Part shown: in pieces, positions 1 to 64,000 of the stretch
Numbering within the stretch: position 1 is the stretch's first letter
Layout of the letters: each line of letters opens with the position of its first letter
Origin: an uncultured Flavobacteriaceae bacterium
GTDB lineage: Bacteria > Bacteroidota > Bacteroidia > Flavobacteriales > Flavobacteriaceae
NCBI GenBank assembly: GCA_937923515.1
Contig: CALDUF010000012.1
Coordinates: 1-64,000 of the forward strand
Direction of reading: 5' to 3'
Length of the DNA: 64,000 nt
Position numbers and translations under genes: made by a program
Notes under the pieces: model-generated
Database searches by the model: none
Told to the model about the DNA's origin: nothing
The model's input: only the letters and a program-made list of their open reading frames with translations

Positions 1-132
1 AAAAGGAAAGCTTTCCATTGGTTACCTCCCGAAGCTTCGGGTTGGCAAACTACATCCCAGACACCTCTGGGACAACACAACATCTTTAAACTAAAAAAGC
101 CCTGTTTTATCAGAGCCTTTTTCGCAATTTTG

Positions 133-206
133 CGGTCTGGACGGGACTCGAACCCGCGACCCCCTGCGTGACAGGCAGATATTCTAACCAACTGAACTAC
201 CAGACC
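133..206 (-). tRNA. tRNA-Asp (GTC)
   Basis: Reverse complement GGTCTGGTAGTTCAGTTGGTTAGAATATCTGCCTGTCACGCAGGGGGTCGCGGGTTCGAACCCGTCCAGACCG: 7-bp acceptor stem GGTCTGG/CCAGACC, GTTCGAAC T-loop, GTC anticodon, G discriminator. Confidence 0.95.
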
Positions 207-346
207 GTTGCGTTATTGCGGTTGCAAATATACACGCCTTTTTTTATATCTCAAATGTTTTTTTAAGTTTTTTGAAATTATTTTTTGAAACAATTGAAAA
301 CCAGAGTGTGAGCAATATCACGCACTTCTAGAGCGGTTAAGTAAGC

Positions 347-1276
347 TTAACCAAACTTTTGGCGCTCCACCATATATGTAGTTAAAACCGAATTAAAGTC
401 GGCAGTAATATCTGCTTCAACATATTTAATTTTGTACAGCATACATTTTAGGCGTAAGGCTTCAAAATAGGCATTAACTGATGCTTTATAATCCGCTTTA
501 ATAGTATCTGCATACAAGTTGATATATTCGCCTGTTTCAACATCAATAAAACGTTTGGGCGTATTATCAAAATCAAACTGTAATTCTTTATTGCCATCGA
601 ATACATGAAATAATATAACCTCGTGCTTATTGTATTTTAAATGCCGAAGTGCCTCAAATAATTTTGAATCGTCTTCCGAAGTTTGAAACATATCGGTAAA
701 CAAAAATATCATAGACCGCTTGTGAATTTTTTCGGCAATTTCATGCAAATACTTATACGTTTCTGTTGTTTTATTCAATGGCTTAGATATGACCGCCTCA
801 CTTAAATGATTTAATAGCATTTGATGATGACGCTCGCTACCCTTTTCAGGCGCATAATAATCGTACGCATCACTATAAATACTTAAGCCTACAGCATCAC
901 GTTGTTTTTTTAAAATCTGCATTAACGCTGCCGCGGCTAATGCCGAAAAACTAACCTTATTTAAACTATTTATAGAAAACTGCTCTAGTTTAGGATAATG
1001 CATAGAACTGCTATTATCTAGTATAATGTGGCAACGTAAATTCGTTTCATCATCATAACGCTTTGTATAGAGCTTATCGGTTTTTGCATATAATTTCCAA
1101 TCTATATGGCGCGTACTTTCACCACGATTGTAAATTTTATGCTCTGCAAATTCTGCAGAAAACCCGTGAAACGGACTCTTATGCATACCAGCAATAAAAC
1201 CTTCAACCACCTGTTTTGCAAGTAATTCAAGATTTTTAAAGCCTCCTGCTTTGTTAAGTTCGTTTTGTAAGTTCAT
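347..1276 (-). CDS. DUF58 domain-containing protein (vWA-like fold)
   Basis: HGFSAEFAEHKIYNRGESTRHIDWKLYAKTDKLYTKRYDDE is typical of DUF58. Start moved to MNLQNELNKAGGF because the upstream ORF portion translates a palindromic repeat. Confidence 0.85.
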   Translation of the reverse strand: MNLQNELNKAGGFKNLELLAKQVVEGFIAGMHKSPFHGFSAEFAEHKIYNRGESTRHIDWKLYAKTDKLYTKRYDDETNLRCHIILDNSSSMHYPKLEQFSINSLNKVSFSALAAAALMQILKKQRDAVGLSIYSDAYDYYAPEKGSERHHQMLLNHLSEAVISKPLNKTTETYKYLHEIAEKIHKRSMIFLFTDMFQTSEDDSKLFEALRHLKYNKHEVILFHVFDGNKELQFDFDNTPKRFIDVETGEYINLYADTIKADYKASVNAYFEALRLKCMLYKIKYVEADITADFNSVLTTYMVERQKFG

Positions 1277-1422
1277 AGAAAAGCCCCATCTAACCTCCCC
1301 AAACGGGGAGGAAATACTCATGAGGTAAAAATTATACGTTAAATATTAATCAATTTAATTAAATTTAAACTTTCCTTTTTCTTGGAAAGAGTAAGAGTTC
1401 CCTCATCTGGGGGTTAGGAAGC

Positions 1423-1962
1423 CTATATCACTGCATCAACAATACCATACGCCACAGACTCCTCTGCACCCATCCAATGATCGCGATTAAAATCCTTCAT
1501 TACTTTATCAAAATCCTGCCCACAATTATCAGCTAAAATTTTAGCACTCAATTCTTTTGTTTTCAAAATCTCTTGTGCAGTAATTTCTATATCACTAGCT
1601 TGTCCGCGTGCACCACCACTGGGTTGGTGTATCATTACACGTGCGTGTGGTTGTATAAAACGTTTACCTTTAGCACCAACCGATAATAAAATTGAACCCA
1701 TAGAAGCAGCCAAACCTGTACAAATTGTAGACACATCACTATTAAGTGATTTTATACAATCGTACATTGCAAATCCCGACGTTACATACCCACCAGGACT
1801 ATTTATATATAACTGTATATCGGCAGTTTCCAAAGCATCTAAATACAATAATCTATCAATTACGTGTTTCGCAGATTTATCCTCAACCATTCCCCACAAA
1901 AATACTTTGCGTTGCTCTAACAATTTATTATCTATTGCGTCTTGCACTTTAATTTTACTCAT
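1423..1962 (-). CDS. clpP: ATP-dependent Clp protease proteolytic subunit paralog
   Basis: ClpP family: YINSPGG, GLAASMGS (catalytic Ser), MIHQPSGGARGQASDIEITAQEIL (catalytic His). Shorter N-terminus than the clpP at 58544. Confidence 0.9.
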   Translation of the reverse strand: MSKIKVQDAIDNKLLEQRKVFLWGMVEDKSAKHVIDRLLYLDALETADIQLYINSPGGYVTSGFAMYDCIKSLNSDVSTICTGLAASMGSILLSVGAKGKRFIQPHARVMIHQPSGGARGQASDIEITAQEILKTKELSAKILADNCGQDFDKVMKDFNRDHWMGAEESVAYGIVDAVI

Positions 1963-1996
1963 CTCAATATTTTATTTAATAAGCATCTAAAATAAA

Positions 1997-2024
1997 AAAA
2001 GGTTCACCATAAGGCAAACCTTTT
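1997..2024 (-). terminator. Rho-independent terminator downstream of trxA
   Basis: AAAAAGGTTCACC ataa GGCAAACCTTTT hairpin; T-run on the minus strand. Confidence 0.55.
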
Positions 2025-2045
2025 CAACTTTCTTTTCTTTTTCTA

Positions 2046-2363
2046 TTACAAAAGTGCGTCAATCGCCTCTGTATATGCATTTTTTGGTGCAACACCTACT
2101 TGTCTACCTACTACTTCACCGTTTTGAAACACTAAAACCGTTGGTATATTACGTACACCATACTTAGCAGCAAACTCTTGGTTAGCATCAACATCTACCT
2201 TACCAACCACGGCTTTACCTTCGTATTCGTCACTAATTTGTTCAATTACTGGACCAACCATTCTACAAGGTCCACACCATGCAGCCCAAAAATCAACCAA
2301 AACTGGCTTTTCACTCTTTAGTACTGTATCCTCAAAAGTCGCATCTGTTATTTCTAATGCCAT
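2046..2363 (-). CDS. trxA: thioredoxin
   Basis: 105 aa with the WCGPC active site and VDFWAAWCGPCRM. Confidence 0.97.
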   Translation of the reverse strand: MALEITDATFEDTVLKSEKPVLVDFWAAWCGPCRMVGPVIEQISDEYEGKAVVGKVDVDANQEFAAKYGVRNIPTVLVFQNGEVVGRQVGVAPKNAYTEAIDALL

Positions 2364-2496
2364 AATATATTTATTTAAAAAATTTTTAATTCATTTTAAT
2401 TACACAAACTTAGTCAAAAAAAAACCCAAAGCTTACAACTCAACAATTTGTTTTCCCTATAATGGCATCAATTGGTTTTATTTAAAATTTTAATTT

Positions 2497-2590
2497 GGGC
2501 GCAACCGCAAGGGTCGGGCTATCCGTTACAAGTCCTCGCACCTCCTTCGTCGGGCTGTGGGCTTTCCACTACTATCCCTTGCGCGGGTGT
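2497..2590 (-). repeat. Interspersed intergenic repeat, copy R1
   Basis: Minus strand CCCGCGCAAGGGATAGTAGTGG...AACGGATAGCCCGACCCTTGCGGTTGCGCCCAAA; ends match R2-R4; GCGCAA/TTGCGC terminal stem. Confidence 0.8.
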
Positions 2591-2640
2591 AGTGCAATAT
2601 CATAACATTACAGCTTTAATCTACTAAAATTTGTTATGTT

Positions 2641-2833
2641 ATTACGTTAAATATATGGCAAGTTGGACAGAAAATAAGCGATTACTTTCGGTTTAACCAC
2701 AAGCCAAATCTTTTGTATTTTATTTTAATATTCTCTTTTAATACCAAATCAAAAGATTTGGCGACTTTGCAAATAGACAACAATCCTTTGATTAAACACT
2801 AATCACCCATTTTGCTATATATAGTGTTGTAAT
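2641..2833. repeat. ~193-nt imperfect inverted repeat / attC-like hairpin
   Basis: Outer arms ATTACgttaaATATATGGCAA (2641) and TTGCTATATATAGTGTTGTAAT (2812); inner perfect 13-bp arms GCCAAATCTTTTG (2703-2715) / CAAAAGATTTGGC (2750-2762). Confidence 0.6.
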
Positions 2834-2838
2834 GCGTT

Positions 2839-3093
2839 TTACCCTATTCTGCCAGAATCTAGCATATCAAACTCTAAAACTTGAACACCGCTATTCTCTT
2901 TGTAAATAGCGAAACCTAATTCGTTAGCTTGAAAGATTGTTATTTGGTTAGAATCATATTCAAAGATTAAATTAATTTCTTTTGTTTTATAAATATAAGT
3001 TTCTCCTTTGTCAATCTCTAAATGAAAATGAATTGGCTCAATAATTATATTTTTAATGTTCTCCTCGTTATTTGTAAATGTCAACTGATTCAT
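2839..3093 (-). CDS. hypothetical protein (cassette ORF 2)
   Basis: 84-aa ORF. Its ATG overlaps the TAA of the restored upstream frame (TAATG), suggesting translational coupling. No family recognised. Confidence 0.55.
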   Translation of the reverse strand: MNQLTFTNNEENIKNIIIEPIHFHLEIDKGETYIYKTKEINLIFEYDSNQITIFQANELGFAIYKENSGVQVLEFDMLDSGRIG

Positions 3094-3540
3094 TATCTCA
3101 CTAGTTCAATTTTACATTCATCTCTTAGGCAAAACTCTCCGTTTAGTTTACTTAGAATCAAATCACCAAATGTCAAATCTTTTTTTACTTGTCCTGTCAT
3201 ATAAAATACTATCAATTTTATTATACGTATTATGAGAAATAAATTTTATAATCAGAGTATTAATTATTGATATAGGTAATTTTAAAAACCTTACTATTAA
3301 TGAAGTAAACCTTATGAAATCTACTTCGGAATCAAAATGTATATCATAATTAAATTTACTAAAATCGATGTTGTATTTATTTGAGAAATCCTCTAATAAG
3401 AATAAATTGTCATCACCCCAAATCCCTAAATCATCAACAATTTTAGTGTTTAAATTTTTAACTTTCATACTAGATTTGTATTCCAGAAATTTTTTAACCC
3501 CTAAATAAGCTTGCTTTATTTCAGTGTATTTAAATTTCAT
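3093..3540 (-). pseudogene. DUF1493-like small protein with an apparent frameshift (listed ORF 3163..3540)
   Basis: VDDLGIWGDDNLFLLEDFSNKYNIDFSKFNYDIHF resembles DUF1493. The C-terminal block KKDLTFGDLILSKLNGEF continues in another frame after an A7 run (plus strand 3180-3186). Confidence 0.5.
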
Positions 3541-3599
3541 ATTTGCTATTTTGATAATGCATTACAACAAGCGTTTAATTTCAACCCGTTACGCTACCC

Positions 3600-6500
3600 C
3601 TAATTCAACTTAAATCTTACATCGCGCGCCTCTAAGGCACTCAACAACTCTTGAGATACCTTAACCTTTTGCCTTCTACTAGGCATGGTCAACTTCATCT
3701 TCTCTTTGGTATCATACACCAAGAAATTCAAAGCTTGATTTCCAGGATGCATGTATAGCAAGTCTTTTAAGGCTATAATTTTTTGTTCGGTTAAATCTTT
3801 TATATCAACTTGTATTGATAATTTTTTAGCATACTGTTCCATCACATCATGTAACAATTGGAAACTATTAAACTGCAGTCTCGGGTCACTCTTTTTACCA
3901 GTATCTTTATTTGTCCAACCTTCTCGCACAAAGCTTTTTACAAACACAAAATTGTTTTGCAATAAAAAGTGCCTGTATTTTAAATATTCTTCACCAAAAA
4001 TTCTAAACTCAAAACTATCAGTATAATCTTCAATAGTAAACAACGCCCAACCTTTACCTTGTTTGCTTACACGATGTTGCACATCAGTAACCACACCCCC
4101 AAACACCAATTCCCGGTTTACATAAGGCTCTAAATTATTAAACATCCCAACCGTAGCATTACAAAAAGTCTTCATTTCGGTTTTAAAATCATCCAACGGA
4201 TGCCCAGAAATATAAACCCCAACAACTTCGCGCTCTTTACTCAAGGTTTTCATGGTGCCCCACTCTTCACATGGTGGCACTTCAGGTTCAGAAAATTGCA
4301 CGCTACTTTGCTCGCCAAACATATCTATTTGCGCAGAATTTTTATTCTCTTTATACTTTTGGGCAAACTTTATAGCCTTTTCTAAAAACGTTATTCCATC
4401 ACCATCATCATGAAAATACTGCGCACGATGTATATCGCCAAAACCATCAAAACCACCAGCATAGGCTAAATTTTCAAAAGCTTTTTTATTGGCGGCTCGT
4501 AAATCAATACGTTTTGCAAAATCGAAAATAGAACTGTAATGCCCATCTTCCTTTCGGTTATCTACAATCGTCATTACCGCACCGTGCCCCACACCCTTTA
4601 TGGCACCCATACCAAAACGCACCGCACCATCTTTATTTACAGAAAACTTATAGTAACTTTCATTTACATCTGGTCCTAAAACGTCCAACTTCATACGTTT
4701 ACATTCTTCCATAAAGAAAGTAACCTGCTTAATGTCATTCATATTGTTAGAGAGCACCGCAGCCATATATTCTGCAGGGTAATGTGCTTTTAAATAGGCG
4801 GTTTGGTAAGCTATCCACGCATAGCATGTAGAGTGCGATTTATTAAAGGCGTAACTTGCAAACGCTTCCCAATCTTTCCAAACTTTCTCTAAGACTTTAG
4901 CATCATGACCGTTTGCACTGGCTTGCTCGATGAATTTTGGTTTCATTTTATCCAAAACCGCGATTTGCTTTTTACCCATGGCCTTTCTAAGTACATCGGC
5001 TTCACCTTTGGTAAAATCTGCTAAACTCTGCGACAATAACATCACCTGCTCTTGGTACACCGTAATACCGTAAGTTTCCTTTAGGTATTCTTCCATGGCG
5101 GGCAAATCGTACTCGATTTCTTCATCGCCATGTTTTCTGCGTACAAAACTTGGAATATATTCCATTGGTCCTGGACGGTACAGGGCATTCATGGCAATTA
5201 AATCTTCAAAAACGGTAGGCTTCAAATCTCGAAGGTGTTTTTGCATCCCAGGCGATTCGTATTGAAACACACCCACCGTTTCGCCACGTTGAAACAAGGC
5301 GTAGGTTGATTCATCATCTAAAGGAAAGCTTTCTGGATCTAATTGAATATCATGCTTAGCTTTAACAATTTTAACGGTGTCTTTAATTAAAGTTAGCGTT
5401 TTTAAACCCAAGAAATCCATCTTCAATAATCCTGCATCTTCTACAACAGAGTTATCAAATTGTGTGACGTACAAATCAGAATCTTTTGCCACAGAAACAG
5501 GCACAAACTTGGTAATATCATCTGGTGTAATAATTACACCGCAGGCATGTATTCCAGTATTTCTAACTGAGCCTTCAAGCGTTCTGGCTAGGTTTACGGT
5601 TTCTGCCTGTAAATCGCTACCATCGGCAATATTTAAAAGTTCGTTTACTTTCTCTAAATCTTCTGCCCTAAATTTCTTTCCGAGTTCTTTTTCATCTAAA
5701 CCAAAAATCTTTCCTAGCTTAGACATGGTTGGGATTAACTTCGCAATCCTATCGGCATCAAACAAGGGTAAATCTAAAACACGCGCGGTATCACGAATAG
5801 AGGATTTTGCAGCCATCGTACCATAAGTGATGATTTGCGCCACTTGGTTAGATCCGTATTTTTCAATCACGTAATCCATCACACGACTTCTACCTTCATC
5901 ATCAAAATCAATATCAATATCGGGCATACTAATACGATCTGGATTTAAGAAACGCTCAAAAAGTAAATCGTACTTTAAAGGGTCAATATTTGTAATCCAC
6001 AAGCAATATGCCGCTACAGAACCTGCTGCGGAACCACGCCCAGGACCTACCGATACATCCATATTTCTGGCTTCGCGAATAAAATCTTCAACAATTAAAA
6101 AATATCCCGGATATCCTGTATTTTCAATAACGCTCAACTCAAAATCAAGGCGTTCTGTAACTTCTTCAGTAAGTGGTTCGCCATAACGCTTTTTAGCGCC
6201 TTCGTATACCAAATGTTTTAAGTATGCATTTTCTCCTCGTTTGCCACCATCAATTTCATCTTCTTTATGCTTAAACTCTTCAGGAATGTCAAAAGCAGGT
6301 AATAATACATCGCGCGCTAGCTGAAACGCCTCAACCTTATCAACCACTTCTTGAACATTTACAATGGCTTCGGGCACGTCGCGAAATAAAGCCTTCATAT
6401 CTTCTGAAGACTTAAAATAATACTCTTGGTTTGGTAATCCGTAGCGATACCCACGACCACGACCAATAGGTGTGGCTTGTTTTTCACCATCTTTTACACA

Positions 6501-7985
6501 CAATAAAATATCGTGCGCATTGGCATCTTCTTGGTTTCTATAATAGGTATTATTTGTTGCAACTAACTTTACATCGTGTTTTTTAGCAAGTTGTATCAAC
6601 GTAGGGTTTACTCTATTTTCATCCTCTTGATTATGGCGCATTAGCTCCACATACAAATCGTCTCCAAATTCATTTTTCCACCAAAGCAATGCTTCTTCAG
6701 CTTGGTTCTCACCAATATTCAACACTTTACTTGGTACTTCGCCATATAAGTTTCCTGTAAGCACAATGATGTCTTCTTTATACTGCTGAATCAATTTTTT
6801 ATCAATTCTTGGCAAATAGTAAAACCCATCTACAAAGGCATGCGACGATAATTTTGCCAAATTGTGATAGCCATTTTTGTTTTTTGCGAGCAATACAATT
6901 TGGTAGCCATTATCTTTTCTGGTTTTATCGGTATGATCTTCGCACACAAAAAACTCACAACCCACTATAGGTTTTATAAGTTTCGCATCTGTAGGTTCGC
7001 CACTTTCTTCGGCTGCTGCTATTTTTTCTTTAATGCTTTTATTTGCTTTATTTACAGCATTTACAAAGTGAAAGGCACCCATCATATTTGCATGATCGGT
7101 TAATGCTACAGCTGGCATATTGTGTTCTGCGGCAGCGGCTACAACATCTGATACACTCATGGTAGATTGTAATACCGAAAATTGCGAATGGTTGTGCAAA
7201 TGCACGAATTCTACATTTGCTAAATCGGATGCATTTTGATTGATATCTTGGGTAGAAATTCCAGCTTTTGCTTTTTCTAAACGGGCTCGAATTTTAGCAC
7301 TTTCTTTTTTGAGATTAATGTGCTTTAATCCGATAGTTTGAATGGTATCTGGATTCTCTTTTTTGAAGTTTTCAAAATAATCGGGCTGAACATCTAACTG
7401 TTCTTTCGTGTACTCTCCTAAACGCACCAACTCGAAAAAACAACGCGTTGTTGCCTCTACATCGGCAGTAGCATTATGCGCTTCAGAAAAAGGAACACTA
7501 AATAAAAATTCATGCAATTCTGTAAGTGTTGGTAATTTAAATTTACCATAACGCCCACCTGGAATTTGGCACAAACTTGCCGTATGTTCTGTACAGGTAT
7601 CTAAAACAGGAAGTTCTTGTAAAGGGTTTGCAACAGCGCCACGCACAAACTCCGCACCCATTATGTTTAAATCGAACTTTACATTTTGCCCAACAACAAA
7701 TTTGGTTTTACCTAAAGCTTCATTAAACTTATCTAAAACCTCAGCCAAGGGTATGCCTTGTTCTTCAGCTAATTCTGTAGAAATACCGTGAATTTTTTCG
7801 GCATCATACGGAATATTAAAGCCTTCTGGTTTTACCAAATAATCTTGACTCTCAATACAGTTACCCATATTGTCGTGAAGCTGCCACGCGATTTGAATAC
7901 ACCTTGGCCAGTTATCGGTATCTGTAATTGGTGCATCCCAGCGTTTTGGCAATCCTGTAGTTTCAGTATCAAAAATTAAGTACAT
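3600..7985 (-). CDS. dnaE: DNA polymerase III subunit alpha with N-terminal DnaQ-like exonuclease domain
   Basis: N-terminal YLIFDTETTGLP...HNATADVEAT (DEDDh exonuclease), PHP domain FVHLHNHSQFSVLQ, polymerase motifs MPDIDIDFDDEGR and YGTMAAKSSIRD. Start taken at MYLIFDTE. Confidence 0.95.
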   Translation of the reverse strand: MYLIFDTETTGLPKRWDAPITDTDNWPRCIQIAWQLHDNMGNCIESQDYLVKPEGFNIPYDAEKIHGISTELAEEQGIPLAEVLDKFNEALGKTKFVVGQNVKFDLNIMGAEFVRGAVANPLQELPVLDTCTEHTASLCQIPGGRYGKFKLPTLTELHEFLFSVPFSEAHNATADVEATTRCFFELVRLGEYTKEQLDVQPDYFENFKKENPDTIQTIGLKHINLKKESAKIRARLEKAKAGISTQDINQNASDLANVEFVHLHNHSQFSVLQSTMSVSDVVAAAAEHNMPAVALTDHANMMGAFHFVNAVNKANKSIKEKIAAAEESGEPTDAKLIKPIVGCEFFVCEDHTDKTRKDNGYQIVLLAKNKNGYHNLAKLSSHAFVDGFYYLPRIDKKLIQQYKEDIIVLTGNLYGEVPSKVLNIGENQAEEALLWWKNEFGDDLYVELMRHNQEDENRVNPTLIQLAKKHDVKLVATNNTYYRNQEDANAHDILLCVKDGEKQATPIGRGRGYRYGLPNQEYYFKSSEDMKALFRDVPEAIVNVQEVVDKVEAFQLARDVLLPAFDIPEEFKHKEDEIDGGKRGENAYLKHLVYEGAKKRYGEPLTEEVTERLDFELSVIENTGYPGYFLIVEDFIREARNMDVSVGPGRGSAAGSVAAYCLWITNIDPLKYDLLFERFLNPDRISMPDIDIDFDDEGRSRVMDYVIEKYGSNQVAQIITYGTMAAKSSIRDTARVLDLPLFDADRIAKLIPTMSKLGKIFGLDEKELGKKFRAEDLEKVNELLNIADGSDLQAETVNLARTLEGSVRNTGIHACGVIITPDDITKFVPVSVAKDSDLYVTQFDNSVVEDAGLLKMDFLGLKTLTLIKDTVKIVKAKHDIQLDPESFPLDDESTYALFQRGETVGVFQYESPGMQKHLRDLKPTVFEDLIAMNALYRPGPMEYIPSFVRRKHGDEEIEYDLPAMEEYLKETYGITVYQEQVMLLSQSLADFTKGEADVLRKAMGKKQIAVLDKMKPKFIEQASANGHDAKVLEKVWKDWEAFASYAFNKSHSTCYAWIAYQTAYLKAHYPAEYMAAVLSNNMNDIKQVTFFMEECKRMKLDVLGPDVNESYYKFSVNKDGAVRFGMGAIKGVGHGAVMTIVDNRKEDGHYSSIFDFAKRIDLRAANKKAFENLAYAGGFDGFGDIHRAQYFHDDGDGITFLEKAIKFAQKYKENKNSAQIDMFGEQSSVQFSEPEVPPCEEWGTMKTLSKEREVVGVYISGHPLDDFKTEMKTFCNATVGMFNNLEPYVNRELVFGGVVTDVQHRVSKQGKGWALFTIEDYTDSFEFRIFGEEYLKYRHFLLQNNFVFVKSFVREGWTNKDTGKKSDPRLQFNSFQLLHDVMEQYAKKLSIQVDIKDLTEQKIIALKDLLYMHPGNQALNFLVYDTKEKMKLTMPSRRQKVKVSQELLSALEARDVRFKLN

Positions 7986-8120
7986 AAGCGGCCCTTCTAT
8001 CCTTCCCAAAGGGAAGGAATTAAATAGTTTATAAATATAGGTTCGTCAAAAAAAAACGAAGTGTATAAAAATAGGTAGAATTTGCACTTTTTTAAAATGG
8101 AGTTATAAACAGTTATAAAC

Positions 8121-8148
8121 AAAAAAAATGAGACCCATAAGGTCTCAT
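8121..8148 (-). terminator. Rho-independent terminator of the DUF2383 gene
   Basis: ATGAGACC cataa GGTCTCAT with an A8 tract on the plus strand (T8 on the minus strand). Confidence 0.65.
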
Positions 8149-8175
8149 CTTTCACATAACCAAAATAACCAATGT

Positions 8176-8637
8176 CTATGACACTAACTCTTCATGTACT
8201 TTTTCGGTATTGATGGCCGATTGTATAGCGTTTCGATGTCTAAACAACATGGCATCAATTGTTGGCGGTAAAGTTTTATCCTTTAAAATAGCGTCGTACT
8301 CTTCTAAACTTGCTTTTTCGCCTCTAATGGCTTCTTCTAAAATGACTTCTTCATCATTTGATGAAAATAACGATTTTAAACTCATCCAATTTCTATGCAC
8401 CGTACCTTTAAAACTTCCAGAATCTTCTGGAATTTCTCCGTATTGTAAAATTTCTGTTCGCAACTCTTTAGCAAACTCGCTACGTTCAGTCGCTCTTCGC
8501 TTAAAGAATATTTTTAATGTAGCACTATCTACATTTTCGGAAGCATTCAAATACCCTTTTTCGGCATCATAGTTCTTTACCAATAATTCATTTAATTTGT
8601 TTGAAATTTCTTCTGTGTACTTCATTATCATTTTCAT
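8176..8637 (-). CDS. PA2169 family four-helix-bundle protein (DUF2383)
   Basis: YTEEISNKLNELLVKNYDAEKGYLNASENV...FFKRRATERSEFAKELRTEI is typical of the family. Confidence 0.8.
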   Translation of the reverse strand: MKMIMKYTEEISNKLNELLVKNYDAEKGYLNASENVDSATLKIFFKRRATERSEFAKELRTEILQYGEIPEDSGSFKGTVHRNWMSLKSLFSSNDEEVILEEAIRGEKASLEEYDAILKDKTLPPTIDAMLFRHRNAIQSAINTEKVHEELVS

Positions 8638-8825
8638 TTTTAAATTCCAATATCTTCTTTAAAGATGTGTATTGTATCACATCATACACCAACAATATAG
8701 GGTCAAACTCAAGTTTTGTCAAGTGTTTTAACAGGGTTTGTGATAGTATTAAGAGACATTAACATTTAAAACTTATATTTAAGATAATTTATCATAATTT
8801 AGTTTTTTCATATTTAACAGTTACC

Positions 8826-9884
8826 ATGAAACTATTTTTTTACTTAACCACATTTTTATTGTGTTTAACTTGCTATTCTCAAAACGCCCAGTTATACGTT
8901 GGCACTTATACTAAAGGTAATAGTAAGGGAATTTATAACGTAAATTTTAATACTGAAACAGGGCAGTTAAGCGACTTACAACTCGCCATCCCTATTGACA
9001 ACCCTTCGTTCTTGACGTATTCTCCTGACAGGAAATTTTTATATTCTACAAATGGTAGCGAAAGCGGATTTATTTCTTCCTACAAGATAAAAGATGATGG
9101 GAGTTTGGTTTTATTAACACGCGTTAAGAGTATGGGGAAAGGCCCGTGTCATATTTCAATTTGTGAAGACGGTAAAACGGTTTCAGTTTCAAATTATGTA
9201 GGCGGTAATATTGCAATTTATCCAGTGAATGTAGATGGGAGTTTAGCCGAGGCAAGTCAGGTTTTTGACCAAAATAGTACTGATAGAAAATCTCACGCAC
9301 ATTCTGCTTTGTTTTATAAAAATGAATTATTTGTGGCCGATTTGGGTAGAAATGCTCTATATCAATACATATCAGATGGTAATGCTTATAAATTAAATTC
9401 TGAAGCCATTATAAAAACCAAAGGAAACCCTGGTCCGCGACATTTTAAATTAACCAAAGATGGCAAATTTATTTACGTTATTAATGAATATGGCGCAACC
9501 ATCACCTCTATAAAACGCACTAAAAAAGGATTTAAACAAATTGATGAAGACAACACTTTAGAGCCTGGATTTACTGAATTTAATAAGTGTGCCGATATTC
9601 ATTTATCTAAAGATGAACGTTTTGTTTATGGATCTAATCGCGGCGAGAATACTATTGCAGTTTTTGAACGTAATATTAAAAACGGAAAACTAAATAAAAT
9701 TCAAAGTATGTCTGTTCATGGCGATTGGCCTCGTAACTTTAGTTTAGACCCTACAGGAAAATTTCTATTGGTTGCTAATATGAGAACCGAAAATATAACG
9801 GTATTTAGCATCGATAAAACCTCTGGAAGACTCACGTTTCTTCATGATTTTAAAGTTCCAGAACCTGTTTGCTTGTTATTTTAA
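8826..9884 (+). CDS. lactonase family protein (6-phosphogluconolactonase-like beta-propeller), secreted
   Basis: Signal peptide, then LYVGTYTKGNSKGIYNVNFNTETGQL; GPRHFKL...KFIYVINE. Confidence 0.88.
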   Translation: MKLFFYLTTFLLCLTCYSQNAQLYVGTYTKGNSKGIYNVNFNTETGQLSDLQLAIPIDNPSFLTYSPDRKFLYSTNGSESGFISSYKIKDDGSLVLLTRVKSMGKGPCHISICEDGKTVSVSNYVGGNIAIYPVNVDGSLAEASQVFDQNSTDRKSHAHSALFYKNELFVADLGRNALYQYISDGNAYKLNSEAIIKTKGNPGPRHFKLTKDGKFIYVINEYGATITSIKRTKKGFKQIDEDNTLEPGFTEFNKCADIHLSKDERFVYGSNRGENTIAVFERNIKNGKLNKIQSMSVHGDWPRNFSLDPTGKFLLVANMRTENITVFSIDKTSGRLTFLHDFKVPEPVCLLF

Positions 9885-9925
9885 ATTCACTAATAAATAA
9901 ACCGTTTATTTTTAAAAAAATATGG

Positions 9926-9933
9926 TATATTTG
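9926..9933 (+). promoter_or_regulatory. Bacteroidota -7 element TAnnTTTG upstream of rpsP
   Basis: TATATTTG followed by GCGCCC; predicted TSS about 9940. Confidence 0.55.
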
Positions 9934-9940
9934 CGCCCTC

Positions 9941-10058
9941 AATAAAGAGTTTGCATTTGATGTATTTAAAAATAGTGCAAATTCTTTATTTAGATTCTCG
10001 ATGTATCGGGAATGACAATTACAACGGAAACCTTGAAGCAAATACTTCAAGGAATTTT
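9941..10058 (+). promoter_or_regulatory. Structured rpsP 5' leader (15-bp hairpin plus terminator-like hairpin)
   Basis: AATAAAGAGTTTGCA (9941-9955) pairs with TGCAAATTCTTTATT (9976-9990), one G-U; CCTTGAAG caaata CTTCAAGG (10031-10052) followed by AATTTTTTT. Confidence 0.5.
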
Positions 10059-10103
10059 TTTCAATTAATAACCGAGGTCGAGAACCTCAAATAATTAATT
10101 ATT

Positions 10104-10607
10104 ATGCCAGTAAAAATTAGATTACAAAGACACGGTAAAAAAGGAAAACCTTTTTATTGGATCGTAGCAGCAGATTCGCGATCAAAAAGAGATGGTAAAT
10201 ACTTAGAAAAATTAGGTGCTTACAATCCAAACACAAATCCAGCAATTGTAGAATTAGACGTTGATGGTGCTGTAAAATGGTTGCAAAATGGTGCACAACC
10301 AACTGATACTGCAAAAAACTTATTATCTTACAAAGGTGCTTTATTAAAAAATCATCTTGTAGGTGGTGTTAGAAAAGGCGCTTTAACTGAAGAGCAAGCA
10401 GAAGCTAAATTTACTGCTTGGTTAGAAGAAAAAGAAGCAAAAATTCAAGCTAAAGCTGATGGGTTATCTGAAGCTGAAGCTAAGGCTAAAGCTGATGCGT
10501 TAGCTGCTGAAAGAGCTGTAAACGAAGCTAGAATAGCTGCCGCTGCTCCTGTTGTTGAAGAAGCAGAAGCGCCTGGTGAAGCTGAAGCTTCTAACGAAGA
10601 AGAATAA
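10104..10607 (+). CDS. rpsP: 30S ribosomal protein S16 with Ala/Glu-rich C-terminal extension
   Basis: MPVKIRLQRHGKKGKPFYWIVAADSRSKRDGKYLEKLGAYNP. Confidence 0.97.
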   Translation: MPVKIRLQRHGKKGKPFYWIVAADSRSKRDGKYLEKLGAYNPNTNPAIVELDVDGAVKWLQNGAQPTDTAKNLLSYKGALLKNHLVGGVRKGALTEEQAEAKFTAWLEEKEAKIQAKADGLSEAEAKAKADALAAERAVNEARIAAAAPVVEEAEAPGEAEASNEEE

Positions 10608-10630
10608 AAAAAGAATTTTTATACTTTTAA

Positions 10631-10658
10631 ACTCCGATAGCAATATCGGAGTTTTTTT
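10631..10658 (+). terminator. Rho-independent terminator of rpsP
   Basis: ACTCCGATA gcaa TATCGGAGT TTTTTT. Confidence 0.75.
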
Positions 10659-10850
10659 GTGAAATAGTATTTTGGTTTCTAAATACGTAATTGCACAAAT
10701 ATGCCTTAAGATGAGAACCTTAATTAAATAATTAATAAGTAGTCCTTGAAACTTGCTGATTTTGGAACTGGGTGACAAACTTAAAAATAGATTTGCGCCC
10801 CTTCCTAACAACAGGCAGATTCTAGGGAATAACAAAAGAATACGTTTTCT

Positions 10851-11375
10851 ATGACAAAAGAAGATTGTTTTTACTTAGGAAAGATTGTAAAAAAATATAG
10901 TTTTAAAGGCGAAGTTTTAGCAAAACTAGATACAGATCAGCCAGAACTTTATGAAAATCTTGATGCTATTTTTTTAGAACTGCGTAATAATCTAGTACCG
11001 TTTTTTGTTGAACGTTCGCAATTACACAAATCTGAATTACTTCGTATAAAATTTGAAGATGTAGATGCCGAAGCTGATGCTGATGCCATCATGAAAAGCG
11101 GCCTATATTTACCTTTGGATTTATTACCAAAGCTTGAGGGTAACAAATTTTACTTTCATGAAGTTATAGGCTTTACTATAAAAGACAAAAATTTTGGAAA
11201 CGTAGGAATTATTAAAGCGATTAACGATACCACAGCCCAATCGCTTTTTGAAATAGATAGAGATGGTATTGAAATTTTAATCCCTATGAACGATGAGTTT
11301 ATTATTAAAGTAGATAGAGACACCAAAACTATTCTTGTTGAAACGCCAGATGGTTTAATAGATTTGTACTTGTAA
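10851..11375 (+). CDS. rimM: ribosome maturation factor RimM
   Basis: FYLGKIVKKYSFKGEVLAKLDTD...ILIPMNDEFIIKVD; follows rpsP. Confidence 0.93.
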   Translation: MTKEDCFYLGKIVKKYSFKGEVLAKLDTDQPELYENLDAIFLELRNNLVPFFVERSQLHKSELLRIKFEDVDAEADADAIMKSGLYLPLDLLPKLEGNKFYFHEVIGFTIKDKNFGNVGIIKAINDTTAQSLFEIDRDGIEILIPMNDEFIIKVDRDTKTILVETPDGLIDLYL

Positions 11376-11406
11376 CATGAGTTTTTTTCTATCAAAAACT
11401 TATAAA

Positions 11407-11859
11407 CTACGCTACCAATTCTCCCCTTGTTTTAATAACACCAATAGATGCTTGGATATCATCTTTTTGAGCTATTAAAAGTTTACAAACAGATAATGGC
11501 AAGTGCCTTTCTTGCAACAATGCATTACAAGCCTTAATATTTAGTTCTTTAATTTTACATAACTCTATTATTACGTAACTGCTATCCTCAATATTATTTA
11601 ATGCGCGTTTAAAACGAAAATGCGTAGCATTGAGTTTAATATTTTGCTTTCGATAACTAGCTGGCGTGCCTCCAAATTTAACAATCTCCGCTTTTAAGGC
11701 GGTATTAAACTTTCGGTTACTTGCTATGGCTTCTTTAAGGATAACTTCAAGATTATCAACTTTTATGGTAGCTAAAACTTTAAAATATATTTGCTCAACC
11801 TCAAGAGAAAAAAGTAAGAGCGTATTCATGTGTTCTAAATTATTCTCCAAGTGTTTCAT
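11407..11859 (-). CDS. divergent PA2169/DUF2383-like four-helix-bundle protein
   Basis: 150 aa, same length and layout as the 8176 protein, including LLQERHLPLSVCKLLIAQKDDIQASI vs ILKDKTLPPTIDAMLFRHRNAIQSAI. Confidence 0.6.
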   Translation of the reverse strand: MKHLENNLEHMNTLLLFSLEVEQIYFKVLATIKVDNLEVILKEAIASNRKFNTALKAEIVKFGGTPASYRKQNIKLNATHFRFKRALNNIEDSSYVIIELCKIKELNIKACNALLQERHLPLSVCKLLIAQKDDIQASIGVIKTRGELVA

Positions 11860-11927
11860 AGCGTTATATTTAAAAGTTATTAATTTAAGTACGTTATTAG
11901 AACTGTAAACAGACTACGAACGTATAA

Positions 11928-12011
11928 TTTTTAACATTTTTTAATAGATTTTAACGCTTTTTAGAGGATTTTAATCAATTTTTGATCCTTTTTATCGATT
12001 TTTGATGCTTT
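11928..12011. other. Phased T-tract array (predicted intrinsically curved DNA)
   Basis: T-tracts beginning near 11928, 11937, 11949, 11958, 11969, 11979, 11989, 11999, 12009, spacing about 10 bp. Confidence 0.6.
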
Positions 12012-12043
12012 ACTAATTCGAAATCTTTTTGTGAATACCTCTT

Positions 12044-12760
12044 ATGCCACAATCCACATTTAAATTCAAAAAATTCAAAGTTAATCAAGACCAATGTGCC
12101 ATGAAAATTGGGACCGACAGTGTGTTGTTAGGTGCTTGGACATCTTTAAAAAACAACCCTATCTCAATTTTAGATATTGGTGCAGGCACAGGTATTTTAG
12201 CGTTAATACTAGCACAACGCAGTAATGCAGAACTTATAGACGCTATAGAGATTGATGATAGTGCCTACGAACAATGTGTTGGCAATTTTGAGCAATCGCC
12301 TTGGGGAGATAGATTGTTTTGTTACCATGCATCATTACAAGAATTTGCAGATGAGATAGACGAGATGTATGATGTAATTATCTGCAATCCGCCTTTTTAC
12401 TCTGAAGACTATAAGACTAATAGCGCTCAACGCGACTTAGCGCGCTTTGAAGACGCTATGCCTTTTGAACATCTTTTACAAAGTGTTGCAAAACTACTTT
12501 CGTTACACAGTATTTTTTCTGTTATTATCCCTTTTAAAGAAGAGCAACGTTTTATTAATTTAGCTTCAACGTTCAATCTTTTTCCAAATAACATACTACA
12601 CGTAAAAGGACATTCAAATTCAGAAATTAAAAGAAGTTTAATTGAATTCTCATTTCGGAAAAGCGAGGTAATTATCAAAACTCTAATTATTGAAATAGAA
12701 AGACACCAATACACTAAAGATTACATTACCCTAACTAAAGATTTTTATTTGAAGATGTAA
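12044..12760 (+). CDS. trmN6: tRNA1(Val) (adenine(37)-N6)-methyltransferase
   Basis: FKVNQDQCAMKIGTDSVLLGAW, ILDIGAGTGILALILAQR, IICNPPFY. Confidence 0.92.
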   Translation: MPQSTFKFKKFKVNQDQCAMKIGTDSVLLGAWTSLKNNPISILDIGAGTGILALILAQRSNAELIDAIEIDDSAYEQCVGNFEQSPWGDRLFCYHASLQEFADEIDEMYDVIICNPPFYSEDYKTNSAQRDLARFEDAMPFEHLLQSVAKLLSLHSIFSVIIPFKEEQRFINLASTFNLFPNNILHVKGHSNSEIKRSLIEFSFRKSEVIIKTLIIEIERHQYTKDYITLTKDFYLKM

Positions 12761-12865
12761 TTAAATTGATATAGATTCTTTAAATTTGATAGCATAAAGT
12801 GATGAATTCTTTAAAAAAATAACCAGCCGTTAGATATTCACATTTTGCAACTCAAATTATAAGCT

Positions 12866-14044
12866 ATGAAACCTGATTTATTTGAAGCGCCAGATTATTA
12901 CAATTTAGACGAATTACTCACCGATGAGCATAAATTAGTACGCGACGCAGCTAGAGCATGGGTAAAACGTGATGTTTCGCCAATTATTGAAGCCTATGCT
13001 CAAAAAGCAGAATTTCCAAAACAAATTATAGGAGGTTTAGCTGAAATTGGTGCTTTTGGCCCCTACATACCTACGGCGTATGGTGGCGCAGGTTTAGACC
13101 AAATTTCGTATGGTTTAATTATGCAAGAAATTGAGCGTGGCGATTCTGGCGTTAGGTCTACAGCTTCAGTACAATCTTCTTTAGTAATGTATCCTATTTG
13201 GAAATATGGTAATGAGGCACAACGCCAAAAATATTTACCCAAATTAGCAAGTGGCGAATGGATGGGATGCTTTGGATTAACAGAGCCAGACCATGGTAGT
13301 AACCCTGGTGGTATGACTACTAATTTTAAAGATAAAGGCGATCACTATGTATTAAATGGTGCAAAGCTGTGGATTAGCAATGCGCCTTTTGCTCAGGTTG
13401 CTGTGGTTTGGGCTAAAGACGAAGGTGGTCGCATTCACGGATTACTAGTAGAGCGCGGTATGACAGGGTTTTCTACTCCAGAAACACATAATAAATGGTC
13501 GTTGCGAGCATCGGCTACTGGCGAGCTTATTTTTGATAACGTAAAAGTGCCAAAGGAAAACTTATTACCCAATAAATCTGGTTTGGGTGCACCACTTGGT
13601 TGCTTAGATTCTGCACGATATGGTATTGCTTGGGGCGCTATTGGTGCAGCAATGGATTGCTACGACACCGCATTACGCTATAGCAAAGAACGCATACAAT
13701 TTGGGAGACCTATTGGACAGTTTCAACTACAGCAAAAAAAGCTAGCTGAAATGATTACAGAAATTACAAAGGCGCAATTGCTGGCTTGGAGATTGGGTGT
13801 AATGCGCGACAACAACACAGCTACCTCTGCACAAATATCTATGGCAAAACGTAATAATGTAGCTATGGCCATAACTATAGCCAGAGAAGCGCGCCAAATG
13901 CTTGGTGGCATGGGCATAACTGGAGAATATAGTATTATGCGCCACATGATGAATTTAGAAAGTGTTGTTACTTATGAAGGCACGCACGATATTCATTTAT
14001 TAATTACGGGCTTAGATATTACAGGATTAAATGGGTTTAAATAG
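12866..14044 (+). CDS. acyl-CoA dehydrogenase, glutaryl-CoA dehydrogenase-like
   Basis: GVRSTASVQSSLVMYPIW, GCFGLTEPDHGSNPGGM, ERIQFGRPIGQFQLQQKKLAEM, ITGEYSIMRHMMNLESVVTYEGTHDIH. Confidence 0.9.
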   Translation: MKPDLFEAPDYYNLDELLTDEHKLVRDAARAWVKRDVSPIIEAYAQKAEFPKQIIGGLAEIGAFGPYIPTAYGGAGLDQISYGLIMQEIERGDSGVRSTASVQSSLVMYPIWKYGNEAQRQKYLPKLASGEWMGCFGLTEPDHGSNPGGMTTNFKDKGDHYVLNGAKLWISNAPFAQVAVVWAKDEGGRIHGLLVERGMTGFSTPETHNKWSLRASATGELIFDNVKVPKENLLPNKSGLGAPLGCLDSARYGIAWGAIGAAMDCYDTALRYSKERIQFGRPIGQFQLQQKKLAEMITEITKAQLLAWRLGVMRDNNTATSAQISMAKRNNVAMAITIAREARQMLGGMGITGEYSIMRHMMNLESVVTYEGTHDIHLLITGLDITGLNGFK

Positions 14045-14131
14045 CAAAATTTAACTTCTAAAAACTAAATTTTAAGCCGTTTTAACTGATAAAACCTATG
14101 AGTAAATAATATATTTGCAAAAAACTTTGCA

Positions 14132-14521
14132 TTGCAAAAATATATTGCCACTTTTTTTGTTTTTCTATATTTGCTTGCCATGTTAAGACCGGTGCAACCT
14201 TACGTTGAGTTTGTACTAAATCAAGATTATATTGCTGAGTTTTTATGTATTAATAAAGACAAACCCCAACTGCAATGTAATGGAAAATGCCACTTGGTAA
14301 AACAACTTGAAAAACAACAGGAACAAGAACCTTTTTCTGCGTTATCCATTGCTTTAGAAAACTATCCTATTGGGTTTGTAAACATTATTAAAATAGCGCG
14401 TTTTAATGTGTTTTTATTTCAGAAAAAAGTAGCGCACGTTCCTTATCGTAGCTTATATTATTTTGAATATAATTTTAGCGACTTTCGCCCACCAGACGTT
14501 GTATCATTAATTTTTTGCTAA
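14132..14521 (+). CDS. small Cys-containing membrane/exported hypothetical protein
   Basis: Hydrophobic N-terminus, then FLCINKDKPQLQCNGKCHLVKQL (C-x8-C-x3-CH). TATATTTG promoter-like element at 14110; TTG start. Confidence 0.6.
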   Translation: MQKYIATFFVFLYLLAMLRPVQPYVEFVLNQDYIAEFLCINKDKPQLQCNGKCHLVKQLEKQQEQEPFSALSIALENYPIGFVNIIKIARFNVFLFQKKVAHVPYRSLYYFEYNFSDFRPPDVVSLIFC

Positions 14522-14530
14522 TATGCTTTT

Positions 14531-14683
14531 GCGTTAGCGATAGCAACGGCATCCTTTTTTGATAAACTGTATTTTGTTTAGAATGCTATAGTATACCTAT
14601 ATTAAAAAGGCTTCTGAATATTAACACTTTAAAACATCAAAAAAGATATAGTGGATAGCGCGACCCTTGTGGTAACGCCCAAA
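14531..14683 (+). repeat. Interspersed intergenic repeat, copy R2
   Basis: GCGTTAGCGATAGCAACGGCATCCTTTTTT...AAAAAAGATATAGTGGATAGCGCGACCCTTGTGGTAACGCCCAAA; GCGTTA/TAACGC terminal stem. Confidence 0.8.
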
Positions 14684-14710
14684 TACTTATACATTTTTTA
14701 AAACCATATA

Positions 14711-15754
14711 ATGAAATATATATATTTTGTTGCACTTTTTTACGTTGCAACCTTATCAACTTTTGCTCAACACGAGCATGACAACAACGACAACGCATTA
14801 GAATTAAAACAATGGTCGTCTAGCAGGCCTGATGGGCATGCGCCAATAGGTGTTATGGGAGACCACACGCACCACAAAGGCGGTTTGATGTTCTCGTACC
14901 GCTACATGACTATGGATATGCGCCAATTGAGACAAGGCACTAACGATGTGACTACTGCTGATGCTCACGCCAACTACATGGTTGCACCGCTAGATATGGT
15001 AATGCATATGCACATGCTTGGCGCCATGTATGCGCCTTCGGATAGAATTACTATTATGGCCATGGCAAATTACGTAGAAAACGATATGAATTTGCAAATG
15101 CGTAATGGCAATAGGTTTTCTACCAACACCTCTGGCTTTGGAGATGTTATGGTGAGCGCCTTATACAGTATTTTTAATAAAAATAGAAAAGCAATGCACG
15201 CACAAATTGGTGTAAATATACCAACAGGAAGCATTGAAGAAACAGGCGTGCTACCAGTATCTATGGGAAATGCAGTGCAGTTGCCTTACCCAATGCAAAC
15301 AGGTACAGGTTCGTTTGGTGCTAAATTAGGATTAACGTATTTAGGACAGTGCAATACATTTTCGTGGGGACACCAATTGACAGGATTGGTTAATTTAAAC
15401 GATAATAGTCAAGATTATAAATTTGGAAACAGATACCAACTTAACAATTGGATTGCTGCAAAAGCTGGTGATAATTTAAGTGTTTCTGTAAGATTAGAAG
15501 GTGTGGTTGTTACTGAAATTGATGGTGCTAGCCCACTATTAAACCCTGTAATGGTGACTACTGCCGATACTGCAAACTCTGGTGGTACTTTTATAAATAC
15601 TGGTTTTGGTTTGAATTATTTTATTATAAATGGCAGTTTAAAAGGGTTACGTTTTGCAACTGAAATTTCTACGCCTTTGTATCAAGATTTAAATGGCGTG
15701 CAATTAAAACAGAATTATAATTTGATGTTTGGTTTGCAATATGCGCTACATTAA
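14711..15754 (+). CDS. His/Met-rich outer-membrane transporter-like protein (possibly copper/metal-related)
   Basis: Signal peptide, QHEHDNND, GDHTHHKGG, YRYMTMDMRQL, MVMHMHMLGAMYAPSDRITIMAM; beta-barrel-like C-terminus. Confidence 0.6.
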   Translation: MKYIYFVALFYVATLSTFAQHEHDNNDNALELKQWSSSRPDGHAPIGVMGDHTHHKGGLMFSYRYMTMDMRQLRQGTNDVTTADAHANYMVAPLDMVMHMHMLGAMYAPSDRITIMAMANYVENDMNLQMRNGNRFSTNTSGFGDVMVSALYSIFNKNRKAMHAQIGVNIPTGSIEETGVLPVSMGNAVQLPYPMQTGTGSFGAKLGLTYLGQCNTFSWGHQLTGLVNLNDNSQDYKFGNRYQLNNWIAAKAGDNLSVSVRLEGVVVTEIDGASPLLNPVMVTTADTANSGGTFINTGFGLNYFIINGSLKGLRFATEISTPLYQDLNGVQLKQNYNLMFGLQYALH

Positions 15755-15786
15755 ATAGTTTTTAATTTTAAATTGCTCTAAGTACT

Positions 15787-15816
15787 AAAAAAGCATCTCT
15801 TTTGAGGTGCTTTTTT
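15787..15816 (+). terminator. Rho-independent terminator
   Basis: AAAAAAGCATCTC tttt GAGGTGCTTTTTT. Confidence 0.65.
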
Positions 15817-15852
15817 ATGCTCAACTGTTAAAGTTGTATCTTTAAAATAAAA

Positions 15853-16596
15853 ATGGCCATTACTAAAGCACTCAATATTTTAGCATTTGGAGTTGTTCTG
15901 TTTTGTTGTACTTCGAATACTGAAGACATTACAACTAAACTTGAAGACATCCAAGAGCAAGAAGACACTAACACGTTTAAAAACGACACACTAAAAATAA
16001 TAGCACTTGGGGATAGTTACACCATTGGTGAAAGCGTATGCAGTAGCTGTAAATTTCCTGAGCAACTTAAAGATAGTATTGTAAATATAATTAGCGATGC
16101 AACTATTGAACTTACTGTTATTGCAAAAACTGGTTGGACTACTTCTGCACTTAAAAATGCGCTAGAAGCTGAAACACTGGCTGAAGATTATGATATCGCC
16201 ACTTTGCTTATTGGCGTTAATAACCAATTTCAACGTAGGCCTTTTGAATTGTTTGAAAAGGAATTTCCAGAATTAGTAACCAAAGCTGTAACCTATGCTG
16301 GCGGTAAAGCAAAAAACCTAATTGTTATTTCTATTCCAGACTATGCGTTTACGCCTTTTGGTAATGGCAATTTAAACATATCAAATGGTATTAATACGTA
16401 CAACACCTTTATAAAAAACTATTGCGATGCTAATAACATTACATACGTTTTTATTACAGATATTACCCGACAAGGTATAGAAAATCCCAGCTTAGTAGCT
16501 AACGATGGGTTGCACCCTTCTACTTTGGCATACTCAAAATTTGTGAGTAGACTTTTGCCAGAGGCTTTGGAAAAAATAGGATATAATACTGACTAA
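15853..16596 (+). CDS. SGNH/GDSL hydrolase family lipoprotein
   Basis: Lipobox-like VLFCCTS; IIALGDSYTIGES (block I GDS), LIGVNNQ, DGLHPSTLAYSKF (D-x-x-H). Confidence 0.88.
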   Translation: MAITKALNILAFGVVLFCCTSNTEDITTKLEDIQEQEDTNTFKNDTLKIIALGDSYTIGESVCSSCKFPEQLKDSIVNIISDATIELTVIAKTGWTTSALKNALEAETLAEDYDIATLLIGVNNQFQRRPFELFEKEFPELVTKAVTYAGGKAKNLIVISIPDYAFTPFGNGNLNISNGINTYNTFIKNYCDANNITYVFITDITRQGIENPSLVANDGLHPSTLAYSKFVSRLLPEALEKIGYNTD

Positions 16597-16627
16597 ATTA
16601 CCTATATTAGCCTAAAGCCATGTAAGC

Positions 16628-17527
16628 ATGTTTTCTTCTAAAAAACGACTAGACCACGCCTATAATACTGCTAAGATTGTTGACTTTAACGACGATAGCA
16701 AGTTTATACTTTTTAGTGATTGCCACAGAGGCGATAATAGTTTTGCAGATGATTTTGCGAACAATCGTAATATCTATTTTCATGCGCTAAAGCATTATTA
16801 TGCTGAAGGGTTTCAATATTGTGAATTAGGTGATGGTGATGAGTTATGGGAAAACCTCTCATTTAGTTCGCTATTATACGCACACAAAAACGTATACATG
16901 CTTATGAAGCTATTTCATGAGGATAAACGTTTACATATGATTTGGGGTAATCATGATATGGTATATCGCAATCCAGAGTATGTAAAAAAATATTTAGCTA
17001 CATATTTTGATCCTAAAATTGGGGAAGATGTTGAGCTTTTTAAAGATATTACTTATCATGAAGGCATTGTGTTAAAGCATAGCACTACAGGGCAAGAGTT
17101 ATTTTTAACGCACGGGCACCAGGCAGATTGGTGGAATTATTTATTTTGGAAATGGAGCCGATTTATGGTGCGTGTGCTTTGGAAACCTTTAAACGTTATG
17201 GGAATTGCAGATCCTACGAGTCCTGCAAAAAACTATACCGAATTAATTAAAGTTGAGCGCCGTACCAAAAAATGGATTGCTGCTAAAAACAACTTACTTA
17301 CTATTGCGGGCCACACCCACAGGCCACGTTTTCCTGAGCCTGGAGATATTCCGTTTTTTAACGATGGTAGTTGCGTACACCCTAGAAGTATTACTGGTAT
17401 TGAGATTGAAAATGGTGCCATTTCATTAATTAAATGGCAAATAGCTACGCGCGATGATGGCACGTTACAAATTGTTAGAGTGTTGTTGGAAGGCCCGAGA
17501 CGATTAGAAGCTTATAAAACGCTATAA
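16628..17527 (+). CDS. metallophosphoesterase (UDP-2,3-diacylglucosamine hydrolase-like)
   Basis: ILFSDCHRGDN, GDGDELWE, WGNHD, LTHGHQADW, IAGHTHRPRFPE. Confidence 0.88.
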   Translation: MFSSKKRLDHAYNTAKIVDFNDDSKFILFSDCHRGDNSFADDFANNRNIYFHALKHYYAEGFQYCELGDGDELWENLSFSSLLYAHKNVYMLMKLFHEDKRLHMIWGNHDMVYRNPEYVKKYLATYFDPKIGEDVELFKDITYHEGIVLKHSTTGQELFLTHGHQADWWNYLFWKWSRFMVRVLWKPLNVMGIADPTSPAKNYTELIKVERRTKKWIAAKNNLLTIAGHTHRPRFPEPGDIPFFNDGSCVHPRSITGIEIENGAISLIKWQIATRDDGTLQIVRVLLEGPRRLEAYKTL

Positions 17528-17571
17528 TTTATATTTACTAATTAATTCTTGCCGTTGCTAGAATGACAGAT

Positions 17572-18366
17572 ATGCTCCAAAAACGATACGAAGGCTATTT
17601 AAAAACACCTTTTTTATGGAAAAATGATGTTGTTTTCAATTTATTGCAATTTAATAATGTTGCGGCAGTTTCTAAATTTGATGTTGAAATTGACGACAGC
17701 TTACGTTTAGGAAAATACGTAGAGCGTTTTGTTGCTTTTGAATTACGCCAACAAAAACACATTCGTGTGTTGGCCGAAAATATACAGATACAGCAGGATA
17801 CACTAACTTTGGGTGAGTTGGATTGCTTACTTCTACAAGATGAACAGCCCATTCATTTAGAAATTATATATAAGTTTTACCTATATGATGCTCTAGTTGG
17901 TACTTCTGAAATTGAGCATTTTGTTGGCCCTAATAGAAAGGATGCTTTAATTGAAAAACTAAGCAAACTTAAACACAAACAATTACCGCTTATTTATACT
18001 GATGCCTGTAAACCTTATTTAAAAGCTTTAGGCTTAGCGCCTGAAACCATTTTGCAACAGGTGTATTTTAAGGCACAACTATTTTTGCCATTTGCCAATC
18101 AAAATATACAGTTAAAAACATTAAATAATGATTGTGTTGTTGGCTATTATATTACCAGAACTGAACTTATCGTGTTTAAAGACTGTAAATTTTATGTTCC
18201 TACAAAAAAAGATTGGTTGATAACGCCGCATACTAATGTAGATTGGTTGAATTTTAAAACGTTTACAGCCATTGCGAGAGCCTATTTTGAACAAAAATAT
18301 TCTACTTTAATTTGGGTAAAGCTTAAAACCGGTATGGTAAAAAAGGTGTTTTTGGTTTGGTGGTAA
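17572..18366 (+). CDS. DUF1853 family protein
   Basis: RLGKYVERFVAFEL...TLGELDCLLL...PIHLEIIYKFYLYD; GPNRKDALIEKLSKLKHKQLPL. The listed start at 17563 falls in a palindromic repeat. Confidence 0.75.
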   Translation: MLQKRYEGYLKTPFLWKNDVVFNLLQFNNVAAVSKFDVEIDDSLRLGKYVERFVAFELRQQKHIRVLAENIQIQQDTLTLGELDCLLLQDEQPIHLEIIYKFYLYDALVGTSEIEHFVGPNRKDALIEKLSKLKHKQLPLIYTDACKPYLKALGLAPETILQQVYFKAQLFLPFANQNIQLKTLNNDCVVGYYITRTELIVFKDCKFYVPTKKDWLITPHTNVDWLNFKTFTAIARAYFEQKYSTLIWVKLKTGMVKKVFLVWW

Positions 18367-18380
18367 GCTAGCAAATACGC

Positions 18381-18585
18381 CCGCGTTAGGGATTGAAGCG
18401 GCATCCTTTTTAAAACTTGAAAAGGACAAGTGCATTAAACTCTTAATTTTTGGGAATTGGTAGGTTATAAACTTCTAGAAATAACGGAATTTTAAAAAGA
18501 TATAGCGGAAAGCCCGACCACGCTTTGAGCACCTAAGTTTGCTAGTTTAAAGCGTTTTTAGCTTAAAAGCGTGGTAACGCCCAAA
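18381..18585 (+). repeat. Interspersed intergenic repeat, copy R3 (expanded tip)
   Basis: CCGCGTTAGGGATTGAAGCGGCATCCTTTTT...AAAAAGATATAGCGGAAAGCCCGACCACGCTTT...AAAGCGTGGTAACGCCCAAA. Confidence 0.8.
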
Positions 18586-18594
18586 ACATAATAA

Positions 18595-18936
18595 TTAAGC
18601 GACATAGAGGTCTTCGTCTATTTCAATTGTGCAACGAGAGCTCATACGTAATAATGTAATTGCATGCTCCATAGTACTGGCTTCTATATAACTTTCGCTA
18701 GTGCCTATTATTTCGCCGTTGGCGTGATTGCGATATTGAAAGTAGTAGCTACCACATTCTGCTTTTAGGCGTTTGTAGTTTTTGTCTTTTCTAGAATGGG
18801 TTCTAAAAAAATCTACCTTAAGTAAGCATACACGCTTTGAGATAAAGGGCTCGCTAAAAAAAATTATTTGATTATTGTGCTTTAGGAAAAATCTAAATCT
18901 GCCAAATCTGTCTTTAAAAATCTTTATTGTTGTCAT
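18595..18936 (-). CDS. DUF1508/YegP-like protein
   Basis: Two diverged repeats: GRFRFFLKHNNQIIFFSEPF and GSYYFQYRNHANGEIIGTSESYIEAST. Confidence 0.6.
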   Translation of the reverse strand: MTTIKIFKDRFGRFRFFLKHNNQIIFFSEPFISKRVCLLKVDFFRTHSRKDKNYKRLKAECGSYYFQYRNHANGEIIGTSESYIEASTMEHAITLLRMSSRCTIEIDEDLYVA

Positions 18937-18981
18937 CTAATTATGAGACACAACATTTTTTAAAAAGTCACGAGGTACTAT

Positions 18982-19311
18982 TTAGCTTTCTGGAGCTAAT
19001 TCTACTTCAAGACCTTCCATTTCTGGGGTTATTTGTATTTGGCATCCTAGACGCGAGGTGTCTTTAACATCAAAAGCTTCAGATAGCATTGCTTCTTCGT
19101 CGTCGCTCATTTCAGGCAACGCTGTATCACTTAACACGTAACATTGACAAGAAGCACACATTGCCATACCACCGCAAACGCCAATGGTACCTTCTGGTGC
19201 TAGTTCGTAAGAGCGAACTACCTCCATTAAATTCATGGCCATATCGGTTGGTGCTACGATATCGTGTGTTACACCGTCTCTATCTGTTATTTTAATGTTT
19301 ATGTCTTGCAT
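18982..19311 (-). CDS. 2Fe-2S ferredoxin (adrenodoxin type)
   Basis: GVCGGMAMCASCQCYVL and CQIQITPEMEGLEVELAPES. Confidence 0.9.
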   Translation of the reverse strand: MQDINIKITDRDGVTHDIVAPTDMAMNLMEVVRSYELAPEGTIGVCGGMAMCASCQCYVLSDTALPEMSDDEEAMLSEAFDVKDTSRLGCQIQITPEMEGLEVELAPES

Positions 19312-19468
19312 GGTTTACTATTTGTGCTACAGTTTGTAGCATAACATTTTTCGTGCCGCAAATTTAAGTGAAGTCTTTTAAATTTTAATATGTTTTTCCT
19401 ACTAATTTAATAGGATTTAAAAAAATTGAGTGTTTTTTATGATTTTGCGTGTATTTACAGTTTGAGAA

Positions 19469-19711
19469 TTACACTTCTATATTAACAACTTGTTCAATTT
19501 GAGGTGCATATTTTTTGATGGTCATTTCCACACCAGATTTTAATGTCATTTGATTAACACTACAACCTACACAAGCACCTTGCAATTGCACCTTAACTAA
19601 TTTGTCATCTTCAATAGATAATAAAGATATATCGCCACCATCGCTTTGCAAAAATGGACGAATTTCGTCTAATGCTTTTTCTACATTCGCTTTTATTTCT
19701 TCTGAGGTCAT
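19469..19711 (-). CDS. NifU C-terminal domain (Fe-S scaffold) protein
   Basis: IRPFLQSDGGDISLLSIED, LQGACVGCSVNQMTLKSGVE (CxxC). Confidence 0.93.
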   Translation of the reverse strand: MTSEEIKANVEKALDEIRPFLQSDGGDISLLSIEDDKLVKVQLQGACVGCSVNQMTLKSGVEMTIKKYAPQIEQVVNIEV

Positions 19712-19714
19712 ATC

Positions 19715-20851
19715 TTATTTTTTCACAGCTGAACATCCAGCCATTGTGGTGATTTTAATTGCTTCAGTTGGTGGTAAATTTTCGTTTCGTCTCACCACTT
19801 CTTGCACTACGTTTTGTGTTATTTTTTCAAAGGCTTGCTCTAAAGGTGTTGCTGTTTGTAATGCAGCAGGACGACCAATATCGCCAGCTTCTCTAATACT
19901 TTGTACTAAAGGAATTTCTCCTAAAAATGGTGTTTTTAAATCTTCTGCTAAGTGTTTTGCTCCTGATTGACCAAAAATATAATATTTATTGTCAGGCAAC
20001 TCTGCTGGTGTAAAGTACGCCATATTTTCAATAATTCCTAAAACAGGCACTTGTATGCTATCTTGTTGAAACATAGCTACACCTTTTTTAGCATCGGCCA
20101 AAGCCACGTTTTGCGGTGTACTTACCACCACGGCTCCTGTAATGGGTAATGACTGCATGATGCTTAAATGAATATCGCCAGTTCCTGGAGGTAAATCTAA
20201 CAACAAGAAATCGAGTTCGCCCCAGTGCGCATCAAAAATCATTTGATTTAATGCTTTTGCTGCCATTGGGCCCCGCCATACTACTGCCTGATCTGGCTGT
20301 GTAAAAAACCCAATAGATAATACTTTTACACCGTAGTTCTCAATAGGTTTCATTTTAGACTTTCCTTCGATATTTACTGCCAACGGTTTTTCTTGAGCAA
20401 CATCAAACATTATTGGAATGGAAGGTCCGTAAATATCTGCATCTAAAATACCTACCTTAAAGCCCATTTTTGATAAGGTTACTGCTAAGTTTGCAGTAAC
20501 TGTAGATTTACCAACACCGCCTTTTCCAGAAGCTACAGCCACAATATTTTGAATACCCGGAATTGGGTTTCCTTTAATTACATTAGCTTTTGGTTTTTCT
20601 GGCGCCTCTACTTTTACATTTACTGTAATTTTAGCTTTTTCGTATACCTTATCATGAATTGTTTTAAGAATATCTACTTCGGTACGTTTTTTAGCTTGTA
20701 AACTAGGGTTGTTTATAGTAATGTCTACAATTACCTCATCGGCAAATGTTACTACATTTTTAACAGCACCACTTTCTACCATGTTTTGCCCTTCTCCAGG
20801 TACAGTAATGGTTTCTAGTGCTTTTAATATATCTTGTTTATTTAACTTCAT
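19715..20851 (-). CDS. Mrp/NBP35 family P-loop ATP-binding protein (Fe-S carrier)
   Basis: VASGKGGVGKSTVTANLAV, LDADIYGPSIP, LLDLPPGTGDIHLS. Confidence 0.94.
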   Translation of the reverse strand: MKLNKQDILKALETITVPGEGQNMVESGAVKNVVTFADEVIVDITINNPSLQAKKRTEVDILKTIHDKVYEKAKITVNVKVEAPEKPKANVIKGNPIPGIQNIVAVASGKGGVGKSTVTANLAVTLSKMGFKVGILDADIYGPSIPIMFDVAQEKPLAVNIEGKSKMKPIENYGVKVLSIGFFTQPDQAVVWRGPMAAKALNQMIFDAHWGELDFLLLDLPPGTGDIHLSIMQSLPITGAVVVSTPQNVALADAKKGVAMFQQDSIQVPVLGIIENMAYFTPAELPDNKYYIFGQSGAKHLAEDLKTPFLGEIPLVQSIREAGDIGRPAALQTATPLEQAFEKITQNVVQEVVRRNENLPPTEAIKITTMAGCSAVKK

Positions 20852-20860
20852 GGTCTTTAT

Positions 20861-20875
20861 TCAGAATCATTCTAA
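20861..20875. promoter_or_regulatory. PerR/Fur-like inverted repeat at the mrp-nifU promoter
   Basis: TCAGAAT-C-ATTCTAA (7-1-7, one mismatch in symmetry), just downstream of CAAAGATA (reverse complement TATCTTTG) at 20879-20886. Confidence 0.4.
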
Positions 20876-21048
20876 GCGCAAAGATAGGTAATAAAGCTCG
20901 AAGACTGAAGTTGGTAGCTAGAAGTTTTTACTATGTAGTTATTGGATTTGGTTATGCGTTAGGATGTGTAATTATTTGAAAATTTTTGAAAAATTAGGAA
21001 ATAATAGAAAAAAATTAAAATGATGTAGAACTAGATTTAATAATAAGT

Positions 21049-21378
21049 TTACATCACTTTTGCAGGATCCCAAAACACCTGTTCAAAATTTTGAATTTGA
21101 TTGTCTTTAACGGTTATACCTTCACTTTCTAAAAGCTGCTGCATTAAGTTTGTACCCTCAAAATGATGCTTTCCTGTTAGCAAACCTTTTCTGTTTACAA
21201 CGCGGTGCGCAGGTACGTCTTTTCCATGAGAACCATTCATAGCGTAACCAACCATTCTTGCGCTTTTGGCCGCACCTAAATATTTTGCAATAGCACCATA
21301 ACTGGTAACTCGCCCAAATGGAATACATCGTGCTACTTCGTAAACTTTATCAAAAAACGTTAGTGTTTCAGGTTTCAT
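21049..21378 (-). CDS. MGMT-fold alkyltransferase-like protein (ATL type)
   Basis: IPFGRVTSYGAIAKYLGAAKSARMVGYAM...VPAHRVVNRKGLLTGKHHF; PAHR in place of PCHR. Confidence 0.85.
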   Translation of the reverse strand: MKPETLTFFDKVYEVARCIPFGRVTSYGAIAKYLGAAKSARMVGYAMNGSHGKDVPAHRVVNRKGLLTGKHHFEGTNLMQQLLESEGITVKDNQIQNFEQVFWDPAKVM

Positions 21379-21379
21379 T

Positions 21380-22009
21380 TTACCAATCTTTTATAACCTT
21401 TACCAACGTTAGTATAGAAATTACACCTGTAATACCGCCAATAATGTAATTCATGTTTTTTTGAGATGTAAACGTTTTACTTTTAATTTTATCAAAGAAA
21501 AAAATATACACATATAACATTACAAAAGTACCCATACCCGCACCTGCAACATAAGATATGATACTGGTTTGCTCAAAATTTAACCACGCAACAGAGGCTA
21601 AAGTTGTGGTAATATATGCTTGATAAGGAATAGGAAACACGTTTATGACAGACATTAACATGCCTTGAAAAAAGCGACTATGTTTACTCTTTACCTTTGG
21701 TTGTATTTGTTGTTTTGATGCCCCCTTTGCTATAAACAAAAAATAAACTGTAATAAGAAGAAAAATTATTAAAGCCACACTTCTTAAAATATCTACTACC
21801 TCTGGATGTTTACTTAAATACCGCGCAAAAATTGCTGCTACGTAGGTTTGTGCAAATACTACAATACAAACACCTATAGAAAATACAATGCCCCTAACAT
21901 GCCCCTCTTTAAGACTTATTTTTGCAGCAGTCATATTTAATAACCCAGGCGGAATAACGCCTATAAAGGCAAAAAATAATCCTAAAAAAAAGATGAGAGT
22001 TAAACTCAT
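21380..22009 (-). CDS. LysE family translocator
   Basis: GVIPPGLLNMTAAKISLKEGHVRGIVFSIGVCIVVFAQTYVA; multiple TM segments. Confidence 0.8.
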   Translation of the reverse strand: MSLTLIFFLGLFFAFIGVIPPGLLNMTAAKISLKEGHVRGIVFSIGVCIVVFAQTYVAAIFARYLSKHPEVVDILRSVALIIFLLITVYFLFIAKGASKQQIQPKVKSKHSRFFQGMLMSVINVFPIPYQAYITTTLASVAWLNFEQTSIISYVAGAGMGTFVMLYVYIFFFDKIKSKTFTSQKNMNYIIGGITGVISILTLVKVIKDW

Positions 22010-22012
22010 ACG

Positions 22013-22687
22013 TTAGTTAATTTTAAACCTAACAAAAGTAATTGGTTTGTTTTGCTTTAAATATTGCGATTCGTAAAAGGTTTGTATGCTCGTGACCTCT
22101 TCTGGACTTCCTTCTTGTTTATACACATTATGGTTTGCGTAAAGCACCTCGTGGCCAGCGCCGTGTAATAATCCCAGTGTATAGCCATGCATAAACTCAC
22201 TATCGGTTTTTAAATTTACAACACCATCAGGTTTTAAAATATGCTTATAGCGATTTAAAAATTCTGCATTGGTTAGTCTGTGCTTTGTACGCTTATATTT
22301 TATTTGCGGATCTGGAAAGGTTATCCATATTTCATCAACTTCGTTTTTGGCAAAAGCGTGGTCTATCAATTCAATTTGTGTGCGTAAAAAAGCAACATTT
22401 GGTAGATTTTCTTCTAATGCCGTTTTTGCGCCTCTCCAAAATCGGGCGCCTTTTATATCTACACCTATAAAGTTTTTGTTAGGATATTTTTTTGCTAGTG
22501 CAACTGAGTATTCGCCTTTACCACAGCCTAGTTCTAAAACAATAGGATTATTGTTTTTAAAGAATTTTGAATGCCATTGTGCTTTTAACTCATAATTACC
22601 GCTAACCAGTGCGTCTCGTGTTGGCTGAAATACATTGGTAAAGGTATCGTTTTCCTTAAACCGTTTGAGTTTGTTTTTACTTCCCAA
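22013..22687 (-). CDS. trmB: tRNA (guanine(46)-N7)-methyltransferase
   Basis: LELGCGKGEYSVALAKKYPNKNFIGVDIKGARFW, WITFPDPQIKYKRTKHRLT. Confidence 0.95.
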   Translation of the reverse strand: MGSKNKLKRFKENDTFTNVFQPTRDALVSGNYELKAQWHSKFFKNNNPIVLELGCGKGEYSVALAKKYPNKNFIGVDIKGARFWRGAKTALEENLPNVAFLRTQIELIDHAFAKNEVDEIWITFPDPQIKYKRTKHRLTNAEFLNRYKHILKPDGVVNLKTDSEFMHGYTLGLLHGAGHEVLYANHNVYKQEGSPEEVTSIQTFYESQYLKQNKPITFVRFKIN

Positions 22688-22874
22688 AAGTATAGTGTTG
22701 TGTTGTTTAGTTTGAAATGGTAAAAATAGAGAATTTCTTTTTTAGAACTACTCTATTTATGGTATCGTGTTAACTTATAGCATAATTTAAGACGTGTTTT
22801 ACACCATTGTAAATTCTTAATATTAAGGAAATATAAACTTGGTAATATATTTTTACTTTTGAAGTTAGCCAGAA

Positions 22875-22987
22875 CCCGCGTGAGGTATAGAGGCATTTGT
22901 TGAAGCTCTTTTTGTGTTGTTGCACCTATGCAACACAAAAAAGCGACTGCCGAAAGCCCGACTTGAGGTACGAGAGGCACGCCATAA
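22875..22987 (+). repeat. Interspersed intergenic repeat, copy R4
   Basis: CCCGCGTGAGGTATAGAGGCATTTGTTGAAGCTCTTTTTGTGTTG...CAACACAAAAAAGCGACTGCCGAAAGCCCGACTTGAGG...GAGGCACGCC; 11-bp internal stem 22909-22919/22931-22941. Confidence 0.75.
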
Positions 22988-22993
22988 TTGCTT

Positions 22994-24040
22994 ATGAAAA
23001 AACGAATATTAGTTGCACCGTTAAATTGGGGATTGGGTCATGCCACGAGATGCATACCTATTATTAAAGCATTATATGCTAATGGTTTTGAACCAATTAT
23101 TGCTAGTGATGGTATTGCGTTAACATTGTTACAAAAGGAGTTTCCTGAGTTTTCTTCGATTGAATTACCGTCTTATAACATTAGTTACTCTAAAAAGGGA
23201 ACATATTTTAAATTAAAATTAATTAAAGATTCTCCTAAGTTGTTGAAGACAATTAAGGATGAAAAAAAAGCAATAACGCAAATTGTTGAAACGCATAATA
23301 TTGCAGGCATTATTTCTGATAACAGGCTGGGTGCTTATTGTAATAGCGTGCCTAGTGTGTTTATTACGCATCAATTACACGTTTTAAGTGGCAGCACAAC
23401 TTGGTTAAGCACTAAGTTGCATGACACGTACATATCGCGTTTTGATGAATGTTGGGTGCCAGATGCCAAGGGCGATTTGAATTTATCGGGTAAATTGGCG
23501 CATAAAAAACGCCTTAGTATTACTACCAAATATATTGGCCCTATAAGTAGGTTTACAAAAACTGAAACGAATGAAACTATTGATTTGCTCGTTTTACTTT
23601 CTGGCCCAGAACCACAACGGTCTTTACTAGAAGATATGTTAATTAAAGCAATAAAAAACTTTGTGGGTAATGTGGTTTTTGTAAGAGGTATTCCTGAGAA
23701 GGAGCAAAATATAGAGCAAAGTGATAACGTTACGTTTTTTAATTTTATGACTTCTAGCCGTCTTGAACAGACTATTAACAACAGTAAGTTGGTACTATCG
23801 CGCTCTGGTTACACCACTATCATGGATTTAGCAAAACTAGAAAAGAAAGCTTTTTTTATTCCAACACCTGGACAAACCGAACAAGAATATTTGGCAAAAC
23901 GACTTACCAACCAAGGTTTTGCACCTAGTTGCAAACAAGATGAATTTAGTATTTTTCTTTTGGACAAGATCTCAGAGTACAAGGGATTAAAAAGCTTTAA
24001 TACACAAGTTAATTACACTGCTTTATTTAGCCTTTTCTAA
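22994..24040 (+). CDS. GT28/MurG-like glycosyltransferase
   Basis: KRILVAPLNWGLGHATRCIPIIKAL; LVLSRSGYTTIMDLAKLEKKAFFIPTPGQTEQEYLAKRL. Confidence 0.8.
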   Translation: MKKRILVAPLNWGLGHATRCIPIIKALYANGFEPIIASDGIALTLLQKEFPEFSSIELPSYNISYSKKGTYFKLKLIKDSPKLLKTIKDEKKAITQIVETHNIAGIISDNRLGAYCNSVPSVFITHQLHVLSGSTTWLSTKLHDTYISRFDECWVPDAKGDLNLSGKLAHKKRLSITTKYIGPISRFTKTETNETIDLLVLLSGPEPQRSLLEDMLIKAIKNFVGNVVFVRGIPEKEQNIEQSDNVTFFNFMTSSRLEQTINNSKLVLSRSGYTTIMDLAKLEKKAFFIPTPGQTEQEYLAKRLTNQGFAPSCKQDEFSIFLLDKISEYKGLKSFNTQVNYTALFSLF

Positions 24041-25066
24041 AGTAAACGAGAATTCACTTCCTACACCGTATTCACTTTCAACATAAATACGCTCGTTATG
24101 TGCCTCTATAATATGTTTTACAATAGAAAGTCCTAAACCAGAACCACCTTCTTTTCTAGAGCCACTTTTGTCTACACGGTAAAATCGCTCGAATAATCGT
24201 GCGAGATGATTTTTCTCTATACCTTCTCCATTATCTGTTACACGAATTATCGCCTTATTTTTAATTAGGTTTTCTATACTTACCTCGGTTGTACCTTTTG
24301 TGCGTCCGTATTTTAAAGAGTTTATAATAAGATTAACCAATACTTGTTGTACGCGTTCTTTATCTGCCCGTACCATTAGTGGTGTGCTATATTCTCTATC
24401 GAAAGTAAGTGTAATTTTTTTATCAATAGCACGCATTTCTACCATACCAAATACTTCTTTTATAAGCGCTACTATATCAAAAACTTCTGGTTGTAAACGC
24501 AGGTCACCAGCCTCTAACTTTGTTATAAGATCTAAATCGCTAACAATATAACTTAAACGTTCTACTGCGCTATTGGCGCGTTCTAAATACTTTTTTCTAA
24601 TTTTTTTATCATTCATTGCGCCATCCAAGAGTGTTAAAATATAGCCTTGAATAGTAAATAATGGTGTTTTTAATTCGTGCGATACATTACCCAAAAACTC
24701 TTTACGGTATTGTTCTCTAACTTTTAAGGTTTCAATTTCTAGCTTCTTATCTCTAGCAAACTTATCAATTTCTTGTGTTAAGGTTGCCATATCAGTAGTA
24801 ATGGCACCTCGCGTTAAACTTGTAGATTCTAAAAGTGTTAAATCGTCATAAATGGTTTTAACACGCCTGTATATATAACGTTCTATACGGTATTGAATAA
24901 TTACGAAAGAAAAAATAAAAAACACTACTGCAAATACTACAACTGGAAGCCATTTAAACTCAAAAAAGTAATACAAAAAAACACTCATTAAGAGTGTAAA
25001 AAAAATAGTTGTGTACAGCGATGTATTTATCGCAAACTTATAAGATTTTTTAAATTTTACTTGCAT
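24023..25066 (-). CDS. sensor histidine kinase
   Basis: FLGNVSHELKTPLFTIQGY (H box), NLIINSLKYG, GGSGLGLSIVKHIIEAH; two N-terminal TM segments. Confidence 0.93.
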   Translation of the reverse strand: MQVKFKKSYKFAINTSLYTTIFFTLLMSVFLYYFFEFKWLPVVVFAVVFFIFSFVIIQYRIERYIYRRVKTIYDDLTLLESTSLTRGAITTDMATLTQEIDKFARDKKLEIETLKVREQYRKEFLGNVSHELKTPLFTIQGYILTLLDGAMNDKKIRKKYLERANSAVERLSYIVSDLDLITKLEAGDLRLQPEVFDIVALIKEVFGMVEMRAIDKKITLTFDREYSTPLMVRADKERVQQVLVNLIINSLKYGRTKGTTEVSIENLIKNKAIIRVTDNGEGIEKNHLARLFERFYRVDKSGSRKEGGSGLGLSIVKHIIEAHNERIYVESEYGVGSEFSFTLEKAK

Positions 25067-25743
25067 TAGTCTACAAACTTATAGCCAACACCTTTAACGG
25101 TCTTAAAACTTTTGTCGCCTATTTTTTCACGCAATTTACGAATGTGCACATCTATTGTTCGTCCGCCAACTACAACCTCGTTGCCCCAAACTTTATCTAA
25201 AATTTCGTCGCGTTTAAAAACTTTACCTGGTTTTGACGCTAATAAAGATAATAATTCGAACTCCTTTCTTGGTAAAATTATTTCGTTGCCTTTCAAAACA
25301 ATTTTATACTCATCTCTATTAATTACCAAATTACCTATTTTAACTGTGCTCTTAACATCCTCTTTAAAACGTCTTAAAAGTGCTTTAACCTTGCTAACTA
25401 ATACTTTTGGTTTAATGGGTTTTGTAATATAATCGTCTGCACCGGCATCAAAACCTGCTACTTGAGAATAATCTTCTCCTCTAGCTGTTAAAAAGGTAAT
25501 AACTACGTCTTTTAAATCAGGGTGTTTTCTAATATTTTCACATGCTTCTATGCCGTCCATTTCTGGCATCATCACATCTAAAATTATCAATTGTGGTAAT
25601 TCTTTTTTTGCTTTTTTAACGGCTTCTTCACCATTTGAAGCGGTGATAACCTGATAGCCTTCACTTGATAAGTTATAGCCAACTATTTCTAAAATATCTG
25701 GTTCATCATCTACAAGAAGTATTTTAATGTCCTTTTTATTCAT
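25066..25743 (-). CDS. OmpR/PhoB-family response regulator
   Basis: ILLVDDEPDILEIV, LDVMMPEMDG, winged-helix C-terminus VGGRTIDVHIRKLREKIG...VKGVGYKF. Confidence 0.94.
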   Translation of the reverse strand: MNKKDIKILLVDDEPDILEIVGYNLSSEGYQVITASNGEEAVKKAKKELPQLIILDVMMPEMDGIEACENIRKHPDLKDVVITFLTARGEDYSQVAGFDAGADDYITKPIKPKVLVSKVKALLRRFKEDVKSTVKIGNLVINRDEYKIVLKGNEIILPRKEFELLSLLASKPGKVFKRDEILDKVWGNEVVVGGRTIDVHIRKLREKIGDKSFKTVKGVGYKFVD

Positions 25744-25943
25744 TAGGCCTATAAAAATTTAGTTACAGAAGTAAATATAAATATATTAACGATAATTTAT
25801 AAACTTTAAAAGATTAATAACGAAATGGTAACACTAAAATCGTAAATGATAAACTTTTCGACCTACAACATAAATCTTTAACATTATTTTGGTATAGATT
25901 TTGATACTTCTGTAGTACTTTTATATCACCCAAAAAGCACTTT

Positions 25944-26285
25944 ATGAAGAACATCTACTTTTTATTAACTTTTATCGCCTTTTTAAGCTGTTCTATCCAA
26001 AACGGATATTCGCAAAAATCTGTTGATGTGTTTTCTAATTCTAGCATAAAAGGCTTATCCGTTTACCCAAATCCAATAAATAATAGCGCCTCTACGGTTT
26101 TTATTACTAGTGACAATAGTAATACTACAAAACGTATAACCATTTATAATGTTTTAGGAAAGCAGATAAAAGCGCCCGTAATTACAAGAAAAGCTTTAGA
26201 CATATCTGCTCTAAATTCTGGTGTATACATTTTAAAAATTACTGAAAACAATATTATAGAAACACGAAAATTAGTTATAAAATAA
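25944..26285 (+). CDS. small T9SS type A sorting domain-containing protein
   Basis: Signal peptide, then LSVYPNPINNSASTVFI...ITIYNVLGKQI...LNSGVYILKITENNIIETRKLVIK. Confidence 0.85.
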   Translation: MKNIYFLLTFIAFLSCSIQNGYSQKSVDVFSNSSIKGLSVYPNPINNSASTVFITSDNSNTTKRITIYNVLGKQIKAPVITRKALDISALNSGVYILKITENNIIETRKLVIK

Positions 26286-26307
26286 ACTCTGTTTAATTAC
26301 TTAAATG

Positions 26308-26339
26308 AAAAAGCGTTACTTGTATGGTAACGCTTTTTT
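26308..26339 (+). terminator. Rho-independent terminator
   Basis: AAAAAGCGTTAC ttgtatg GTAACGCTTTTTT. Confidence 0.75.
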
Positions 26340-26371
26340 ATTTTACATATTTTTGTTATCACTTTAAAAAC

Positions 26372-27352
26372 ATGATAAACTCTAATTCTATTTTTAATAT
26401 TAAAACTAAAGCTGAATTTGAAGCCTTAGCACTAAAGGTTTTTGAATTTCAGTTTAAAAACAACAGGGTTTATCGTTCGTTTTGTGATTTATTATATACA
26501 CATCCTAGCGATGTAAAAGCAATTGAAGATATTCCATTTTTACCAATTGAATTTTTTAAAACCCGAAAGGTAGTTTGTAATACCAAAAACGCTACAACCT
26601 TATTTACAAGTTCTGGCACTACTGGCAGTGTAACTAGCAAACATTACGTTACTGATATTGATGTTTATAAAACTAGTTTTCAACATGGTTTTACCAAATT
26701 TTACGGCCCTATCGAGGCGTATACTATTTTAGCTTTACTACCCTCTTATTTAGAACGCGAAGGCTCATCTTTAGTATATATGGTGAATGATTTGATAGCA
26801 CAATCAAAATCTCCAGATAGCGGATTTTATCTGGATAATCTTTCAACATTAAAAGCAACATTATTGCGCTTAGAAGCCGAAGGCAAAAACACACTTCTTA
26901 TAGGTGTATCTTTTGCGTTATTAGATTTGATTGAATTTGAAAAATTTGAACTAAAACACACCATTATTATGGAAACTGGTGGTATGAAAGGGCGGCGACA
27001 AGAATTAATTAGAGCCGAACTTCACCATAAGTTAAAAAAAGGATTTGGTGTAAATCATATTCATAGTGAATATGGAATGACGGAACTGTTGAGTCAAGCC
27101 TATTCAAAAGGTAACGGTATTTTTGAATGCCCACCTTGGATGCGTGTTTTAACGCGAGATACTGAAGACCCGTTAACGTTACAAAACCCTGGAAAAGCTG
27201 GTGGTATTAATGTGATAGATTTAGCAAATATTAACTCTTGCGCATTTATTGCAACACAAGATTTGGGTCGTGTACATGCTGATGATTCTTTTGAAATTAT
27301 TGGACGCTTTGATAACTCAGACATTAGAGGGTGCAATTTAATGGTATTGTAA
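26372..27352 (+). CDS. LuxE/acyl-protein synthetase-like protein
   Basis: IPFLPIEFFKTRKV, LFTSSGTTGSVTSKHYV, METGGMKGRR, HSEYGMTELLSQAYS. ATG at MINSNSIF preferred over the listed start. Confidence 0.8.
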   Translation: MINSNSIFNIKTKAEFEALALKVFEFQFKNNRVYRSFCDLLYTHPSDVKAIEDIPFLPIEFFKTRKVVCNTKNATTLFTSSGTTGSVTSKHYVTDIDVYKTSFQHGFTKFYGPIEAYTILALLPSYLEREGSSLVYMVNDLIAQSKSPDSGFYLDNLSTLKATLLRLEAEGKNTLLIGVSFALLDLIEFEKFELKHTIIMETGGMKGRRQELIRAELHHKLKKGFGVNHIHSEYGMTELLSQAYSKGNGIFECPPWMRVLTRDTEDPLTLQNPGKAGGINVIDLANINSCAFIATQDLGRVHADDSFEIIGRFDNSDIRGCNLMVL

Positions 27353-27400
27353 ACCGTTAAGTTACTATACTATTTACGACTTACTTAAAAACCAAAATAT

Positions 27401-27850
27401 ATGAAACCTCTAGTTATACTTTGTTTATTTTTTAGCACTTGTGTATTTGCGCAAACTATAGATTATAACACAAAAAAAGGATTTGCCGCTAATGGTTATG
27501 ATGTGGTTGCCTATTTTAACAATACTGCGCAAGAAGGCAGCAAACAATTTACAGCAACTTTTGATGGTGTAGCTTACAAATTTGCTTCGGAAACCAACCT
27601 AAATCTATTTAAAAAAAATCCTGAAAGATACACGCCGCAATATGGTGGTTACTGCGCCTATGCCGTTGCTTTAAAAAGTGATAAGGTTAAAATAAATCCA
27701 AAATCGTTTTTAGTAAAAGACGATAAACTCTATTTATTTTATGATGCTTGGGGTACCAATACCTTAGAATTATGGCAGGAAAAAAATCAAAATGAATTGA
27801 TTAAAAAAGGCGATAACAATTGGAATACAATAAAATTAAAAAATAAATAA
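27401..27850 (+). CDS. YHS domain-containing secreted protein
   Basis: GFAANGYDVVAYFNNTAQEGSKQFTATFDGVAYKFASETNLNLFKKNPERYTPQYGGYCAYAVA. Confidence 0.88.
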   Translation: MKPLVILCLFFSTCVFAQTIDYNTKKGFAANGYDVVAYFNNTAQEGSKQFTATFDGVAYKFASETNLNLFKKNPERYTPQYGGYCAYAVALKSDKVKINPKSFLVKDDKLYLFYDAWGTNTLELWQEKNQNELIKKGDNNWNTIKLKNK

Positions 27851-27938
27851 AAAATTATGTAAGTAATTGAAAAAGCCTTCGACTAAGTTAAGGCTAAGAA
27901 TAAAGAAAGATTAATTTTAGTAAGTTGGTTAGTTTAGA

Positions 27939-27963
27939 AGTCCCGCCCAAAAAGCGGGACTTT
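27939..27963. terminator. Terminator between convergent genes
   Basis: AAGTCCCGC ccaaaaa GCGGGACTTT. Confidence 0.6.
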
Positions 27964-27965
27964 GT

Positions 27966-29261
27966 TTATTTTACAACCAAAACAAAATAGTTTTTTTTAC
28001 CACGCTGTAGCAATACAAACTTATTATTTATTACATCTGCTTTGGTGATTTTATAATCCTCTTTCACTTTTTCTTTATTTACCGAAATAGAATTTTCTTT
28101 AAGTGCACGTCTTGCTTCTCCGTTAGATTTTAAAAAACCACCTTTCTCAGCAAGTGCGCCAACCATATCTAATCCTTCTGTAATTTCTGAAGCATCAATT
28201 TCGGTTTGCGGCACACCTTCAAAAACATCTAAAAACGTTTGTTCGTTTAATGCTTTTAAATCTTCGCTAGTTGATTTCCCAAAAAGAATATTACTGGCTT
28301 TTATCGCATTTTCTAAATCTAATTTAGAATGTACCATTGTAGTAATTTCTTCAGCTAAACGCTTTTGCAACACTCTTAAATGTGGTGCTTCTTTATGGGT
28401 TTCAATAAGATTACTAATCGCTTCTTCCTCTAAAAACGTAAAAATTTTAATGTATTTTTCAGCGTCTTCATCACTAGAATTCAACCAGTATTGGTAAAAT
28501 TTATAAGGTGATGTTCTGTTAGCGTCTAACCACACATTACCACCTTCGGACTTACCAAATTTAGAACCGTCAGATTTTGTGATAAGCGGACAGGTTATTG
28601 CATAGCCTTTTCCACCAGCAATTCTTCTAATTAATTCTGTTCCTGTGGTTATGTTTCCCCATTGATCGCTTCCACCCATTTGTATAGAACAGGCATTAGC
28701 CCTATATAAATGTAAAAAGTCGTAACCCTGTACCAATTGGTATGTGAATTCTGTAAAGCTCATACCATCAGAATCATCAGATGAAATTCTATTTTTTACA
28801 GAATCTTTCGCCATCATGTAGTTTACGGTAATATGCTTACCTACATCTCGAATAAATTCTAAAAATGAGAATTCTTTCATCCAATCGTAGTTATTTACTA
28901 AAACCGCAGCATTTTCAGCATCACTTTCAAAATCTAAAAAATGCGCTAATTGATTTTTTATGGCGTCTTGGTTGTGTCTTAATGTTTTTTCATCTAAAAG
29001 ATTACGTTCGCTAGACTTTCCAGACGGGTCGCCAATCATACCTGTAGCACCACCAACTAAAGCCACTGGTTTGTGCCCGCAACGTTGGTAATGCGCCAAC
29101 AGCATTATAGGTACCAAGTTTCCTATGTGTAAAGAATCCGCAGTTGGGTCAAAACCCACATAAGCACTCTTCATACCCTCCATTAAGTGCGCCTCTGCTC
29201 CAGGCATCACTGTATGAATCATTCCTCTCCATGTTAACTCTTCTACAAAATTGCGTATCAT
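27966..29261 (-). CDS. tyrS: tyrosyl-tRNA synthetase
   Basis: [47 protein letters not shown] (KFGKS). Confidence 0.97.
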
Positions 29262-29286
29262 TTTATATTATTTTAGAACACTAGCG

Positions 29287-29294
29287 CAAATATA
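29287..29294 (-). promoter_or_regulatory. TAnnTTTG -7 element of tyrS
   Basis: Minus strand TATATTTGCGC, ~26 nt upstream of ATG. Confidence 0.5.
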
Positions 29295-29408
29295 AAAATA
29301 CGGGTAGAATTTGGCTGTATAGATTCTAAATATTTAATACGATTGTAACTGCCCCTAAATATCTTAAAACCCAGAGCTATTGTTTTAAATAATCGTTAAT
29401 TTTGTAAT

Positions 29409-30419
29409 ATGATTTTGGTAACTGGAGGTACAGGTTTGGTAGGTGCGCACTTACTCTATAAATTGGTTTCTAATAATGAGTCCGTTAGGGCCATTTATAG
29501 AACCCAACGCAAACTAGAACATACCAAAAACGTATTTGCGTGTTACACAAAAAACGCACAAGTACTTTTTGATAAGATAGAATGGGTTAAGGCAGATATT
29601 TTAGACATTCCCGCATTAAATGATGCGTTTCAAAATATTGACTATGTATACCACTGTGCTGCTTTTGTATCTTTTGAACCTGATAAATACCAACAATTAA
29701 GACGCGCAAATATTGACGGAACAGCCAATATAGTTAACCTTTGTATTGCGAATGCTATAAAAAAATTGTGCTATGTTAGCTCTATTGCTACCATTGGAAA
29801 AACACTTAAAAATAAACCCATTACCGAAGAAACTCACTGGAATCCTGAGGAAGACAATAGCGTTTACGCCATTACCAAATATGGTGCTGAAATGGAAGTG
29901 TGGCGCGGTACACAAGAAGGTCTTAATACTGTTATTGTAAACCCTGGAGTTATAATTGGTGCAGGTATTTGGCACTATGGCTCTGGAAGCATATTTAAAA
30001 AGGTAGATAAAGGGTTAAAACACTATACTTCTGGCAGCGTGGGTTTAATTGCCGTTAGCGATGTAGTTGCAATTATGATACGCTTACAAAACAGCGACAT
30101 TATAAATGAAAGATATATTTTAGTTGCCGAAAACTGGTCCTACAAAACATTTTTACAAAGTATTGCTAGCTCTTTAAATGCCAAACCTGTAACTAAATTA
30201 GCAAAACCTTGGCTATTGCAATTGGGTTGGCGACTAGACTGGTTAAGCTCTAAGCTAACAGGAAAACGAAGAACACTTAGTAAACAATTAGCCAAATCGT
30301 TAATTACAGAAAGTAATTATGATAATTCTAAAATAACAACAACTTTAAATTTTAAATTTAGAGCTATTGAAGACGTGATTTTAGAGACAGGGAATCTTTA
30401 TCTGAAACAGGCGCGATAA
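29409..30419 (+). CDS. NAD-dependent epimerase/dehydratase family protein
   Basis: ILVTGGTGLVGAHLLYKLV, YVSSIATIGK, YAITKYGAEMEVWR. Confidence 0.88.
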   Translation: MILVTGGTGLVGAHLLYKLVSNNESVRAIYRTQRKLEHTKNVFACYTKNAQVLFDKIEWVKADILDIPALNDAFQNIDYVYHCAAFVSFEPDKYQQLRRANIDGTANIVNLCIANAIKKLCYVSSIATIGKTLKNKPITEETHWNPEEDNSVYAITKYGAEMEVWRGTQEGLNTVIVNPGVIIGAGIWHYGSGSIFKKVDKGLKHYTSGSVGLIAVSDVVAIMIRLQNSDIINERYILVAENWSYKTFLQSIASSLNAKPVTKLAKPWLLQLGWRLDWLSSKLTGKRRTLSKQLAKSLITESNYDNSKITTTLNFKFRAIEDVILETGNLYLKQAR

Positions 30420-30879
30420 GCTCAGTATCATCTAATTCATTTTGAAAAATTTCTTCATCTAACTCTAAGGCATCAAGTTCTTTTTTTACGGTTTTTAAAG
30501 AGTCTGCTATCTTTTTTTCTTTGCGTTCTTGCTCTAAAATAGCATCATAATGCGCTTTAAGTTTTAACAAACTATCTTTTACCTTAGCGTAAATTTCGGT
30601 GTAGTCTTCCATATAATACGTATAGTAGGCATTGCTTTTAGCAAATTGTGTACTATCTATGTTATATTTTTTATACACGTAGCCTTCTGGATAAACTTTA
30701 GCACTGTCTAACACCTTTTTATCTCTTCCTGTAACAGCATTAATTAATTTCAAGTCCAATAAAATATAAGTCATTTTATCTTTTGAAATAAGATTGTCGG
30801 GTTTCTCAGGCGCGTTAAATTTGTAGCACGACGTGCATACAAATAAAACACAACATAGTACTATTAGTTTTTGCATCAT
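30364..30879 (-). CDS. DUF4296 domain-containing lipoprotein
   Basis: Lipobox VCTSC; PDNLISKDKMTYILLDLKLINA...YVYKKYNIDSTQFAKSNAYYTYYMEDYTEIYAKV. Confidence 0.82.
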   Translation of the reverse strand: MMQKLIVLCCVLFVCTSCYKFNAPEKPDNLISKDKMTYILLDLKLINAVTGRDKKVLDSAKVYPEGYVYKKYNIDSTQFAKSNAYYTYYMEDYTEIYAKVKDSLLKLKAHYDAILEQERKEKKIADSLKTVKKELDALELDEEIFQNELDDTELIAPVSDKDSLSLKSRLQ

Positions 30880-32222
30880 CTATTGAATGTTAATCTTTTT
30901 GCCGCTTTAACATTTGAAAATTTAAAGTTATGATACACCAATTCGCCATTAAGTATCGTATGTGTAATTCTAGACTTAAATGTGGCACCTTCAAAAGGAG
31001 ACCATCCACATTTGTAAAGAATATTTTCCTTTTTAACAGTCCATGGACTATTTAAATCTACTAGAACCAAATCTGCATAATACCCTTCTTTGATGTAACC
31101 TCTATCCTTAACATCAAATAAAATAGCAGGATTGTGGCACATTTTTTCTACAATTTTTTCAATTGAAATTTTTCCTTTATGATACATTTCTAGCATTGCT
31201 GTTAATGCGTGTTGCACTAGCGGACCGCCAGAAGGTGCTTTAGTATAAACGTTACTTTTTTCATCTATAGTATGTGGCGCGTGGTCTGTTGCAATTACAT
31301 CAATTCTGTCATCTAAAAGTGCTTCCCATAATTGCGCTCTATCCTCGGCTGATTTAACGGCTGGATTCCACTTGATATGGGTACCTTTTTCTTTATAATC
31401 TTCACTTGAAAACCATAAATGATGTATACACACCTCTGCTGTTATTTTTTTATCTTTTAAAGGTATTTTATTGGTAAACAAATTGGTTTCAATACCTGTA
31501 GATAAATGAAACACATGCAATCTAGCACCAGTTTCTTTAGCTAATTTAATAGCAGTAGAAGATGATAAGTAACATGCCTCTTGGCTTCTAATTACTGGAT
31601 GTTTTTCAATAGGGATATCCTCTCCGTAGGCTTCAATATGTTGTTTTAAATTTTCTCTTATGGTAGCTTCATCTTCACAATGTACAGAAATTACCATGTT
31701 TGTACTTTTAAAAATCTTCTCTAAAACTTTGGGGTCATCAACCAACATGTTTCCTGTTGAAGATCCTAAAAACAATTTTAATCCTGCAACTGCTGTTTCA
31801 TCAACCTTTAAAATTTCATCTAAATTATCATTGGTGCCACCAAACATAAAAGAATAATTAGCAGACGATGTTTTTGCAGCTATTGCAAACTTTTCTTCAA
31901 GCTTTTCAACCGTGGTGGTTTGCGGGTTTGTATTGGGCATTTCAATAAATGACGTAATACCTCCAGCAAGAGCAGCTTTAGATTCTGTTTCAATATTTCC
32001 CTTATGCGTTAAACCTGGTTCTCTAAAATGCACTTGGTCATCAATGGCACCCGGCAGTACATGTTTACCCTCGGCATCAATAATTGTTACGTCTGGCCAT
32101 TTTGCACTAATTGAAGCATCGATTTGTTTAATGATTTCATTTTCAATTAAAATGTCTCCATCAAACGTTTTACCTTCATTTACAATTTTAGCATTTTTTA
32201 TAAGTGTTCGCTTTGGCTCCAT
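30876..32222 (-). CDS. pyrC: dihydroorotase
   Basis: HVLPGAIDDQVHFREPGLTHKGNIETESKAALAGGITSFIEMPN; VIATDHAPHT. Confidence 0.93.
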   Translation of the reverse strand: MEPKRTLIKNAKIVNEGKTFDGDILIENEIIKQIDASISAKWPDVTIIDAEGKHVLPGAIDDQVHFREPGLTHKGNIETESKAALAGGITSFIEMPNTNPQTTTVEKLEEKFAIAAKTSSANYSFMFGGTNDNLDEILKVDETAVAGLKLFLGSSTGNMLVDDPKVLEKIFKSTNMVISVHCEDEATIRENLKQHIEAYGEDIPIEKHPVIRSQEACYLSSSTAIKLAKETGARLHVFHLSTGIETNLFTNKIPLKDKKITAEVCIHHLWFSSEDYKEKGTHIKWNPAVKSAEDRAQLWEALLDDRIDVIATDHAPHTIDEKSNVYTKAPSGGPLVQHALTAMLEMYHKGKISIEKIVEKMCHNPAILFDVKDRGYIKEGYYADLVLVDLNSPWTVKKENILYKCGWSPFEGATFKSRITHTILNGELVYHNFKFSNVKAAKRLTFNR

Positions 32223-32953
32223 TATAAGGCTTTTCTTTTAAATAAACTTTTTAGTTTCATTGAGATGACACCAAAAACGGCTTCGGAAATAATACCAGAA
32301 CTTAATTTTGATTCGCCTCGTGTTCTGTCAGTAAAGATAACAGGAACTTCTACAATTTTAAAACGCTTTAAATAGGTTTTAAATTTCATTTCTATTTGAA
32401 ATGCGTAACCTATAAATTTAATTTTTGTTAAATCTAAAGTTTCTAATACATGACGTTTATAACACACAAAACCTGCTGTGGTATCGCTAATTTTCATTCC
32501 AGTAACTAAACGCACATATTTAGAGGCAAGATAGGACATTAACACCCTACTCATAGGCCAATTTACTACATTTACTCCAGTAATATATCGTGATCCGATG
32601 GACATGTCTGCACCGTTTTCAGCACAAGCTTTATACAGGCGAATTAAGTCTTTCGGGTTATGCGAAAAATCGGCGTCCATTTCAAAAATGTAATCATAAG
32701 CTCTTATCAAACTCCATTTAAATCCTAAAATATAAGCTGTACCTAATCCTGCTTTTTCTTTACGCTCTTTTAAATGTAATCTACCTGAAAATTCATTTTG
32801 AAGTTCCTTAACCTTATGAGAAGTACCATCAGGAGAATTATCATCAACCACTAGAATATGTATGGCATCAGACTCTGAAAATACCGCTTTTATGATAAGC
32901 TCTATATTTTCAATCTCATTGTAGGTTGGTATTATTACAACAGCGTTATTCAT
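32222..32953 (-). CDS. polyprenol monophosphomannose synthase-like GT2 glycosyltransferase
   Basis: VIIPTYNEIENIELIIKAV, ILVVDDNSPDGTSHKV, EMDADFSHNPKDL. Confidence 0.9.
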   Translation of the reverse strand: MNNAVVIIPTYNEIENIELIIKAVFSESDAIHILVVDDNSPDGTSHKVKELQNEFSGRLHLKERKEKAGLGTAYILGFKWSLIRAYDYIFEMDADFSHNPKDLIRLYKACAENGADMSIGSRYITGVNVVNWPMSRVLMSYLASKYVRLVTGMKISDTTAGFVCYKRHVLETLDLTKIKFIGYAFQIEMKFKTYLKRFKIVEVPVIFTDRTRGESKLSSGIISEAVFGVISMKLKSLFKRKAL

Positions 32954-33055
32954 CTCAATAAATATAACGACAAATGTACATGTTTAAGCTATTCTTTTTT
33001 TTAAAAATTTCGTAATAATTCGCTCCTACTCTAAAATTTATGATAATTTTAACCC

Positions 33056-33700
33056 ATGCTTCGAGAAGTACCAACACATACATTTTATACAATACTGCTA
33101 CTTATTTGCTTTGTGGCCATTGCCATAGCAAAACGTATGTCTCATAAGCGTTTTGATGAATTTATTTTAGTCATAAGCAATTCTAGGTACTTAAAAGTGT
33201 ATGGAAAAGACCAGAAATTCTTGGATTATTTCGACGCTGCACTTTTTTTAAACTTGGTAATTTCTAGTGCCATATTTTGTGCTTTGTGTTTTAAAACCCT
33301 AACACAAACTATAGAAATAAATAATACCTTAATTTCTAGAATAATTGTAGGTATTAGTGTGTTTTTTTTGGCAAAAGTACTCTTAGAGCGCTTAATTGCT
33401 AGCCTTTTTGAAATAGACAACATTATTGATAATTATATATTTCAAAAGATAAGCTACAAAAACTATTTAGGCCTCTTTCTACTGCCTATTAATGCCCTAT
33501 TAATTTTTAGCATTACACCAACTAAAACACTAATTTACAGCGTACTTGCTTTACTCTTTATAGTGAATATAAATGGCTTAATAACTACGTGTAAAATGTA
33601 TCAAAATGAAATAAAAAATAATTTTTTCTATTTTATTTTGTATCTTTGCGCTCTTGAAATCGCACCTTATGTAATTATTTACGCGGTTTTTAGGACCTAA
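33056..33700 (+). CDS. DUF4271 domain-containing membrane protein
   Basis: Multiple TM segments; upstream of hemD. Confidence 0.75.
   Translation: MLREVPTHTFYTILLLICFVAIAIAKRMSHKRFDEFILVISNSRYLKVYGKDQKFLDYFDAALFLNLVISSAIFCALCFKTLTQTIEINNTLISRIIVGISVFFLAKVLLERLIASLFEIDNIIDNYIFQKISYKNYLGLFLLPINALLIFSITPTKTLIYSVLALLFIVNINGLITTCKMYQNEIKNNFFYFILYLCALEIAPYVIIYAVFRT
33641..33648 (+). promoter_or_regulatory. TAnnTTTG -7 element for hemD inside the DUF4271 3' end
   Basis: TATCTTTGCGC, 71 nt upstream of the hemD ATG. Confidence 0.45.
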
Positions 33701-33718
33701 CCTAACTATTTTGAGCCT

Positions 33719-34468
33719 ATGAAAGTGAAGACCATTTTAGTATCTCAACCAGAACCTAAAATTGAGAATTCTCCTTACTTCGACTTGCAGGAGAAAAAGA
33801 AAGTCAAAATAGACTTTAGACCTTTTATACACGTTGAAGGTGTTCCAGCAAAAGAGATCAGGCAGCAAAAAATTGACTTACACAACTACAGTGCAATTAT
33901 TTTAACGAGTAGAAATGCTGTAGATCATTTTTTTAGAGTAGCTGAAGAAATGCGTTTTAAAGTGCCAGACTCTATGAAATACTTTTGTCAGTCTGAAGCT
34001 GTTGCATACTATTTGCAAAAATATGTTGTGTACAGAAAGCGTAAAATTTACGTTGGAAAACGTACATTTCCTGAGCTATCGCCTTTAATAAAAAAGTATA
34101 AAGACGAGAAGTTTTTGCTACCTACTACTGATAAGTTAAAGCCTTTAGTACCTGAAACCTTAGATGGTTTGGGTGTAAACTGGAAACAAGCTACATTTTA
34201 CAAAACTGTAGTTAGCGATTTATCTGATTTAGCAAATGTATACTACGATGTGTTAGTATTTTTTAGTCCGTCTGGAATAGAATCATTATTTAAAAACTTT
34301 CCAGATTTTAAGCAAAATGATACGAGAATTGCTGTATTTGGAAATACAACTATAAAAGCTGTTGAAGAAAAAGGATTGCGTGTAGATATTGCTGCACCTA
34401 CTCCTGAAACACCTTCGATGACGATGGCTTTAGAAAAATATATTGAAAAAGTTAATAAAGGAAAATAA
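33719..34468 (+). CDS. hemD: uroporphyrinogen-III synthase
   Basis: IILTSRNAVDHFFRVAEE, VVSDLSDLANVYYDVLVFFSPSGIESLFKNFPDF; C-terminal PTPETPSMTMAL. Confidence 0.88.
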   Translation: MKVKTILVSQPEPKIENSPYFDLQEKKKVKIDFRPFIHVEGVPAKEIRQQKIDLHNYSAIILTSRNAVDHFFRVAEEMRFKVPDSMKYFCQSEAVAYYLQKYVVYRKRKIYVGKRTFPELSPLIKKYKDEKFLLPTTDKLKPLVPETLDGLGVNWKQATFYKTVVSDLSDLANVYYDVLVFFSPSGIESLFKNFPDFKQNDTRIAVFGNTTIKAVEEKGLRVDIAAPTPETPSMTMALEKYIEKVNKGK

Positions 34469-34490
34469 TTCAAGTTAACTAGCTTCTACA

Positions 34491-34527
34491 AAAAAAAGCG
34501 TTTTCAGTTTGAAAACGCTTTTTTTTA
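34491..34527. terminator. Bidirectional terminator between hemD and pckA
   Basis: AAAAAAAGCGTTTTC agttt GAAAACGCTTTTTTT. Confidence 0.8.
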
Positions 34528-34532
34528 TGTTT

Positions 34533-36143
34533 TTAAAACGCATAACGTTGTGGGCCACCTCGCCTAATTTCTTCAGTACAATGCGCTTCAAACTTTTTAA
34601 AATTTTCTCTAAAGGCATTAGTTAATTTAAAAGCCATTGTATAATACGCTTCATCGTCATCCCAAGTTTTTCTTGGACTCAGCACACGTGTTGGCACCCC
34701 TGGACAAGATCTTGGTTGCGCCACCCCAAACACAGAATGAATGTGATAATCATCATAATTATACAAGCCTAAATCTCCATTTAAAACTGCATGTATCATA
34801 GCGCGCGTGTATTTTAATTCCATGCGCTTTCCAACACCGTAAGGACCACCCGTCCACCCTGTATTAATTAACCAAACATTAACGCCAGCTTCAATCATTT
34901 TAGCACTTAACATTTCGGCGTATTTAGCTGGGTGCAAAGGCATAAAAGGCGCACCAAAACACGCAGAAAACGAAGGTTGTGGCTTTTTAATTCCTGCTTC
35001 TGTTCCTGCCACTTTAGCGGTGTAACCCGATATGAAATGGTACGCAGCCTGACTTGGTGTTAATTTAGAAATTGGTGGTATTACCCCAAATGCATCGGCA
35101 GTTAAAAAGAATATATTTTTAGGATTTTTACCAACAGATGGCACTTTAATATTTTCAATATGATGAATAGGATAACTTACTCTGGTATTTTGAGTAATTG
35201 AGGTATTTTTAAAATCTACAACACCATTATCATCTAAAATTACGTTTTCTAAAATGGCACCAAACTTTATAGCATCGAAAATTTCAGGCTCTTTAGTTCT
35301 AGATAGGTTAATTACTTTAGCATAACACCCGCCTTCAAAATTAAAAACTGAATTTTCATTAGTCCATCCATGCTCATCATCGCCAATTAAACTACGGTTA
35401 GGATCTGTAGATAATGTTGTTTTTCCAGTACCAGACAATCCAAAGAAAATAGCTGTATCACCATCTTTACCAACGTTTGCACTACAATGCATTGGCAAGG
35501 TGTTTTTTTCAACTGGTAAAATAAAATTTAGTGCAGAAAAAATGCCTTTTTTAATTTCGCCTGTATACCCTGTTCCACCAATTAATGCTATTTTTTTTGT
35601 GAAATTTAAAATAGCAAAGTTGTGTTGTCGCGTACCATCTACCTTTGCATCTGCCATAAAACCTGGTGCATTTACAACCGTCCATTCTGGTTCAAACCCA
35701 TTTAATTCTTCTTCAGTTGGTCTTAAAAACATGTTGTATGCAAACATGTTACTCCAAGGATATTCGTTAATTACTCTAATATTCAATTTGTACGCCTTAT
35801 CTGCGCAAGCATAACAATCGCGTACAAAAATTTCTTTTCCAGACAAATACGCTGTTACCTTATCATACAAACCATCAAAATCATCTGAAGAAAAAGGAAT
35901 ATTTATATCGCCCCACCAAATTTTATCTTCGGTAATAGCGTCTTTTACAATAAATCTATCTTTAGGAGAACGCCCTGTAAACTCGCCTGTATTTACAGCC
36001 AACGCACCAGAAGATGCAGTAACGCCCTGATTGTTTTCAACAGTTATGCGCTGCAAATCTTGGGGAGATAATTGATAATATATTTGAGATGGTTTGATAC
36101 CGTATCGATCTAATGACATCATTTTTTTTGATAGATTATACAC
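34533..36143 (-). CDS. pckA: phosphoenolpyruvate carboxykinase (ATP)
   Basis: NTGEFTGRSPKDRFIVKD, FFGLSGTGKTTLSTDPNRSLIGDDEHGW, NTGWTGGPYGVGKRM. Confidence 0.97.
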   Translation of the reverse strand: MYNLSKKMMSLDRYGIKPSQIYYQLSPQDLQRITVENNQGVTASSGALAVNTGEFTGRSPKDRFIVKDAITEDKIWWGDINIPFSSDDFDGLYDKVTAYLSGKEIFVRDCYACADKAYKLNIRVINEYPWSNMFAYNMFLRPTEEELNGFEPEWTVVNAPGFMADAKVDGTRQHNFAILNFTKKIALIGGTGYTGEIKKGIFSALNFILPVEKNTLPMHCSANVGKDGDTAIFFGLSGTGKTTLSTDPNRSLIGDDEHGWTNENSVFNFEGGCYAKVINLSRTKEPEIFDAIKFGAILENVILDDNGVVDFKNTSITQNTRVSYPIHHIENIKVPSVGKNPKNIFFLTADAFGVIPPISKLTPSQAAYHFISGYTAKVAGTEAGIKKPQPSFSACFGAPFMPLHPAKYAEMLSAKMIEAGVNVWLINTGWTGGPYGVGKRMELKYTRAMIHAVLNGDLGLYNYDDYHIHSVFGVAQPRSCPGVPTRVLSPRKTWDDDEAYYTMAFKLTNAFRENFKKFEAHCTEEIRRGGPQRYAF

Positions 36144-36222
36144 TTAGAGCAAGTGGTTAATACAATAAATATTACGTAAAATTATAATAAAAATTCAAAC
36201 ATTATATATAATATTCTCATTT

Positions 36223-36609
36223 TTATATCTTAATTTTTATTAAATTAACAATTAAAACCACCCATGACACAATTAAAAGCAAACCACCTATTGGTGTGAT
36301 AAGTGCTATTTTTTTAAAATCAAAACTGGTTAACGTATTAGTTGCTAAACCATATATTGAACCTGAAAACAAAATTACACCCACAATAACCAGATAAAAT
36401 ATTATAGTTTTATACTGAGGTGCTACAAGCGTAGAACCGCCTACAAAAAGTAAAAACAGCGCATGATACATTTGATAACGCACACCAGTTTCAAAAGTTT
36501 GAAGTTGCTCTGTAGATAGATGTGCTTTTAATCCGTGAGATGCAAATGCCCCGAGAATAATGGCTATCACACCCATAACGGCAGCGGTAATTAATATAAT
36601 TTTAGTCAT
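36223..36609 (-). CDS. DUF423 domain-containing membrane protein
   Basis: AIILGAFASHGLKAHLSTEQLQTFETGVRYQMYHALFLL. Start at MTKIILI. Confidence 0.88.
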   Translation of the reverse strand: MTKIILITAAVMGVIAIILGAFASHGLKAHLSTEQLQTFETGVRYQMYHALFLLFVGGSTLVAPQYKTIIFYLVIVGVILFSGSIYGLATNTLTSFDFKKIALITPIGGLLLIVSWVVLIVNLIKIKI

Positions 36610-36941
36610 TTTTAAAACATGATTAAGTTTCTCAAATTTAAGCAATATGCAAAAGATTACACGTATTAATGGTAGTAAATCTCCCACTGATCAGTTAAAA
36701 TAGTTATTCCATACACTTAATTTATGAGCCATATATAATCTTCATTATCGGTATCAATTTAAACCATACAAACATCAGTTTACAATTACATTACTACCAT
36801 AGTAATTATCTTATTTAATGCAACAAAACTTAAGGCGCTCTAAGCATAAAAACTTCAAACCCCAAACACAACCTAATGGATCAAAAAAATGTTCCTATTT
36901 GAAATCAAATTATTACTTTTGCCTTTTAATTCACAACTGCG

Positions 36942-37406
36942 ATGGCCAAAAAAAAACAGACCGAAATTGATGGTATAGATAAAAAAATTCTACGTACCCT
37001 AATGGAAGATGCCAGAACACCAATTCTAGAAATAGCTAGAAACGTAGGTATTTCTGGAGCAGCCATTCATCAACGTCTTCGTAAGTTAGAAAAATCTGGA
37101 CTGTTAGCAGGTTCTAAATTTGTAGTAAACCCAGAAGTTTTAGGGTTTGATACTATGGCATTTGTTGGTGTATATTTTGATAAAGCTGCTGATGCTCCAG
37201 TAATTATAAAACTTTTAAAACGTGTACCCGAAGTTTTGGAATGCCACTACACTACAGGCAACTGGAACGTATTTTTAAAAGTAATTTGTAAAAGTAACGA
37301 CCACTTAATGGAAGTGCTCAATAGCATTCAAGACATTAATGGTGTATCGCGTACCGAAACATTTATTTCCCTAGCGCAATTAATACAGCGCCAAGTAAAA
37401 ATTTAA
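36942..37406 (+). CDS. Lrp/AsnC family transcriptional regulator
   Basis: IDGIDKKILRTLMEDARTPILEIARNVGISGAAIHQRLRKLEKSG. TACTTTTG -7 element at 36914. Confidence 0.93.
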   Translation: MAKKKQTEIDGIDKKILRTLMEDARTPILEIARNVGISGAAIHQRLRKLEKSGLLAGSKFVVNPEVLGFDTMAFVGVYFDKAADAPVIIKLLKRVPEVLECHYTTGNWNVFLKVICKSNDHLMEVLNSIQDINGVSRTETFISLAQLIQRQVKI

Positions 37407-37503
37407 CTATACAGATAAAAAGGCATACTTCTTGCGCAACCTACGCGTACATCTGCATCTAGTATGTAGTAGTACTTTATACTTAACTTTTAACAATCAA
37501 TTT

Positions 37504-38052
37504 ATGAAAAAATTATCTTTTGCGACACTTATCGCAACATTACTATTTAATGTGTCATTTTCTCAAGAAAATAAAACACTAAACACCTCAGAAACTAACT
37601 TTAACGAGATAAAATTAAATGGCCTTTTTTTAATCGCAGGTGCTTTGGAAGTTACTTATGAAAGAACCCTAACCGATGAATCTGGAGTAGGTATTACAGT
37701 ATTTTTACCAATTGATGACGATATAAGCGATGACATCAACTATTTTGTTTCGCCTTATTATCGCTTTTATTTTGGAAAAAAATATGCAGCCGGTTTTTAT
37801 GTTGAAGGTTTTGGTATGTTAAATTCAACGAATGAATTTATATTCACCTCAAATAACAATAACTTTTTTGAAACAATTAAAGAAGAGAAAACTGATTTTG
37901 CCCTTGGTATAGGTATTGGTGGCAAATGGGTTACTAAAAGTGGTTTTATAGGCGAAGTTGGATTTGGTGTAGGTAGAAACCTTTTTAATAATAACAATCA
38001 AGATTTTGAAATTATTGGCAAAGGCGGTATTAGAATAGGTTACCGTTTTTAG
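37504..38052 (+). CDS. outer membrane beta-barrel protein (DUF3575-like)
   Basis: MKKLSFATLIATLLFNVSFSQ signal; GALEVTYERTLTDESGVGI...GGIRIGYRF. Confidence 0.7.
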   Translation: MKKLSFATLIATLLFNVSFSQENKTLNTSETNFNEIKLNGLFLIAGALEVTYERTLTDESGVGITVFLPIDDDISDDINYFVSPYYRFYFGKKYAAGFYVEGFGMLNSTNEFIFTSNNNNFFETIKEEKTDFALGIGIGGKWVTKSGFIGEVGFGVGRNLFNNNNQDFEIIGKGGIRIGYRF

Positions 38053-38074
38053 ACAAAAACACGTATTAAAAAAC

Positions 38075-38108
38075 AAAACCATAGCTTTTACTCAAGCTAT
38101 GGTTTTTT
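38075..38108. terminator. Bidirectional terminator
   Basis: AAAACCATAGCTT ttactc AAGCTATGGTTTTTT. Confidence 0.75.
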
Positions 38109-38136
38109 ATTTAGATCTGTTTTTTAAGATAGTATA

Positions 38137-39681
38137 TTATGCCATCTTCATCAACCAATTGCGTACATCAACTTCTTTTTTAATGATGGCTCTTAAATCG
38201 TCAATATTAACACGTTCTTGCTTCATCGTATCTCTGTGACGAATAGTAACGGTGTTATCCTTTAAAGTATCGTGGTCTACAGTAATACAAAACGGTGTTC
38301 CGTTAGCATCTTGTCGTCTATAACGCCTACCAACAGCATCTTTTTCATCATAAATTATGTTGAAATCCCACTTTAATTCCTCAACTATTTTTCGAGCTAC
38401 TTCTGGTAAACCATCTTTTTTAACCAACGGTAATATCGCCGCTTTTACTGGTGCTAAAACACTTGGTAATTTTAAAACAGTACGGGTTGTACCATTTTCT
38501 AAGGCTTCTTCTTGCAGCGCGTTAGAAAACACAGCTAGAAACATACGATCTAAACCAATAGATGTCTCTAAAACATAAGGCACATAGCTTTTATTTTCCT
38601 CTGGATCAAAATATTGTAGCTTTTTACCAGAATGCTTTTCATGCTGACTCAAATCAAAATCTGTTCTAGAATGTATTCCTTCTAACTCCTTAAATCCAAA
38701 CGGAAATTTAAATTCAATATCTGCTGCAGCGTCTGCATAATGTGCTAATTTTTCATGATCGTGAAAACGGTAATTCTCTTTACCCATTCCTAAAGATAGG
38801 TGCCATTTCATTCTATGCGCTTTCCAGTGCTCATACCATTCGCCTTGGGTGCCTGGTTTTATAAAAAACTGCATTTCCATTTGTTCAAACTCGCGCATTC
38901 TAAAAATAAATTGTCTTGCAACTATTTCATTTCTAAAGGCTTTACCTGTTTGCGCAATGCCAAAAGGAATTTTTAAACGGCTTGTTTTTTGAACATTCAA
39001 AAAATTAACAAAAATACCTTGCGCCGTTTCTGGACGCAAATACAAATCCATTGCACTCTCTGCAGAAGCCCCCAATTTAGTACCAAACATTAAATTGAAT
39101 TGCTTAACATCTGTCCAGTTTTTCGAACCCGTTAAAGGGTCTGCAATTTCAAGCTCTTCAATTAGCGCTTTTACATCGGCTAAATCTTCTTGTTCTAAAG
39201 ATTTTGCCATTCTAGACAATATTGTTTTAATTTTTTCTTGATACCCAAGTACACGCCCGTTGGTGCTTAAAAACTCTTCTTTATTAAAAGCGTCTCCAAA
39301 ACGTTTAGCCGCTTTTTTAACTTCCTTTTCAATTTTAGCTTCAATTTTGGCGCAATAATCTTCTATCAAAACATCGGCACGATAGCGTTTTTTAGAATCT
39401 TTGTTATCAATTAAAGGATCGTTAAACGCATCAACATGCCCTGAAGCTTTCCAAGTGGTAGGATGCATAAAAATTGCAGCATCAATTCCTACAATATTTT
39501 CATTCATCTGTACCATGGCGCGCCACCAATAGTCTCTTATATTCTTTTTTAACTCTGCTCCGTTTTGTGCATAGTCGTAAACCGCACTTAAACCGTCATA
39601 AATTTCACTACTTTGAAACACGTAGCCGTATTCCTTTGCATGCGAAATTACCTTCTTAAATGTATCGTCTTGATTTGCCAT
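38137..39681 (-). CDS. glyS: glycyl-tRNA synthetase (dimeric type)
   Basis: YGYVFQSSEIYDGLSAVYDYAQNGAELK, LRPETAQGIFVNF, GLDRMFLAVF. Confidence 0.95.
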   Translation of the reverse strand: MANQDDTFKKVISHAKEYGYVFQSSEIYDGLSAVYDYAQNGAELKKNIRDYWWRAMVQMNENIVGIDAAIFMHPTTWKASGHVDAFNDPLIDNKDSKKRYRADVLIEDYCAKIEAKIEKEVKKAAKRFGDAFNKEEFLSTNGRVLGYQEKIKTILSRMAKSLEQEDLADVKALIEELEIADPLTGSKNWTDVKQFNLMFGTKLGASAESAMDLYLRPETAQGIFVNFLNVQKTSRLKIPFGIAQTGKAFRNEIVARQFIFRMREFEQMEMQFFIKPGTQGEWYEHWKAHRMKWHLSLGMGKENYRFHDHEKLAHYADAAADIEFKFPFGFKELEGIHSRTDFDLSQHEKHSGKKLQYFDPEENKSYVPYVLETSIGLDRMFLAVFSNALQEEALENGTTRTVLKLPSVLAPVKAAILPLVKKDGLPEVARKIVEELKWDFNIIYDEKDAVGRRYRRQDANGTPFCITVDHDTLKDNTVTIRHRDTMKQERVNIDDLRAIIKKEVDVRNWLMKMA

Positions 39682-39792
39682 AGGTGCAAAAATATAAAAC
39701 CGTAGTGAACTGTATAGGTAGTTTGCCAAAAATTAAAGCATCACAGCATTATTTTTTTACTTAAGTTTACAAAGCATGTAATTTAATCGGTC

Positions 39793-40467
39793 TTGAAATC
39801 AGTTATTAACTTATTATTTCCAAAAGTATGCTACGCCTGTTCTAATTATCTAGCAGATAATGAAGACAGTATTTGCGTAAACTGCAGGCACGATTTACCT
39901 GTTACCAATTTTCATTTTAATGGCAGCGATACTGTTGCAAAAGTATTACGAGGTAGAGCCACGTTGCAACTTGCTACAGCATTATTTCGTTTTGAAAAAA
40001 AAGGCCCTGTACAGCAACTCATACATAATTTAAAATACAAAGGGCACGAGCATATTGGTGCGCTTTTAGGAGACTGGTTGGGTAACGAACTTGCAGAAAT
40101 TGAAGCCTACCAAAATATTGATATGGTAATACCCGTACCCATGCACAATACCAAATTAAAAAAAAGAGGTTATAATCAAGTTGCGAAATTTGGACAACAT
40201 ATTGCCAAAGCTCTAAATGCAGAGTATGTAGATGATGTATTGGTTAAAATTTACAACACCACTTCGCAAACCCAAAAAGGACGTTTAGCTCGGTGGCTAA
40301 ACAACAGCGAAATTTTTGCCGTAAAACATATTTTAAAAATTGAAAATAAGCATGTACTTATTGTAGATGATATTATTACTACTGGCGCAACCTTAGAAGC
40401 TTGCTGCAATACCCTTAATCAAGCAAAAGTCATAAAATTAAGTGTTGCTACCATGGCAATAGCTTGA
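39793..40467 (+). CDS. ComF family phosphoribosyltransferase-like protein
   Basis: FPKVCYACSNYLADNEDSICVNCRHDLP zinc ribbon; VLIVDDIITTGATLEAC PRPP loop. Confidence 0.9.
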   Translation: MKSVINLLFPKVCYACSNYLADNEDSICVNCRHDLPVTNFHFNGSDTVAKVLRGRATLQLATALFRFEKKGPVQQLIHNLKYKGHEHIGALLGDWLGNELAEIEAYQNIDMVIPVPMHNTKLKKRGYNQVAKFGQHIAKALNAEYVDDVLVKIYNTTSQTQKGRLARWLNNSEIFAVKHILKIENKHVLIVDDIITTGATLEACCNTLNQAKVIKLSVATMAIA

Positions 40468-40530
40468 TGATATTATCGTTTACTTTTAAGGTAAATTTAT
40501 GTAGGTTTGCTTAAAATTTTTATTTTGATA

Positions 40531-42144
40531 ATGCGTAACACCTTTTTTAACCTTCTTTTAGCGATAAGTATTGGTTGTATTTTTATTAACTGCGCCAATA
40601 GAGGCACGCCAACAGGTGGTGAAAAGGATATTGAACCGCCATTTATCGTTAGTACTTCTCCTGAAAATTATTCAACTAATTTTAGTACCAACGAGATTAA
40701 AATTGTGTTTAACGAGTACATCAAAATTAAAAACTTGCAAAAGCAGTTGATTATCTCACCGCCTATGAAAACGCAACCTGAAATAACACCCTTAGGCGGC
40801 GCTAGTAAAACCATAAGAATTAAAATTTTTGACACCTTAGCACCAAATACAACGTACGCCTTTAACTTTGGTAATAGTATTGAAGATAATAATGAGGGCA
40901 ACCCCTACACATACTATCGCTATGTGTTTTCAACAGGAAATAGTATTGATTCTTTAACCGTATCTGGAGTTATTAGTGATGCCACAAAACGCGAACCAGA
41001 AACTTTTGTTTCTGTAATGCTTTACGAAGTAGATTCTACCTTTACAGATTCTATAGTTTTTAAAGAAACACCAAAATATATTACCAATACATTGGACAGC
41101 CTCACGTCTTACACCATTGAAAATGCAAAAGCCGGCAACTATTTATTGGTTGCTTTAAAGGATAAAAATGGGGATAATAAATTTCAACAAAAATCGGATC
41201 AGATTGCGTTTAAAAAAGAATTTATTACGCTGCCTACAGACAGTAGTTATAATTTAAAACTGTTTAATGAGGTTGTAGATTTTAAACCTTCCAGACCACT
41301 TTTAGTAAACGGTGAAAAAATAATGATAGGTTATGAAGGCAACCCTGAAGGTGTTGCATTTTCTACAGATACTGAAATGCCCGACGGTTTTGAATACCGT
41401 ATTTTAAAAGATAAAACAGCAGATACGTTATACTATTGGTACAAACCAAAACTAGAGGTAGATTCTTTAATTTTGAATATAAACCATCCGCAAACCACAA
41501 AAACTTATACTGTTAGAATACGTGATAAGGAACGTGACTCTTTACGGCTTGAAGCATCGCCTAGCGGCACAATTAACTATGACGAAGATTTTAAAATCTC
41601 AGGAAATATTCCCTTTACTAAATTTGACACATCAAAAATCACATTGATTGATAAGGATTCTTTACCTGTAGAGTTTACTATCAAGTCTTACGATTCCTTG
41701 AGCAATACTTATACACTTGGTTTCGAAAAAACAGAAGACAACGCATACAACATGACTGTTTTTCCTGATGCGTTTACTGATTTTTTCGAAAATACAAACG
41801 ACACCATAACATATTCTTTAAGCACAAGAAAACAAGATAGCTACGGAAACTTACGCCTAAATATTTATAATGCTGTTTACCCCATAATTGTTCAACTTAC
41901 AGACAGCAAAGGCGTAATGAAATACGAGCAATATGCCACCGAACAGAAGCCTCTAGATTTTTTAAATATAAGTGCCGGAAATTATTTTATTCGTGTAATT
42001 TTTGATGCTAATAAAAATGGGGTTTATGATACTGGGAATTATTTAAAGAAAATTCAACCTGAAATCGTAAAACACTCTGAAAAACAAATTGATGAAGTAC
42101 GTGCGGGTTGGGATTTAGAAACTAATTTTACTTTAAAAGATTAA
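40531..42144 (+). CDS. Ig-like domain-containing lipoprotein
   Basis: Lipobox IFINCAN; RGTPTGGEKDIEPPFIVSTSPENYSTNFSTNEIKIVFNEYIKI. Confidence 0.78.
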   Translation: MRNTFFNLLLAISIGCIFINCANRGTPTGGEKDIEPPFIVSTSPENYSTNFSTNEIKIVFNEYIKIKNLQKQLIISPPMKTQPEITPLGGASKTIRIKIFDTLAPNTTYAFNFGNSIEDNNEGNPYTYYRYVFSTGNSIDSLTVSGVISDATKREPETFVSVMLYEVDSTFTDSIVFKETPKYITNTLDSLTSYTIENAKAGNYLLVALKDKNGDNKFQQKSDQIAFKKEFITLPTDSSYNLKLFNEVVDFKPSRPLLVNGEKIMIGYEGNPEGVAFSTDTEMPDGFEYRILKDKTADTLYYWYKPKLEVDSLILNINHPQTTKTYTVRIRDKERDSLRLEASPSGTINYDEDFKISGNIPFTKFDTSKITLIDKDSLPVEFTIKSYDSLSNTYTLGFEKTEDNAYNMTVFPDAFTDFFENTNDTITYSLSTRKQDSYGNLRLNIYNAVYPIIVQLTDSKGVMKYEQYATEQKPLDFLNISAGNYFIRVIFDANKNGVYDTGNYLKKIQPEIVKHSEKQIDEVRAGWDLETNFTLKD

Positions 42145-42910
42145 AAGCATCCTTGTCCTCTAAAAACCTTAAAGTACGTCTGTATTTTTCAATATGTGTT
42201 TTGTGTAGTGTAACTACGTGATGTATGGCCTTATTTAAAGGTATCTCGGTTATTTTTTTACCCAAAACATCATAAGCAGAAGAGCTACCGCAATAGGCCA
42301 TACCTAAACCATCTACCCCAACACGGTTTACGCCAATACAATAACTCATATTCTCTATGGCTCTGGCTTTTAAAAGGCTATCCCAAGCATCAATTCTATT
42401 TACGGGCCAATTGGCAACATATAATAAAACATCATAGTATTCTACATTTCTAGCCCAAACTGGAAAACGCAAATCGTAACAGATTAACGGACAAATTTTC
42501 CAGCCTTTATAAGCAATAATTACTTTTGTTTTGCCAGCAGTATATACGTTGTGTTCTCCTGCTAATGTAAAGGTGTGCCTTTTGTTATAATAAGTGGTTT
42601 TGCCAGAAGGTTCAACAAATAAAAACCTGTTGTAATAGTTATTATTCTCAAAAATTACAACACTACCCGCAATTGCTATATTGGTTTTACTAGCTAATGC
42701 CAACATCCAAGATACAGTATTACCTTGCATGGTTTCGGCTACTGCTTTTGCTTGCATTGTAAATCCAGAAGTAAACATCTCTGGAAGTACAACAACATCT
42801 ACAGTGCTGTCTAAATCATCTATAATTTTAGTGAAATGTAATCGGTTTTTTTCGGGATCTTCCCAAAACAAATCGGCTTGTACTAATGCTATGTTTAGCG
42901 TTTGTTGCAT
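42128..42910 (-). CDS. carbon-nitrogen hydrolase (nitrilase/omega-amidase-like)
   Basis: VVLPEMFTSGF (Glu), YYNKRHTFTLAGE (Lys), KICPLICYDLRFPVW (Cys). Confidence 0.9.
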   Translation of the reverse strand: MQQTLNIALVQADLFWEDPEKNRLHFTKIIDDLDSTVDVVVLPEMFTSGFTMQAKAVAETMQGNTVSWMLALASKTNIAIAGSVVIFENNNYYNRFLFVEPSGKTTYYNKRHTFTLAGEHNVYTAGKTKVIIAYKGWKICPLICYDLRFPVWARNVEYYDVLLYVANWPVNRIDAWDSLLKARAIENMSYCIGVNRVGVDGLGMAYCGSSSAYDVLGKKITEIPLNKAIHHVVTLHKTHIEKYRRTLRFLEDKDAFNLLK

Positions 42911-42950
42911 ATTAAAACATGAAATTTACAATAATTGTATTGTAAAAAAA

Positions 42951-42978
42951 CGTCTAGAAAAAGTAGTATTTCTAGACG
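42951..42978 (-). terminator. Rho-independent terminator
   Basis: CGTCTAGAAA aagtagta TTTCTAGACG; T7 on the minus strand. Confidence 0.7.
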
Positions 42979-43041
42979 CTCAATATATCATTTATTTTAA
43001 TGGTAATAAAACCGCGTTTTGGGGCAAACGCTAATAAATGA

Positions 43042-43545
43042 CTATTTCATTTTCTTTTTCATCTTTGCAATATTGGAGTTTAGCTTCTCAATTTTATCAA
43101 GCCACTTTTGCTCATCAACTGGAGAGAGCTTGCCTTTATTTTTAAGCTTTTCGTATTTTTTTAAAGCTGCTTTATGCTTACTTATAGCTTTATCGTAGTT
43201 AGCTTGCGCTTTAGCCATGCGCTCTAAAGCCTTTTCTGCTTGTTTTTGCTTTTTCTCTGCTTTCTTTTGTTGCTTTTCAGCACGCTCTTGCGCTTTCGCT
43301 ACTTTTTCTAATTTATCATTAGATGCCTTGGCTTCTGCCATTTCTAATTTCTTTTTTTCTAAAGCCTCAAAAATCTCAAGTTTTTTAGCGTTAGAAATTG
43401 AATTAGTAACATCTACTCCTTTTTCAAAAATTAAGTCTTTTTTTACTTCATAAATAGTGTCATTAATTTTTACTTCTTGAGCACATGCCAAAGCACCTAC
43501 TAAAACTAGAGATACAAATAGTATAAATCGCATTACGTTTTTCAT
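43042..43545 (-). CDS. secreted Ala/Lys/Glu-rich coiled-coil protein
   Basis: Signal peptide MKNVMRFILFVSLVLVGALACAQ, then QERAEKQQKKAEKKQKQAEKALERMAKAQANYDKA. Confidence 0.65.
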   Translation of the reverse strand: MKNVMRFILFVSLVLVGALACAQEVKINDTIYEVKKDLIFEKGVDVTNSISNAKKLEIFEALEKKKLEMAEAKASNDKLEKVAKAQERAEKQQKKAEKKQKQAEKALERMAKAQANYDKAISKHKAALKKYEKLKNKGKLSPVDEQKWLDKIEKLNSNIAKMKKKMK

Positions 43546-43647
43546 TTTTTTCAACCCTTTGCTATTAAGACGCTCAAAATTTAAAAAGGTCACATTATTT
43601 TCGCTTAAAGCAATATACCAACTATAGCTCTAAAAACAACGGTTTTA

Positions 43648-45426
43648 TCAAATAATATCCATCTTTTTTAATAGAAACGAGGCATTCATATTTTTACAAA
43701 TACCTTGTTTCAATTTATAATCAAAATGTAATTCGTTATCTATAATTTCAGCATCAAAATAATAGTTTTTCACCTCATCTAGTTCTTTTGCAATAGCACA
43801 CAAACTTAAATCGTGCGTAGCAATAATACCAGTGGCATTTGTAGCCACAAGTTTCTCTACAAATTTTTTAGAACCAATAGCCTTATCTGTACTATTTGTG
43901 CCTTTTAATATTTCATCTAAAACAATAAAATAAGACTCATTCTTAATCGTATCTACTATAAATTTTAATCGTGTTAATTCTGAAAAGAAATAGGAACTAT
44001 CGTCTGTTAAAGAATCTGATGTTCTCATACTAGTAATGAGTTTTACAGGATAATATAAACTTGAAGATGCACATACAGGAAGCCCAACATTAGCCATTAC
44101 ATTATGTAACGCTATGGTTCTTAAAAAGGTGCTTTTTCCTGCCATATTTGCTCCAGTTACAATAAAAAACTCCTGATTGCGAATAACCACATCGCTATTT
44201 ACTCGTTTGGTTTTATTTATAAGCGGATGCGCTAAGCCCTTCATATTAATAATGTTTTGGTCTTTTAAAATTGCTGGAAACACAAATTCTGGATGATTGT
44301 AAGCGTAATTACCTAGTGTGCTGTAAGTATCAAAAAATGAAACAACCTCAAACCAATCTGCCACTTTATGGCCATAGGCTGCTATCCATTGCTCTATGCG
44401 ATAGCTATGTTTTATGTCGGTTAAAAAAATACCGTTTCCAAAAATAGCACCAAAAATATTATTGCGATTGTCTAGCGCATCCAATGCTTTTGAGAGTTTT
44501 TTAAAAATGATAGAAGCTTTTTCGGCATCAGATGTAATTTGAGTTTGTTTTTCTTTTAATAACTGTGATTGAAACGTTTCGTTTTCAATTAAATCTAATA
44601 ATAAAGCATATTGGCGAAATGTGTCTTTTACACTATCTGCGTGTGATGCCAATACGTTTATTTTCTTTACATAAAGCCCTGTAATACCTAAACCTAACAA
44701 CAACCAATACCCCACAAATTCTAGATTTGTGATGACCTTAAAGTATACCAATACAAAGATTGTTATTGAAAGTAAGGTAAACACAAGCGGCAACCACCGC
44801 ATTAATGTTGGTAAAAAAGAGGTATACCCTTCTAACCATTTTATGATAGATTTTGCTGGAGTATCTACAGTAATTAAACTTGCATTTGCACCGTAAAACT
44901 GGCGCCATTTGGGTTTAAACGCTAGTTCTTTTATAGCATCCTGTCTTTGTTCAATAGTTTTAGTATGGTTTGCCTTTAAAGTATCTGCTAGCTTTTTTTT
45001 GCCTTCGGCAGTAGTTGTTCTGTTTATAAATTGAAAAAAAGAACCACGGCCAAACAAATCGATATCTAAACTATAAAAGTGCTTTGGGTCTTGAAATTCT
45101 AAACCAGTATCTCTATGATGAAAATCGCCTTTGGCAATGGCAATTTCGTCAGTATTAATTTTAACTAAAGCGTCATAAAAATTTCTTTGCTGTTTTACAT
45201 CGGTATATTTTGATAGCAAATACACAAATGCAGCAATACCTACAACACCAATTAAAAGTGCTATTTGCCAAAACGAAATACTTAAATAAATACCAAAACA
45301 AGTTGAAATAAATACCAAAACACGTAATATACTTAACGTAGCCATACGTTTTGAGAGCTGTTTTTTGTGTGCCTTATAGGTAGCTAAGTGCGTCTTATAA
45401 TAGTCTTGTGAGTTAATACTGTTCAT
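43648..45426 (-). CDS. membrane-associated MutS-family ATPase
   Basis: C-terminal MutS ATPase: FIVTGANMAGKSTFLRTIALHNVMANVGLPVCA, LDEILKGTNSTDK, IIATHDLSL; N-terminal hydrophobic helices; no mismatch-recognition domain seen. Confidence 0.82.
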   Translation of the reverse strand: MNSINSQDYYKTHLATYKAHKKQLSKRMATLSILRVLVFISTCFGIYLSISFWQIALLIGVVGIAAFVYLLSKYTDVKQQRNFYDALVKINTDEIAIAKGDFHHRDTGLEFQDPKHFYSLDIDLFGRGSFFQFINRTTTAEGKKKLADTLKANHTKTIEQRQDAIKELAFKPKWRQFYGANASLITVDTPAKSIIKWLEGYTSFLPTLMRWLPLVFTLLSITIFVLVYFKVITNLEFVGYWLLLGLGITGLYVKKINVLASHADSVKDTFRQYALLLDLIENETFQSQLLKEKQTQITSDAEKASIIFKKLSKALDALDNRNNIFGAIFGNGIFLTDIKHSYRIEQWIAAYGHKVADWFEVVSFFDTYSTLGNYAYNHPEFVFPAILKDQNIINMKGLAHPLINKTKRVNSDVVIRNQEFFIVTGANMAGKSTFLRTIALHNVMANVGLPVCASSSLYYPVKLITSMRTSDSLTDDSSYFFSELTRLKFIVDTIKNESYFIVLDEILKGTNSTDKAIGSKKFVEKLVATNATGIIATHDLSLCAIAKELDEVKNYYFDAEIIDNELHFDYKLKQGICKNMNASFLLKKMDII

Positions 45427-45499
45427 TATTCTAATTAAAATGAAAAAAGAAAAAGCCCTGAATAAATTCAGAGCTTTTGTATACTTATATTACAATTAT

Positions 45500-46192
45500 T
45501 TAATCTCTACCAAATACTTGGAGTGCCCAGTACAATAAATTAGCCAATGCGCCTATTGCTGCTACCAAATATGTTCTTGCAGCCCATTTTAGAGCATCTT
45601 CAGAACCTTTATATTCATCTGGTGTAACTACGTTTTTATTTTTTAACCAAGCTAAAGCTCTATTACTGGCATCGTATTCTACAGGTAATGTTATAAAGCT
45701 AAATAGTGTAGCCGCACCCATCATTACTAAACCTGCGATAGCTACCCACCAACCTAGGCCTATGCCTGCCGCTGCGCCTAACATTAAACCGCCCATAATT
45801 ACCCAATGCGACATACCCGAAGTTACACTTACTACAGGCACTAAGGTAGAGCGCATTTGTAACCAACTGTAGGCTTGCGCATGTTGTACAGCATGCCCAA
45901 CCTCATGCGCCGCAACAGCTGCAGCCGCTGCATTGCGTTGATTGTATACTGCTTCACTTAAATTTACCGTTTTATTTTTAGGATTATAATGGTCTGTTAA
46001 ACGGCCTGGTGTTGAAATGACTTCAACATCAGTAATTCCATGATCTGATAACATTTTTTGTGCAACCTCTGCACCACTCATGCCATTTCTAAGCTGAATT
46101 TTTGAATACTTTGCAAACTTTCGCTTTAGAGTATTACTTACTGCCCAACTTACGAGCATTACTGCTCCAATCATTATATAATATCCAATCAT
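45500..46192 (-). CDS. zinc metallopeptidase (YugP-like)
   Basis: VAAHEVGHAVQHAQAYSWLQMRSTLVPVVS; multiple TM segments. Confidence 0.9.
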   Translation of the reverse strand: MIGYYIMIGAVMLVSWAVSNTLKRKFAKYSKIQLRNGMSGAEVAQKMLSDHGITDVEVISTPGRLTDHYNPKNKTVNLSEAVYNQRNAAAAAVAAHEVGHAVQHAQAYSWLQMRSTLVPVVSVTSGMSHWVIMGGLMLGAAAGIGLGWWVAIAGLVMMGAATLFSFITLPVEYDASNRALAWLKNKNVVTPDEYKGSEDALKWAARTYLVAAIGALANLLYWALQVFGRD

Positions 46193-46268
46193 AATTTCAT
46201 TTTTAAATTTGTAATAAATATAGCAATAATTACACCAACTTTACCATATGAAATTTTGTCATATTATT

Positions 46269-47369
46269 TTAAACCTCTTCAAACTGCAAATCAAACGCCT
46301 CAGCAATTTCTTTATATACTATTTTACCGTTTACAATATTAAGGCCTTTGGCTAAAGCTTTATTTTCGTTGCAGGCCTTTTTCCATCCCATTTCTGCAAG
46401 TTTAATTACATAAGGTAATGTTACGTTGGTTAAGCCCATTGTAGAGGTATAAGGTACTGCTCCTGGCATATTTGCAACGCTATAATGCACAACATCGTCA
46501 ATAATATACGTTGGATCTTGGTGTGTGGTAGGTTTTGTAGTTTCAAAACAACCACCTTGGTCTACAGCAACGTCTACCATTACGGTTCCTGGCTGCATGT
46601 CTTTCAACATATCTTTGGTTATTAATTTTGGTGCTTTTGCGCCTTTAATTAAAACACCACCAATAATTAAATCGGCATCCTTAATATGTCGCCTTATATT
46701 GTATTCACTTGAAAATTCACTAATAACGTTATTTGGCATTACTTCACTTACATGACGTAGCGCCTTCATATTAATATCTAAAATAAACACATTAGCGCCC
46801 AAACCAGAAGCCATTCTAGCTGCTTGAACACCTACAATACCTGCACCTAAAATTAAAACTTTGGCTGGTGGTACGCCTGGTATGCCTCCTAACAAAATAC
46901 CTCTACCTTTAATTGGTTTTTCTAAATATTTTGCACCTTGCTGTATAGACATGCGGCCCGCAACTTCAGACATTGGTATCAATAACGGCAAGCTACCATC
47001 GGTATCTTCAACAGTTTCATAAGCAATACAAACGGCTTTGCTATTTATCATAGCTTTGGTTAGCGGTTCACTTGAAGCAAAATGAAAATACGTAAACACC
47101 ACTTGATCTTCCTTTATCAAACCATATTCTTTATCAATTGGCTCTTTAACCTTAACAATCATGTCTGCAACATCATATACTTCTTCTAAAGTATCTAAGA
47201 TTGTTGCACCAGCGTTTTTATAATCTTCATCCAAAAAACCGCTATTAAATCCTGCATTTTTTTGAATATATACCGTATGATTTCTTTTAGTTAATTCGAA
47301 AACACCAGAAGGCGTCATCCCTACACGGTTCTCGTTATTTTTAATTTCAATAGGAACACCAATTTTCAT
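46269..47369 (-). CDS. ald: alanine dehydrogenase
   Basis: MKIGVPIEIKNNENRVGMTPSGV, VKVKEPIDKEYGLIKEDQVVFTYFHFA, HYSVANMPGAVPYTST. Confidence 0.95.
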   Translation of the reverse strand: MKIGVPIEIKNNENRVGMTPSGVFELTKRNHTVYIQKNAGFNSGFLDEDYKNAGATILDTLEEVYDVADMIVKVKEPIDKEYGLIKEDQVVFTYFHFASSEPLTKAMINSKAVCIAYETVEDTDGSLPLLIPMSEVAGRMSIQQGAKYLEKPIKGRGILLGGIPGVPPAKVLILGAGIVGVQAARMASGLGANVFILDINMKALRHVSEVMPNNVISEFSSEYNIRRHIKDADLIIGGVLIKGAKAPKLITKDMLKDMQPGTVMVDVAVDQGGCFETTKPTTHQDPTYIIDDVVHYSVANMPGAVPYTSTMGLTNVTLPYVIKLAEMGWKKACNENKALAKGLNIVNGKIVYKEIAEAFDLQFEEV

Positions 47370-47582
47370 GTACTAGATTTTTAAATTTGAAATTACGTTT
47401 GATGCACCTCACCAAATCGCATACAATATTATAAATTTGAATTGAAAATAAACACCATATCGCTAAATTATTTGAATTTTCAATACCCGATTTAACAATT
47501 CATTAAGAATTACATAAATAAATAGCATTTACAATCACTTAGTTGAAAGCGCTTGTATAGGTGAAATCTAAACATTGAATAT

Positions 47583-47849
47583 CTATTTTTTGTTGTATTT
47601 TATTTTGAAATGCAATAATATGAGTGTAGAAACTATCGTTATTCCATTTGCAAAAATCATAGAAGGACTGTACTTTAAAATACCATAAACTAACCATAGT
47701 ATGATACCCACTAAAAATAAAGTTAACATGGGTAGTGATAAACCAGACACATCTTTAGTTTTCCATGTTTTGTGTACTTGAGGTAAAAAGGCAATGGTAG
47801 TTAAAACCGCGGCAGCAAAACCTATAACTTCGTTAAAGTCAAAATTCAT
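47583..47849 (-). CDS. SemiSWEET family sugar transporter
   Basis: 88 aa, 3 TM: IGFAAAVLTTIAFLPQVHKTWKTKDVSGLSLPML. Confidence 0.85.
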   Translation of the reverse strand: MNFDFNEVIGFAAAVLTTIAFLPQVHKTWKTKDVSGLSLPMLTLFLVGIILWLVYGILKYSPSMIFANGITIVSTLILLHFKIKYNKK

Positions 47850-47864
47850 TTTTGGTATTCAAAA

Positions 47865-49640
47865 TTAATTAATAGCATCGCCTCTAAGTCTTCTATATTG
47901 TTTTCTGGCTTCAATAAAATATATGCTATCGGCATGATTAAATACCAATGTTTTATAAAGTTCTTTTGCTTTTTCTGGAGCATCTATATGGCGTAAATAC
48001 AATTCGGCAAGGTTATAAATGGCATTATCTATTAAAATACCATCTCTATAATTTTCTATAATAGACTGGTAGTTTAGCGCTGCTTTTTCAAACATATTTT
48101 TAATTTCAAACAATTGTGCTTGTTTGTATAATGCTTGTGGTATTATAGGCTCTGTTTTATGTTGTGCTATAACTTCATCTAACACCGCAATAGCTTCATC
48201 ATTTCTGTTTTGAAACGCCAATAAATCTGCTTTTGCATAACGTTTTAGGGCGGTTTGTAAAGAATCTTCGTATTTATTATCAGAAATTAATAATTTCAAA
48301 TCTAAAGCATCGTTAGCAATGAGTTGTGACGTAGAGGATTTTAAAATTTTAAGTTGAGACTCTGCCCACTTAAAATCGCCTTTGTAATAACTTGCTTTGG
48401 CGACTTTAAAACGTGCCATTTGAGAAATGGTACTATTTTTTAAATTCCTTTGAATTTGTGTGTAATAGATTAACGCTTTATTAAATTCTTCTTTCAATAC
48501 TAAAATATCACCAAGCTCTAACTTTATTTCTGCTTTTTGTGTAGTATTTAATGGCAGTTTTAGAGTATCTTCTAAAAACGCTGTTGCTTCGCTAGTTTTA
48601 TTCATATAAAACGCTAAAAAATGCGCATACGAAATTTGTAAATCTAGTGTTTGGGTAAACTTCCCGTAAGTATCAAACAGCTCTAAATATTTTTTTTGTA
48701 ACGCTACATAACCACCTGGCGCTACAGCTTTCGTTTCTATTTGAAGTAGGTCGTAAAACGCCTTAAGCTTTGTATCACTGTCTTGTGCGTTTTCAATAAC
48801 GTAATTAAAAATAGTTTTAGCAGCTGCCGTATCTTTTTCTTTTTCGGCAATTTTACCCAAGTTTAAAATAGCACCCAAACCATTTTGAACTCGCGCATTA
48901 ATAGCTTTTTCTTGCGCAAAAGCCTTATTAAAATCTTTCTGCTGAATAAATAACCAACTCAGTAATTCATTCCAAATTATGTTGGGCTCTTGTTGTATTT
49001 TTTTTATGAGTAATTTTCGCAATATGCTATTATTCTCATTACTAGCATCTTCACTTATAAAACTATTTAATGCACGTTTAATATTGTTTAATGTAACGGG
49101 ATTAAGCGCTACAAGATCGATGTAATTCAACATCATTTTTTCTATGTTGCCTTGCTCTCCATAAATTTGAGCCAATGGTAACTTTAGGTTTAACTCTGGT
49201 TTGAGTGCCATTGCTTTTTCGTAGGTGGTTGCAGCCTGATCTAGTAATGCGTAATTTTGAAAACTTCGCGCTACGGCATACGCATTATTGGGATTAACAA
49301 GTAGGCTATTTATGGCAATACCATAATTTTCATTTGCTTTTTCTAGATTGTTTTGCAGTTGGTAATTATGCCCCAAATCAACATAAAATGCTGCATACTT
49401 TGTTTTACTAATTATGGCATTTAAAAACGTTTCGGCCTCTTGATATTGTTCTAATTGTTGATGTGCAGCAACAATTTGTTTCATGTAATTAAGATTAGAT
49501 CTTGATTTTGCATGCAACTTTTTATACTCAATTAGGGCTTTTTCAAAATCGCCATTTTTATAGTATTCCTTAGCAAGCACATCATTTTGAGCCAGCAGTA
49601 ATGTTGGAATAAAAAGACATAAAAATAGTAACACTCTCAT
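47865..49640 (-). CDS. tetratricopeptide repeat protein, secreted
   Basis: Signal peptide; TPR-like motifs, e.g. ALYKQAQLFEIKNMFEKAALNYQSIIENYRDG. Confidence 0.85.
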   Translation of the reverse strand: MRVLLFLCLFIPTLLLAQNDVLAKEYYKNGDFEKALIEYKKLHAKSRSNLNYMKQIVAAHQQLEQYQEAETFLNAIISKTKYAAFYVDLGHNYQLQNNLEKANENYGIAINSLLVNPNNAYAVARSFQNYALLDQAATTYEKAMALKPELNLKLPLAQIYGEQGNIEKMMLNYIDLVALNPVTLNNIKRALNSFISEDASNENNSILRKLLIKKIQQEPNIIWNELLSWLFIQQKDFNKAFAQEKAINARVQNGLGAILNLGKIAEKEKDTAAAKTIFNYVIENAQDSDTKLKAFYDLLQIETKAVAPGGYVALQKKYLELFDTYGKFTQTLDLQISYAHFLAFYMNKTSEATAFLEDTLKLPLNTTQKAEIKLELGDILVLKEEFNKALIYYTQIQRNLKNSTISQMARFKVAKASYYKGDFKWAESQLKILKSSTSQLIANDALDLKLLISDNKYEDSLQTALKRYAKADLLAFQNRNDEAIAVLDEVIAQHKTEPIIPQALYKQAQLFEIKNMFEKAALNYQSIIENYRDGILIDNAIYNLAELYLRHIDAPEKAKELYKTLVFNHADSIYFIEARKQYRRLRGDAIN

Positions 49641-49692
49641 TGAGTAAATATACTGAAGATATATTTAAACTTATATTAAGGAAATACCAAAA

Positions 49693-49717
49693 ATGCCCGA
49701 ATATTACATTCGGGCAT
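49693..49717 (-). terminator. Rho-independent terminator of the small ORF at 49809
   Basis: ATGCCCGAAT attac ATTCGGGCAT; T-rich on the minus strand. Confidence 0.6.
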
Positions 49718-49808
49718 AACCAACCAAAATAATGTACTATTAACTAAACCATCGTAATTAAAAACGATAGTTTCACTCGATTGGGGACAGCTTTTTAAGG
49801 TAAAAGAT

Positions 49809-49931
49809 TTATTTTTTTACAACTGCTATAGTTTTGTTTTCAGACTTATCTAAATTAAAATCTGAAGACAAAATTACACTTCCAATTAAGACAAGCGCTA
49901 AAAGCAGAATAATGCGAAGTACATTTTTCAT
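49809..49931 (-). CDS. 40-aa hydrophobic small protein (not in ORF track)
   Basis: Minus strand ATG...TAA translates to MKNVLRIILLLALVLIGSVILSSDFNLDKSENKTIAVVKK. Confidence 0.5.
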   Translation of the reverse strand: MKNVLRIILLLALVLIGSVILSSDFNLDKSENKTIAVVKK

Positions 49932-50075
49932 GGCTTAAGTAGGTTAATTTTGATTTAGTTTAGTAATATTCTTAAATATTAAACAAATCCCAAAGAAAAC
50001 CTACACATAATCGTTAAACAACATTTAAAATATGCTTTTAATCGATTTTATTGATTAAATATGAAAGAAAATACA

Positions 50076-51344
50076 TCATATAGTATCGAAGCCAGTATAC
50101 TTACGTAACACCTTTGGAATTTCAATACCCGTTTCGGTTTGATAATTTTCTAAAATACCTGCCAAAATTCGTGGTAAGGCTAATGCGCTTCCATTTAAAG
50201 TATGCGCCAACTCGTTTTTACCATTTGCATTTTTGAATCGCAATTTTAAGCGGTTGGCTTGGAATGTTTCAAAATTTGAAACCGAAGACACCTCTAGCCA
50301 CCTATCTTGAGCCGTTGAGAATAACTCAAAATCGTATGTTAGTGCAGAAGCAAACGATGTATCGCCAGCACATAATCTTAAAATTCTGTAGGGTAGTTCT
50401 AGTTCTTCTAAAATGCTTTTAACATGATTTACCATACCATCCAAAGCGTTGTAAGATGCCTCAGGATGTTCTACTCTTATAATTTCTACTTTATCAAATT
50501 GGTGCAATCTATTTAACCCTCTAACGTGCGCACCATAACTACCTGCCTCTCTACGAAAGCAAGGTGTATATCCTGTAATACCAACAGGTAAATCGGCTTC
50601 ATTTAAAACCGTATTTCTAAAAATATTAGTTCCTGGCACCTCAGCAGTTGGTATTAAATACAAGTTATCTTCTGTTACATGATACATTTGTCCCTCTTTA
50701 TCGGGTAACTGTCCAGTACCTATACCTGATGCTTCATTTATTAAAAGCGGTAATTGATATTCTGTGTAGCCTGCTTCTGTGTTTTTATCTAAAAAATAGG
50801 TAATTAAGGCACGTTGTAATTTTGCGCCTTTACCCTTATACACAGGAAACCCTGCACCAGTAATTTTATTTCCTAGTTCAAAATCTATGATATCGTATTG
50901 CTTTGCAAGTTCCCAATGCGGTAAAGCACCTTTATGAAGTGTTGGTATAGTACCTGCTTTAAATACCTCCTCATTATCTGCTTCAGAATTTCCTTCAGGA
51001 ACAGAGCTATGCGGTACGTTTGGAATTTGATATAATAACTCTTGCAAACTTTCAGCAGTTGTGCTTAATGCTTCTGTGAGTGTTTTTGATGCGTCTTTTA
51101 ACGCTCCCGTTTTAGCTTTTAAAGCATTTGCTTCTTCGGCTTTACCAGATTTAAACAAGTGTCCTATTTCTTTTGAAATGGTATTAGATTCTGCTAAAGT
51201 ATTATCCAATTCTGTTTGAATGCTTCTTCTTTTTTCATCTAAAGCAATAACATCGTCTATCATTTTAGCGGCATCGATATTACGTTTCGCTAAGCGTTCG
51301 ATAACTACTGCTTGGTTGTCTCTAATAAATGGAACTTGTAGCAT
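50076..51344 (-). CDS. serS: seryl-tRNA synthetase
   Basis: EYQLPLLINEASGIGTGQLP, PTAEVPGTNIFRN, FRREAGSYGAHVRGLNRLHQFDKVEI. Confidence 0.96.
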   Translation of the reverse strand: MLQVPFIRDNQAVVIERLAKRNIDAAKMIDDVIALDEKRRSIQTELDNTLAESNTISKEIGHLFKSGKAEEANALKAKTGALKDASKTLTEALSTTAESLQELLYQIPNVPHSSVPEGNSEADNEEVFKAGTIPTLHKGALPHWELAKQYDIIDFELGNKITGAGFPVYKGKGAKLQRALITYFLDKNTEAGYTEYQLPLLINEASGIGTGQLPDKEGQMYHVTEDNLYLIPTAEVPGTNIFRNTVLNEADLPVGITGYTPCFRREAGSYGAHVRGLNRLHQFDKVEIIRVEHPEASYNALDGMVNHVKSILEELELPYRILRLCAGDTSFASALTYDFELFSTAQDRWLEVSSVSNFETFQANRLKLRFKNANGKNELAHTLNGSALALPRILAGILENYQTETGIEIPKVLRKYTGFDTI

Positions 51345-51460
51345 GATTTTGCAAATTTAAGGGACAAAAATACATGATTTTTTTCATTTGAAAACCTATT
51401 ATACAAAATGAAAAAATTATATACGTTTGCAGCATGATTATAGGCGTGCAGTAACTAAAT

Positions 51461-52786
51461 TTAAGGCTGTTGTTTTATTTTTGAAGGCAAAATCCAACTG
51501 CTATGATGTAATGGTTGCCATGGTACACTAGCAATATCTACCTCTGGATTTACAAGTGTTTTATAGGGTTTACCATTAACACTCACTCTACATTTTACAT
51601 AAACCGCAATATCTTGCCCTTTGTTTTTAAACTCCTTTTTTAAATACTGAGAAAATTGCCAGATCACATCTGGTTTTGTACTGGCACTTCTTTGTTGTTT
51701 TTTAGTTAAATAGTCATCTAATGCCACTGTAGTTTTTTTACCAGTATTTTTATCTTGAATAATGTATGTGGCACTACCATGTTTTGCTCTAAGCATCATT
51801 CGCCATGATAAACGATGGCCTTCTTCTGTCCATAACACATCATCCTTAAACGCATGATGCCGCAATGGTAATATAATTTGAATTATAAAATACACCGTAA
51901 ATAACACTAAATACAGATTCTTAAAATTAGGATAGGTTACGGCAGCAGCGTTATAAAAAGAACGGTGCTTTAAAAATATATTACGAATTGTTTTAGGCGG
52001 AAAGAAAAACAAATAAAATGCCAAAGCCAAATACGGAAAAATACCTATTTGAAATACTAAAGAATTGAATACATGAAACCCAATAGATATAATAAACTCC
52101 CATTTTCGTGTGGGTTTAAATAACAAAAGAGGAACAATTAAACCATCAAAAAAAATACCGCCCCACGTTAAGATATTTTGAAACCATGCTTCCTGCAACA
52201 TATTACCAACAAGGTAATACTGCTTTTTACCACTCATTAAAACGCGCACTGCGGTACCATCTAACCAATCTGGATACAACTTTGCAACAGAGGCATACGT
52301 ATAAACAATAAAAAGCTGAAGAATAAATACCACTCTACACCAATTGGGCATAGCATTAGTTTTTAATGAGGGGTTTATTTTTGAATCTAAAGAAACATCA
52401 TGATGTGCAGGCATAAATACCATAATTGCACTTATAAGCATCAATAAATAATAATGGTTATTGTATGACGATTTTTGCATTAAATAACTGCCCGCCCATA
52501 ACACAGCAAAACCAACCATACTTAATCGGTACTTATAACCAACCATTATAAGCAGTCCAAAAATTGCCATTATGCCGTAATATACATGCATGGTTTCACC
52601 TTGAAATACGTGCAACCACTCGAAACCAATAAAAGTAAAGGTGAATTTAGGCGCTACTAAACCACGTTTTACCCAACCTGTAAGTATGGCGCCAAAAGAT
52701 TCTAAAAAACAAAGCAGACCAAAACATATTCTAAAAATTACTAATTGTGCGTTATCAATATGTTTAAAAAGCCACTTATTTAGCAT
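51461..52786 (-). CDS. HTTM / vitamin K-dependent gamma-carboxylase-like membrane protein
   Basis: DNAQLVIFRICFGLLCFLESFG...WCRVVFILQLFIVYTYASVAKLYPDWLDGTAVRVLM...FHVFNSLVFQIGIFPYLAL. Confidence 0.8.
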   Translation of the reverse strand: MLNKWLFKHIDNAQLVIFRICFGLLCFLESFGAILTGWVKRGLVAPKFTFTFIGFEWLHVFQGETMHVYYGIMAIFGLLIMVGYKYRLSMVGFAVLWAGSYLMQKSSYNNHYYLLMLISAIMVFMPAHHDVSLDSKINPSLKTNAMPNWCRVVFILQLFIVYTYASVAKLYPDWLDGTAVRVLMSGKKQYYLVGNMLQEAWFQNILTWGGIFFDGLIVPLLLFKPTRKWEFIISIGFHVFNSLVFQIGIFPYLALAFYLFFFPPKTIRNIFLKHRSFYNAAAVTYPNFKNLYLVLFTVYFIIQIILPLRHHAFKDDVLWTEEGHRLSWRMMLRAKHGSATYIIQDKNTGKKTTVALDDYLTKKQQRSASTKPDVIWQFSQYLKKEFKNKGQDIAVYVKCRVSVNGKPYKTLVNPEVDIASVPWQPLHHSSWILPSKIKQQP

Positions 52787-53714
52787 TATGTGTATTGATA
52801 AAATTCAACGAAAATATCTTATCCTTTTCAAGTTGCGCTTTTAGTGCTGCAACCGACTCAAATTTTTGTTCATCGCGAATGCGTTCTAAAACATCAATTT
52901 GAATATGTTTGCCATAAATTGATGTGTCAAAATCAAAAAAGTGTACTTCTATAGATTCGCAATTCCCATTAACTGTGGGATTCATCCCTATATTCATCAT
53001 ACCAAAAACAACAGTGTTACTTATAGTAGATTTTACAACGTAAGCCCCTTGTTTTGGAATCAATTTATAGTTTTCAGCTATTTTAATATTTGCTGTAGGA
53101 TACGCTAATTGTTTACCAATACCTCTACCCTTAACAACAGTACCTGTTAGCATAAAAGGGTATCCTAAATAGCGATTTGCTTTTTGAATATCGCCGTTTG
53201 ATAAGGCTTTCCTAATTTTAGTAGAACTTACAGCTACATCATCAATATCTTGTTTAGATATTTCTTCTACTTCAAAATCAAATGCTTTTCCAAATTTTAT
53301 TAAATCTGTTATATCAGCATTTCTATTTCTCCCAAAGCGATGATCGTAACCAATAATAACCTTTTTTACGTTTAATTTATCTACTAAAACTTCTTGCACA
53401 AATGCTTCAGCAGATACTCTAGAAAATGCTTTTGTAAATTCTTGTATTAATAGATAGTCTAAACCTAATTTATCTAAAATTTTATGGCGTTCTTCAATAG
53501 TATTGATGAGTTTAATGTCAGCATCTTTTTGTAACACCATTCTAGGATGGGGAAAAAAAGTAAGTATTACAGATTGTAATTTATCGTGTTTACCAATAGT
53601 TATAAGGCGATTAATTATTTTTTGATGTCCTACATGAACACCATCAAATGTACCAATAGTTACTATTGTGGGTGAAGAAGCTTTATGCTTTTCAATTTTT
53701 ACTACCTTACCCAT
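52776..53714 (-). CDS. ribF: bifunctional riboflavin kinase/FAD synthetase
   Basis: VTIGTFDGVHVGHQKII, IGYDHRFGRNRNAD, GRGIGKQLAYPTANI. Confidence 0.95.
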   Translation of the reverse strand: MGKVVKIEKHKASSPTIVTIGTFDGVHVGHQKIINRLITIGKHDKLQSVILTFFPHPRMVLQKDADIKLINTIEERHKILDKLGLDYLLIQEFTKAFSRVSAEAFVQEVLVDKLNVKKVIIGYDHRFGRNRNADITDLIKFGKAFDFEVEEISKQDIDDVAVSSTKIRKALSNGDIQKANRYLGYPFMLTGTVVKGRGIGKQLAYPTANIKIAENYKLIPKQGAYVVKSTISNTVVFGMMNIGMNPTVNGNCESIEVHFFDFDTSIYGKHIQIDVLERIRDEQKFESVAALKAQLEKDKIFSLNFINTHNAK

Positions 53715-53785
53715 AGGGTTTTCTTAAGAATTGTTATTGTCGTTAAAATAAGCTAGATTTGTTTTTAAAAGACCCCAGCATAGTT

Positions 53786-56434
53786 ATGAAAACAAAACTA
53801 CATTATGTTTTTGCAACCGCCATATTTTTAACTGCTTTTTCAGCATTTGCACAAAAGAACTTTTTTGTTAAAGCGCAAGAGCAACAAAAAACCAATACAC
53901 TAAAAGGTGCTTCTCAAGCTAATGCTACTACTTTTGAATTTAATTACAAATCTTTAAGTATAGCGTTAAAAAACGCAGAAACTACAAACCTATCAAAATC
54001 TAATAGCGTTGTTATTAGTTTTCCTAACCTACAAGGTGATATGGAAAAATACAGGATTGTAGAAGCATCTGTAATGCATCCAGATTTACAAGCAAAATAT
54101 CCTGAAATTAGATCTTATATTGGCTATGGTATAGATAACCCAACGGCGCATCTTAGATTTAGTTTGTCGCCTTATAAAGGACTTAGCGGTATTGTACTAG
54201 GAAAAACACATACCGAAGTTTTTGAGCCTAATACCGCTAAAACCTCTCGGTTTTCAGTAAAAAATAAAGCCGATTTAGCTAAAAAAGGAAACTTTAACTG
54301 TAAAACCTTAGATGTAACGTCTGATATTCTAAATAAAACTAATAGTTTAAAAGATGCCGATGATAGCACCAATAGGCTTTACACGCTCGCTATATCAGTA
54401 ACTGGAGAGTATTCTAGCTTTCATGGCGGCACATTAGCTTTAGTTAATGCTGCCTTAGCTGCAACATTAACGAATGTGAATGCCGTTTTTGAGAATGATT
54501 TAAATGTAACATTGCAGCTTCCTGCTAATAATGATGATGTTATTTACCTTAATGCTGGCAGCGACCCTTACTCTACATCATCTAATTATAGCAACGAATT
54601 ACAAAACACACTTGATACAGAGATTGGTAATGCTAATTATGATTTAGGGCATCTTTTATCTGCTACAGGGTTTGATGGTAATGCAGGCTGTATTGGTTGT
54701 GTTTGTGATAGCGGACTTAAAGGAAGAGCTTACGCATCTGATGACGCTCCAGGAGGTTTTAATTTTGATATTGACTTGGTTGCGCACGAATTAGGACACC
54801 AATTTGGTGCAAACCATACTTGGACTCACGATGGTAATGAAGGCACCAATGTACAAATGGAACCAGGAAGTGGCACCACGGTTATGGGTTATGCTGGTAT
54901 TGCTGCTTCAGCTAACGTTCAAACTAATAGCGACCCTTATTTTCATGCCATATCTATTCAACAGATTACTGATTTTATAAAAACAACAACCTGTGCTACA
55001 GAAACCAACACAGGCAACACCACGCCTATTGTAGATGCTGGCCCAGATTTAATCTTACCTGTTGGTACACCATTTAAGCTTGTTGGTACTGCAAGTGATA
55101 CTGACGGCGATAACATCACCTATTGCTGGGAGCAAATAAATGAAAATGACACAGCTACTATTTTTCCAAATCCTAATATTGGAAACGATGACGCTGTTTT
55201 AGTAAGATCTTTTCCTCCTACAACTGACAATACGCGGTATTTTCCAAACTTGTCAGACTTAAAATTTGGTGTAAATGCTAACCAATGGGAAAAAGTACCC
55301 AATGTTGGTAGAACAGCAGATTTTAGATTAACAGTTAGAGATAACAGAGCTGGTGGCGCTAATAACGATCACGACGATATGCGTGTAACTTTTGATTCTG
55401 GTTTTGGCCCTTTTGAGGTGACGTCTCAAAGTACAACAGGTATTTCATGGTCTAGTGGTACTTCAGAAACTATAACTTGGAATGTGAATAATACCAACAC
55501 CTTATCTGGCGCATCAAATGTAAATATTTTGTTATCTACAGACGGTGGTATAACTTATACAGAATTAGTGAGTAACATTCCTAATAATGGCTCGCATACG
55601 CTAACTGTACCCAACACTCCTGCTCAAACCTGTAGAGTTATGATTGCACCAACTGGCAATAACTTTTTTGCTATTAACTCTGAAGATTTTGCAATTGATT
55701 TTGAAGTAAACAATACATGTACACAATACAGTTCTGCGAATAATTTGGGCATAAATATTTCAGATAATACTGGGAGTTTAACAGAAAGCCATACTATTAA
55801 CATAACTGATGCGGGCACTATTGAAGATATTAATATAGGTATGAATATTTCTCACACCTATATTGGCGATTTAGCAATATCCATTACAAGTCCTAATAAT
55901 ACCGAAGTTGTATTAAAAACATCAGATGACTGCGATTCTGAAGAAAATATTACAGGAATTTTTGACGATAATGCCATTGGTTACAATTGCTTTAATAGCG
56001 ATAATAATATATCTCAAAAATCTTTAAATGATTTGTTAGAATTGTTTGATGGCGAAAGTATTACTGGAAATTGGACCATTACAATTGGTGATTTTGCTGT
56101 AGGAGATACAGGCACCCTAAACTCTTGGTTTGTTGAAGTATGCCAAACTACACTTACACCATTAGAAATTTCAGAATTTAGTTTTGATAGAGTCAAAATA
56201 TTTCCAAACCCGAGTAATGGTGAATTTACCATAAAGATAGATTCGGCTCACGCTAGAAAAAATATTAAAGTTGAAGTTTTTGATGTTAGAGGTAGACGCA
56301 TATACCAGCAGCAATTAAAAGAGACATTGCAGCTTAACGAAACCATAAACTTAAACAACATACAATCTGGCATGTATATTTTGTATTTAAGTGATGCTAG
56401 TAGAACTTATACGAGACGCATTGTAATAGAATAA
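53786..56434 (+). CDS. reprolysin-like zinc metalloprotease with P-domain and T9SS sorting domain
   Basis: VAHELGHQFGANHTW; P-domain-like SITSPNNTEVVL...GNWTITIGDFAVGDTGTLNSWFVEVC; C-terminal IFPNPSNGEFTI...GMYILYLSDASRTYTRRIVIE. Confidence 0.9.
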   Translation: MKTKLHYVFATAIFLTAFSAFAQKNFFVKAQEQQKTNTLKGASQANATTFEFNYKSLSIALKNAETTNLSKSNSVVISFPNLQGDMEKYRIVEASVMHPDLQAKYPEIRSYIGYGIDNPTAHLRFSLSPYKGLSGIVLGKTHTEVFEPNTAKTSRFSVKNKADLAKKGNFNCKTLDVTSDILNKTNSLKDADDSTNRLYTLAISVTGEYSSFHGGTLALVNAALAATLTNVNAVFENDLNVTLQLPANNDDVIYLNAGSDPYSTSSNYSNELQNTLDTEIGNANYDLGHLLSATGFDGNAGCIGCVCDSGLKGRAYASDDAPGGFNFDIDLVAHELGHQFGANHTWTHDGNEGTNVQMEPGSGTTVMGYAGIAASANVQTNSDPYFHAISIQQITDFIKTTTCATETNTGNTTPIVDAGPDLILPVGTPFKLVGTASDTDGDNITYCWEQINENDTATIFPNPNIGNDDAVLVRSFPPTTDNTRYFPNLSDLKFGVNANQWEKVPNVGRTADFRLTVRDNRAGGANNDHDDMRVTFDSGFGPFEVTSQSTTGISWSSGTSETITWNVNNTNTLSGASNVNILLSTDGGITYTELVSNIPNNGSHTLTVPNTPAQTCRVMIAPTGNNFFAINSEDFAIDFEVNNTCTQYSSANNLGINISDNTGSLTESHTINITDAGTIEDINIGMNISHTYIGDLAISITSPNNTEVVLKTSDDCDSEENITGIFDDNAIGYNCFNSDNNISQKSLNDLLELFDGESITGNWTITIGDFAVGDTGTLNSWFVEVCQTTLTPLEISEFSFDRVKIFPNPSNGEFTIKIDSAHARKNIKVEVFDVRGRRIYQQQLKETLQLNETINLNNIQSGMYILYLSDASRTYTRRIVIE

Positions 56435-56440
56435 TGTTAT

Positions 56441-57067
56441 TTATGTACCATTATAAGTATTCATTGTAGTATTAACTCCTGACAGTACAAACGATTTTAT
56501 TAATGCAACCGATTTTTCTAAACGCTCTGGCAGTTGTTCTTTTTCGGTATCAGTCCATTCACCTAAAACATAATCTACTTGCCTGCCTTTACTAAATGCA
56601 TCACTAATTCCGAATCTAAAACGGTTATATTTAGTGGTATTTAACTTATGCTGAATATCTTTTAGCCCATTATGCCCACCATCACTTCCTTTTGTTTTTA
56701 ATCGAATACTTCCAAAGGGTAAATTTAAATCATCAGTAATTACTAAAAGGTTATCCAAAGGCACTTTCTCTTTAGCTAACCAATAGGTTAATGCTTTACC
56801 ACTTAAATTCATGAACGTACTAGGTTTTAAAAATATAAATGTTCTTCCTTTTAATTTATAAGTAGCAACATCACCCAGTTTTTGTGTTTCAAAAGTAAAA
56901 TCTTCAGTTTTTGCAAAATAGTCTAACACCTTAAAACCAATGTTATGCCGCGTTTCATCATACTGCTGCCCAATATTGCCTAAACCAACTATTAAATATT
57001 TTTTCATAGGATCTTGCGCTTCTATAAACGTTTTGGATTTAAATAATCGTAACAAAAAGGTATACAT
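56441..57067 (-). CDS. pth: peptidyl-tRNA hydrolase
   Basis: YLIVGLGNIGQQYDETRHNIGFKVLD, KPSTFMNLSGKAL, GSDGGHNGLKDI. TATATTTG at 57087-57094 favours ATG at 57067. Confidence 0.92.
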   Translation of the reverse strand: MYTFLLRLFKSKTFIEAQDPMKKYLIVGLGNIGQQYDETRHNIGFKVLDYFAKTEDFTFETQKLGDVATYKLKGRTFIFLKPSTFMNLSGKALTYWLAKEKVPLDNLLVITDDLNLPFGSIRLKTKGSDGGHNGLKDIQHKLNTTKYNRFRFGISDAFSKGRQVDYVLGEWTDTEKEQLPERLEKSVALIKSFVLSGVNTTMNTYNGT

Positions 57068-57179
57068 CGTATCTTTTTTTGTATCACAAATATAAAACAA
57101 TAAATCCCGCAAAAAAGTGGGATTTATTCAACTTGATTTTATAAATACTTCTTTAAACTTTTCAAAATAAGATACCATA

Positions 57180-57210
57180 AAAAAAGCATCCTAAATTTAT
57201 CAGGATGCTC
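57180..57210 (-). terminator. Rho-independent terminator of clpX
   Basis: AAAAAAAGCATCCT aaatttatc AGGATGCT. Confidence 0.65.
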
Positions 57211-57236
57211 TTAATAATTTATAAATTCTTAAACGC

Positions 57237-58469
57237 TTAAGACACTGCTTTTAATTTCTTAAGCGTTGTTTTTGTTAATTTATCTTCTGCATACGATTTT
57301 GTAACATTTAACTTTTTGTCTGTACTACTTGGCAGCTCAAACATAGCATCAGTTAATATTTCTTCGCATAAAGAGCGCAATCCTCTAGCACCAAGTTTAT
57401 ACTCAATAGCTTTATCTACTATAAATCCAAGAGCACCATCGGTAATAGTAAACTCTATTTCATCCATAGAAAATAATTTTTTATACTGCTTAATTATGGC
57501 ATTTTTAGGCTCTGTTAAAATTGCTCTTAATGTTTTAGCATCTAACGGATCCATGTGCGTTAAAACAGGAAGCCTACCTATAATCTCAGGAATTAAACCA
57601 AAATCTTTTAAATCTTTAGGAATAATATACTGTAAGAGATTGCTTTGATCTACAGCTTCATCAGACATTGACGCGGCGTAACCCACAGCTTTCATATTTA
57701 AACGTTTAGAAATAACACGCTCTATACCATCAAAAGCACCACCTGCTATAAACAAGATGTTTTCAGTATTTACTTCTATAAATTTTTGATCAGGATGCTT
57801 TCTACCGCCTTTTGGTGGCACATTAACAACTGTACCTTCTAGAAGTTTTAAAAGCGCTTGTTGCACGCCTTCTCCAGAAACATCTCTTGTAATTGATGGA
57901 TTATCGCTTTTGCGAGCAATTTTATCAATCTCGTCAATAAATACAATACCTTTTTCGGCCTTTTCTAAGTTGTAATCTGCGGCTTGTAATAAACGTGTCA
58001 ATATACTCTCTACATCTTCACCTACATAACCCGCTTCGGTAAGTACAGTAGCATCTACAATAGCTAAAGGCACATTTAACATTCTGGCTACAGTTTTAGC
58101 CATTAATGTTTTACCTGTACCGGTTTGCCCAACCATAACGATATTACTTTTTTGAATCTCAATATCATCGTTAGTTGGCGGTTGCAATAAACGTTTATAA
58201 TGGTTATAAACCGCAACAGACATTACTTTTTTAGTCATTTCTTGACCAATAATATATTCGTCTAGGAATGCTTTTATTTGCTGTGGCTTTCTAAGTTTTA
58301 ATTCTGCAGATAAATCATTAGTGTCGTTTTGCTTAGATTCTTCAACAACAATACCATGTGCTTGTTCTATACATCGATCACAAATGTGCGCGTCTAAACC
58401 TGCAATCAACAGATTGGTTTCTGGTTTTTTACGACCACAAAACGAACATTCTAATTCTTCTTTTGCCAT
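57237..58469 (-). CDS. clpX: ATP-dependent Clp protease ATP-binding subunit ClpX
   Basis: [27 protein letters not shown] zinc finger; [29 protein letters not shown]. Confidence 0.97.
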
Positions 58470-58543
58470 TAATTAATATTTTATTTTATAAAAATTCTTA
58501 ATGTGGAAAATTTATAATTTTGACTTGTAAAAGTACGATTTTT

Positions 58544-59218
58544 TTATTTTCTAGCTAATATCTCGTCTATCATACCGTATTCCTTAGCTTTGTCGGCCTT
58601 CATCCAATAATCTCTATCACTATCGTCGTATACTTTGTCGTAATCTTGACCAGAATGCTTACTAATAATTTTATATAACTCTTCTTTTAGTGTTAAAATT
58701 TCTTTTGCAGTAATCTCAATATCGCTAGCTTGCCCTTGCGCACCACCCATTGGCTGGTGTATCATAACTCTAGAATGTGTTAAACCACTACGCTTTCCTT
58801 TTTCGCCCGCACATAATAAAACAGCACCCATTGAAGCTGCCATTCCTGTACAAATTGTAGCAACATCTGGTTTTATAAATTGCATGGTATCATAAATACC
58901 TAAACCAGCATATACACTTCCTCCTGGAGAGTTAATGTAAATTTGAATGTCTTTAGATGCATCAACACTTTCTAAAAACAGCAATTGTGCTTGTATAATA
59001 TTGGCAACCTGATCGTTAATTCCTGTACCTAGAAATATAATACGATCCATCATTAAACGTGAGAAAACGTCAAAAATTGCAATATTCATTTGGCGTTCCT
59101 CTATGATGTTTGGCGTTAAATTAGTAGGATACATACTACTTATAATTTTATTGTAATATGTGCTACTTATGCCTTGATCTTTTATTGCGAATTTTTCAAA
59201 TTCTTTAGCGTAATCCAT
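58544..59218 (-). CDS. clpP: ATP-dependent Clp protease proteolytic subunit
   Basis: RIIFLGTGINDQVANIIQAQLLFLES, GMAASMGAVLL, SRVMIHQPMGGAQGQASDIEI, DSDRDYWM; directly upstream of clpX. Confidence 0.97.
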   Translation of the reverse strand: MDYAKEFEKFAIKDQGISSTYYNKIISSMYPTNLTPNIIEERQMNIAIFDVFSRLMMDRIIFLGTGINDQVANIIQAQLLFLESVDASKDIQIYINSPGGSVYAGLGIYDTMQFIKPDVATICTGMAASMGAVLLCAGEKGKRSGLTHSRVMIHQPMGGAQGQASDIEITAKEILTLKEELYKIISKHSGQDYDKVYDDSDRDYWMKADKAKEYGMIDEILARK

Positions 59219-59259
59219 AGTAGGTCTTATCGTTTTTTATTTTAAGATTTTCTATTAAA

Positions 59260-59283
59260 AAATATCCCGCAAAAAAAGCGGGA
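59260..59283 (-). terminator. Rho-independent terminator of tig
   Basis: TCCCGC aaaaaaa GCGGGA, followed by a T-rich stretch on the minus strand. Confidence 0.6.
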
Positions 59284-59398
59284 ATAGTTCAACTTACAAT
59301 TTTGATAAATTTTGAGACTTCCCAAAATTGAGTTTCACTAAAAATGCGCTTGTACTATTGCTAGTTCAAGCGCATAAATATAATGAATTATTATTTGA

Positions 59399-60727
59399 TT
59401 ATTTGTCGCCGTACACTTCTTTAACAAACTTTTCGTAACTCAATTCTTTTGTTTTTAAGTTTGCTTTTTCTTTATATAATTCAATTAGCTTTTGACTAAT
59501 TAATTGCTCTGAAATTCTACGTGCTTCTTCTTGATTACCTAAAACTCTGGCAGCAATACCATCAAGCTCTTCATCAGACGGATTCATTTGCCCAAATTGT
59601 GCCATTTGCGCTTTAATCATATCTTTTGCGTGCCCTTTGATATCTTCTATAGTAACTTGAATATCGTTGTCTTGAATTAGCTTGCCTTCTATTAATTGGT
59701 AACGCAAACTTTTTTCAGATTTCACGTACTCATCTTTCGCTTGTTCTGCGTCCATCTCTGTTTCACCAGCGGTTTGCATCCACTTGGTTAAAAATTCGGC
59801 CGGTAAATCAAATTTAGTACTGTCTACTAAATATTCAGTAACGTCGTTTAATAACTTTTGATCAGATTGCTGTACAAATTGCTTTTCAGCATCTTCCTTT
59901 ATTTTTGCTTTTAATTCAGTAACTGAAGTTACGTCTTTTGATGGAAATAATTTATCAAACAACTCTTGATCTAAATCTGCAAGTTCTCTTTTATTAATTT
60001 CAGCAATGGTAAATGTTACTTCAATGTCTAAATCATGAACCTCATCGTGGCTTAGTTTTAACGCATGCATCAAATCATGATCATCCTCAAATAGGCCTTT
60101 GGTTTTTAACGTGATAACATCACCAACTTTGGCACCAACAAATTTCTTTTCGGTTGCTTTTCCTTTAAACTTATCTAAAGTAAGGGTTACTGTATTATCA
60201 ATTTCTTTTTCCTCATTTTTGTAGGCACCTGTTATTTCACTATCCTTTGCAACAGTGTCTTCCGATACTAACTTTCCATATTGTTTTTGAATACGCTCTA
60301 TTTGCTCATCAATCATCTTATCATCAGCAACAATATTGTAATGAGTAATCGTTTTTTTACCTTTTAACTTAACATCAAATTCTGGCGCTAAACCTAATTC
60401 AAATTCAAAAGAAAAAGCATCAGCATCCCAATTTATATCATCTTGAGGCTTTGGTAATGGTTGTCCTAAAACGTCAAGTTTTTCTTCAGTAAGATACTTA
60501 TTTAAGGCATCTTGTAGTAGCTTGTTAACTTCGTCTACCAATACAGCTTTACCATATTGTTTTTTTACCATTCCCATAGGCACGTGCCCTTTTCTAAAAC
60601 CTGGAATATTGGCTGTTTTACGGTAATCTGTTAAGATTTTTTCTACCTTATCGCTATAATCTTCTTTAGCGATATCTACTTTTACTACCGCGTTTAACGC
60701 ATCTAAGTTTTCTCTTGTAATATTCAT
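59399..60727 (-). CDS. tig: trigger factor
   Basis: YRKTANIPGFRKGHVPMGMVKKQYGKAVLVDEVNKLL; FEFELGLAPEFDV; upstream of clpP-clpX. Confidence 0.93.
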   Translation of the reverse strand: MNITRENLDALNAVVKVDIAKEDYSDKVEKILTDYRKTANIPGFRKGHVPMGMVKKQYGKAVLVDEVNKLLQDALNKYLTEEKLDVLGQPLPKPQDDINWDADAFSFEFELGLAPEFDVKLKGKKTITHYNIVADDKMIDEQIERIQKQYGKLVSEDTVAKDSEITGAYKNEEKEIDNTVTLTLDKFKGKATEKKFVGAKVGDVITLKTKGLFEDDHDLMHALKLSHDEVHDLDIEVTFTIAEINKRELADLDQELFDKLFPSKDVTSVTELKAKIKEDAEKQFVQQSDQKLLNDVTEYLVDSTKFDLPAEFLTKWMQTAGETEMDAEQAKDEYVKSEKSLRYQLIEGKLIQDNDIQVTIEDIKGHAKDMIKAQMAQFGQMNPSDEELDGIAARVLGNQEEARRISEQLISQKLIELYKEKANLKTKELSYEKFVKEVYGDK

Positions 60728-60795
60728 TGTAAAAATATGAGCCTAAAAGGCATTAAATAAAAGGGTTATACACCCAATACTTTATTAATTAAAAT

Positions 60796-60829
60796 CGGGA
60801 TGCAAAAATATGATATTTTTTGCATCCCG
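60796..60829. promoter_or_regulatory. Palindrome combining a terminator-like hairpin and the tig -7 element
   Basis: CGGGATGCAAAAA tatgatat TTTTTGCATCCCG; minus strand TATTTTTG at 60803-60810. Confidence 0.5.
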
Positions 60830-60856
60830 ACAAAGTTTTAATCGCCTGATTTTAAG

Positions 60857-61204
60857 CTATTTTTTATCTGCTTTTAAAAGTGAATGTAGTACACTTTGTA
60901 GTATGCATAATAACACACTAAAAATTAGTGCCCACCAAAAATTAGCCACCGCAAAACCATCAATTAATTTATCGGCCAAAAGTATAATTATCGCATTAAT
61001 AACTAATAGAAATAACCCTAATGTGAGAATAGTTGCTGGTAGAGTAAAAATTACCAAAATTGGTTTTACAAGCAGGTTTAAAATTGAAAGTACTACTGCC
61101 ACTATTAAGGCACCAACGTAACCGTCTACATTTATTCCTGACAATAAATGGGCTAAAATAAAAACGGCTGCTGCGTTTAGTAAGAGTTTGATTATTAGTT
61201 TCAT
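60857..61204 (-). CDS. phage holin family (superfamily IV-like) small membrane protein
   Basis: LIIKLLLNAAAVFILAHLLSGINVDGYVGALIVAVVLSILNLLVKPILVIFTLPATILTLGLFLLVINAIII. Confidence 0.85.
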   Translation of the reverse strand: MKLIIKLLLNAAAVFILAHLLSGINVDGYVGALIVAVVLSILNLLVKPILVIFTLPATILTLGLFLLVINAIIILLADKLIDGFAVANFWWALIFSVLLCILQSVLHSLLKADKK

Positions 61205-61235
61205 AATTTAACTTTTCATAAAAATACGAAATAAA

Positions 61236-62003
61236 TTATTTAACAAACCTTACAACCGACTCAAAAAAGTCTTTAGGATTCTCTGCATGTAACCAGTGGC
61301 CTGCATTAGCAATAGTTACGACATCAACATTTGAAAAATGATTTTTTATAATACGTTCATCATCCGCACCAATATATTCTGAACGATCGCCTCGCAAAAA
61401 TAAGGTGTCTTTTTCAAATCTTGCATAACTTGGTAAGGCTTCACCAACCTCGGCAACTTCATTTTGTAATACTTCTACATTAATACGCAACCCTAATTTC
61501 CCTTTTTCAACCCAGTACAGGTTTTTGAGTAAAAATTGACGTGTTCCAAAATCTGAAACATAGTCACTCAATGCTTTATCGACTGCTCCTCTGCTTTTTA
61601 TCTCATCAAAATCTAAAGCACTTAATCCGTTTAGAATGGTATCATGATGCACAGGATAAAAACGTGGCGAAATATCGGCAATTAATAATTTTGATACCAA
61701 TTCTGGATATTCTGTAGCAAACAACATGGCTGTTTTTCCACCCATAGAATGCCCTAAAAGAATAATATCATCAAGGTTTTTGGCTTCGCAGTAGTTTTTT
61801 AAATCTTCTGCCATAACTTCATAACTAAAAGCGTCATCATGAAAACTATGCCCATGATTGCGCTGATCTACCAAATGCACTTGATAACCCAGTGCTGCTA
61901 GGTTTTTGCCATGCGTTTTCCAGTTATCGCCCGTGCCTAAAAATCCATGTAAAATTACAAATGGTTGCCCTTGCCCTATAATGTTTGAATGTAGTAGCAT
62001 CAT
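61236..62003 (-). CDS. alpha/beta fold hydrolase
   Basis: ILHGFLGTGDNWKTHGKNLA, VDQRNHGHS, LLGHSMGGKTAM, NAGHWLHAENP. Confidence 0.92.
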   Translation of the reverse strand: MMLLHSNIIGQGQPFVILHGFLGTGDNWKTHGKNLAALGYQVHLVDQRNHGHSFHDDAFSYEVMAEDLKNYCEAKNLDDIILLGHSMGGKTAMLFATEYPELVSKLLIADISPRFYPVHHDTILNGLSALDFDEIKSRGAVDKALSDYVSDFGTRQFLLKNLYWVEKGKLGLRINVEVLQNEVAEVGEALPSYARFEKDTLFLRGDRSEYIGADDERIIKNHFSNVDVVTIANAGHWLHAENPKDFFESVVRFVK

Positions 62004-62006
62004 GTT

Positions 62007-62720
62007 CTATTTCAACTTTCTTAAATACATTTGTATTACGTTTTCTACACCCAAATACAAACTTTCGGCAATTAAAGCATGCCCTATAGATACCTCTAAA
62101 AGATTAGGGATATTTTCCTTAAAAAACTGTATATTTTCTAAAGATAGATCGTGCCCTGCATTTATACCTAAACCTAATTTATTTGCTAAAACAGCACTTT
62201 TAGTATACGGTTGTATAGCCTCTTTATTTCCTAAACCGTACTGATGGGCAAACCCTTCGGTATACAATTCTATTCTATCTGTTCCCGTAGCTTTTGCACC
62301 TTCTATTTGTTGCAAAACAGGATCTACGAAAATTGAAGTTCGTATGCCATTATTTTGAAACTCTTTAATTACATCAACCAAAAAATCTTTGTGTTTAATG
62401 GTATCCCAACCCGCATTGCTAGTTATAGCATCTACGGCATCTGGCACCAAAGTAACTTGTGTTGGTTTTATTTCTAACACTAAATCCATAAACGATGTTA
62501 CTGGATTACCTTCAATATTATATTCTGTGTATACTTTTGGTTTTAAATCTCGTGCATCTTGATAACGAATGTGGCGCTCATCTGGTCTTGGATGCACAGT
62601 AACACCCTCTGCACCAAAACGCTGCACATCTTTTGCAAATTGCACCACATTTGGTACATCGCCACCGCGAGAATTTCTCAAAGTTGCTATCTTGTTAATA
62701 TTTACACTTAACTTTGTCAT
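62007..62720 (-). CDS. pdxJ: pyridoxine 5'-phosphate synthase
   Basis: LSVNINKIATLRNSRGGDVPNVVQFAKDVQRFGAEGVTVHPRPDERHI; GLGINAGHDLSLEN. Confidence 0.96.
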   Translation of the reverse strand: MTKLSVNINKIATLRNSRGGDVPNVVQFAKDVQRFGAEGVTVHPRPDERHIRYQDARDLKPKVYTEYNIEGNPVTSFMDLVLEIKPTQVTLVPDAVDAITSNAGWDTIKHKDFLVDVIKEFQNNGIRTSIFVDPVLQQIEGAKATGTDRIELYTEGFAHQYGLGNKEAIQPYTKSAVLANKLGLGINAGHDLSLENIQFFKENIPNLLEVSIGHALIAESLYLGVENVIQMYLRKLK

Positions 62721-62808
62721 TAATTACATTTTTAAGTGCAAAAATACAAACTAGAACAAGCACATGTAGCTTTTTTTTGATTAATTTGCAATGTGATAAA
62801 CGGTACTT

Positions 62809-63468
62809 ATGAGACTTCAAGAATTTATAATTAACGATATAAAACCACTAAGCAGTAGCAGCAAAATAGCTGAACTACAGGAGCTTTTCAATCAGCTTAC
62901 ATATTCGCACATTCCTATAAAGGACGAAAACGATGTTTTTGTGGGCACTTTTTTTGAAACCGATGTACACTGTTTTAATGGCGAAGATTTGATAAGCAAC
63001 TACCTGTATAGTCTAGAAGATTTTTACGTGAGAGACTCTACAATGTGGCTTGATGTTTTAGAAGCTTTCGCTCAAAACTCGGCAAATATTATGCCTATTT
63101 TAAACGAAAAAGGCCATTATCTTGGGTATTATGAGCTAAATGATATTATCGGTATTTTTAACGAATCGCCTTTTTTTTATGAAGCTGGAGGCGTATTAGT
63201 TGTTGAAAAGGGCATTAACGATTATTCGTTTAGCGAAATAAGTCAAATTGTAGAATCCAACAATGGCAAATTACTTGGCGCATTTATCTCTAAGATGCAA
63301 AATGATATAGTGCAAGTTACTTTAAAGATAGGCAACACAAGTTTAAACGATATTATACAAACCTTTAGACGCTACAGTTATAATATTGCTTCTGGGCATG
63401 AGGAAGATAGTTTTACGCAAAGCTTAAAAGAACGGTCGGATTATTTGAACAAATATTTAAACATGTAA
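62809..63468 (+). CDS. CBS domain-containing protein
   Basis: SHIPIKDENDVFVGTFFETDVHCF...NIMPILNEKGHYLGYYELNDIIGIF; immediately upstream of nadK. Confidence 0.85.
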   Translation: MRLQEFIINDIKPLSSSSKIAELQELFNQLTYSHIPIKDENDVFVGTFFETDVHCFNGEDLISNYLYSLEDFYVRDSTMWLDVLEAFAQNSANIMPILNEKGHYLGYYELNDIIGIFNESPFFYEAGGVLVVEKGINDYSFSEISQIVESNNGKLLGAFISKMQNDIVQVTLKIGNTSLNDIIQTFRRYSYNIASGHEEDSFTQSLKERSDYLNKYLNM

Positions 63469-63470
63469 TT

Positions 63471-64000
63471 ATGAAATTAGCCGTTTTTGGGCGTTTTAAT
63501 AACAAGTACACCTTAACCTCTGTAGATACGCTTTTAAACTACGTATCTAAAAAAGATGTTGATGTTTTTATAGAAGCTGAATTCTCTGAACTTATAAAAT
63601 CTGTATCAACAAAACGAACGTTTTACAGTACATTTGAAACCTTTGAAAAACTTGATGCGTCTTACGACTTATTGGTAAGCATTGGTGGTGATGGCACTAT
63701 TTTAAGAGCCATAACATTTGTAATGGGTTTAGATATTCCTATAGTTGGTATTAACACGGGGCGTTTAGGGTTTTTAGCTACCATACAGGTTGAAGATATA
63801 GAAACTGCAGTACAAAACATAATTGATGGGAAGTACAAAATCTCTGAACGCAGTTTACTTGCTGTAGAAACTTCGCCTGCCAATAGTAACATATTAGAAT
63901 TAAACTTTGCATTAAACGAAGTTGCGGTGAGCAGAAAAAATACAACTTCTATGATTACTGTAGAAACGCTTCTAGACGACCAGTATTTAACTTCGTATTG
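63471..64000 (+). CDS. nadK: NAD kinase, truncated by the window end
   Basis: ATG at 63471: MKLAVFGRFNNKY...LLVSIGGDGTILRAITFV...GINTGRLGFLATI; open to the window end. Confidence 0.93.
   Translation, partial: MKLAVFGRFNNKYTLTSVDTLLNYVSKKDVDVFIEAEFSELIKSVSTKRTFYSTFETFEKLDASYDLLVSIGGDGTILRAITFVMGLDIPIVGINTGRLGFLATIQVEDIETAVQNIIDGKYKISERSLLAVETSPANSNILELNFALNEVAVSRKNTTSMITVETLLDDQYLTSY

Follow-up and report, generated by a model that had tools for sequence, protein, structure and literature searches.

Four intergenic repeats in a flavobacterial contig belong to the Flavo-1 family, whose features point to a small mobile element

Introduction

In a 64,000-nucleotide stretch of contig CALDUF010000012.1 from an uncultured Flavobacteriaceae bacterium (hereafter the window), a first-pass annotation picked out four intergenic repeats, R1 to R4, with shared ends, a variable middle and a terminal stem in which both sides had changed together. 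What are these repeats, and what keeps their paired ends matched? They are copies of Flavo-1 (Rfam RF01705), a catalogued structured element with unassigned function, which has stood as a candidate RNA without a function since 2010 (Weinberg et al. 2010, PMC2864571). The annotation had not recognised the catalogued family, but its remark that no function is assigned agrees with the literature checked, in which none was found; a text search of the literature for the motif letters returned chance matches only. The family is therefore already known, and it is the full architecture, the occurrence in phages and the exchange of arms that appear to be new.

Results

The alignment of 55 genomic copies defined the full-length element as a non-coding three-way junction of 80-200 nt. 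A closing stem P1 (GCGUUA/UAACGC) is followed by P2, a long arm whose internal loop is conserved and non-canonical and whose free tip is hypervariable. A GA linker leads to P3, also hypervariable and with a free tip, after which comes CC-AAA. All four repeats in the window are type II copies of this kind. R1 lies on the minus strand (2494-2587, core 2584-2499) and has a P2 arm of class B (AAAGCCCACAGC..GCGAGGACTTG), a P3 at 2505-2513 (CCCTTGCGG) and a P1 in which GCGCAA (2579-2584) pairs with TTGCGC (2499-2504) in the covariation alignment. R2 (14531-14683, plus strand) is situated between two co-directional ORFs and has a class A P2 arm with a long tip; its P1 pairs GCGTTA (14531-14536) with TAACGC (14673-14678), its P2 base pairs GCG (14537-14539) with CGC (14659-14661), and its P3 occupies 14664-14672 (CCCTTGTGG). 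R3 (18381-18585, plus strand), between convergent ORFs, combines a class A arm with a long tip and a long P3, a 57-nt hairpin (CCACGC...GCGTGG, 18518-18574), enclosed by the P1 pair GCGTTA (18383-18388) and TAACGC (18575-18580). It is preceded by a left extension (18365-18382, AAGCTAGCAAATACGCCC), one instance of a semi-conserved segment like TTAGCNRATANRCCC found upstream of many copies in the same genus. R4 (22875-22983, plus strand) carries a P2 arm of yet another class, E (GAGGCATTTGTTGAAGCTC..GAGCGACTGCC), a P1 formed by GCGTGA (22878-22883) and GCACGC (22977-22982), and a P3 at 22962-22976 (CTTGAGGTACGAGAG) that is identical in the congener G133. A glycosyltransferase-like gene (22994-24040) has R4 within its 5' leader, in sense orientation, with a promoter upstream and the start codon downstream.

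The sequences read at the four places bear out the P1 stems that had been described for R1, R2 and R3, and also the shorter GCGTG/CACGC stem given for R4 (22878-22882 with 22978-22982). The ends are shared by all four copies as described, except that R4 has GGTATAG rather than GGGATNG and one C after P1. The variable middle resolved into two arms, P2 and P3, each conserved at its base and variable at its tip, the middle of R4 being another arm class. When the window was scanned for the right-end pattern, as many as two mismatches being allowed, the four copies were found along with two further two-mismatch sites; since about 2.8 sites are expected by chance, the ends alone are weak evidence, and the strong evidence that the repeat is real is the genome-wide family. 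Single-sequence RNA folding gave z-scores of +0.3, -2.1, -1.6 and -1.4 for R1 to R4, respectively, which is weak on its own, and the case for the fold rests on covariation.

The RF01705 model scored R2 at 49.5 bits and R3 at 48.4 bits, both above the gathering score of 42 bits. In the whole-genome search R1 reached 35.1 bits, below gathering, and R4, whose inner arm differs, was not reported at E<=0.001. The same search yielded 60 matches at E<=0.001, a number to be read as a lower bound because the Rfam model misses class E. The annotation's remark that similar repeats occur in other flavobacteria proved correct, with matches in 98 of 151 Flavobacteriaceae genomes and in none of 14 control genomes, as expected of a family confined mainly to Bacteroidota; within Flavobacteriaceae, genera differ widely in copy number, some having none and others at least 29. 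The elements described here and the Rfam family have in common the P2 arm, the host group and the intergenic location. The Rfam model, however, spans 76 positions and ends at the start of P3, lacking both the P1 closing stem and P3, and neither R4 nor L120, a class F copy from a microvirus that was examined, is reported by it. The placement of the copies studied here gives no support to Rfam's filing of Flavo-1 under sRNA genes.

The covariation test across many copies that the annotation had proposed was then carried out on the core alignment, from which the tips were cut out and replaced by short linkers, with nine rows parsed by hand. Pairing was found in 93% of the cells, and 12 of the 17 core pairs had changed on both sides. 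With shuffles and slid partners as controls in place of R-scape, the covariation score was 0.275; shuffles gave 0.104 and slid partners no more than 0.065. Comparisons of species at a shared site likewise revealed joint stem changes; at the site orthologous to R2, for example, the P2 base GCG:CGC is GGG:CCC in two congeners (G154 and G160). Given the covariation in 55 copies and these between-species changes, the proposal that selection acts on a folded RNA or single-stranded DNA, or that the element propagates through one, is supported, although the joint changes are also explicable by hairpin template switching or gene conversion, and the folded molecule may be either RNA or single-stranded DNA. 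The tips, by contrast with the core, differ greatly among copies of one genome, so that recent bursts are not obvious, an observation that counts against mobility.

The position of R4 raises the possibility that Flavo-1 is a cis-acting RNA, a leader or 3'-end structure of an mRNA that tunes the expression or stability of its neighbours. The arrangement at R4 recurs with the copy intact and in sense: it is present in 7 of 11 congeners, in genome G069 and, within a panel of 29 genera, in five besides this one. A comparable arrangement exists in one microvirus lineage, where a promoter-like leader is followed by the element and, just after it, the next gene, the block having moved as a unit. In addition, G.U cells exceed A.C cells in the alignment (28 vs 12; 31 vs 18 unfiltered), a weak sign of a sense-strand fold, this asymmetry being partly biased by the manner in which copies were found. 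Against this explanation, 58 genomic copies sit between genes without orientation bias: relative to both neighbours, 21 were co/co, 18 anti/anti, 10 anti/co and 9 co/anti, and the downstream gene was co-directional in 31 of the 58 (p=0.69). These counts come from a simple ORF caller with ORFs overlapping the element set aside, and intergenic location was checked directly for the window copies and elsewhere follows from short distances to flanking ORFs. Several microviruses carry antisense copies, and in the F. psychrophilum transcriptome Flavo-1 is sense as well as antisense to transcripts and often outside any transcript (PMC9723704). A cis-acting role for the family is unlikely. The consistent sense placement upstream of genes that a cis-regulatory leader would show is seen only at special sites such as R4. 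The element does not look like an intrinsic terminator either, there being no U tract after the stem, a conserved CC-AAA as the 3' flank and no excess in convergent gaps.

The same architecture was found, on either strand, in microviruses, an inovirus and tailed phages. The first blast query hit four phage records, every one of them from an ssDNA phage; a consensus query of plasmids gave no match. P2 class F occurred in viral records only, mostly of microviruses, and its exact pattern had zero matches in 84,980 prokaryote genomes. Considering these hosts, Flavo-1 might be a folded or cruciform DNA site recognised by a host replication or recombination protein, for instance in ssDNA initiation, and useful to chromosomes and ssDNA phages alike. 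The orientation-free placement and the near absence of G.U from P1 and the P2 base agree with such a site. Microvirus genomes nevertheless use both strands, and in one complete genome (G072) the bias was 28:17 against the replication direction, which is not significant (p=0.14). Moreover, the element is not essential, since many genera of the family have no copy at all. We regard such a role as distinctly unlikely.

At the sites of R2, R3 and R4, presence or absence of the element differs among congeners. At 6 of 15 orthologous chromosomal sites the P2 class had changed while rare P1 versions (GGGTTA, GCATTA, GCGTGA) were shared; the rare P1 versions are thus inherited while the P2 arm is exchanged. 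P2 was also swapped between related microviruses at the same site. One copy was inverted in place between the same genes together with its left extension, a segment like that of R3 which moves along with the element. This single inversion could alternatively be a loss followed by an independent insertion, against which its shared arm variant argues. A MITE of a DDE transposase would have terminal inverted repeats and a target-site duplication; P1 is a 6-bp inverted repeat, and the relatives are too diverged to define a target-site duplication or a clean empty site, a point that counts against mobility. Among phages, mar62/mar63 was the only informative pair for an empty-site comparison, for the right end only, the IMG/VR relatives of phage carriers being too few. 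That several genera have long retained a copy at the R4 site, invariably in sense, resembles a kept function more than a passing insertion and counts against mobility.

Ordinary old repeats could also acquire joint stem changes through template switching at the hairpin (quasipalindrome correction) combined with gene conversion, the fold itself being unselected. Two features fit this account: intermediates are few among P1 cells (605 Watson-Crick, 5 G.U and 1 A.C), and in L053 and G155 L320 the P2 base is mismatched, GGG facing CGC, just as a conversion breakpoint would leave it. It is at odds with the unpaired and non-canonical positions AUNG, AWAG and the GA linker, which are nearly invariant over distances that have randomised the flanks and tips. 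In addition, short-homology conversion leaves the in-place inversion and the spread to phages unexplained. An origin of this kind is quite improbable.

Flavo-1 elements resemble REP/REPINs with their RAYT (Y1) transposases in being small, palindromic, intergenic, non-coding, high in copy and patchy, but differ in forming a three-way junction instead of paired REPs. Movement by a Y1 (TnpA-REP) transposase, already disfavoured, is highly improbable: the only Y1 protein gene of this genome has another palindrome of its own on its flanks (AGACCTGACAGGTTT..AAACCTGTCAGGTCT), and Y1 transposases (PF01797) are absent from 10 of the 22 genomes with at least 15 matches. Reverse transcriptases are absent from 14 of the same 22, the present genome (87.6% complete, no RVT_1 match) included. 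Neither enzyme tracks copy number. A retroelement-borne RNA (group II, retron, DGR) was rejected, there being no RVT_1 here or in 13 other high-copy genomes of the 22. That no enzyme was found to accompany high copy number, Y1 or reverse transcriptase, counts against mobility.

Discussion

On this evidence, Flavo-1 looks more like a small mobile element than a gene switch. We put the probability at roughly one half that it is mobile but non-autonomous, residing in Bacteroidota and their phages and depending on a protein that acts in trans and recognises its folded form. This reading is based on intergenic placement in either orientation, inversion and arm exchange in place, and occurrence in ssDNA phages. 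The element would insert between genes in either orientation and would then be retained for long periods, during which the resident copy could flip in place or exchange its P2 arm with other copies. Mobility would be provided by a trans-acting enzyme, for which the folded strand is the probable substrate.

A more specific form of this reading is tentative and, on balance, doubtful. Type II Flavo-1 may be a distinct non-coding mobile element common to Bacteroidota chromosomes, tailed phages and ssDNA phages, in which the unit of exchange is a folded arm: the three-way-junction core would stay at its site while a putative structure-specific enzyme swaps or flips the P2 hairpin, one arm class being confined to phages, mostly microviruses.

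With the full architecture, use in both orientations, ssDNA-phage occurrence and in-place arm exchange in hand, the function of Flavo-1 becomes testable, the questions being the identity of the protein that recognises the folded core and whether the element moves. An enzyme that swaps or flips folded DNA arms, if there is one, would represent a new recombination activity; if there is none, concerted hairpin evolution has left in these elements a clean natural record. The observations counted towards mobility were the family size (at least 60), the spread of copy number, covariation, unbiased orientation, phage occurrence, P2 exchange, inversion, and the presence or absence of the element at sites.

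BOX, ERIC and similar repeats are modular, small, structured intergenic repeats of RNA or DNA and are probably non-autonomous mobile elements. Flavo-1 is like them in these respects, although their sequences and host groups are unrelated to it, and we know of no in-place arm exchange or phage-specific classes among BOX/ERIC-type repeats. The attC sites of integrons, recognised as a folded single strand, share with Flavo-1 a conserved base, a variable terminal structure and ends with TTA/TAAC. They were rejected as an identity for Flavo-1: attC is a single hairpin bordering gene cassettes in arrays, whereas Flavo-1 is a three-way junction that occurs as dispersed single copies in both orientations.

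Flavo-1 membership of the window repeats

The first-pass annotation had described four repeat copies with paired termini, and reading of the sequence found them in place with those stems: R1 (2497-2590, minus strand), R2 (14531-14683), R3 (18381-18585) and R4 (22875-22987). Rfam places the catalogued structured element Flavo-1 (RF01705) at 14526-14669 and at 18374-18523, both over the gathering score of 42 bits, and by this test R2 and R3 are Flavo-1. R1 gave a 35-bit match in the whole-genome Rfam search and is assigned to the family on this sub-threshold score and its common architecture. R4 was absent from the Rfam Flavo-1 report because its inner arm is of a different kind, and it is assigned on architecture and site history only. 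The source genome (2.71 Mb, 136 contigs) holds 60 Flavo-1 matches at E ≤ 0.001, and matches were present in 98 of 151 sampled genomes of the family, with per-genome counts from 0 to at least 29. No function for Flavo-1 was found in the literature searched, which included few subscription papers.

Architecture and covariation

Reading and aligning copies with their flanks revealed that the Rfam model stops within the element. The type II element, the window's kind, is a three-way junction in which the closing stem P1 abuts the long arm P2 without a linker, and P2 is joined to a second arm, P3, by GA. From 5' to 3', the left extension, frequently TTAGCNRATANRCCC in this genus and in other copies a T run, is followed by the P1 5' strand, GCGUUA; the P2 5' side (base GGG, then AUUGNAGYG, then apical P2 with its tip); the P2 3' side (RYGKAAAG, then CCC); GA; P3 with its tip; and the P1 3' strand UAACGC, then CC and AAA.

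The core alignment comprised 55 copies set by sequence anchors, with tips taken out and linkers put in. Pairing was retained in 93.2% of 935 alignment cells, and the joint stem changes that had been noticed in the four window copies hold up here: both sides had changed in 12 of 17 core pairs (6.5 in shuffles) and in 80 cells (24 in shuffles). The covariation score was 0.275, compared with 0.104 for shuffles and at most 0.065 for slid partners. Since all aligned copies except R4 were picked by an Rfam model without P1 and P3, these stems form a largely independent test. P1 versions among genome copies include GCGTTA:TAACGC, GCGCAA:TTGCGC, GCGCTA:TAGCGC, GCATTA:GAATGC, GCGTGA:GCACGC and GGGTTA:TAACCC, and the P2 base occurs as GGG:CCC, GCG:CGC, AGG:CCT and GTG:CAC.

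Type II P2 arms fall into discrete classes: A (CATCCTTTT..AAAAGATATA), B (AAAGCCCACAGC..GCGAGGACTTG), C (TAGCTTTTGG..CCAAAACT), D (AAATCC..GATTG), E (GAGGCATTTGTTGAAGCTC..GAGCGACTGCC; R4) and F (GGCGAGTAT..TTTGAGCC; phages). The tips contain unrelated sequence and at times other repeats. A common REP-like module, CGATCCTGCAAGGTTTTT..AACCTTGTAGGTATGAGCG, lies in the P3 tip on differing P2 classes at L024, L031, L040, L047 and L050, which suggests that P3 may be exchanged as well.

The best Rfam matches are type I copies, which have the ends UUUAGCCCYG..CRGGAAAUAGCU and lack P1 and P3. Type I copies lie at one common place in six genera (L074, L077, L078, L086, L088, L089), and some must therefore be very old; each immediately precedes, in antisense orientation, a gene with an N-terminus that by eye resembles a cysteine desulfurase (MFNVDDIRKDFP).

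Turnover at orthologous sites

The R2 site holds an element in the source genome and in G154, G160, G159 and G156 (L154, L155, L156, L159), with a P2 base of GCG:CGC or GGG:CCC and, in G156, a class C arm; the site in G152 (L157) has none. At the R3 site, the arm differs in G133 (L151), a decayed remnant is left in G152 (L157), and the remaining genomes compared have no element. At the R4 site, 7 of 11 congeners, 5 of 29 other panel genera and G069 retain an intact element, which lies between the promoter and the start codon; two further copies are decayed. The arms at this site are of several classes, and P1 is mostly GCGTGA:GCACGC, a version found in 2 of 55 source-genome copies.

Genome-wide comparison with G133 and G155, one paralogous match being left out, gave 15 type II sites common by both flanks. 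The arm class had changed at six (L008, L013, L028, L039, L055 and R4), and both copies had the same rare P1 at three of the four rare-P1 sites (GGGTTA, L039/L278; GCATTA, L055/L320; GCGTGA, R4/L282). P1 thus passes down at the site, and it is the arm that is replaced. Double changes in place were seen at L036/L310, L038/L308, L056/L303 and L013/L315. The L035 copy is inverted in G133 relative to the flanking genes, left extension included, with its arm class unchanged.

Small palindromes of the CCTGCCTACCGGCAGGCAGG type are inserted in Flavo-1 at L154 (R2 site, G154), where the insertion lies within the P1 3' strand and breaks the stem, and at L196 (R4 site, G153).

Copies in phages

A blast search of 50,697 phage records with the type II consensus matched four, all ssDNA phages: one record came from a microvirus, the other three from isolates of a single inovirus. 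With the microvirus copy as query, further microviruses were found, later searches added more, and IMG/VR pattern scans gave copies in tailed phages and microviruses. Phage P1 stems covary (GGCTTA:TAAGCC, GCGTCA:GGACGC, GTGTTA:GAACAC, GCGTGA:GCACGC), and the element occurs on either strand of microvirus genomes. Searched against 84,980 prokaryote genomes, two exact class F patterns, which would miss variants, matched none, and class F thus looks phage-confined; microvirus length is exceeded by two class F carriers, MT836100 (18.9 kb) and the L269 contig (42 kb). Three related microviruses that have homologous flanks differ in P2: two carry a class F arm and one a class D-like arm. In one phage pair, the element of mar63 is missing from mar62.

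Alignment of six loci (L144, L150, L145, L146, L147, L148) delineated a promoter-like leader block of about 270 nt in a microvirus lineage; with or without an intact element, it stands after the capsid gene or before the replication gene, depending on the virus.

Genomic placement and mechanism

Tested for membership, type II Flavo-1 fell outside REP/RAYT elements, retroelement RNAs, intrinsic terminators, genome-wide leader RNAs and integron attC sites. For a MITE of a DDE transposase, the observations were a 6-bp inverted repeat (P1) and no definable target-site duplication in comparison with strongly diverged relatives.

R1-R4 overlap no ORF of at least 80 aa. For 61 genome copies, placed with a simple ORF caller after ORFs overlapping the element were set aside, flanking ORFs were mostly within 250 nt. 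Upstream/downstream neighbours of the 58 copies with both were co/co in 21, anti/anti in 18, anti/co in 10 and co/anti in 9, consistent with the published remark that F. psychrophilum Flavo-1 can be sense or antisense to transcripts and frequently falls outside any (PMC9723704). This mixed orientation and agreement make a sense-only RNA role for the whole family unlikely.

The best single account takes type II Flavo-1 to be a non-autonomous mobile element whose folded form is what is recognised. It is preferred because it covers patchy copy number, both orientations and phage spread, and also explains site turnover, inversion and arm exchange. Beyond the observed structure, placement, phage presence and turnover, an enzyme would act in trans on the element, with the folded strand as its substrate. 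No partner enzyme was found (neither Y1 transposase nor reverse transcriptase families follow copy number), and no insertion footprints were found. The strongest counter-evidence is the sense-only, long-kept R4 site together with the microvirus leaders; these might be copies that have been domesticated for a role as RNA.

The only Y1 transposase domain protein of the source genome is encoded by a 493-aa ORF (L060; G000:C24, ~9980-11470), which by eye continues in frame into sequence resembling HemF (coproporphyrinogen oxidase) and has a palindrome of its own, AGACCTGACAGGTTT..AAACCTGTCAGGTCT, on either side. In the window, Rfam identifies a known element, the S16-Flavobacteria ribosomal protein leader (10064-10099, plus strand), ahead of the ORF at 10104-10607. 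Towards its 3' end, this ORF contains a 36-nt tandem duplication, 78% identical, at 10434-10505.
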